From the NCBI GenBank assembly GCA_945860455.1, contig CAMAQX010000003.1, positions 1 to 37,955 of the forward strand: 37,955 bases of DNA, given 5' to 3'. The position numbers and the translations under genes are program-made. How positions within the stretch are numbered: the stretch's first letter is position 1; every line of letters begins with the position of its first letter. Positions 1-37,955 of this stretch are shown in pieces. Under the pieces are notes generated by a model that saw only the letters and a program-made list of their open reading frames with translations, did no database searches and was not told the origin of the DNA. This stretch comes from Lishizhenia tianjinensis (GTDB taxonomy: Bacteria; Bacteroidota; Bacteroidia; Flavobacteriales_D; Crocinitomicaceae).

Positions 1-5
1 TATTT

Positions 6-2873
6 TTGTTATTTATAACGATTTATTTATTTGCCCCTTCATGGGTTTTAGTAGGATCTGAAAGAGTTTTAAATTATACTTCAGAATATAAGTCTCAAGC
101 ACCTTTTACTTTTCACTTACAGTCTTTAAATCTTCAAATTGAAGAGGGACAAGATTTTCAAGTAGTCATTCAGTTGAAAGGATCTGAATTTCCAGATCAA
201 TTATACCTCATTAATGAAAGCGGTAAATTTTTAATGGAAAAAACAGCTAAGAATCAATTTATTGGTTGGATGCGTAAAGTTAAAAATAGTAGCAATTTTT
301 ATATTCAGGGAAATGAGTTTTCTAGTTCTAAATATGTGCTAAAAGTAATTGGTAAAGCTGTAATAGGTAAAATGGAAGCACAATTAATTTATCCAAAATA
401 CTTACGTAAAACTAATGAACTTATTAAAAACGCAGGAGATTTATTAGTACCTGAGGGTACAAGAATTGAATGGTTTATAGAAACTAAAAACACGCAATAC
501 ATTGATTTTATTTTTAATGGTGTCCAAAAACGATTTTTGAGTCAAAAAATTATAGTTCAGAAACCAATTGAAGATTCTTCAAAAGGAAAGATTCAATTTA
601 AAAATGCACTAACGAATAAAATTGATTCAACTAGTTTCATTGTTTCAGTTATTAAAGATGCTTTCCCATCTATACAAGTAGAGGAATTTTCCGATTCTAT
701 AAAGGAAGGAATACGTTATTTTTCTGGTCAGGTTGCTGATGACTATGGGGTGAATTCATTGAAATTTGTTTATACATTAATTTCTGCCAATGGAAAAACT
801 AAATCAAATACACTACAAGTAAAGCAGATGAATGGAACGCAATCTAATTTTGATTTTGCTGTTGATTTTAGAAGGGAGAGTGTTCAATTAAAAGATCGAA
901 TTGAATACTATTTTATAGTTGGTGATAATGACGGGGTTAATGGAAGTAAATTCACTAAATCCCAGACTTACACCTATGAACTACCCACATTAGAAGAATT
1001 GAACGATAATAGAGAAGAGGATCAGGTAGAAATGCAAAAAAATATGTCCGACATTATTAAACAAACCCAAGAGTTTCAAAATAAAGTAGAGAAGTTAAAA
1101 AAAGAAATAATGAATTCTAAGTCAACCGATTGGGATAAACTCAATAAGGTCGAAGATTTAAAGAAAGAACAACAACAATTACAAGAATCGATGGAACAAT
1201 TGAAAGAAAAAATGGATCAAAGTATCCAAGAGAAAAATCAGTTGTCTGAAATAGATAAAGAATTGCTAGAAAAACAAGAAATGGTTGAGAAGTTATTGGA
1301 AGATGTGATGGATGATGAGTTGAAAAAACTGTTGGATGATCTCATGAAAATGATGGAGGAAAATAATAAACAGGAACTTAAAAAAGAGTTGGATAAAATT
1401 GATCAATCTGCTGAAGACATGAAAAAGCAGCTGGATCGAAGTTTAGAAATGCTAAAAAAGCTTCAGGTGAACGAAAAAATAGATGACATAGAGAAAGAGT
1501 TAAAAGAATTAGCCAAAGAGCAGGAACAGCTTAAAAAAGATATTGAGAGCGATAAATTGACGAAAGATGAACAAATAAAGAAACAAGATGAATTAAATAA
1601 AAGATTTGAAGACCTTAAAAAAGAGTTGAATGAATTAAAAAAACTCAACGAAAAATTAGAAAAACCTATGGAATTGGGTGACACAGAAAAATCAGAGGAG
1701 AAGATATCCGACGAAATGAAAGAATCAAAAGAGGGTCTAGAAAATGGGAAAGAAAAAAAGGCCGGTGAAAATCAAAAATCCGCTGCGGATGAAATGAAAA
1801 AATTGGCAGAGCAATTAGATAAACAACAACAAGAATCAAACAAACAACAACAGGAAGAGGATATTGATTTATTGCGAAATATTTTGGAAAGTTTAATTAC
1901 CTTAAGTTTTAATCAAGAAGAAACTATGAGTAAGTTCATTAAAGTAAGTGATACAGATCCGGCGTATAAAAAATACGGTAGGCAACAACGTACTATTATA
2001 GACGATACAAAAATAATTAAAGATAGTTTATTGGCTTTAGCAAAACGCCAACCCAAAATTGCTACGTTTATTGATACCGAGTTAGCAGCAATCGATAAAA
2101 ATCATGAGTTAGCGGTAGATGATATAGATGAACATCGCAGAAGAGAATTAAATCAGCACCAACAATTAGTAATGACATCTTATAATAATCTAGCCTTGTT
2201 ACTTAATGAAAGCCTTCAATCTATGCAAAAAGAAATGCAAAGTATGATGGATGGTTCCGGTCAATGTAATAATCCGGGTAAAAAAGGCCGGCCTAAATCG
2301 GGTCAAAATATGTCCTCACAAGATATGAAGCAAATGCTAAAAAAGCAATTGGAACAAATGCAAAAAGGACAGAATGAGGGAGGGAAAAAACCTGGCGAGA
2401 AAGGAAAAGGTGGTTCCGATGGAAAAGAGGGAGAAGGTGAGTTAAATGGATTAGGTAACAAAGAAATTTCAAAAATGGCAGCTGAACAAAATGCCATACG
2501 CCAACGATTGGAACAATTAAAAAAACAAATGAATAAGGAAGGGAAAGGAGAGGGCAATCAACTTGATCCTTTAATTAAAGAGTTAGAGAAACAGGAGAAG
2601 GAATTAGTTAATAAACGGTTTAGTTCTGACTTAATTAATAGGCAAAAACAAATATTAACCCGTCTTCTGGAAAGTGAAAAAGCGTTGATGGATAGAGGTT
2701 TTGAAGAAAAAAGAGAATCAAAAAGCGGAAAAGACGACTTTTCTGGTAACAAAATCAGATTTGATGAGTATAACAAGGAAAAATTGAAACAAACAGAAAT
2801 ACTTCGCTCTGCGGATCCTTTATATAGAAAGTATTATAAAGACAAAGCAAATCAGTATTTCAATATAAAATAA
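6..2873 (+). CDS. DUF4175-like large membrane/coiled-coil protein, 5'-truncated by the window edge
   Basis: 955 aa ORF open from the window edge. Long K/E/Q-rich coiled-coil central region and Gly/Lys-rich segment (GQNEGGKKPGEKGKGGSDGKEGEGE), typical of Bacteroidota DUF4175 proteins found upstream of an ATP-binding protein, ybeY and mnmG. Confidence 0.75.
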   Translation: MLFITIYLFAPSWVLVGSERVLNYTSEYKSQAPFTFHLQSLNLQIEEGQDFQVVIQLKGSEFPDQLYLINESGKFLMEKTAKNQFIGWMRKVKNSSNFYIQGNEFSSSKYVLKVIGKAVIGKMEAQLIYPKYLRKTNELIKNAGDLLVPEGTRIEWFIETKNTQYIDFIFNGVQKRFLSQKIIVQKPIEDSSKGKIQFKNALTNKIDSTSFIVSVIKDAFPSIQVEEFSDSIKEGIRYFSGQVADDYGVNSLKFVYTLISANGKTKSNTLQVKQMNGTQSNFDFAVDFRRESVQLKDRIEYYFIVGDNDGVNGSKFTKSQTYTYELPTLEELNDNREEDQVEMQKNMSDIIKQTQEFQNKVEKLKKEIMNSKSTDWDKLNKVEDLKKEQQQLQESMEQLKEKMDQSIQEKNQLSEIDKELLEKQEMVEKLLEDVMDDELKKLLDDLMKMMEENNKQELKKELDKIDQSAEDMKKQLDRSLEMLKKLQVNEKIDDIEKELKELAKEQEQLKKDIESDKLTKDEQIKKQDELNKRFEDLKKELNELKKLNEKLEKPMELGDTEKSEEKISDEMKESKEGLENGKEKKAGENQKSAADEMKKLAEQLDKQQQESNKQQQEEDIDLLRNILESLITLSFNQEETMSKFIKVSDTDPAYKKYGRQQRTIIDDTKIIKDSLLALAKRQPKIATFIDTELAAIDKNHELAVDDIDEHRRRELNQHQQLVMTSYNNLALLLNESLQSMQKEMQSMMDGSGQCNNPGKKGRPKSGQNMSSQDMKQMLKKQLEQMQKGQNEGGKKPGEKGKGGSDGKEGEGELNGLGNKEISKMAAEQNAIRQRLEQLKKQMNKEGKGEGNQLDPLIKELEKQEKELVNKRFSSDLINRQKQILTRLLESEKALMDRGFEEKRESKSGKDDFSGNKIRFDEYNKEKLKQTEILRSADPLYRKYYKDKANQYFNIK

Positions 2874-2886
2874 TTTATTGTTATAT

Positions 2887-3300
2887 ATGAAAGAAGGATA
2901 TAAAATTATTGATTCTCTCCAAATACCCTCTGATTTTTCTGCGTTGGTAGATATAGAAAATTTAGTAGATCGGGTTTGTGGAAATCTAGGTGTTCAAGAG
3001 GACGCCTATGGTAATGTTTTAATTGCTGTAACAGAAGCCGTTAATAATGCCATTCAGCACGGTAATGATTTCAAAACGCATTTAACAGTGGATGTTTCTG
3101 TTGGTGATCAGCCCGAAGAGTTTTGTTTTAACGTAAAAGACCACGGAAAAGGATTTGATTTTACGAACCTACCAGACCCAACAGCTCCAGAAAACTTATT
3201 AAAAGAAAATGGTAGAGGTATTTTTTTAATGAAGAGCTTATCTGACAATGTTGAATTTGATGATGCGGGATCGAGCGTTAGTCTATATTTTGTTAAATGA
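2887..3300 (+). CDS. GHKL-fold ATP-binding protein (anti-sigma factor / RsbW-like serine kinase)
   Basis: Motifs AVTEAVNNAIQHGN (N-box), DHGKGFD (G1) and GRGIFLMKSLSDNVEF (G2). ORF track starts at a TTG (2878); the first ATG is at 2887 (MKEGYKIIDS). Confidence 0.85.
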   Translation: MKEGYKIIDSLQIPSDFSALVDIENLVDRVCGNLGVQEDAYGNVLIAVTEAVNNAIQHGNDFKTHLTVDVSVGDQPEEFCFNVKDHGKGFDFTNLPDPTAPENLLKENGRGIFLMKSLSDNVEFDDAGSSVSLYFVK

Positions 3301-3701
3301 TTGAAATTGAATTAGTTAATGTAGAAATTCCGGTTTTTGCGCCGGAATTTTTTATTGTATCTCTTACGAATGTTATTCAAGAAGAAGGTTTCGATTTGGG
3401 TGATGTTACAGTGATTTTGGTTACAGATGGATATTTATTAGAATTGAATCAAAAACATTTGGAACACGATTTTTATACTGATATAATTACATTTGATTAT
3501 TGTGAATTAAATATTATTTCTGGTGATTTATTTATTTCGATTGATCGCGTAAGAGAAAACGCGGAAACCTTTCAAACTGATTTTATGGTTGAGCTAAACC
3601 GAGTTATGATACATGGCGTGCTTCATTTGTGTGGCCATAAAGATAAAACGGAAGAAGAAGAGAGTAGAATGCGATCGCTAGAAAACAAATATTTAATTTA
3701 A
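3297..3701 (+). CDS. ybeY: Endoribonuclease YbeY, rRNA maturation
   Basis: [11 protein letters not shown] zinc-binding motif plus [24 protein letters not shown] overlap with the upstream gene. Confidence 0.93.
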
Positions 3702-3702
3702 T

Positions 3703-3718
3703 TGTTCCACGTGAAACA
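3703..3718. promoter_or_regulatory. parS-like ParB-binding site 1 (TGTTCCACGTGAAACA)
   Basis: 16/16 match to the parS consensus TGTTNCACGTGAAACA, in the ybeY-mnmG intergenic gap 6 nt before the mnmG ATG. Confidence 0.85.
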
Positions 3719-3724
3719 ATCGGT

Positions 3725-5587
3725 ATGTTAGAACTTTATGATGTAATTGTAGTTGGTGCTGGTCACGCTGGTTGTGAAGCGGCTAATGCTGCCGCAAAAA
3801 TGGGAAGCAGGGTTTTATTGGTCACAATGAACATGAATACCATTGCACAAATGAGCTGTAATCCTGCTATGGGTGGAGTTGCAAAAGGGCAAATTGTTCG
3901 AGAAATTGATGCGCTTGGGGGCGGTTCAGGTATTGTTAGTGATAAAAGCGCTATTCAGTTTAGAATGCTGAATCGCTCTAAAGGACCAGCTATGTGGTCG
4001 CCGAGAACACAAAATGATCGAATGAAATTTGCTGAAGAGTGGAGACTTTTACTTGAACAAAACAAGAACGTTGACTTTTGGCAAGACACTTGTAATGGTA
4101 TAATCGTTGAAAAGAATACTGTCAAGGGGGTTAAAACAGCTCTAGGTATAAAAATATACGCAAAAGCCGTCATCCTAACTAATGGTACTTTTCTCAATGG
4201 ACTAATACATTTGGGGGAAAAACAGTTTGGGGGAGGTAGGGTAGCCGAGAAGGCTTCTACAGGCATAACCGAAGATTTGTTAAATTATGGTTTTACTTCT
4301 GGTAGAATGAAAACAGGTACTCCGCCCCGTGTTGATGGTCGTTCGTTGAACTATTTTTTAATGGAGGAACAATTAGGTGACCTAAACCCATCAAAGTTTA
4401 GTTTTTCAAACACGGAGTCTTTAAAAACCCAAAGAAGTTGCTACATAACATATACTAGCAATGAAACACATGATATATTACGGACGGGTTTTGACCGATC
4501 GCCCATGTTTAATGGGTCTATTCAGAGTACTGGACCGAGATATTGTCCGAGCATTGAAGATAAGATTGATAGATTTGCTGACCGTGATAGACATCAGATT
4601 TTCGTTGAACCAGAAGGATGGAACACTGTGGAAATCTATGTTAATGGTTTTAGTACTTCTTTACCGGAAGAAGTACAGTTTGGAGCAATGAGAACTATTC
4701 CTGGTTTCGAACATGCTAAAATGTTTAGACCTGGATACGCTATTGAATATGATTACTTTCCCCCTACTCAGTTGAAACACACCTTAGAAACAAAGCTTAT
4801 TTCAAATCTATATTTTGCAGGTCAAATAAATGGAACAACGGGATATGAGGAAGCCGCTTGTCAGGGATTAATGTCAGGGATTAATGCACATTTGAAAATA
4901 AATGAATCATCTCCATTTATTTTAAAAAGAAGCGAGGCTTATATTGGAGTATTAATTGATGATTTAATTACAAAGGGCACAGATGAACCATATCGTATGT
5001 TTACGAGTAGAGCTGAATATAGAATTTTATTGCGTCAAGACAATGCCGATGTTCGTTTAACCGAGCTGGGCTTAGGTTTGGGTTTAAATAGTGTTAACGA
5101 ACTTAATCGTGTTCAAAAAAAAGTGAGTGAAACAAGTTTATTACTAAGCATACTTAAGAAAACAGGTGTAACACCAATTGATATTAATTCTTTACTCCTT
5201 GAGAAGGATAGTGCACCAATTATTCAACAAGTTAAATTAGCATCCCTTCTAGCTCGCCCACATATTGTAATGGATGATTTAATTTCTGTTTCACCGGGGT
5301 TAAAAGAGTTGACAGATTCTTGTTTGACCGAGAGCATTGAACAGGCTGAAATTCAAATAAAATATAGAGGATACATAGAGCGGGAACAGGAGCACGCGCT
5401 GAAACTTGATCGATTGGAGTCTCTAGTAATTCCAGCCACGATGGATTATTCAAAAATTAAAAGCATAAGTATTGAGGCTAAGCAAAAGTTAATTGCAATT
5501 ATGCCGGCGACTATCGGTCATGCTGCTCGTATTTCAGGTGTTTCACCAAGTGATATTTCTGTATTATTAATTCATTTAGGCCGTTAA
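3725..5587 (+). CDS. mnmG: tRNA uridine-5-carboxymethylaminomethyl(34) synthesis enzyme MnmG (GidA)
   Basis: N-terminal FAD motif [64 protein letters not shown]; 620 aa. Confidence 0.97.
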
Positions 5588-5603
5588 TGTTTCACGTGAA
5601 ACA
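5588..5603. promoter_or_regulatory. parS-like ParB-binding site 2 (TGTTTCACGTGAAACA)
   Basis: 16/16 match to the parS consensus. Core of a perfect 20-bp palindrome AATGTTTCACGTGAAACATT (5586-5605) beginning inside the mnmG stop codon. Confidence 0.9.
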
Positions 5604-5616
5604 TTTAAATCAAAAC

Positions 5617-5632
5617 CATTTCGCGGGAAACA
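5617..5632. promoter_or_regulatory. Degenerate parS-like half-site (CATTTCGCGGGAAACA)
   Basis: 12/16 identity to TGTTTCACGTGAAACA, 13 nt after site 2. Weak on its own. Confidence 0.3.
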
Positions 5633-6003
5633 CAATGAACTCTGTTCGAATCTGAATAAATGATATTTCAAATTAGTGATTATGATGTTTCATTGATTTG
5701 TGATATTCTTCAGCTATTTTTTCATTTACGTTTTCGCCATCAATAATTTCCTCAACAGGATTTCTCTGTCTGATGGATTGATTTTGAATGTGCTTAGTCA
5801 GAGTGAACACTAAATTATTCTTATGGTTGTTACTAATTTCATGTGGTTGTTGTTTGAATAAAAGTTCGTTGACTTTACAAATAACCAATCAAGAATTCCA
5901 TTTTTTGTTTTATTTATGTTGATTATATAGCACGCTTGTTTTTTTTGTTTTTACTTACGAAAGTCGAGTAATAAAATTGAATGAAATAGAATTTGAATTA
6001 ATC

Positions 6004-6681
6004 CTACGAATGATTGTTTTCAGATTTTAGGAAAATCAACAAATCTTCCATATTATTGAAATGGAAGTCGGCAACAGTTAGTTTTGGATTTGGATGATGA
6101 GATTTTTCAGGAATACAAATTACAGTCATATTTGCTGCTTTACCTGCTATTACTCCATTTAGGGAGTCTTCAATAACTAAACATGTAGAAGGATTACTAC
6201 CCATATTGTGTGCTGCTGTCAAATACACAGCGGGATGAGGTTTACCATGAGTTTCATTTTCAGCAGAAAAAATCCCGTCGAATAATGATTCTATCTCTGT
6301 TTTCTTTAATACTGCCTCAATTAGTGCTCTAGGTGAAGAACTAGCCAGTCCAATTTTTTTGTTTGATTTTACAAAAAGCAATGTTTCTTTAACTCCAGCT
6401 ATTAATTTTCCTTCTTCATTAATAAGATCAATCATTTTTTTAATAATCTGATTTTCAATAATATAAGATGTTGTTTTCCAGTGTTCTTTTTCTTGCCAAT
6501 AGTTTATAACCTGGTCTATTCTCATACCTACAGTTAATTGAAAATCGGATTTTGATAAGTTTGAACCAAGCGAACTAAAGACTTCGTGCATGGCGGTTTT
6601 CCAAAGGGGCTCTGAATCAACAAGCACTCCGTCCATATCGAAGAGTATTGTGTCGTATGATGATAGTACGAGCTTATCCAT
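6004..6681 (-). CDS. HAD-superfamily phosphatase (beta-phosphoglucomutase / hexitol phosphatase-like)
   Basis: DTILFDMDGVLVDSEPLWK (HAD motif I), GLASSSPRALIEAVL, KPHPAVYLTAAHNMG, CLVIEDSLNGVIAGKAA. Confidence 0.9.
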   Translation of the reverse strand: MDKLVLSSYDTILFDMDGVLVDSEPLWKTAMHEVFSSLGSNLSKSDFQLTVGMRIDQVINYWQEKEHWKTTSYIIENQIIKKMIDLINEEGKLIAGVKETLLFVKSNKKIGLASSSPRALIEAVLKKTEIESLFDGIFSAENETHGKPHPAVYLTAAHNMGSNPSTCLVIEDSLNGVIAGKAANMTVICIPEKSHHPNPKLTVADFHFNNMEDLLIFLKSENNHS

Positions 6682-7525
6682 TTTTATACCTTCTTAATCG
6701 TTGTTTTCCTAGTAACCAATTGCCTTCGTTTGCTATGTAAATAATACCAGTCGATGATACTGCTATGCATTCTCGTTGATTATATCTAATAAAACGCTTT
6801 GTTTTGTTAATTTTAAGCCCGATTTCACTAGTTGTCAACCAAATTAATCGATTGTAAGTTAAACAAAGTATTTGTTCCTTATTATCTATTGTTGCTGAAG
6901 TAAATGAGTCGGTCTTCCAGCTTTTTGTTCCGGGAATTAATTCCTGTGTTTTTTTCCAATTTCCGCTTTTCAAGTTTTCGGATTTTATCGTGTATACATA
7001 GCTTTTTCCATCAAAGGGTAATGTCCTACATTTTGTGAATATCCACAGGTTATCATTGAAATAGAGGATGCTTTCAGCATCAAAATAACGGTTTTGTGGT
7101 AGTGCGGGAAATTCTGTCTGTTCCTGATATGAAAAAGGATAAATTTCTGCTGAAGCAGAATCTTTAGTTAATATATCAATTATTGATAATTTTAAAACGC
7201 GAAGTTTTTTTCTTTTGTTTTCATTATTACCTATATCTGCAATATAAAGATTCCCTAATTTGTCTTTTGTCAAATCTTCCCAATCGGTGTTTTTCGCATT
7301 GAACACGCGACATTCTTTTAAAATAGACCCAAAAAGATTCAATACATAAATTATCGGTTCGTTTCCCCCGTCGTTGTGTGCTAAAAGCAAACTATCGCCA
7401 ATACATTCAAGTCCTGAGATTTCGTGTAGTTTATGGCTTAGTCGAAAAGATTTCCTGAATTGTGCTTGAGAACTATGATTGAAAAGGAGTGCTAAAATAA
7501 AACAGAGGAAGAGTCTCTTTTTCAT
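6674..7525 (-). CDS. Secreted hypothetical protein, probable beta-propeller
   Basis: Signal peptide (MKKRLFLCFILALLFNHSSQAQ) and repeated short strands (LYIADIGNNENKR, IIYIANEGNWLL). No specific family recognised with certainty. Confidence 0.6.
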   Translation of the reverse strand: MKKRLFLCFILALLFNHSSQAQFRKSFRLSHKLHEISGLECIGDSLLLAHNDGGNEPIIYVLNLFGSILKECRVFNAKNTDWEDLTKDKLGNLYIADIGNNENKRKKLRVLKLSIIDILTKDSASAEIYPFSYQEQTEFPALPQNRYFDAESILYFNDNLWIFTKCRTLPFDGKSYVYTIKSENLKSGNWKKTQELIPGTKSWKTDSFTSATIDNKEQILCLTYNRLIWLTTSEIGLKINKTKRFIRYNQRECIAVSSTGIIYIANEGNWLLGKQRLRRYKNG

Positions 7526-8784
7526 GGATTGATTTTTATGCGTACAAGTTCGATTTTTCTATCGCTCACCTTCTCTACATAAATCACCTTGTTTTTAATT
7601 TGAATTTTTTCTCCTTCCTCAGGAATCGTTTCTAATTCATGAATAATCAGTCCTCCAAGTGTTTCGTATGCTTCTGATTCTGGAAAACCTAAATCAAATG
7701 TTTTGTTTAAATAATCAATTTCTACCCTTGCTGAAAAAAGATATTCTGTAGCGCTTATTTTTTGTTCTAACCAGTCGTCTTTGTCGTGCTCGTCTTCAAT
7801 GTCTCCAAAAATTTCCTCGACTACATCCTCGATAGTTATTAGTCCTGCGGTCCCACCATATTCGTCTACAACAACCGCGATATTTCCTGCTTGTTTTGTA
7901 AATTGTTCAAGAATTTCACTTCCTGGAATTGCTTCTGGTACAAAGGATATTGGCATTAATATTTGTTTGATGGATTGAGGTTTTTTAAACATTTCAAATG
8001 AGTGCACATAACCAATAATGTTATCAACGGTGTTACGATAAACAATAATCTTGGACAGGCCTGTTTTAATGAATAAATTTGTTAAAACCTCAATAGAGTC
8101 GTCTACATCCACAGAAACAATTTCTGTTCTAGGAATCATACAATCACGTGCTTTAACATTGGAAAAATCCAGGGCATTTTGAAGAATTTGAATTTCATTT
8201 CCAAAGTGGGCTTCAGAGGAGATCTTAGCGTGAATCTCATGTATGAAATGTTCCAAATCCACCTTACTAAATATTTTCTCGTTTTTCTCAAGTTTTGTTC
8301 CTGTTAATCGCAACAAGGAGCCGCTAATAAACAGCATAAACTGCGAGGGTAAATACAATAAAACGTATAAAATAAAAAGAAATCCAGAACCTAATTGTAA
8401 AAACCGATTGGGGTTTATTTGAACAAGTGCTTTTGGTAAAAATTCGGCTACAAATAAAACGAGTAATGTTGATAAAACGGTTTGAAATATTAAAACTAAT
8501 CCATTACTATTTATGTAGCTGCCCACAATTGGACTAAGTATTTCCGAAGAAGCTAGACCAAATAGCACAAGTGAAATATTGTTGCCTAATAATAACATCG
8601 TAATCATATTAGATTCACTCGAATAGAACACGCCGATTATTTTACTACTTATCGTACCTTTTGTTTTGTCAAGCTCTACTTTTAGTCTATTAGAGGAAAG
8701 ATAGGCTAATTCCATCCCTGAGAAAAATGCGGAAGAAGCAAGGGACAATATAATTATGAGAAAATTTGTGCTTTCGTTAGTCAT
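7522..8784 (-). CDS. Hemolysin-family CNNM/CBS-pair/CorC_HlyC transmembrane protein
   Basis: N-terminal CNNM-type TM region (FFSGMELAYLSSNRLKVE), DCMIPRTEIVSVDVDDS CBS region, VVVDEYGGTAGLITIEDVVEEIFGDIEDEHD hallmark. Confidence 0.9.
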   Translation of the reverse strand: MTNESTNFLIIILSLASSAFFSGMELAYLSSNRLKVELDKTKGTISSKIIGVFYSSESNMITMLLLGNNISLVLFGLASSEILSPIVGSYINSNGLVLIFQTVLSTLLVLFVAEFLPKALVQINPNRFLQLGSGFLFILYVLLYLPSQFMLFISGSLLRLTGTKLEKNEKIFSKVDLEHFIHEIHAKISSEAHFGNEIQILQNALDFSNVKARDCMIPRTEIVSVDVDDSIEVLTNLFIKTGLSKIIVYRNTVDNIIGYVHSFEMFKKPQSIKQILMPISFVPEAIPGSEILEQFTKQAGNIAVVVDEYGGTAGLITIEDVVEEIFGDIEDEHDKDDWLEQKISATEYLFSARVEIDYLNKTFDLGFPESEAYETLGGLIIHELETIPEEGEKIQIKNKVIYVEKVSDRKIELVRIKINP

Positions 8785-8795
8785 TTGATTTCGGT

Positions 8796-10073
8796 TTATT
8801 TTACCAAGTCAAAACCAATATCCTTTCTATAGTAGGCACCGTCAAAAGTGATTTTTTGTATACTCTCGTATGATTTTGCTAAAGCAATTTCGATGTTTTT
8901 ACCATATGAAGTAACTGCAAGCACTCTGCCGCCGGAAGTATTAATAGATGGGCCGTCTGCCGTTGTGCCAGCATGGAAAACTAAGCTATCGGTAACATTA
9001 TTTAATCCATAAATTGGTAAACCGGATTTATGTTTTTCTGGATATCCACCTGAAACCATCATTACCGTTGCTGCGCTTTGTTCAAAAAATTGAATATCTC
9101 TTTCTGATAATGTGTTGGTTGCAATCCCTTCAAAAAGATCTAAAATATCTGATTTTAAACGAGGAATTACTACTTCAGTTTCTGGATCGCCCATTCGGCA
9201 ATTATATTCTATTACATAAGGCTCTCCTTTGACATTGATCAACCCAAAGAAAATGAATCCTTTGTATGGGATTTTATCATTTTTCAACCCTTTTACTGTC
9301 GGAATAATGATTTGATTCGTTACCTTGTCCAAAAAAGCGCCTTGTGCAAACGGAACGGGAGATACTGCCCCCATGCCTCCTGTGTTTAATCCGAGATCAT
9401 TTTCTCCAATTCGTTTGTAATCTTTGGCTTCTGGCAAGATTTTAAAAGAATCTCCGTCAGTTAATACAAAAACGGACAATTCGATACCGCTTAAAAATTG
9501 CTCAACAACAACTTTCTTTCCAGCATCACCGAATTTATTATCCGACAAGATCGTATACAATTCAAGTTTAGCGTCCTCAAGAGACTCTAAAATCAGCACA
9601 CCTTTTCCCGCTGCTAAGCCATCTGCTTTTAACACATAAGGAGCTTTCATTTTTTCCAAATACACCAATCCTTGTTCTAGTGTTTCTTTTGTGAAACTTG
9701 CATATTTCGCTGTTGGAATCGAGTGACGAGCCATGAATTCTTTCGCATAATCCTTGCTTCCTTCTAATTTTGCGGCTTCTTTTTGTGGTCCAATTACTGG
9801 AATTTTTTTAAGTAAGTCATCGTCTAAAAAAAAGTCGTGAATTCCATTTACTAAAGGTTCTTCAGGCCCTACAACAACCATGTCAATCTGGTTTTGCAAA
9901 ACAAACTCTTTTATTTGAATGAAATTATTGAGGGAAAGGTCTATGTTTTTACCAAAATTTCGAGTTCCAGCATTTCCTGGGGCAATAAATAGGGCATCTA
10001 AAATAGAGCTTTGAGCAATTTTCCATGCCATTGCATGTTCCCGCCCCCCAGATCCAAGCAATAATACTCTCAT
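8796..10073 (-). CDS. purD: Phosphoribosylamine-glycine ligase
   Basis: MRVLLLGSGGREHAMAWKI N-terminus, VVGPEEPLVNGI, GLAAGKGV, EYNCRMGDPETEVV. Confidence 0.97.
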   Translation of the reverse strand: MRVLLLGSGGREHAMAWKIAQSSILDALFIAPGNAGTRNFGKNIDLSLNNFIQIKEFVLQNQIDMVVVGPEEPLVNGIHDFFLDDDLLKKIPVIGPQKEAAKLEGSKDYAKEFMARHSIPTAKYASFTKETLEQGLVYLEKMKAPYVLKADGLAAGKGVLILESLEDAKLELYTILSDNKFGDAGKKVVVEQFLSGIELSVFVLTDGDSFKILPEAKDYKRIGENDLGLNTGGMGAVSPVPFAQGAFLDKVTNQIIIPTVKGLKNDKIPYKGFIFFGLINVKGEPYVIEYNCRMGDPETEVVIPRLKSDILDLFEGIATNTLSERDIQFFEQSAATVMMVSGGYPEKHKSGLPIYGLNNVTDSLVFHAGTTADGPSINTSGGRVLAVTSYGKNIEIALAKSYESIQKITFDGAYYRKDIGFDLVK

Positions 10074-10088
10074 TTTTAAAATGGTGGT

Positions 10089-10772
10089 TTAACAGTGGTT
10101 TAATAAAGAATTAAATAAGAATAGCCCATCTTCATTACTTAATAAGTGGTCTGAAGCACGCTCTGGATGTGGCATCATCCCAAAAACATTTTTGCCTTTA
10201 TTGGTAATACCAGCAATATTGTTTAATGATCCGTTGGGATTACTTGCATTTGTAACCACTCCATTTTCGTCGCAATATTGAAAAAGAATTTGATCATTGT
10301 CTTCCAGTGACTTAAGTGTGTTTTCATCGGTAAAAAAACGTCCTTCACCATGAGCGATTGGTATTTTATACCGGTCGTTTTTAAGATCAATGGAAATAGC
10401 AGCAGATTTTGACACGGGCTTTAGGAAAGTGTTTTTACAAACAAAACGTTGATTATTGTTGTGTAATAGCGCACCATCTACAAGTCCTGTTTCGGTCAAA
10501 ATTTGAAATCCGTTACAAATACCCATTACGTAACCGCCTTTTTGAGCGTGTTTGATTACTTCGTTCATTATTGGAGAAAAGCGAGCAATTGCTCCAGACC
10601 GCAAATAATCCCCATAGGAAAATCCACCAGGAAGTATAAGAAAATCCGCTCCTTGCAGTGAGATATCTTTGTGCCATAAGTTTACTACCTGTTGATTCAG
10701 TTGTTCACGAAGTACATCAATCATATCTTGGTCACAATTAGAACCAGGGAAGGTTACAACACCAAATTTCAT
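10089..10772 (-). CDS. purQ: Phosphoribosylformylglycinamidine synthase subunit PurQ (stand-alone glutaminase)
   Basis: MKFGVVTFPGSNCDQD, LPGGFSYGDYLRSGAIARFSP, GICNGFQILTETGLVDGALL, MMPHPERASD. Confidence 0.95.
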   Translation of the reverse strand: MKFGVVTFPGSNCDQDMIDVLREQLNQQVVNLWHKDISLQGADFLILPGGFSYGDYLRSGAIARFSPIMNEVIKHAQKGGYVMGICNGFQILTETGLVDGALLHNNNQRFVCKNTFLKPVSKSAAISIDLKNDRYKIPIAHGEGRFFTDENTLKSLEDNDQILFQYCDENGVVTNASNPNGSLNNIAGITNKGKNVFGMMPHPERASDHLLSNEDGLFLFNSLLNHC

Positions 10773-10806
10773 TATAAATATTTTTTAGGCAAATAAATTA
10801 CCGAAT

Positions 10807-10814
10807 CAAAGGTA
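10807..10814 (-). promoter_or_regulatory. Candidate Bacteroidota -7 box (TACCTTTG) for purQ-purD
   Basis: Reverse complement of CAAAGGTA fits TAnnTTTG, about 35 nt upstream of the purQ ATG. No convincing -33 box. Confidence 0.4.
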
Positions 10815-10827
10815 ATTAAAATTATAG

Positions 10828-11796
10828 CTACCCAAATGGTAGAACGGCAAAAAATTTAACGAATGAATACCCCATAGCGATAAAGAATAAAATACCTGCA
10901 AACAGGCGATAATTTCTGCTAGTTAAGGCATAATTAATAAAAAAGGGCAATGAAATTAAAACAAATGAAAAACGATCAAACTGCCCGAAAAAGAACAAAT
11001 CATAGACACCTATAATTATTCCAAAAATGAAAAACACCCATACTGGAACCATCATTTTACGGAGACGAAGTGTAGATTTTATAGCATTGGACCGCAAACT
11101 AACAAAGGCAAGTAGGAACAGAAATGTTAATATTATCAGCACAAAAAGTAAGTCAAAAACAATTATGTTCCATTTAGAAGGGACATTGAATAAATCAATT
11201 AGAATTATTTTTTCGTTTAAAAAATAATAGGACCCGACATAAATAATAGGAATCGACAAACCAACCATAGCCAAGACGATATCTCTCAATTGAATTACTT
11301 TTAAATTCAAAACAGCTATAAAAAACGGTATAATATAGATTATTGTCGGAGGATGTATACAGAAACAAAGCCCGATTAAAAAAGCCCCATTGAACACATG
11401 TTTTTGATCACCTTCTTGTTGTTTGAGTAATAAAGCCTCCCTAATTGCAGCGATTAAAAACACATGCGCTAATAAAATAGGATTGAAATAATAGAAACTA
11501 GGAAACAAGCTCATTAATACACAATATAAAAACCCAGTGGAGTAGATCGTTTTGTCGTAAAATTCATTTTCGTTGAAAATACGTGTAAGATTTAACGCGT
11601 TTATTAATACGAGAATTCCCGCTAGTAAACGAGAAAAGAAAGGAGAAAAGGTAATTAGGTCACCAAATAGCCCTAAATTAAGAGTCTCAGGAATATCTAT
11701 TGAACTAGAAAAGAAGTTTAAAAAATGAAAAATAAAAATAAGGAAGGGCCCAAGAAAGAACCAAATCACCCTATATTCCACAAAAAACCGAATCAT
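10828..11796 (-). CDS. DUF6427-like multi-pass membrane protein
   Basis: 322 aa with many hydrophobic helices. Pattern (FSRLLAGILVLINALNLTRIFNENEFYDK, FCIHPPTIIYIIPFF) resembles the Bacteroidota DUF6427 family. Confidence 0.65.
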   Translation of the reverse strand: MIRFFVEYRVIWFFLGPFLIFIFHFLNFFSSSIDIPETLNLGLFGDLITFSPFFSRLLAGILVLINALNLTRIFNENEFYDKTIYSTGFLYCVLMSLFPSFYYFNPILLAHVFLIAAIREALLLKQQEGDQKHVFNGAFLIGLCFCIHPPTIIYIIPFFIAVLNLKVIQLRDIVLAMVGLSIPIIYVGSYYFLNEKIILIDLFNVPSKWNIIVFDLLFVLIILTFLFLLAFVSLRSNAIKSTLRLRKMMVPVWVFFIFGIIIGVYDLFFFGQFDRFSFVLISLPFFINYALTSRNYRLFAGILFFIAMGYSFVKFFAVLPFG

Positions 11797-11875
11797 AAAG
11801 CGAAGTTAGTCTTTTTGTCGGTTATTTCTTTTTTACAACAATATTGTGTGCTGTTTTCAGTTCTGTTTTTTAATT

Positions 11876-11883
11876 TATATTTG
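11876..11883 (+). promoter_or_regulatory. Candidate Bacteroidota -7 box (TATATTTG)
   Basis: Exact TAnnTTTG match, 46 nt before the ATG of the dksA-like gene. Confidence 0.4.
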
Positions 11884-11929
11884 TACTTAACTAAGCGTAC
11901 TGAGTGTTTCAATCTTTAAAATAAATAGA

Positions 11930-12313
11930 ATGGGTCAAGAAAAAAACAAATATTCTGATAGTGAATTAGTTGAATTCAAAGAATTAATTAATGCTAAGCT
12001 TAAAGAAGCACAAGAACATTACTCGTTGTTAATTGCGTCTTTGTCACATAGTGATGACCATGGTACAGACGATACCGGTAGAACTTTTAATATGATGGAA
12101 GATGGTTCTGAAACATTGTCAAGAGAGGAAGTTGCGCAATTGGCAGCGCGACAAGAAAAATTTATTCAAAATTTACAAAATGCATTAATACGAATTGAAA
12201 ACAAGACGTATGGTGTTTGTCGTGTAACAGGAAAGTTAATTCCTAAGGAAAGACTACGTTTGGTTCCTCACGCAACGATGGGTGTTGATGCGAAAAACGC
12301 ACAAAACAAATAA
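11930..12313 (+). CDS. DksA/TraR-family protein
   Basis: Coiled-coil N-terminus plus QNALIRIENKTYGVCRVTGKLIPKERLRLVPHAT, typical of Bacteroidota TraR/DksA-family proteins. Confidence 0.88.
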   Translation: MGQEKNKYSDSELVEFKELINAKLKEAQEHYSLLIASLSHSDDHGTDDTGRTFNMMEDGSETLSREEVAQLAARQEKFIQNLQNALIRIENKTYGVCRVTGKLIPKERLRLVPHATMGVDAKNAQNK

Positions 12314-12961
12314 ATGGTGAAGAAACAATTATTGATTGTTGGGTGGATTATCTTGGCGGTTTTATTGGTTGATCAACTTGTTAAAATTTATATCAAAACA
12401 CATTTTTTTCCCGGCGAAACAGTTTCTGTTTTCGGAGATTGGTTTGTGCTGGAATACATTGAAAATCCGGGAATGGCATTTGGAACAACCTTTGGATCCA
12501 AGGTCTGGCATAAATTGGCGTTAAGTGTATTTAGAATTGCAGCAATTACTGGGATTTCCATTTATTTGTATAATCAAGCAAAAAAAGGTGCGAAAACAGA
12601 GTTTTTAGTGGCCATTGGATTGGTGTTAGCAGGTGCCACAGGAAATTTAATAGATTCCCTGTTTTATGATTTATACTTTGCTTTTGATCCTTGTATGCCT
12701 TACAATGGAATGGAGGGTTCTGGTGTTTTCGCTGATTGCTTTGGTTTTAAAAGGGAGGTGCGAAACTCCGGGTTTTTAATGGGGAATGTTGTTGATATGT
12801 TTAAATTTCAAGCGTTTTGGCCTATTTGGGTTCCTGTATTGGGAGGAAAAGAAGTGTTTCCTGCTATATGGAATGTGGCTGATGCGGTTATAACCTCTGG
12901 AGTAATAATGATTTTTCTTCGACAAAGAAGTTATTTTAACGAAAAAAAGCAGTCCATTTAA
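12314..12961 (+). CDS. lspA: Lipoprotein signal peptidase
   Basis: VDQLVKIYIK, EYIENPGMAFG, GATGNLIDSLFY, GNVVDMFKF, FPAIWNVADAVIT catalytic Asp motifs. Confidence 0.95.
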   Translation: MVKKQLLIVGWIILAVLLVDQLVKIYIKTHFFPGETVSVFGDWFVLEYIENPGMAFGTTFGSKVWHKLALSVFRIAAITGISIYLYNQAKKGAKTEFLVAIGLVLAGATGNLIDSLFYDLYFAFDPCMPYNGMEGSGVFADCFGFKREVRNSGFLMGNVVDMFKFQAFWPIWVPVLGGKEVFPAIWNVADAVITSGVIMIFLRQRSYFNEKKQSI

Positions 12962-12975
12962 AAGACTGCTTTTTT
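12943..12975. terminator. Bidirectional intrinsic terminator between convergent lspA and ssb array
   Basis: Perfect 12-bp inverted repeat AAAAAAGCAGTC / GACTGCTTTTTT around a 9-nt loop. A/T tracts serve both directions. Confidence 0.8.
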
Positions 12976-12993
12976 GGAGTTATTGTTTGGTTT

Positions 12994-13320
12994 TTATAAC
13001 CCGATTATCTGCCTCACTTCAACTTCTGTGATGCTTTTTTTAACGCCTGTTTGCGTTAAATAGGAGCGATTCACCAACCGACCATGTATGGCTACTTTTT
13101 TACCCTTTTCGCTATATTTTTCAATAAATTCAGCCATGTTTCCCCAAGCAAAAACGCGGTGCCATTCTACGTCTTTTCTGAATTTTCCGCTATTACTTCT
13201 ATACGTATTGTCTGTTGCTAAATTAAATCGGGCAATGCTTTTACCATTTTCAAAACGTGTTATTTGAGCGGATGAGCCAATGTTGCCAATGAGTGTGATG
13301 TGATTTCTTACTGTAGTCAT
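12994..13320 (-). CDS. Single-stranded DNA-binding protein (small SSB paralog 3)
   Basis: OB-fold SSB pattern NHITLIGNIGSSAQITRFENGKSIARFNLATDNTY...EWHRVFAWGNMAEFIEKYSEKGKKVAIHGRLVNRSY. Confidence 0.9.
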   Translation of the reverse strand: MTTVRNHITLIGNIGSSAQITRFENGKSIARFNLATDNTYRSNSGKFRKDVEWHRVFAWGNMAEFIEKYSEKGKKVAIHGRLVNRSYLTQTGVKKSITEVEVRQIIGL

Positions 13321-13334
13321 GTGTGTGATTTTTA

Positions 13335-13655
13335 TTAATTATTTGGGATTAAGGTTAAGTCGTTGATTTCTATTTCTGATATCAATTTAGGAACACCGCC
13401 TGCTTTATAAAAACGGCTAACGATCTTACCCTCGATTGCTAAGTTCGTTCCTTTTAATTCTAACTCTTCAAGAACTTTAACCCATCTACCCCAAGCTGTT
13501 AGTGTATGCCAGGTGTCCCTGGATTTGGATTTGCCCTTTTCGTCGAAATAGGTTTCTTTGGTTGACATAGTGAACTTTACTAATTTTTTTCCATTATCAA
13601 GCTCTATAAATTGTGCGGCAGATCGCGCTTTTCCTATTAGATTTACGTAATTCAT
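13335..13655 (-). CDS. Single-stranded DNA-binding protein-like (small SSB paralog 2)
   Basis: NYVNLIGKARSAAQFIELDNGKKLVKFTMSTKETY...DTWHTLTAWGRWVKVLEELELKGTNLAIEGKIVSRFY, the same OB-fold pattern but divergent. Confidence 0.85.
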   Translation of the reverse strand: MNYVNLIGKARSAAQFIELDNGKKLVKFTMSTKETYFDEKGKSKSRDTWHTLTAWGRWVKVLEELELKGTNLAIEGKIVSRFYKAGGVPKLISEIEINDLTLIPNN

Positions 13656-13666
13656 TTTTGCTAGGG

Positions 13667-14044
13667 TTATTTATTATTCATTTTTTGAGTTGTTTTTTCT
13701 AAAGGTTTTTCATTGGTTGTCTTTAATACCAAGAATTCTGTTGCCTCTACGAAGGTGACAAATCGTTTTTCACCATTTTTTGTTTCATAGTTTTGATTAA
13801 CTAATCGTCCCTCTAGTACGATTTCTTGCCCCTTTTGAAGCGTCTTTTGCATTCGTTGAGCTACTTTACCCCAGGCATTTATTGTATGCCATTGTGTTTG
13901 TTCCTGCCATACGCCATTTAACTTGTATGACTCATTTGTTGCAACCGTAAAACGTGCTAGCGTTTTTCCTGTTTCAAATGTTACTACTTCTGGATTTGCG
14001 CCCAGCCTACCGATCAAACTCACTTTGTTTCTTAGTGCATTCAT
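13667..14044 (-). CDS. Single-stranded DNA-binding protein (small SSB paralog 1)
   Basis: NKVSLIGRLGANPEVVTFETGKTLARFTVATNESY...QWHTINAWGKVAQRMQKTLQKGQEIVLEGRLVNQNYETKNGEKR. Confidence 0.92.
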   Translation of the reverse strand: MNALRNKVSLIGRLGANPEVVTFETGKTLARFTVATNESYKLNGVWQEQTQWHTINAWGKVAQRMQKTLQKGQEIVLEGRLVNQNYETKNGEKRFVTFVEATEFLVLKTTNEKPLEKTTQKMNNK

Positions 14045-14327
14045 GTTTGTAAAAATTAAGGTTTGAAAAAATTGTTGTGTCCTTTTTCGTTTTGGATTCG
14101 AATTGACTCTGCAAAGTTTCCATCAACTCAAAACTTTATTCGGTTGATAGTCATTTATTGTCGATTATTATTCGTTTGTAATTGTTTTAAATTGATTATG
14201 TATTTGTAAATGAGAGAAATAACAAAAAAAATAAATGGTTTGAAACATGTTAAAAAGAGCAAGATTTATTTCTTGATAGCTAAAAAAAACACTTATTCGA
14301 AGTGTAAAAAATATCCTATTCATTTTG

Positions 14328-14335
14328 TATCTTTA
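14328..14335 (+). promoter_or_regulatory. Candidate -7 box for maeB (TATCTTTA)
   Basis: 7/8 match to TAnnTTTG, 19 nt upstream of the likely maeB ATG (14355). Confidence 0.35.
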
Positions 14336-14354
14336 CCACCCACAAAAAAACGGA

Positions 14355-16619
14355 ATGTCAAAAGTTAGAAAACAAGAAGCGCTGGATTACCATTCAATGG
14401 GTAAACCAGGAAAAATAGAAGTAGTTCCTACAAAACCTTATGCCTCTCAACGAGATTTATCACTTGCTTATTCACCCGGTGTGGCAGAACCTTGTTTAAA
14501 AATAGCCGAAAACAAAGAGGATGTGTATAAATACACGAGTAAGTCAAACTTGGTTGCGGTAATCACCAATGGAACTGCTGTTTTAGGTTTGGGTGATATT
14601 GGCCCTGAGGCATCAAAACCTGTAATGGAGGGAAAGGGACTGTTGTTTAAAATTTTTGCTGATATTGATGTTTTCGATATTGAAATCGACGCAAGGGATC
14701 CTGAATTATTTATCCAAACGGTAAAGGCGATTGCTCCTACTTTTGGAGGAATTAATTTGGAAGACATAAAGGCACCTGAAGCATTTGAAATAGAAAGACG
14801 ATTAAAGGAGGAATTAGATATTCCGATTATGCATGATGATCAACACGGCACGGCTATTATTTCTTCTGCAGCACTTTTAAATGCACTAGAATTAGCGGGT
14901 AAAAAAATTGATGATGTTAAAATTGTTGTTTCTGGTGCGGGAGCCTCTGCTGTGTCATGTGTAAAACTATATCTTTCTCTAGGCGCTAAATTATCCAACA
15001 TTTTCATGTTCGATTCTAAAGGGCTACTGTCTAAAAAGCGAACTAACTTAGATGATTACAAATTGTTTTTTGCCTCACATGAAACGGTTGTTTCGTTTGA
15101 AGACGCATTCAAAGACGCCGATGTTTTTCTAGGATTGTCTCGTGCTGGCTTAGTGTCAAAGGACATGATTGCCGCAATGGCAAACGACCCAATTGTATTT
15201 GCTTTAGCCAATCCTGAACCTGAAATTTCGTACAAAGACGCCACGTCTGTTCGGAAAGATATTATTTTAGCAACAGGCCGCTCTGACCACCCTAATCAGG
15301 TAAATAATGTGCTTGGTTTTCCATTTATATTTAGAGGTGCTTTAGACGTTCGAGCAACAACAATTAATGAGGAAATGAAACTTGCAGCTGTTAAAGCAAT
15401 AGCTGCTCTGGCAAAGGAAACGATTCCGGAAGAAGTAATTCAGGCTTATGGAGAAAAGAACATTTCTTTTGGTCGTGAACAAATCATTCCAAAGCCATTA
15501 GATCCGCGTTTGATTCATTATGTGGCCCCGGCGGTTGCAAAAGCAGCGATGGATTCTGGTGTAGCAAAAAATCCAATTTTAGATTGGGATGAATATGAGT
15601 CAATTTTAAAAAGCCGTTTAGGTCTCGACAATAAACTCATACGTAATATCACCACAAAAGCACAATCAAACCCTAAAAAAGTCGTTTACGCCGAAGGGGA
15701 CAACGTTAAAACATTGAAGGCTGCACAAGTAGCGTTTGAAGAAGGGTGTGCGTTTCCTATTTTACTCGGCAAGAAAAAACGCATTGAAGCACTGATTGAA
15801 GAATATGGTATTGATTTACCAGAAAAAACAATTGTAGATCCGAAATCGGAAGAAGAAGAAACAAGACGCATTGTTTATGGCAAAGCTTTTTTCGAAAAAC
15901 GAAAACGAAAAGGATTCACCGAATTTGAAGCGCTTCAAATCATGAGAGAGCGCAATTACTTTGGCTCTATGATGGTAGATCAAGGAGATGCCGACGCAAT
16001 GATTACGGGGACTACAAGAAGTTATCGATCATCTATAAAGCCAGCACTACAAACAATAGGGTTGCAAAAAGACGTGAATTTGGTGGCGGGAATGTATATT
16101 CTTATTACGAAAAAGGGTCCGTTATTTTTAGCCGACACAACCGTAAATTTAAATCCATCGGCAGAGCAAATTGCGGAAATAACAGTAAATGTTGCAAAAA
16201 CAGTTCGTAAATTAAAAATTACTCCGCGAATAGCATTGTTAAGTTATTCCAACTTTGGGTCTTCTCCTGGCGATGATTCTGAAAAAATGGCCAATGCAGT
16301 TCAGATTTTACACGAAAATCACCCAACTTTAATTGTGGACGGAGAAATGCAAGCCAATTTTGCTTTGAATAAAGAAATGATGAATGAAAAGTTTTCGTTT
16401 TCGCAATTAGCAAATAAACAAGTAAACACCTTGATTTTCCCTAATTTATCGGCGGGAAATATAGCATATAAGCTTTTACAACAAACAACAGATGCGGATG
16501 CAATAGGACCCATTTTAATTGGATTAAAGAAACCGATTCATATTCTTCAGCTGGGTAGTTCGGTTCGAGAAATAGTGAACATGGTTAAAGTAGCCGTAAT
16601 TGACGCTCAAAACAAATAA
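14355..16619 (+). CDS. maeB: NADP-dependent malic enzyme fused to phosphotransacetylase-like domain
   Basis: LSLAYSPGVAEPCL, DIPIMHDDQHGTAII, VVSGAGASAVSC; C-terminal PTA-like domain (YAEGDNVKTLKAAQVAFEEG, MITGTTRSYRSSIKPALQ). ORF track begins 10 codons upstream; the first ATG is MSKVRKQEALDYH. Confidence 0.95.
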   Translation: MSKVRKQEALDYHSMGKPGKIEVVPTKPYASQRDLSLAYSPGVAEPCLKIAENKEDVYKYTSKSNLVAVITNGTAVLGLGDIGPEASKPVMEGKGLLFKIFADIDVFDIEIDARDPELFIQTVKAIAPTFGGINLEDIKAPEAFEIERRLKEELDIPIMHDDQHGTAIISSAALLNALELAGKKIDDVKIVVSGAGASAVSCVKLYLSLGAKLSNIFMFDSKGLLSKKRTNLDDYKLFFASHETVVSFEDAFKDADVFLGLSRAGLVSKDMIAAMANDPIVFALANPEPEISYKDATSVRKDIILATGRSDHPNQVNNVLGFPFIFRGALDVRATTINEEMKLAAVKAIAALAKETIPEEVIQAYGEKNISFGREQIIPKPLDPRLIHYVAPAVAKAAMDSGVAKNPILDWDEYESILKSRLGLDNKLIRNITTKAQSNPKKVVYAEGDNVKTLKAAQVAFEEGCAFPILLGKKKRIEALIEEYGIDLPEKTIVDPKSEEEETRRIVYGKAFFEKRKRKGFTEFEALQIMRERNYFGSMMVDQGDADAMITGTTRSYRSSIKPALQTIGLQKDVNLVAGMYILITKKGPLFLADTTVNLNPSAEQIAEITVNVAKTVRKLKITPRIALLSYSNFGSSPGDDSEKMANAVQILHENHPTLIVDGEMQANFALNKEMMNEKFSFSQLANKQVNTLIFPNLSAGNIAYKLLQQTTDADAIGPILIGLKKPIHILQLGSSVREIVNMVKVAVIDAQNK

Positions 16620-16621
16620 AT

Positions 16622-17197
16622 ATGATAGGACAACTAACGGGACGACTTATTGAAAAAACGCCCACTGAAATTGTGGTAGATTGCGCAGGCGTTGGGTATG
16701 AGGTTCGAATATCATTAAACACATTTTCAGCACTTGGTACGGAAGAAGCAGTGAAGGTTTTTATTAAGTTAATTGTTCGAGAGGACGCACATTTGTTATA
16801 TGGTTTTCATACTAAAGAAGAACGGGAAATGTTTAATCATTTGGTGAGTGTTTCAGGAATTGGCCCAAATACAGCCATGATCATGCTATCTTCATTGACT
16901 CCTGAAGAAGTGGCGAATGCAATTCAGACAGAAGATGTTAGAACGATACAAAGCATAAAAGGAATCGGTGCTAAAACAGCCCAACGAGTTATTATTGATT
17001 TAAAGGATAAAGTGTTAAAATTGAGCGTTGCGAGTGAAAATATACCATTTAGCCACAATACAATTAGATTTGATGCGTTAAACGCTTTAGTTTCCTTAGG
17101 TTTTGATAAAAAACTGGCCGATAAAGTGTTGGATAAATTGGCTACAGGTCAAGAATCCGTCGAAGAATTAATTAAAGGAGCATTAAAATTATTGTAA
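16622..17197 (+). CDS. ruvA: Holliday junction branch migration protein RuvA
   Basis: MIGQLTGRLIEKTPTEIVVDCAGVGYEV, VSGIGPNTAMIMLSSL, IKGIGAKTAQRVIIDLKDK. Confidence 0.96.
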   Translation: MIGQLTGRLIEKTPTEIVVDCAGVGYEVRISLNTFSALGTEEAVKVFIKLIVREDAHLLYGFHTKEEREMFNHLVSVSGIGPNTAMIMLSSLTPEEVANAIQTEDVRTIQSIKGIGAKTAQRVIIDLKDKVLKLSVASENIPFSHNTIRFDALNALVSLGFDKKLADKVLDKLATGQESVEELIKGALKLL

Positions 17198-17199
17198 CA

Positions 17200-20100
17200 T
17201 TGAATCTGAGAAAAATTAAAAATAGGTCGTTTGCAAAGTGGTTTGTTTTATCACACTTTATTTTCGTCGGTTTTGGTTTTTTGGCCCAAGACACAACGTT
17301 ACAATTTCCAATTTCCAACCCATTAGACCCAACATTAAATACACCGCAAAGTTTTGATTTTGGCGACCCAAGTTCCGTGGAACAAACCGTCGTGTATGAT
17401 CCTGTTACCGGAAAATACATTTTCACAGAACGAATGAGTAATGGATTGTATTACCGATACCCCTCTATGATGACCTTAGAAGAGTATTTGGAATATGAAC
17501 GTAAAAAATCAACGACGTTAAATTGGCAAAAAAAGATTGAAGAACAAACAGAAAAGGGCCGACCGTTTGAGTTACCTATTAAAGTTGGTAGTAAATTGTT
17601 TGCCGATTTTTTCGGGGGAAATGAAATTGTATTAAGACCACAAGGGCAAGTGGAAGTTTCGCTTGGGGCTAATTATTCTAGATACGATAACCCAATTTTA
17701 CCGCTCAGACAAAGACAAATTACTCGATTTGATTTTAACCAGCAAATTCAAATGAATTTAGTTGGACAAATAGGTTCTAAATTGAAAATAAATACCAGTT
17801 ATAACACCCAAGCGGCTTTTGATTTTGATAATATATCGAAATTGGAACATACCGGTAATGAAGATCAAATCCTACAAAAAATCGCCTTAGGACAAATAAC
17901 ATTTGACTCTCCAACTTCATTGATTCAGGGGTCCTCCACCTTGTTTGGAGCCAAGGCTCAATTAAAATTTGGCCGTTCTTATTGGGATTTATTCGCTGCT
18001 ACATCAAAAGGGAAACGACAAGAAATTAATATCACCGGAAAATCGCAAGTTCAAAAATTTGAATTGGGAGCGGATAAATATGAAGCCAACAGACATTACT
18101 TTTTAAATTTATACCATCATGATAATTACGATGCCGCAATGGCTACATTACCGGTTGTTAATTCCACAGCATACATTACCCGAATTGAAATTTGGTTAAC
18201 CAATCGAACCAATAACACAGAAAACACAAGAAATATTGTCGCTTTCGCCGATTTGGGAGAGGCAAAACCAGCTAATTGTCAGGGAAGCCCCGGTGGATAT
18301 GCTACAGCAATAATGCCGGATAATGAAGCAAACAATTTGTATCAATGGGCTTCTTCTCAACCACAGATTCGTGCTTTTCAAAATGCGGTAACATCGTTGG
18401 CCACACAGGTTACAGCCCCTGGACCATTTTTCCAAGCCGTTCATTATGAAAAAATTGAAAATGCTCGAAAATTAACTGAACAAGAGTACACGTACAATGC
18501 ATTATTAGGATATGTATCATTAAATACCCCGCTTAATAATGATGAGGTTTTAGCGGTAGCATACGAATATACATATAACGGGGAGACTTTTCAGGTGGGT
18601 GAACTTTCAACAGACGGTGCTCAAGGACAAGAGGCATTGGTGCTAAAGTTATTGAAACCAACCATTACAAATCCGAAAAATAAAGTGTGGGATTTGATGA
18701 TGAAAAATGTCTATTCAGTCGGCGCTTTTCAGGTAGATCAGACAGGTTTCAAAATTGATATACTTTACAACAATAGAGAGACCTCTGTTAATGTTCCTTA
18801 TTTCCCCATGACGGGTGTTGATGATCGTCAAATCGTTACACTCTTGGAAATGGACAAATTGAATCAAAATAATCAACCGTTTACGGATGGTGTTTTCGAC
18901 TTTGTTCCTTTTACGATAACTGGTAACAAAATGGAAAATGGTGGAACAATCAACAAAAAAAATGGACGTATCTATTTTTCAACGATTGAGCCATTCGGAA
19001 AAACACTTCAATCCAAATTAGTCGCAGTTGGAATCGCGCCAACATTAATTGATCAGGTAGTTTATACAGAATTGTATGATTCAACAATAACTGCCGCACA
19101 GCAAATTCCCGCAAAAAATCGATTTTCATTTAAAGGAGAATACCAATCTTCAATTACTTCGGATATTCCACTTAACGCGCTAAATGTTCCGCAAGGCGCA
19201 GTAACTGTTACGGCTGGTGGAATTAAATTGACAGAAGGTTTGGATTATTCTGTGGACTATAACTTGGGGCGTGTAAAAATATTGAACACAGGAATTTTGG
19301 AGTCTAATACACCGATAAAAATTTCAATTGAAAGTAATTCTGTTTTTGGTTTCCAGGCAAGATCAATGATTGGTGGTAGATATAGTTATCGAATGAGTGA
19401 TAAATTTAACATTGGCGCTACTGCTTTACGGATGCTTGAGCGCCCGGTCACTCAAAAGGTTGATATTGGTAATGAACCGTTTAAAAACACCATGATAGGT
19501 GCGGATTTAGCATTCAAAACAAATTTGCCATTCTTGACAAAATGGGTAGATTTTTTACCAGGAATTTCAACAAGTGCCATGTCCACCTTATCTTTTACTG
19601 GAGAGGTAGCGCGCTTAATTCCAGGTCAACCAAGAGCAATTAACAAAGAAGGAACTTCCTATGTAGATGATTTTGAAGCGTCACAAAGCGCAATTGATTT
19701 ACGTCAGTTTTCTTCTTGGAGAATGGCTTCTGTACCACAAGGCCAGGCGGATTTATTTCCCGAGGCACAAACTAAAACATTGGCTGCCGGATATAAACGC
19801 GCAAAATTATCTTGGTATGTTATTGATCCTGTTTTCTATCAAGGAAATTCTTTGACTCCCCAACACATTAAACAAAACCCTCAAATGTTATCGGATAGTC
19901 GAATGAGGTTAGTGAATCAGGTGGACATTTTTCCAAACTTGCAAATGCAATACGGTTCTATTCCAAACATTCCAATTCTAGATTTAGCATTTTACCCGAA
20001 AGAACGGGGAATGTATAATTATGACCAGTCAAGCACGTTTAATCCAGATGGTACATTTACAAATCCTGAAAATCGGTGGGGTGGTATAATGCGTTCATTA

Positions 20101-23100
20101 ACAACGAATGATTTTGAGTTGGCTAATATTGAGTTTATTCAATTCTGGGTATTGGATCCTTTTAACGATGACGCTGAAAGCGCTAATCCAAATTCCATGC
20201 ATACAGGAGGAGATTTTTACATCAACTTGGGTAATATTTCAGAAGATATTTTACCTGATTCTAGAAAGAGTTTCGAAAATGGTCTACCTCCTTTAGGAAC
20301 AGCCATAACAGATAATTTAGACACCACCGCCTGGTCCAAAATTTCTACACAACAAGTGGTTGTGAATGCTTTTGATACTGATCCTGCTTCTCGATTGAAT
20401 CAGGATGTTGGTGTTGATGGATGGAAATCAGTTGAAGAGAAAGTTGCATACATAGATTTTGTTAATTGGGTACAAAACACCCCCGTTTTATCACAGGATA
20501 CAAAAGATAAAATCCTAGCAGACGTCTCCAATGATAATTACAACTATTATTTGGACGATAATTATGATGTTCAAACAGCAACGATATTAGAACGTTATAA
20601 GAAGTACAATGGCATGGAGGGAAATTCACCCACCCGTGAGATGTCCGATACTGCAAACGTAGATGGATACCCAACCCAAGCAACGAATCAGCCTGATATC
20701 GAAGACATCAATCAGGATAATAATTTATCTGAAACAGAAAGCTATTTCCAATATAAATTAAGTTTGCGGCCATCCGAAATGCAAGTGGGCAAGAATTTTA
20801 TTACTAATGTTCAAACGTATCAAAATGGAAACAAAACAGAAAAATGGTACCAATTTAAAGTTCCTTTAGTTGGATACGAAAAACGGGTTAATGGAATTCA
20901 AGATTTCCGTTCAATCCGCTTCATGAGGATGTTCCTTAAAGATTTTGATGAAGAAGTTGTATTACGTTTTGCTCGATTGGAGTTATTAAGAGGTGAATGG
21001 AGAAGGTATCTTTTGGATTTGAATCAACCAGGTTTGAGCGTGCAAACGGATCCGAATTTAACCACTTTCAATATTGGTGCTGTAAACGTGGAAGAAAACG
21101 ACCAACGTTCGCCTGTAAAATATGAAATTCCACCAGGAATTACGCGAGAAATAGATCCATCGCAAGTGTATCAAAGACAATTAAACGAACAGTCTTTGTC
21201 CATGGAAATTTGTGGTTTACAAGATGGAGATGCTCGTGCAGCCTATAAAAATGTTCAATTTGACGTAAGAACGTACAAAAAATTAAAAATGTTTGTTCAT
21301 GCGGAAGAAATCAAAGCAAATACATTGAAAAACAAAGACTTAACCATGTTTGTGCGTTTAGGGACTGATTTCGCGGAAAATTATTATGAGTATGAATTAC
21401 CAATGGACGTTACGCCTTGGTATTCTACTGTGGCAGACGATATATGGCCCACTAATAACAATGTGGAAATTGTTTTTGATGATTTTTTAAATCTAAAAAA
21501 AGAACGGAATCAAAAGATTGAAAATGGCGCGGCAGGCGTTTCTTATGTGGTTGAGTATTCTGATTTGGATCCCAAAAACCCAAATAGAAAAATTAAAGTG
21601 AAGGGTAATCCCAACTTCCAAGGATTGAAAACGATTATGATTGGGGTGCGCAATCCGCTCAAAAACGATCCAAATAATATTTGGAAACCGGACAACGGAG
21701 ATGCAGAATGTGCAATTGTTTGGGTGAATGAGCTTAGATTGACTGATTTTGTAAGCGAAGGAGGAGATGCCGCAATTGGACAAATGCGTATGCAAATTGC
21801 TGATGTTGCTACTGTTTCAGCATCAGGAAATTATTCAGGAATCAACTGGGGGACGATTGAGAGTCGTGTACAAGAGCGTCAACGAAATGAAAAAATAGGA
21901 TTAGATCTTAATACTACTGTTCAAGTGGGACAGTTCTTTGGAAAAAAAGCCCGTCTGTCTTTACCGTTTTTCTATGGCTATTCCTTGGGCATTATTAATC
22001 CGGAATACGATCCCTTTAACCCAGATGTCAAATTGCGCGATTATGATTTGGCAACGCGAAGAGAAAAATCGAAGTTGGGACAAGATTTCACAGAAAGAAG
22101 ATCATACAATTTTTCAAATGTTAGAAAAGAAGCAAAAGTAGGAGCAAAACCGGGATTCTGGAAAATCAACAATTGGTCGGCTAACTATGCTTTTTCGGAA
22201 GTGATGCGCCGTGATTTTAACATCAATTTTGATAAAACCAAAACATATACAGGAGCATTAAATTACAACTATACGTTTGCCTCAAAACCATGGGAGCCTT
22301 TCAAAAAATGGAAACCCGTTCAAAAATCAAAATGGTTGAAACTGGTGAAGGAAACAAACGTTTTCTATATGCCTAAAAACATAACGTTTACAAATGATAT
22401 CGCAAGAATCTACAACGAACGTCAAATCAGAAACAACTTGGTGCCAGATTATGAATTTGCCCCGGTGTTTTTAAAACGATTTGATTGGGTAAGAGGATAT
22501 AATGTTGGATATGATTTGACCAAGAATATTAAAACGACGTTTAGCGCAACCAATCGCGGCATTTTTGAAGAGGGAAATAGTAGAGTGGACAGAAAACTAG
22601 ATCCGGCCGGATACCGTGAATACGTGGATACGCTGCGCTCACAAATTGGAACTTTCGGCAGAACAATGGATTACACACATAATTATTCCATTAGCGCTAA
22701 CCTACCCTTGGATAAGTTTCCTCTCACAGATTGGTTGAGTTTAAATGGAAAATATGCCGGAACATTCAATTGGCAGCGCTCTCCGCTAGGACAATCTGAG
22801 TTTGGAAATACAATTCAAAATAACCGAACGATTAATTTTACCGGCCAAGCCAATTTTGTAAATCTATACAACAAGGTGCCTTTCTTTAAGCGGGTTTTAG
22901 CCGGTGGTAAAGCAGCTCGCGGTAAGCTCAACGTAAAGGATTCAAACGGTGATGGGAAAGACGAAAAACCCAATCAAAACGATCAAAAGAAAGACGAAAA
23001 AGCGAAAGAAGACCAAAAGAAAGAAGCCGAAATGTTGGCTAAAATGACGCCAAAAGAAAAACGAAAATTCTTGCGTAAAAAGAAAAGAGATCAACGGAAG

Positions 23101-24537
23101 AAACGACAAGCAGAAAAAGCGAAAGAAAAACCAAATGTTATATTAGCTGCCGGTTCTAGAATACTAATGACCGTTAGAAACGTATCTGGCACTTATGCTT
23201 TAAGTGATGGAACATTGCTGCCCGGATACAACCAAGAAACACGGAACTTAGGTATGAATAGCAACACATTTGGTTTAACCAGTTTTGTGTTTGGCAAACA
23301 AGGATATGATATTTTAGGTAGAACAAATAACTACGATGTTTCAACGCTTGCCACGAATAACAATTGGTTAGTACAGAACAGTAATTTAAATAAAGCCTTT
23401 ACGACTACACATTCCGCTAATTTGAATTTACGGGCTAATTTGGAACCATTAAAAGATGTGATTATTGAGATGACTTTGAACAGAAATTACAGCAATAATT
23501 CTTCTGAGTTTTATCGTTGGAATAGTACAAGCACTCAATTTGAAAGCCAAAGCAGGGTTCAGACATCTACGTTAACCTATTCTAATCTCACAATTGGATC
23601 TGCTTTTGCATTAATTAATGCCCGTGATTTTAGTTCTGAAACATTCAATACCCTACTCGCCAACCGAGAGTCTGTGTCTACTTTGTTGGGTCAGCAAAAC
23701 TCAAATTCCTCTTCAATTAATGGATCTGGATATTACACTGGGTATTCTGGAAGTCAACAAGAGGTGGTCTTAGGATCCTTTTTAACGGCTTACAGCAAGA
23801 CCAATGTAAATAATCAAACAATTAATCCGGTAAAAAACATACCACTTCCAAATTGGTCTATTAATTATAATGGATTAACAAAATATGCATTTGCAAAGAA
23901 ATACGTGAAGAATTTCGTGATAAAACATGGTTATAGTTCAACCGTCAGCGTTAATGGCATGCAAACCAATTTAAATGCACAATTAGACGCAAATGGAAAC
24001 GCAAGTGCGCGGGATATTAATAATAATTTCATTTCAGGAATGCAAGTTCAAAATGTTGTGATTACCGAACGTTTTTCTCCTTTAATTGGATTTGACGCCA
24101 CGTGGAACATCAAAAGCCAAGGATTGATCACGAAATTTGAGTATAAAAAAGACCGCAGTGCAACGCTTTCCTTGAATAACAATCAGGTAACAGAAGTTTT
24201 AGGAAATGAAATGATTATTGGAACGGGGTATAAATTTTCAAAAGTTAAACTCCCGATTCAACGAGTTCCTGCTAGTGATGTAAACATACGGTTTGATTTT
24301 TCGTTTAGAGATAATTTAACGGTTATTCGAAAAGTTGTGGAAACAACAAATCAAGCGACAGCTGGTCAGCGTGTTATTTCAATTAAAGCATCTGCAGATT
24401 ATAACTTGTCACAAAATTTAACTTTGCAGTTTTATTATGATCAAGTGTTGAACACACCAAAGATTGCAACGGCTTACCCTACTCAAAACTTGAGCACAGG
24501 GTTTAAATTAAGATTTAATTTAGCTGGAGTACAATAA
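17200..24537 (+). CDS. sprA: Cell surface protein SprA, type IX secretion outer-membrane translocon
   Basis: 2445 aa secreted barrel-type protein with signal peptide. SprA-type motifs include VDDFEASQSAIDLRQFSSWRMASVPQ, ERGMYNYDQSSTFNPDGTFTNPENRWGGIMRSL, FIQFWVLDPFNDD and AIVWVNELRLTDFVSEGGDAA. Located directly after ruvA. Confidence 0.95.
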   Translation: MNLRKIKNRSFAKWFVLSHFIFVGFGFLAQDTTLQFPISNPLDPTLNTPQSFDFGDPSSVEQTVVYDPVTGKYIFTERMSNGLYYRYPSMMTLEEYLEYERKKSTTLNWQKKIEEQTEKGRPFELPIKVGSKLFADFFGGNEIVLRPQGQVEVSLGANYSRYDNPILPLRQRQITRFDFNQQIQMNLVGQIGSKLKINTSYNTQAAFDFDNISKLEHTGNEDQILQKIALGQITFDSPTSLIQGSSTLFGAKAQLKFGRSYWDLFAATSKGKRQEINITGKSQVQKFELGADKYEANRHYFLNLYHHDNYDAAMATLPVVNSTAYITRIEIWLTNRTNNTENTRNIVAFADLGEAKPANCQGSPGGYATAIMPDNEANNLYQWASSQPQIRAFQNAVTSLATQVTAPGPFFQAVHYEKIENARKLTEQEYTYNALLGYVSLNTPLNNDEVLAVAYEYTYNGETFQVGELSTDGAQGQEALVLKLLKPTITNPKNKVWDLMMKNVYSVGAFQVDQTGFKIDILYNNRETSVNVPYFPMTGVDDRQIVTLLEMDKLNQNNQPFTDGVFDFVPFTITGNKMENGGTINKKNGRIYFSTIEPFGKTLQSKLVAVGIAPTLIDQVVYTELYDSTITAAQQIPAKNRFSFKGEYQSSITSDIPLNALNVPQGAVTVTAGGIKLTEGLDYSVDYNLGRVKILNTGILESNTPIKISIESNSVFGFQARSMIGGRYSYRMSDKFNIGATALRMLERPVTQKVDIGNEPFKNTMIGADLAFKTNLPFLTKWVDFLPGISTSAMSTLSFTGEVARLIPGQPRAINKEGTSYVDDFEASQSAIDLRQFSSWRMASVPQGQADLFPEAQTKTLAAGYKRAKLSWYVIDPVFYQGNSLTPQHIKQNPQMLSDSRMRLVNQVDIFPNLQMQYGSIPNIPILDLAFYPKERGMYNYDQSSTFNPDGTFTNPENRWGGIMRSLTTNDFELANIEFIQFWVLDPFNDDAESANPNSMHTGGDFYINLGNISEDILPDSRKSFENGLPPLGTAITDNLDTTAWSKISTQQVVVNAFDTDPASRLNQDVGVDGWKSVEEKVAYIDFVNWVQNTPVLSQDTKDKILADVSNDNYNYYLDDNYDVQTATILERYKKYNGMEGNSPTREMSDTANVDGYPTQATNQPDIEDINQDNNLSETESYFQYKLSLRPSEMQVGKNFITNVQTYQNGNKTEKWYQFKVPLVGYEKRVNGIQDFRSIRFMRMFLKDFDEEVVLRFARLELLRGEWRRYLLDLNQPGLSVQTDPNLTTFNIGAVNVEENDQRSPVKYEIPPGITREIDPSQVYQRQLNEQSLSMEICGLQDGDARAAYKNVQFDVRTYKKLKMFVHAEEIKANTLKNKDLTMFVRLGTDFAENYYEYELPMDVTPWYSTVADDIWPTNNNVEIVFDDFLNLKKERNQKIENGAAGVSYVVEYSDLDPKNPNRKIKVKGNPNFQGLKTIMIGVRNPLKNDPNNIWKPDNGDAECAIVWVNELRLTDFVSEGGDAAIGQMRMQIADVATVSASGNYSGINWGTIESRVQERQRNEKIGLDLNTTVQVGQFFGKKARLSLPFFYGYSLGIINPEYDPFNPDVKLRDYDLATRREKSKLGQDFTERRSYNFSNVRKEAKVGAKPGFWKINNWSANYAFSEVMRRDFNINFDKTKTYTGALNYNYTFASKPWEPFKKWKPVQKSKWLKLVKETNVFYMPKNITFTNDIARIYNERQIRNNLVPDYEFAPVFLKRFDWVRGYNVGYDLTKNIKTTFSATNRGIFEEGNSRVDRKLDPAGYREYVDTLRSQIGTFGRTMDYTHNYSISANLPLDKFPLTDWLSLNGKYAGTFNWQRSPLGQSEFGNTIQNNRTINFTGQANFVNLYNKVPFFKRVLAGGKAARGKLNVKDSNGDGKDEKPNQNDQKKDEKAKEDQKKEAEMLAKMTPKEKRKFLRKKKRDQRKKRQAEKAKEKPNVILAAGSRILMTVRNVSGTYALSDGTLLPGYNQETRNLGMNSNTFGLTSFVFGKQGYDILGRTNNYDVSTLATNNNWLVQNSNLNKAFTTTHSANLNLRANLEPLKDVIIEMTLNRNYSNNSSEFYRWNSTSTQFESQSRVQTSTLTYSNLTIGSAFALINARDFSSETFNTLLANRESVSTLLGQQNSNSSSINGSGYYTGYSGSQQEVVLGSFLTAYSKTNVNNQTINPVKNIPLPNWSINYNGLTKYAFAKKYVKNFVIKHGYSSTVSVNGMQTNLNAQLDANGNASARDINNNFISGMQVQNVVITERFSPLIGFDATWNIKSQGLITKFEYKKDRSATLSLNNNQVTEVLGNEMIIGTGYKFSKVKLPIQRVPASDVNIRFDFSFRDNLTVIRKVVETTNQATAGQRVISIKASADYNLSQNLTLQFYYDQVLNTPKIATAYPTQNLSTGFKLRFNLAGVQ

Positions 24538-24980
24538 TGCAAATTAGAGAAGCGTCGCCGGGTGATGAAACAGCTATTTTTGATTTAATTTATGCATTGG
24601 CGGTCTATGAAAAGGCGCCAGAACAAGTTACCAATACACCAGCGCAACTCCGAATCGATCTTTTTAAAGATGGAATTTGCTCTGCTCTTGTTGCTGAGGA
24701 GGATGGACAAATAATCGGTTTTTCGCTGTACTATATTTCATATTCTACATGGAAGGGGAAATGTTTGTATTTGGAGGATTTTTTTGTGATTCCAGAAAAA
24801 AGAAAATTCGGAATTGGCGCGCAATTGTTCCGAAAAACGGTTGAAAAGGCAAAAGAAATGGGTGTAAAGCGCATGGATTGGCAAGTGTTGGAATGGAACC
24901 AACTAGCTTTAAATTTTTATAATAAACAAGGCGCAACGCTCGACGAAGAATGGGTCAATGGGCGCTTATTTTTTGAGTAA
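24537..24980 (+). CDS. GNAT family N-acetyltransferase
   Basis: IREASPGDETAIFDLIYALAVYEKAPEQV, LYLEDFFVIPEKRKFGIGAQLFRKTVEKAKEMG, WNQLALNFYNKQGA (SAT/diamine acetyltransferase-like). Confidence 0.93.
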   Translation: MQIREASPGDETAIFDLIYALAVYEKAPEQVTNTPAQLRIDLFKDGICSALVAEEDGQIIGFSLYYISYSTWKGKCLYLEDFFVIPEKRKFGIGAQLFRKTVEKAKEMGVKRMDWQVLEWNQLALNFYNKQGATLDEEWVNGRLFFE

Positions 24981-25005
24981 AACAAAAAGCCCACAAAAAA
25001 CCGAA

Positions 25006-26442
25006 TCACATTACTTCCTTAGATTCAATTTGATTTTTACTCAGAGCAATAAAAATGGCGCAAATTCCCCAAATCGGAATCGATGCTTTATCTGTGTCTA
25101 AGTAATTATTTAGAAACCCATGTATAAAATAAGTGCTAAGCCCTAAAATGCAGCTCAAAACAATCGCTCGAGTTGCTTTATCTTGTTTGTCTATTTTGTA
25201 ATACAAGTGAATTCCACTAAAAAAAAAGGTTGAAACTAAAACACTAAAGGCAAGAAAACCTAGAATTCCTGTTTCAGAAAGCGCTCCAAGGTATTCACTG
25301 TGTGCATTCCCTAAGTCGCCAAAATTAGTGGAGATTATGGTTAAGTTTTCCGGTTCTTGAAACTGTGCATATTCAAAAATATATGTACCCGGACCAAAAC
25401 CAAGTAGCGGCCGTTCCTTAAACATTTCAATCGCGCATGCCCAGCGGTTAATTCTTTCTAAATTGGAAGCGTCTGTTGATACGTTTGCAGCACTTTGGAG
25501 GCGGGCCCCAAACTCTTCTGTGGTATGAACCTCTTCATTACGCGCCAATTCCATTTGGATTTGGTCCCAAAAAGTAAACACGCCAATTAGAGCAATAGCA
25601 CCAACACTTAGTAAATATTTTAGCTTTACGCGTAAATAAATCAATAACCAAATAAATAATGCACCAAAAACACTGAGCCATGCCGCTCGAGTGTAAGAGA
25701 AAAACAACCCCACCAATAATACTCCAATGAGAACGAATAATCCGATTTTCTTCAGTAGATTGGTGTTTTTAATGAAAAATAAGCTAATGGCTAATGGCAA
25801 TACTAATGCTAAAATGGCGCCGTAAATGGTATGGTCTTTGAAAAAAGGATACATCACCCAATGGCCTTCTTTTTCACCAAAATTGTAGATGCTATGATGT
25901 ATTAAGGTGTATATTGTTACAAGGGTAGTCCCTAAAACAAAAAGGAAAATAAACCAATGAATTGTTTTTTTGTCTTCAAAGAACAGTGGTGCGGCCAATA
26001 GTAACGGAATCATGAACCAAATTTTAGCCAATAAGAATTTAATTGAAACGATGGGGTGACTGCTTGTAATGGTGGCTAAAACAAGTATCAAGATGTAAAA
26101 ACCAGCGGCTAAAACAATTGGGTGATTCAAGATATACCGCGGAATTGTTCGTTTGCGCAATTCAAAAAAAATCACCAACAGCATCAACCCAAAAAAGAAT
26201 GGTTCCGTTGGAATAAACAAGCCAAAGCTTTCGGTATATTCCTCAATATTTATGGATAGTGGTGTCAAAAAAACCAAACACAAAAAAACGGTTTTGGTAT
26301 GATAGATTGCTCCGTAAATTCCAAGTAAACCAAACGGGAACAAGCTAAGCCAATACAAATCTTCCCAAATGAAAAAAAAGAGTAAAAGTAGAAATACTAC
26401 AAGCGAAATAACAGGAAAGAAAGCGTTTTTCAACAATGTCAT
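25006..26442 (-). CDS. O-antigen ligase / Wzy-like polymerase membrane protein
   Basis: About 12 TM segments and the Wzy_C-type loop (ERINRWACAIEMFKERPLLGFGPGTYIFEYAQFQ...GNAHSEYLGALSETGILGF). Confidence 0.9.
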   Translation of the reverse strand: MTLLKNAFFPVISLVVFLLLLFFFIWEDLYWLSLFPFGLLGIYGAIYHTKTVFLCLVFLTPLSINIEEYTESFGLFIPTEPFFFGLMLLVIFFELRKRTIPRYILNHPIVLAAGFYILILVLATITSSHPIVSIKFLLAKIWFMIPLLLAAPLFFEDKKTIHWFIFLFVLGTTLVTIYTLIHHSIYNFGEKEGHWVMYPFFKDHTIYGAILALVLPLAISLFFIKNTNLLKKIGLFVLIGVLLVGLFFSYTRAAWLSVFGALFIWLLIYLRVKLKYLLSVGAIALIGVFTFWDQIQMELARNEEVHTTEEFGARLQSAANVSTDASNLERINRWACAIEMFKERPLLGFGPGTYIFEYAQFQEPENLTIISTNFGDLGNAHSEYLGALSETGILGFLAFSVLVSTFFFSGIHLYYKIDKQDKATRAIVLSCILGLSTYFIHGFLNNYLDTDKASIPIWGICAIFIALSKNQIESKEVM

Positions 26443-27434
26443 TATTTCAAGGCTTTCAATTCTCTAAAGCGTTGTTGAACTAATAAAATAAATAAAGAAA
26501 AAACAAGCGCACCAATGGCGCCTACTAACACAATAATTAAGCGTTTCGGCTGATCTTTTTTGTCAGCAACTACGGCATATTCAACCACAAATTTATGGTT
26601 GAATTTTGTGTTAGCATCTGATTCTGCTTGTTCATAGGCAATCTGAAACTCTTCAAGTTTGGATATTTTTTCATTTCGAAGCCTTTCCAATCCGTCGTAT
26701 TTTGAACCGTATTTAATATTCATGTCAATTTTATCTTTCATGTCCGAACGGTCATTTCCCGTAGCTCCAACGTAAGCTTCAAATAGTCCAGAACGACTTT
26801 GAAAAGACATAACGCCTTTTGCCGAGAGTGAATCTAATTCTACGTTCATTGTTTCAATTTCTTTTTCTAATTGTTTCTTTTTCCTTTTGTTGATTTCGTA
26901 CGCAGGGATTGTTCGTTGCGAAACCATTTCGTTTTTAACGGAGTCAATTAATTCTACAATACTATTTGCCATTGTTGCGGCTAGTTTTGGGTCTTTGTCT
27001 AACACATCAATTTTAATTGAACCAAATCGGGTGCGTGTAAACGTAAAATGTCCATCGTATTGTTTAACTAATTTGTAGTATTTGTTTTGATCTGTTGGAT
27101 CAATATCATAATGCGCCATTAAATTAAATTTAGAAACAATGCGGTCTCTAATTTTTGAAGATTGGAGAATTTGCACCAATTGTTCTACTTGTTCTTCTTC
27201 TCCAAAATCCATGGAAGCTGTTTTAGCGTTTCGTTGTTCTGAGAAAGAAACAGTTGAGGATGCCGCGGGATAAACAATCGCGGTAGATAAATATAAGGGC
27301 GTGATTAAAAGCGAAACAACAATGGAAAGAATCGTGGCTACCCCGGTGAAAATCAGAATAAATTTTTGGTTGAGCCAGATGAATTGAATAAAATCATTTC
27401 GGTTTTCAGCTAAATCCGTTGATCTTTGTGGCAT
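26442..27434 (-). CDS. Wzz-type polysaccharide chain-length determinant protein
   Basis: Two flanking TM helices, N-terminal PLYLSTAIVYPA motif, central coiled coil, C-terminal VADKKDQPKRLIIVLVGAIGALVFSLFILLVQ. Confidence 0.88.
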   Translation of the reverse strand: MPQRSTDLAENRNDFIQFIWLNQKFILIFTGVATILSIVVSLLITPLYLSTAIVYPAASSTVSFSEQRNAKTASMDFGEEEQVEQLVQILQSSKIRDRIVSKFNLMAHYDIDPTDQNKYYKLVKQYDGHFTFTRTRFGSIKIDVLDKDPKLAATMANSIVELIDSVKNEMVSQRTIPAYEINKRKKKQLEKEIETMNVELDSLSAKGVMSFQSRSGLFEAYVGATGNDRSDMKDKIDMNIKYGSKYDGLERLRNEKISKLEEFQIAYEQAESDANTKFNHKFVVEYAVVADKKDQPKRLIIVLVGAIGALVFSLFILLVQQRFRELKALK

Positions 27435-27496
27435 AAGTTAAATAGTTTTCGGGCACTAAGTTAGAGAATCAAACCGTTTTTAAACGCGTTTTACGC

Positions 27497-28948
27497 TTAA
27501 ATATTGTTTTTGGTTTCTTTTGGTGAGAGAAACATCATTTTTAACTCTTTGAGATTAATGATTCGTAGAACAAGTAATAAAAATCCACCAACAAAAAGTT
27601 GTGTAAAAATTAATCCTGTTGATTTTTGAAATACAATTCCTAATAGAATTAAAGATAAAAAAAGCAAAAAATGCAACCCGATAAATTTGGGCACTAACTG
27701 AAAGCCTATTTTTTCTTTTGCTATAAATAATTGAGCGATTGCCACAGCAACCTGAGTAATAAAAAAGGTAATGCTAATACCAACAGACCCATATGTTGGG
27801 GCCATAAAAAGGTTCATGCCAATATTAAAAATCACTGCAGCAAAGGCCAAATAATTGAGTTCTTTAAAATTACCATTAGCCGACAAGAGTGTCCCAAAAA
27901 TAAAATTTAAGCTAATACCAAAAAAACCGAGCATCAGCCAACGAAAAGAGTGAGCAGAATAATTAACATTGTTTTCGTAAATCCAACTAAGCACCATTTC
28001 CGCATTGAAATAGAGTGTTATTATCAACACACTGCACCCGCCAATAAGTAGGTTGCCGCTTGTTTGTAATAACGGTAAAACGTCTTTCTTAGATTGTTTC
28101 AATAAACGAGAAAACATTGGAAAAAGCAGTCCCGCGAACACCATTCCAAACATGTACAGTGCATCTAGTAATCGAAATCCTTGTGCATATACTCCGGCTT
28201 CATATCTTCCGTTTTCGTTTAGCCGTTCCAATATAACTGAGTCAGACCTTGTATAGAGTAGCATGAGTAAAATTAAAGCAGCATAAGGTAGGCTTTGTTT
28301 TATAACAGTAACTGAGAATTTTCGGTCAAAGCTAAAATGATTCAGTTGAATAATCCGCGAGAGTAAAATAAGCGCAACTATCAAAGTGATTGCATAGCAA
28401 ATGGTTTGTATCCAGATATACCATTCAATTTTAAAGTGAGAGGTGAAAAAGCTTGAATACAATACAAAACCACAAATAAATATCAGTAAAAACCGATCTA
28501 AAACAGACAATAGGGCATCCGTTTTAAAGTAATGTAATCCCGAAAAATAACTTCGTGCATAGGCAGTAAACATGATAAGTAATTGATTAAAAATCAAAAC
28601 ACCCATTAATTGAAGTTCATATCCATGATATCCAATGAAAACAGCAATACAAAGTGTAAAAATGGAATAAATAATAAAAAGTATTCCGCGCAAAACCATA
28701 ATTCGCCCAACGTGTTTCGTTGCTGCAAATGGATCTTGGGCCATTGTTCGGATGGTATAATTGTTTATCCCCAAATCAATTAGAATATTAAATAATACGG
28801 AAAGATTCAGAAGTGAAAAATACAACCCGTACTCTGTTGCTCCAACTCGGTTTTGAACGGCAGCATCAATTCCAAACAGAGAAATCGGTTTTATTAAAAG
28901 ATTTAATACTAAGGAAAGCAATAAAGTGCTCAGAAATTTTCCTTGCAT
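27497..28948 (-). CDS. Wzx-like polysaccharide flippase (MATE/MVF superfamily)
   Basis: GIDAAVQNRVGATEYGLYFSLLNLSVLFNILIDLGINNYTIRTMAQ, 12-14 TM helices. Confidence 0.88.
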   Translation of the reverse strand: MQGKFLSTLLLSLVLNLLIKPISLFGIDAAVQNRVGATEYGLYFSLLNLSVLFNILIDLGINNYTIRTMAQDPFAATKHVGRIMVLRGILFIIYSIFTLCIAVFIGYHGYELQLMGVLIFNQLLIMFTAYARSYFSGLHYFKTDALLSVLDRFLLIFICGFVLYSSFFTSHFKIEWYIWIQTICYAITLIVALILLSRIIQLNHFSFDRKFSVTVIKQSLPYAALILLMLLYTRSDSVILERLNENGRYEAGVYAQGFRLLDALYMFGMVFAGLLFPMFSRLLKQSKKDVLPLLQTSGNLLIGGCSVLIITLYFNAEMVLSWIYENNVNYSAHSFRWLMLGFFGISLNFIFGTLLSANGNFKELNYLAFAAVIFNIGMNLFMAPTYGSVGISITFFITQVAVAIAQLFIAKEKIGFQLVPKFIGLHFLLFLSLILLGIVFQKSTGLIFTQLFVGGFLLLVLRIINLKELKMMFLSPKETKNNI

Positions 28949-28966
28949 TTGAGTGGGGGAGCGAAT

Positions 28967-29656
28967 TTATTTAATCAATAATTTAAAGCCTTTCCCATGA
29001 ATGTTCATGATTTCAATGTTTTGATCTTCTTTCAGCAATTTACGTAATTTTGCAATATAAACATCCATGCTCCGTCCATTGAAATAATTATCATCTCCCC
29101 AAACGGCTCTTAAAGTTGCTTGTCTGTCCAAAATTTCATTTTGATTTTTCACCAATAAAAGGAGTAGATCATTTTCTTTGGTTGTCAATTTTTTTGCTCC
29201 ATCGACAACATGAAGAATGCGTAATTCTGGTTCGTATTTAATTTTGCCGATAAACATTTGTGAATTCACGTCGATTTGTTCTGGCATTACACGCTTAAGA
29301 ATCACATTCATTCTTGCCAAAAGCTCCTCCATGGAGAAGGGTTTTGTTAGGTAATCGTCTGCACCAACATCAAATCCATGCAGTTTGTCCTCCTTCATTG
29401 CCTTGGCCGATAAAAACAGGATAGGTACTTTTTTATCTACCTCTCTAATTTCTTTGGCTAATGTGAAACCATCCATTTCTGGCATCATCACATCAAAAAC
29501 GCAAAAATCAAACGAGTCTTTTGTAAATCGTTCGTATGCCGCTTTTCCATTTCGGGTTAAAATAACTTGAAAGCCTTTATTTTGCAAATAGGTAAATAAT
29601 AATTGACCTAGATTTTCATCATCTTCTGCTAATAAAACTGAAATTTTTTTACTCAT
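28967..29656 (-). CDS. OmpR/PhoB-family response regulator (RprY-like)
   Basis: Receiver domain (LLAEDDENLG, FDVMMPEMDGF, LFLSAKAMKEDKLHGFDVGADDYLTKPF) and winged helix (RAVWGDDNYFNGRSMDVYIAKLRKLL). Confidence 0.94.
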   Translation of the reverse strand: MSKKISVLLAEDDENLGQLLFTYLQNKGFQVILTRNGKAAYERFTKDSFDFCVFDVMMPEMDGFTLAKEIREVDKKVPILFLSAKAMKEDKLHGFDVGADDYLTKPFSMEELLARMNVILKRVMPEQIDVNSQMFIGKIKYEPELRILHVVDGAKKLTTKENDLLLLLVKNQNEILDRQATLRAVWGDDNYFNGRSMDVYIAKLRKLLKEDQNIEIMNIHGKGFKLLIK

Positions 29657-31287
29657 TGTATTCTCCCTTTATTTTTAAAAATAATAACAAATGTACTTCC
29701 TTCTCCAAATGTGCTTTTCACTGTTACCTCCCATTTGTAGTGGTCGCAAATTGCTTTAACGTAGCTAAGCCCTAATCCAAATCCTTTTACGTTATGAATG
29801 TTACCAGTCGGCACCCTAAAAAGTTTATCGAAAAGTTTTGGTAAATACTCTTTTTTAATGCCTATTCCATCGTCTGTAACGCTTAAGTAAACATGTTTAT
29901 TGTCAGAACTCAAGTTAACGCTAATTTCTGGTCGATCTCTGCTGTATTTAATTGCGTTATCGATAAGGTTTGAAACAATGTTTGAAACGTGCATTTTGTC
30001 CGCCTCAAATTCAATTAACTCATCACATCCAGAAAAAGTGATTTTACCATTCAGGATCTTTAATCTAAACCGAGCGTTTTCTACCTGGTCTTCAATCAAT
30101 TGATCTAAGTTTATAGTGTCGTGTTTGTACTTTATTTCACCCTTTTCAATGACAGCACTTTGTAATATACTTTCCACGAGAATGCCTAAACGTTTGTTTT
30201 CTTGATTAATCATATTTACATAAGGCGCAACGGCAGCATTCATTTCTTCATCTAACATATCCGGATCTCCCATAGCCTCACAAGCCAAAGAAATGGTTGA
30301 AATGGGGGTTTTAAATTCATGTGTCATGTTGGAAATAAAATCACTTTTCATTTCTGACAATCGTTTTTGTGCTAAAATGGTCTTAAACATAATGACCAAG
30401 GATATGATAATAAAAACAACTAGAATTAAGGTTACGATGAGTGAGTTTTGCATTTCCTGAATCAAAAAGCTCTTTTTTGATGGAAAGGATAAGTATAAAT
30501 AAATGTCCTCATCAATTATATTACTTGGAAATAAAATGGTTTTTCCACAGTCATTAATAGTAATCGTGGTATCGTATGTCGAAGATTTATTGGGAAATCT
30601 AAATACCTTTTTTGAATTATCACCAACGGCAAAACGATACTTTTGGGGTAAATCATCGCCCGCTAATTCATTCCGAATCACGGAATCCAAAAAGGCAATA
30701 TCAATGCGTTTACTCTGGTCCGCATATATGTTTTCTCGAAATGCTTGTACCATCATGTCGTTTACAAAGCGCGCCTTTTTAAATACTTGTTGCAATACTT
30801 GCTCGTCCAATTGAATGGCAATTTTCATGGAATCATTAGTGGGCAAAGGATTGTTGTTTTTATCAAACAACTCTTTTAATTCCCTAACATCTCGAGCATA
30901 TACTTTTTGTTCCGTTATTAGTCCGGATAAAGAATCAACTGCTTTTCCTTTGATTATTAAGTAACTGAGTTTTTTACCCCCTTCGTAAATAATGGTGTCT
31001 GCTATGGAAACAGTTTCATTTTTGGGAATTAAGTTTTTAAACTCCTGTTTTAAAACATCTTTGTATTGAGAACTGAAGTCATTGTTTGCGAGACGCATAT
31101 AACGTCTAATATCTTCTGCTTTTTCATGTCTTATAGCTATGCGTTCTAAAGTTGTTTTGAGGTTGTTATTGAATTGTATCAGCTTCCGTTCATATAACTG
31201 AACAACCTGAAAAGCTTGGATAATAAACAATGATAATACAGAAACTGCTAGTAAAATAACAACGATGTTTACACGTATTTGCTTCAT
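29653..31287 (-). CDS. Membrane sensor histidine kinase (RprX-like)
   Basis: Two TM segments, H-box SDFISNMTHEFKTPISTISLACEA, N-box NLIDNAIKYS, VTDDGIGIKKEYLPKLFDKLFRVPTG, GFGLGLSYVKAI. 4-nt overlap with the response-regulator gene. Confidence 0.94.
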   Translation of the reverse strand: MKQIRVNIVVILLAVSVLSLFIIQAFQVVQLYERKLIQFNNNLKTTLERIAIRHEKAEDIRRYMRLANNDFSSQYKDVLKQEFKNLIPKNETVSIADTIIYEGGKKLSYLIIKGKAVDSLSGLITEQKVYARDVRELKELFDKNNNPLPTNDSMKIAIQLDEQVLQQVFKKARFVNDMMVQAFRENIYADQSKRIDIAFLDSVIRNELAGDDLPQKYRFAVGDNSKKVFRFPNKSSTYDTTITINDCGKTILFPSNIIDEDIYLYLSFPSKKSFLIQEMQNSLIVTLILVVFIIISLVIMFKTILAQKRLSEMKSDFISNMTHEFKTPISTISLACEAMGDPDMLDEEMNAAVAPYVNMINQENKRLGILVESILQSAVIEKGEIKYKHDTINLDQLIEDQVENARFRLKILNGKITFSGCDELIEFEADKMHVSNIVSNLIDNAIKYSRDRPEISVNLSSDNKHVYLSVTDDGIGIKKEYLPKLFDKLFRVPTGNIHNVKGFGLGLSYVKAICDHYKWEVTVKSTFGEGSTFVIIFKNKGRIQ

Positions 31288-31320
31288 TGGGCTAGTAGAG
31301 CTATGAGATAATTAATCAAA

Positions 31321-31328
31321 CAAAAATA
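31321..31328 (-). promoter_or_regulatory. Candidate -7 box (TATTTTTG) for histidine kinase operon
   Basis: Exact TAnnTTTG match on the minus strand, 33 nt upstream of the kinase ATG. Confidence 0.4.
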
Positions 31329-31341
31329 CAATTTTTTTAAG

Positions 31342-31355
31342 TTATGCGCGCATAA
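31342..31355. promoter_or_regulatory. Perfect 14-bp palindrome TTATGCGCGCATAA, candidate MarR operator
   Basis: Self-reverse-complementary, located between the two divergent -7 boxes and upstream of a marR gene. Confidence 0.6.
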
Positions 31356-31362
31356 TAATTTA

Positions 31363-31370
31363 TATCTTTG
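31363..31370 (+). promoter_or_regulatory. Candidate -7 box (TATCTTTG) for marR-fad operon
   Basis: Exact TAnnTTTG match ending only 5 nt before the marR ATG (31376). Confidence 0.5.
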
Positions 31371-31375
31371 TTTAG

Positions 31376-31822
31376 ATGAAGGATAAAAATAAAGATTTAA
31401 TTGATGGTAGAATTCGTCATGCTTGGCACAGGATTTACAGGTTGTATAACCAGCGCGCAAATTCTCATGGGTTAACAATTTCTACGGGATTTATTTTGAT
31501 GCATATCGACAGGGAAGGATCACCAAGCACAACCTTGGGTCCACGTATGGGGATGGAACCAACTTCTCTTTCGCGCACGATAAGGTCAATGGAAGACCAA
31601 GGTTGGATAAAACGAGTAATTTCAGAAATAGATAAACGGAAAGTCCTAATTTTCTTGACTCCAGAAGGCTTATTAAAACGAAATTTAGTGCGTGATTTTT
31701 TACGAGAGTTTAATGAAAGATTGAATGAAAACATACCAAAAAAGGATTTGGAGGGTTTTTTTAATACCATGAATATTCTTGATCAGGTGATTGATGGGGT
31801 AGTTAATTTAGATGGAAAATAA
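31376..31822 (+). CDS. MarR-family transcriptional regulator
   Basis: Winged-helix pattern FILMHIDREGSPSTTLGPRMGMEPTSLSRTIRSMEDQGWIKRVISEIDKRKVLIFLTPEG. Confidence 0.92.
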   Translation: MKDKNKDLIDGRIRHAWHRIYRLYNQRANSHGLTISTGFILMHIDREGSPSTTLGPRMGMEPTSLSRTIRSMEDQGWIKRVISEIDKRKVLIFLTPEGLLKRNLVRDFLREFNERLNENIPKKDLEGFFNTMNILDQVIDGVVNLDGK

Positions 31823-34229
31823 TATGAATAGATTTATTAGAAAAGTTGCCGTACTGGGTTCCGGAATAATGGGGTCGCGCATTGCCTGTCATTTTGCCAA
31901 TATCGGGTGTGAGGTTTTGTTATTGGACATAGTCCCGACAGAATTAAATACAGCTGAAAAAACTAAAGGGGTTACGCTAGAATCGAATGTGGTAAGAAAC
32001 AGAATTGTCAATTCCGCTTTAGATTCTGCAGTAAAATCTAATCCTTCACCAATCTATAAAAAAGAATTTATCGAAAGGATCGAAACAGGAAATCTGGAGG
32101 ATGATTTACCCAAAATTGCTACATGTGATTGGATAATAGAAGTGGTTGTTGAACGATTGGATATAAAAAAACAACTTTTCGAAAAGGTTGAAGCGTTCCG
32201 AAAACTAGGGACAATTATATCAACCAATACATCAGGAATCCCCATTCATTTGATGTTGGAAGGTAGATCTGCGGATTTTAAAGCGCACTTTTGTGGAACT
32301 CATTTTTTCAATCCCCCGCGTTATCTTCAATTACTTGAGATCATTCCTTCACCAGAGACTAGCTCTGAAATTGTTAAATTTTTGCTTGATTTTGGCACTC
32401 GTTTTTTAGGAAAAAAGACGGTTTTGTGTAAAGACACGCCAGCTTTTATTGCCAATCGTGTTGGAGTTTATTCCATCATGGCTTTGTTTCACACGGTGGA
32501 AGAAATGGGATTGACGGTGGAAGAAGTGGATAAATTATCCGGAACAATTTTAGGTAGGCCCAAATCAGCTACGTTTAGAACGTGTGATGTGGTTGGTTTG
32601 GACACGCTGGTACACGTCGCAAATGGAATAAAAGCCAATTGCCTACAAGATGAGGAAAATGAATTATTTCAATTACCTGGTTATATTTCCAAAATGATGT
32701 CAAATAACTGGTTGGGATCAAAGACTGACCAAGGGTTTTATAAAAAAGTAAAAACATCAGAAGGTCAAAGTGAAATTCATGTGTTGGATTTAAAAACCCT
32801 GGAATACAACTCGGCTCAAAAAGTGAAATTCCCAACGCTTGAACTGGCTCGATCCATTGACAATTTGCAGCAACGAACGCAACTATTATTTTCAGGAAAA
32901 GATAAAGCAGGTGAATTTTACCGTAAATTATTCGCTGGTTTATTTGCTTATGTTACTCACCGCATTCCCGAAATTACAGATGATATTTATCGAATAGACC
33001 ACGCCCTTAAGGCTGGATTTGGCTGGGAATTAGGCCCTTTTGAAACGTGGGACGTTATCGGCTTTGACCGCGGAATTGAATTAATTCAGGCCAATGAAAA
33101 ATTTCCGGCAGAGTGGGTAATGGAAATGAAGTCGTTAGGTAAAACTCAATTTTATAAAACGATTAATGATCAACACTGTTTTTACTCAATCTCCGAAAAG
33201 GAATATGTCGTAATTCCGGGAACAGAGAATATTGTTTCCTTAGAAAATTTACGTGGTGAAAAGAAGGTGTGGAGCAATGCAGATACAACGATTATCGATT
33301 TAAGTGATGGTATTTTAAATTTGGAGTTTCATACTAAAATGAACACAATTGGTGGGGGAGTTATTCAAGGGATTAACAAAGCCATTGATTTGGCCGAAAA
33401 AGAATATCGAGGCCTAGTTATTTCTAATAATGGCCAGCATTTTTCTGCAGGAGCCAACGTGGGAATGATTTTTATGATGGCCATTGAGCAAGAATATGAC
33501 GAATTGAATTTTGCCGTTAAAGCCTTTCAAGACACCATGATGCGCGTTCGATATTCTAATATTCCAGTAGTAGTAGCGCCTCACAATATGGCTTTGGGGG
33601 GCGGATGTGAATTGTCTATGCATGCTGATAAAGTTGTGGCGCATGCTGAATTGTATATGGGTTTGGTGGAGTTTGGTGTGGGATTAATTCCTGGTGGGGG
33701 CGGCTCAAAGGAATTTGCCAAGCGGTTGTCAGATGAACTTAAGGAGGGAGATATAAAAATCAATCGATTGAGGGAGCGTTTTCTAACTATTGGCCAAGCA
33801 AAGGTTTCAACCTCAGCTCATGAAGCGTTTGATTTAGGGTATTTACGCCAAGGGATTGATGAGGTTATAATGAATAGAGAGTTACAGTTGACTCGCGCAA
33901 AAGAAGCGTGTCTGGAATTCGTTTTAGCGGGTTATGTGCCTAAAAAACGATCGAGAAACATTACGGTGGTTGGTCAGGAAGGCTTGGGGATTGTATACGT
34001 TGGAGCAAACACCATGTTAAGTGGAAATTATATTTCTGAGCACGATGCCTTTATATCGGAAAAATTGGGTTATGTTTTGTGTGGGGGTGATTTATCTGAG
34101 AACACAAAGGTTTCTGAGCAATACTTATTAGATTTGGAGCGCAAAGCATTTGTGGAATTGTGCAGGCAACGCAAAACGCTCGAACGTTTGCAAAGTCTTG
34201 TTAAAAACGGTAAAATTTTAAGAAATTAG
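31812..34229 (+). CDS. 3-hydroxyacyl-CoA dehydrogenase / enoyl-CoA hydratase (FadN-type domain order)
   Basis: N-terminal Rossmann VAVLGSGIMGSRIACHFANIGCEVLLLD, GTHFFNPPRYLQLLEIIP; C-terminal crotonase region GLVISNNGQHFSAGANVGMIF, ALGGGCELSMHADKVVAH. Second ATG at 31824 may be the true start. Confidence 0.93.
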   Translation: MENNMNRFIRKVAVLGSGIMGSRIACHFANIGCEVLLLDIVPTELNTAEKTKGVTLESNVVRNRIVNSALDSAVKSNPSPIYKKEFIERIETGNLEDDLPKIATCDWIIEVVVERLDIKKQLFEKVEAFRKLGTIISTNTSGIPIHLMLEGRSADFKAHFCGTHFFNPPRYLQLLEIIPSPETSSEIVKFLLDFGTRFLGKKTVLCKDTPAFIANRVGVYSIMALFHTVEEMGLTVEEVDKLSGTILGRPKSATFRTCDVVGLDTLVHVANGIKANCLQDEENELFQLPGYISKMMSNNWLGSKTDQGFYKKVKTSEGQSEIHVLDLKTLEYNSAQKVKFPTLELARSIDNLQQRTQLLFSGKDKAGEFYRKLFAGLFAYVTHRIPEITDDIYRIDHALKAGFGWELGPFETWDVIGFDRGIELIQANEKFPAEWVMEMKSLGKTQFYKTINDQHCFYSISEKEYVVIPGTENIVSLENLRGEKKVWSNADTTIIDLSDGILNLEFHTKMNTIGGGVIQGINKAIDLAEKEYRGLVISNNGQHFSAGANVGMIFMMAIEQEYDELNFAVKAFQDTMMRVRYSNIPVVVAPHNMALGGGCELSMHADKVVAHAELYMGLVEFGVGLIPGGGGSKEFAKRLSDELKEGDIKINRLRERFLTIGQAKVSTSAHEAFDLGYLRQGIDEVIMNRELQLTRAKEACLEFVLAGYVPKKRSRNITVVGQEGLGIVYVGANTMLSGNYISEHDAFISEKLGYVLCGGDLSENTKVSEQYLLDLERKAFVELCRQRKTLERLQSLVKNGKILRN

Positions 34230-34231
34230 TT

Positions 34232-34861
34232 ATGGTTGAATTATTTAAACACATTATTGAATTAGATTTTGATTGGTTGTTTCAACAGTATGGAACAACT
34301 ATTTATTTGATTTTATTTTTAGTTATTTTCATTGAAACGGGTTTTGTTGTTATGCCTTTTTTACCAGGAGATTCCTTGCTTTTTACTGCCGGATTGTTTG
34401 CTAAAACCGGACATTTGGATTTTTCAACTTTGCTCATGCTTCTCTATTTTGCAGCCGTTTTAGGCGATAATTGTAATTATTGGGTGGGCCGAAAAATTGG
34501 ATTGGGTGTTCTGTCATGGAAGATTAAGAATAGAAAATTAGTAAAACAAGAGTACCTGGATCAAACAGAATTATTTTTTAAGAAAAATGGCGTAAAAGCG
34601 ATCATTATGGCTCGTTTTGTCCCTTTTGTTCGAACCTTTGCTCCATTTGCTGCGGGAGTAGGAAAAATGAAGTATAGAATCTTTTTCATGTATGATTTAA
34701 TAGGTGGGTTTTTATGGGTATTTGGACTGTGTTCAGCCGGTTATTTATTGGGCGAGGTTGAATGGATTCGTAAACACATAGATTTAGTTTGTTTGGGGAT
34801 TATAGGCCTTTCCGTGCTTCCAATAATGTTTGAATTCCTCAAAGCAAAATTAAAAAAATGA
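34232..34861 (+). CDS. DedA-family membrane protein
   Basis: FIETGFVVMPFLPGDSLLFTAGLFA, GDNCNYWVGRKIG, FFKKNGVKAIIMARFVPFVRTFAPFAAGVGKM. Confidence 0.94.
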   Translation: MVELFKHIIELDFDWLFQQYGTTIYLILFLVIFIETGFVVMPFLPGDSLLFTAGLFAKTGHLDFSTLLMLLYFAAVLGDNCNYWVGRKIGLGVLSWKIKNRKLVKQEYLDQTELFFKKNGVKAIIMARFVPFVRTFAPFAAGVGKMKYRIFFMYDLIGGFLWVFGLCSAGYLLGEVEWIRKHIDLVCLGIIGLSVLPIMFEFLKAKLKK

Positions 34862-36039
34862 GTATGAATAAGGCATATATTATTGCTGGCTATCGGTCAG
34901 CAGTTGGAAAAGCGGGAAAAGGCGGGTTTCGCTTTTTTAGACCGGATGATTTAGCCGCACGTGTTATCGAACATTTAATTCAATCAGTTCCTGCATTGGA
35001 GGCCCATCAAATTGATGATGTCATTGTTGGAAATGCAACTCCTGAGGCTGAGCAAGGCCTAAATTTGGGAAGAATGGTTTCTCTTATTGGTCTAAAAACA
35101 GATAAAGTACCAGGAATGACGGTGAATCGTTATTGTTCTTCTGGATTGGAAACAATTGCTCTTGCACAAGCAAAAATTGAGGCCGGAATGGCAGATTGTA
35201 TTATTGCGGGCGGAGTTGAATCTATGTCGGTTATGGCAATGGGTGGTTGGAGAATCGTACCAAATCCAAAAGTGGGTAAAGAAAATCCATCCTATTATTG
35301 GGGAATGGGATTAACGGCGGAAGCAGTTGCAAAGCAATACAACGTTTCACGAGAAGATCAAGATGTTTTCTCCCTTCATTCACACGAGAAAGCATTAAAA
35401 GCAATTGAAGAAGGCCGATTTGTCAATGATATTGTACCCATTGAAGTGGAACATATTTTTTTGGATGAAAATGAAAAAAGACAAAGTAAAACACACATTA
35501 TTGATACTGATGAAGGCCCTAGACCAAGTTCGCTGGAAGGATTAATTCATTTAAAACCGGTATTTGCTGTTGACGGTTCTGTAACTGCCGGCAATTCTTC
35601 TCAAACCTCTGATGGAGCAGCTTTTGTGTTGGTGATGTCTGAGAAATTAATGAAACAACTCAATATTGAGCCAATTGCTCGATTGAAATCTTATGCTGTC
35701 GTGGGAGTTGAACCCCGTATTATGGGAATTGGTCCAGTTGAAGCAATTCCAAAAGCATTGAAACAAGCAGGCTTATCCTTGAATGATATAAATTTAATAG
35801 AAATCAATGAAGCATTTGCCTCTCAATCTTTGGCAGTTATTAGAGAAACAAAATTAAATTCTGAAATTGTGAATGTCAATGGCGGAGCAATTGCGTTGGG
35901 ACACCCATTGGGTTGTACGGGCGCTAAACTTACTGTTCAACTAATCAATGAATTAAAGAAAAGAAACCAAAAATACGGTATTGTTAGCATGTGCATCGGA
36001 ACAGGGCAAGGTGCAGCCGGAGTAATAGAAATGATGTAA
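34858..36039 (+). CDS. Acetyl-CoA C-acyltransferase (thiolase)
   Basis: [83 protein letters not shown]. Confidence 0.95.
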
Positions 36040-36096
36040 TATTGTAAATACTTGAAGTTAATTTAATAGATAATTTTTATTTTTCGTTTTTTAACA

Positions 36097-36104
36097 TATC
36101 TTTG
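36097..36104 (+). promoter_or_regulatory. Candidate -7 box (TATCTTTG) for the PKD-repeat protein gene
   Basis: Exact TAnnTTTG match, 18 nt upstream of the ATG at 36123. Confidence 0.4.
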
Positions 36105-36122
36105 GTTGACTAAACTGATATT

Positions 36123-37955
36123 ATGACTAAAAAGCTACCTTTTTTCTGTGTTTTATTGGTGTTTTATTGTATTGGAAATTTTTATGCCCAAAATGGCTGC
36201 GATAATGCGGACTTTGAAAGTGGCACATTTCAAAATTGGATAGGACAAACAGGTAGCTGTTGTGCAATTAATACACCAACAAACGGAATAGTTGCTGGTC
36301 AACACACGATAATGACAGGTGCAGGGTTTGACCCAAATTCTTGTGGTCAAATACCAGTTGTTGCTCCTGGAAGCATATTTTCCGCTCGACTAGGAAATGA
36401 TTTGAGTGGGTTTGGTGCTGAAAGATTACGTTACAATTTTACTATTACACCGGCCAATACATTGATCATATATAAATATGCTGTTGTATTAGAGGACCCT
36501 ACTCATGGTCCCGCAGACCAACCTCGTTTTGAAGCAAAATTATTAAATCAAAATGGACAAGTAATACCTTGTACCAATTACTATGTCGCTGCAGGTCCGG
36601 GTTCCGGATTTCAAAACTGTGGAGGCGTTCAATATAAACCTTGGATTACGATCGGAGTTGATGTGTCTGCATATGTTGGACAAACAGTTACTTTGGATTT
36701 TGCTACTGGCGATTGTGGTCAAGGCGCTCATTTCGGTTATGCATACGTGGATGCAGGGTGTGCACCATTTTTAATTGATTCAAGGTATTGTGAAGTACAA
36801 AATGGTTTGAATGTTGCCATATTAACAGCGCCCCCGGGATTTCAAAGTTATTTATGGAGTAATGGTGGAACGAATAACACAACGGTAGTTGTTAATCCGC
36901 AACAAGGTGAGGTTATAACCTGTCAAATAACTTCTGTTAATGGATGTGTCGCGAATCTCCAAGCAACAATGACACCTTCTGATGTTACTACTTCCTATAT
37001 TCCAGAATCGGCGTGTGCTGGTGATACAATTAATTTAGTGAATACATCAGTTTACCAAAACGCCATTGAGGATAGTGTTTCATGGACATCTTCAGACGGT
37101 TATACTTCATCGACCACGGACTTTAGTCATGTTTTTACAACACCGGGAAGTTTTCAGGTGGAATTATTCGTGCAGTCTGATGCCGGTTGCAGAGACTCTG
37201 TAACTCAAAACATTACGGTTTATGAAAATCCTGTTTCTAGCATTCAATTGACTGATATTTGCCTTGGCAATCAGGCTCAAATTGCATCCACAGCAACTAT
37301 TTCTAATAATTCACCTTTAACAAGTACCTGGACAATTGAAGGAAACACTTTAACGGGTAGTCCGATAACCTATAATTTTTTAGGTGTAGATACGGTTACG
37401 GTTACGCTGGTTTCAGAATCTCAAAACAATTGCTCGGATACGGTTCAGCAACAAATTATTATATATGATAATCCAATTGCTGATTTTACATTTGTTGAGC
37501 AATGCGCTAATGTCCCAGTTGATTTCACCAATACTTCCACACTTAATGCTCCGCAAAATCTTTATTCTTGGGTTTATAATTTGAATGAGGTTTCAACATC
37601 TGCTGATTATACCAGTTTATTTAATACTCCTGGAAACAATGCGATGACGTTAATTGTGCAGGATGTTTATCCAACTGTTTCTTGTGACGACACGATTACA
37701 CAACCATTTTTCGTTCATGATTTACCAACTATTCAATATTCTGGGGATACAACTCAATGCGAAGATTTGAGTTTCGTTATTGATAATCAAACCACTGTAT
37801 CAACGAATGAAACTTTGACTTTTGATTGGACAATGGCCGGATCAACAATTGCGATTACTGAAGACTTGAATTATACGATTAATGATGCCGGTGTGTATCC
37901 AATTACATTAACGGCTACTTCTGCTTTTGGGTGTGAATCCGATTCCACGTTTGAT
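36123..37955 (+). CDS. Large secreted PKD-repeat surface protein, 3'-truncated by the window edge
   Basis: My own translation from the ATG at 36123 gives 611 codons without a stop: MTKKLPFFCVLLVFYCIGNFYAQNGCDNADFESGTFQNW... followed by PKD-like repeats (YTSSTTDFSHVFTTPGSFQVELFVQSDAGCRDSVTQNITVYENP). Not in the ORF track, apparently because there is no in-window stop. Confidence 0.85.
   Translation, partial: MTKKLPFFCVLLVFYCIGNFYAQNGCDNADFESGTFQNWIGQTGSCCAINTPTNGIVAGQHTIMTGAGFDPNSCGQIPVVAPGSIFSARLGNDLSGFGAERLRYNFTITPANTLIIYKYAVVLEDPTHGPADQPRFEAKLLNQNGQVIPCTNYYVAAGPGSGFQNCGGVQYKPWITIGVDVSAYVGQTVTLDFATGDCGQGAHFGYAYVDAGCAPFLIDSRYCEVQNGLNVAILTAPPGFQSYLWSNGGTNNTTVVVNPQQGEVITCQITSVNGCVANLQATMTPSDVTTSYIPESACAGDTINLVNTSVYQNAIEDSVSWTSSDGYTSSTTDFSHVFTTPGSFQVELFVQSDAGCRDSVTQNITVYENPVSSIQLTDICLGNQAQIASTATISNNSPLTSTWTIEGNTLTGSPITYNFLGVDTVTVTLVSESQNNCSDTVQQQIIIYDNPIADFTFVEQCANVPVDFTNTSTLNAPQNLYSWVYNLNEVSTSADYTSLFNTPGNNAMTLIVQDVYPTVSCDDTITQPFFVHDLPTIQYSGDTTQCEDLSFVIDNQTTVSTNETLTFDWTMAGSTIAITEDLNYTINDAGVYPITLTATSAFGCESDSTFD

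Follow-up and report, generated by a model that had tools for sequence, protein, structure and literature searches.

Introduction

The closest described relatives of the proteins reported here are the E. coli-type housekeeping SSB (PF00436, TIGR00621), with which they have in common the OB fold, the DNA-contact aromatic positions and the W54-H55 motif, and SsbB of Bacillus subtilis and Streptococcus pneumoniae, a short extra SSB which likewise stands beside a housekeeping one and has its own promoter. Pneumococcal SsbB itself carries a tip (EEEELPF), and without this acidic tip it keeps its function as an ssDNA reservoir (PMC3128108). In other Flavobacteriales, a 102-aa SSB devoid of the usual last residues has been noticed and set aside (PMC3991886).

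The array described below differs from the housekeeping SSB in having neither linker nor acidic tip, in being basic and not acidic, in comprising three co-transcribed paralogs and in possessing a dedicated operator. It differs from SsbB in consisting of three diverged genes instead of one, none of which encodes a tip, and in being co-regulated, in relatives, with genes for a Y-recombinase, RecQ and an ORF6N protein and not, as far as seen, with dprA, recA or comEC. Other Flavobacteriales have a short SSB without a tail that is related to ssbA, the first gene of the array, and in many families the operator and spacing before it are those of the array; by contrast with the A-B-C trio, however, these bacteria have a single tail-less SSB or independent small tandem copies. 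Literature searches confined to open-access papers turned up no account of the array or its regulon. To our knowledge, the Bacteroidota have no well-described competence or DNA-damage regulon, and a searchable conserved operator that connects SSBs lacking the tip with RecQ and a site-specific recombinase is a concrete entry point: the repeat could serve as bait for the regulator, and a single promoter could reveal the inducing condition. As a natural experiment, the trio further allows one to ask what an SSB does once the tail that recruits proteins is gone, and why three divergent copies persist.

Three tip-less SSB paralogs form one operon

The window, i.e. the whole stretch of 37,955 nucleotides that was analysed, is a contig from the metagenome-assembled genome of a member of the Crocinitomicaceae (Flavobacteriales); the assembly is 87% complete. 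Between lspA and maeB, its minus strand carries ssbA (13667..14044; 125 aa; PF00436 E-value 3.4e-27), the first gene of the operon, ssbB (13335..13655; 106 aa; 3.5e-13), the most divergent paralog, made of the OB fold alone, and ssbC (12994..13320; 108 aa; 2.7e-27), whose product ends exactly in ...TEVEVRQIIGL. Gaps of 11 nt (ssbA/ssbB) and 14 nt (ssbB/ssbC) separate the genes, and both the open reading frames and the PF00436 matches agree with an earlier note on this DNA, which had reported three consecutive minus-strand SSB genes with these gaps. A terminator-like hairpin on the minus strand (AGCAGTC..GACTGCT and a T run, 12942..12970) closes the operon, convergent with lspA. It should be noted that this hairpin was read from the sequence and is not listed by the terminator scan, probably because its loop exceeds 8 nt. 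Neither the hairpin nor the promoter and operator described below had been mentioned in the earlier note. No Rfam element was found in the ssb operon.

Two other genes of the window deserve mention. The gene at 14325-16619, listed with a TTG start and divergent from the ssb operon, encodes a malic enzyme that carries a fused phosphate acetyl/butyryl transferase domain. At 11930-12313 lies a DksA/TraR-like gene whose zinc-finger region matches part of PF01258 only (29 bits); it keeps a single cysteine and its product may therefore not bind zinc.

The three proteins end at or just beyond the OB fold

The proteins score 95.3, 50 and 95 bits with PF00436, compared to a gathering threshold of 26; the ssbB product, at 46 bits, does not reach the 53.95 bits required by TIGR00621. 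Pairwise identity among A, B and C is 27-37%, which bears out the substantial divergence claimed earlier, and each of them is 27-38% identical to a housekeeping SSB. The acidic C-terminal tip is absent from all three, which stop at or just beyond the OB fold, with 12-25 (A), 6-17 (B) and 6-8 (C) residues beyond the last OB strand; inspection of the C-termini thus confirmed that no DDxPF-type tip is present, as had been proposed. In the C group, the terminus TEVEVRQIIGL varies little. The A, B and C groups are basic, with net charges of +1 to +10, whereas those of the housekeeping SSBs of the group range from -7 to 0.

For B, AlphaFold predicted the monomer with confidence (pLDDT 92.8) as an OB fold that resembles solved SSB structures (Salinibacter 5odn, TM 0.83). 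The DNA-contact aromatics, at the positions of E. coli W40, W54, F60 and W88, are found in nearly all A and in most B and C proteins; a few B and C proteins no longer have W54, and position 40 is variable in C. In one lineage (G001, G004, G007 and G025; loci L046, L047, L048 and L055), ssbB is fast-evolving and the W54-equivalent DNA-contact residue is lost; there, to judge from the sequence, B may have changed function.

Four PF00436 matches are present in the window's own assembly, namely ssbA, ssbB, ssbC and a 149-aa paralog on another contig (G000:C221, L003:866-1315) with an acidic C-terminus, ...DESEF. Many relatives have similar weak PF00436 matches, 144-185 aa long and in most cases a single one in each genome, and five SSB homologs are often present in family members. 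The housekeeping SSB, ending in DDLPF or similar, is a separate gene carried by nearly all of the 36 genus relatives, and its absence here is therefore most likely a mere matter of the incomplete assembly. Separate ortholog groups and a separate acidic-tip gene in the relatives support the earlier view of a specialised array distinct from the housekeeping SSB, and argue against any array gene being the only SSB of its genome.

The A-B-C array is old and conserved in Crocinitomicaceae

Within the genus, the loci comprise A-B-C in 15 cases (window included), A-B in 12 and A alone in two, in which the sequence continues downstream. A tree built from 119 proteins resolved one clade for each of the three paralogs, with 100% bootstrap and 98-99% SH-aLRT support. 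When other genera were added, the family-wide tree retained these clades, with 32 rows in A (100/95), 31 in B (100/100) and 29 in C (99/91), and the A-B-C order was found in at least nine genera (g1, g21, g22, g24, g25, g26, g27, g28 and g32); g23, g29 and g30 have two or three A-like copies in place of A-B-C. These results show three old ortholog groups whose order is kept, and not recent lineage-specific duplicates in an unconserved array. The ssbA type is the form common to other families of the order, as a single copy, and the B and C types were seen in Crocinitomicaceae only. Comparison with near relatives gave dN/dS values of 0.09-0.10 for ssbA, 0.00-0.02 for ssbB and 0.02-0.05 for ssbC, indicating strong purifying selection on all three.

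The flanks of the array vary among sublineages: lspA/maeB in the window, creD, enoyl-CoA hydratase, or recombinase/DUF4476 elsewhere. It is therefore the cassette that is conserved and not its genomic site. The best plasmid match is 44% identical, far under the chromosomal orthologs. A second replicon was considered for a 16-kb contig of G017 carrying a second A-B copy, and was rejected: both this copy and the chromosomal one have the DUF4476 flank, so the contig looks like a second allele and not a plasmid.

A conserved operator precedes the tail-less ssb genes

Alignment of the regions upstream of ssbA revealed four ~11-bp phased repeats followed by a Bacteroidota-type -7 element, TTTG. In the window, the repeats lie within ACAAACGAATAATAATCGACAATAAATGACTATCAACCGAATAAA (14135..14179, minus strand) and the -7 element, AACTTTG, at 14112..14118 on the same strand, 67 nt from the ssbA start; if the last repeat (ACCG at 14144) is counted from its initial base, the final G of the -7 element is the 33rd nucleotide. 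Other families of the order have the same layout before their tail-less ssb genes, where the spacing between repeats and -7 element recurs, but not before the housekeeping ssb. With a leave-one-out matrix, most ssb promoters scored 27-56 bits (3-17 bits in three distant families), compared to a maximum of 4.4 among 349 other genes.

A sequence-only model built from 21 ssb promoters, R1, matched the window at 14107-14182 (E 5.4e-17) and recovered ssb promoters outside its training set in three genomes (G052, G056 and G058). R1 matches were obtained in 66 of the 150 genomes of the order (E<=1e-3), mostly one in each, and at all 24 loci first inspected an SSB gene came next. A second model, R2, whose training included five recombinase/ORF6N sites, matched in 101 of the 110 family genomes; most single matches behind these two counts were taken as ssb promoters by assumption. 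The core-repeat pattern AAACGNNTANNAAACGNNTA, allowing one mismatch, had matched no better than a reversed control, and the full operator-plus--7 model was therefore used instead.

In family f13 (L117, L124 and L249), the SSB behind the operator carries an acidic tip, from which it follows that operator and tail loss are separable. A small Zn-ribbon gene (GRADKKFC..YCRN type) occurs near the operator in some genomes: it is beside the SSB in these three f13 loci, and in G124 (L274) between an IntI-like recombinase and the operator.

LytTR sites are 9-bp direct repeats, 11-13 bp apart, and the LytTR family includes competence regulators (PMC6193735). In the operator, where a repeat occurs every ~11 bp, pairs two turns apart fit this spacing, and the repeats may be LytTR sites. 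Their bases agree only partly with the LytTR consensus.

The operator is also found before recombination genes in relatives

Besides ssb genes, R1 matched before DNA-binding genes of the ORF6N-domain type (in G002, G015 and G036) and before IntI/XerA-like tyrosine recombinases (in G049, in G075 and G128 of another family, and in G178). Among the second R2 matches with E<1e-4, second ssb arrays aside, seven of the 11 precede a recombinase, two RecQ and two an ORF6N gene. RecQ (TIGR01389, 709 bits) lies behind the operator in genus g28 only (L299 and L308). No sensible target was found for the weaker second R2 matches (L305, L311 and L312; E 1e-4 to 8e-4) or for other weak R1 sites; the weak R1 sites of G003:C20 lie beside CRISPR/Cas9 sequence.

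Since R2 had been trained with recombinase/ORF6N sites, the E-values it gives to these two classes are no independent evidence, whereas the RecQ sites and the scores of a matrix made from ssb promoters only are independent of this training. That matrix gave 16.5-39.1 bits for the recombinase sites, 25.9-29.9 for RecQ and 8.9-19.6 for ORF6N, against a 99th percentile of 6.9 bits in 366 other genes. The top background gene (34.9 bits) is an open reading frame over the G065 promoter match, probably an ssb locus in the wrong reading frame; the next two scored 12.7 and 10.4 bits, so that the weakest ORF6N site (8.9) is not distinguishable on its own. In the promoters of all three partner classes, TTTG stands 32-34 nt from the last repeat.

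Partner genes and arrays are also physically joined. One operon has the order ssbA-ssbB-ORF6N-recombinase (L051) and another ssbA-ORF6N-recombinase (L062); ORF6N-recombinase operons occur at L292 and L293, and the recombinase is divergent from the ssbA array, across the operator, at L041, L042, L049 and L057. Operators and operons common to recombination genes thus back, in relatives, the recombination role that had been suggested for the array. It should be noted that relatives supply most of this evidence: in the genome to which the window belongs, an operator was detectable at the array only and the recombinase is a remnant (C33). Only some lineages have the operator before the partner genes, and it is missing from the recombinases of G003, G038, G055 and G058.

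The partner recombinase scores above the cut-off of NF040815 and matches TIGR02249 over most of its length, but as two separate stretches and under the cut-off (191-233 vs 265 bits). In L310 (G192), the operator-bearing IntI-like recombinase gene is seemingly interrupted by an IS3-type transposase, and in L129 (G049) the recombinase gene is broken by an in-frame stop or frameshift.

Possible functions of the array

We consider it probable that the array is an inducible operon, part of a DNA-recombination regulon of Flavobacteriales, and that its three products are specialised in coating ssDNA. More tentatively, but as a serious possibility, one regulator acting on the four ~11-bp repeats may control the tip-less SSBs, the IntI/XerA-like recombinase, RecQ and the ORF6N protein, a set that would capture and integrate single-stranded DNA. 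A candidate regulator would bind the phased repeats and activate the ssb operon from the -7 promoter, and the same operator would drive the recombinase, RecQ or ORF6N gene in various relatives. The tip-less SSBs, perhaps with a division of labour among A, B and C, would coat and protect ssDNA that is taken up or exposed in recombination. Without acidic tips they would not recruit the partners of the housekeeping SSB, and the coated DNA would stay free for the co-regulated recombinase and helicase; the ORF6N protein would also act on it. The likeliest final purpose appears to be DNA uptake and integration, followed by DNA repair. The array is real, old and probably regulated, and there is a good chance that this accessory SSB will lead to a recombination regulon not described before.

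It is possible, although it falls short of our expectation, that these are competence-type SSBs storing ssDNA from natural transformation, as SsbB does in Bacillus and pneumococcus. That SSBs without a tip accompany a housekeeping SSB, have a promoter to themselves and are co-regulated with recombination genes is compatible with such a role, as are the reservoir function of tip-less SsbB (PMC3128108), the resemblance to LytTR sites of repeats lying on one DNA face every two turns (PMC6193735) and the natural competence of Riemerella, another member of the Flavobacteriales (PMC6533540). However, natural competence of Crocinitomicaceae itself is an assumption, and dprA does not co-vary with the array, being present everywhere, with or without it. 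Moreover, none of the opened operator matches lies before dprA, recA or comEC, and the regulon is therefore neither a classical competence nor a classical SOS regulon.

A response to DNA damage or replication stress, in which the array and RecQ would provide extra coating when ssDNA accumulates, is more doubtful. RecQ is under the same operator in g28 and an operator-bearing ORF6N gene is located two genes away from recN, but RecQ has the operator in that one genus only, and recA, lexA-like and umuDC genes are absent among the sites seen.

A single SSB tetramer of mixed A, B and C subunits is a further and rather unlikely reading. The fixed order of the three genes, the short distance or the overlap between A and B, their co-conservation over nine genera and the invariant residues specific to each clade would suit a hetero-oligomer; an obligate A/B/C complex is nevertheless unlikely, because some lineages keep A-B or A only and related families of the order have a single copy. 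Finally, recent neutral tandem duplicates or leftovers of a phage or mobile element, which varying flanks and the tyrosine recombinase adjoining some arrays might recall, are already contradicted by old, separate ortholog groups under purifying selection, and a phage-related role, as the earlier note had envisaged, is opposed by a closest phage match of 32% identity and by the scanned viral contigs, none of which encodes a relative of C.

Other small genes were observed around particular arrays. A PemK/MazF-like toxin gene (L040, L044 and L045) or a short AbrB/MazE-like gene (L236 and L241) lies downstream of some, and near others (L049, L050 and L057; f36) there are genes for small secreted proteins that consist of VDYESRAD/YENQAD repeats.
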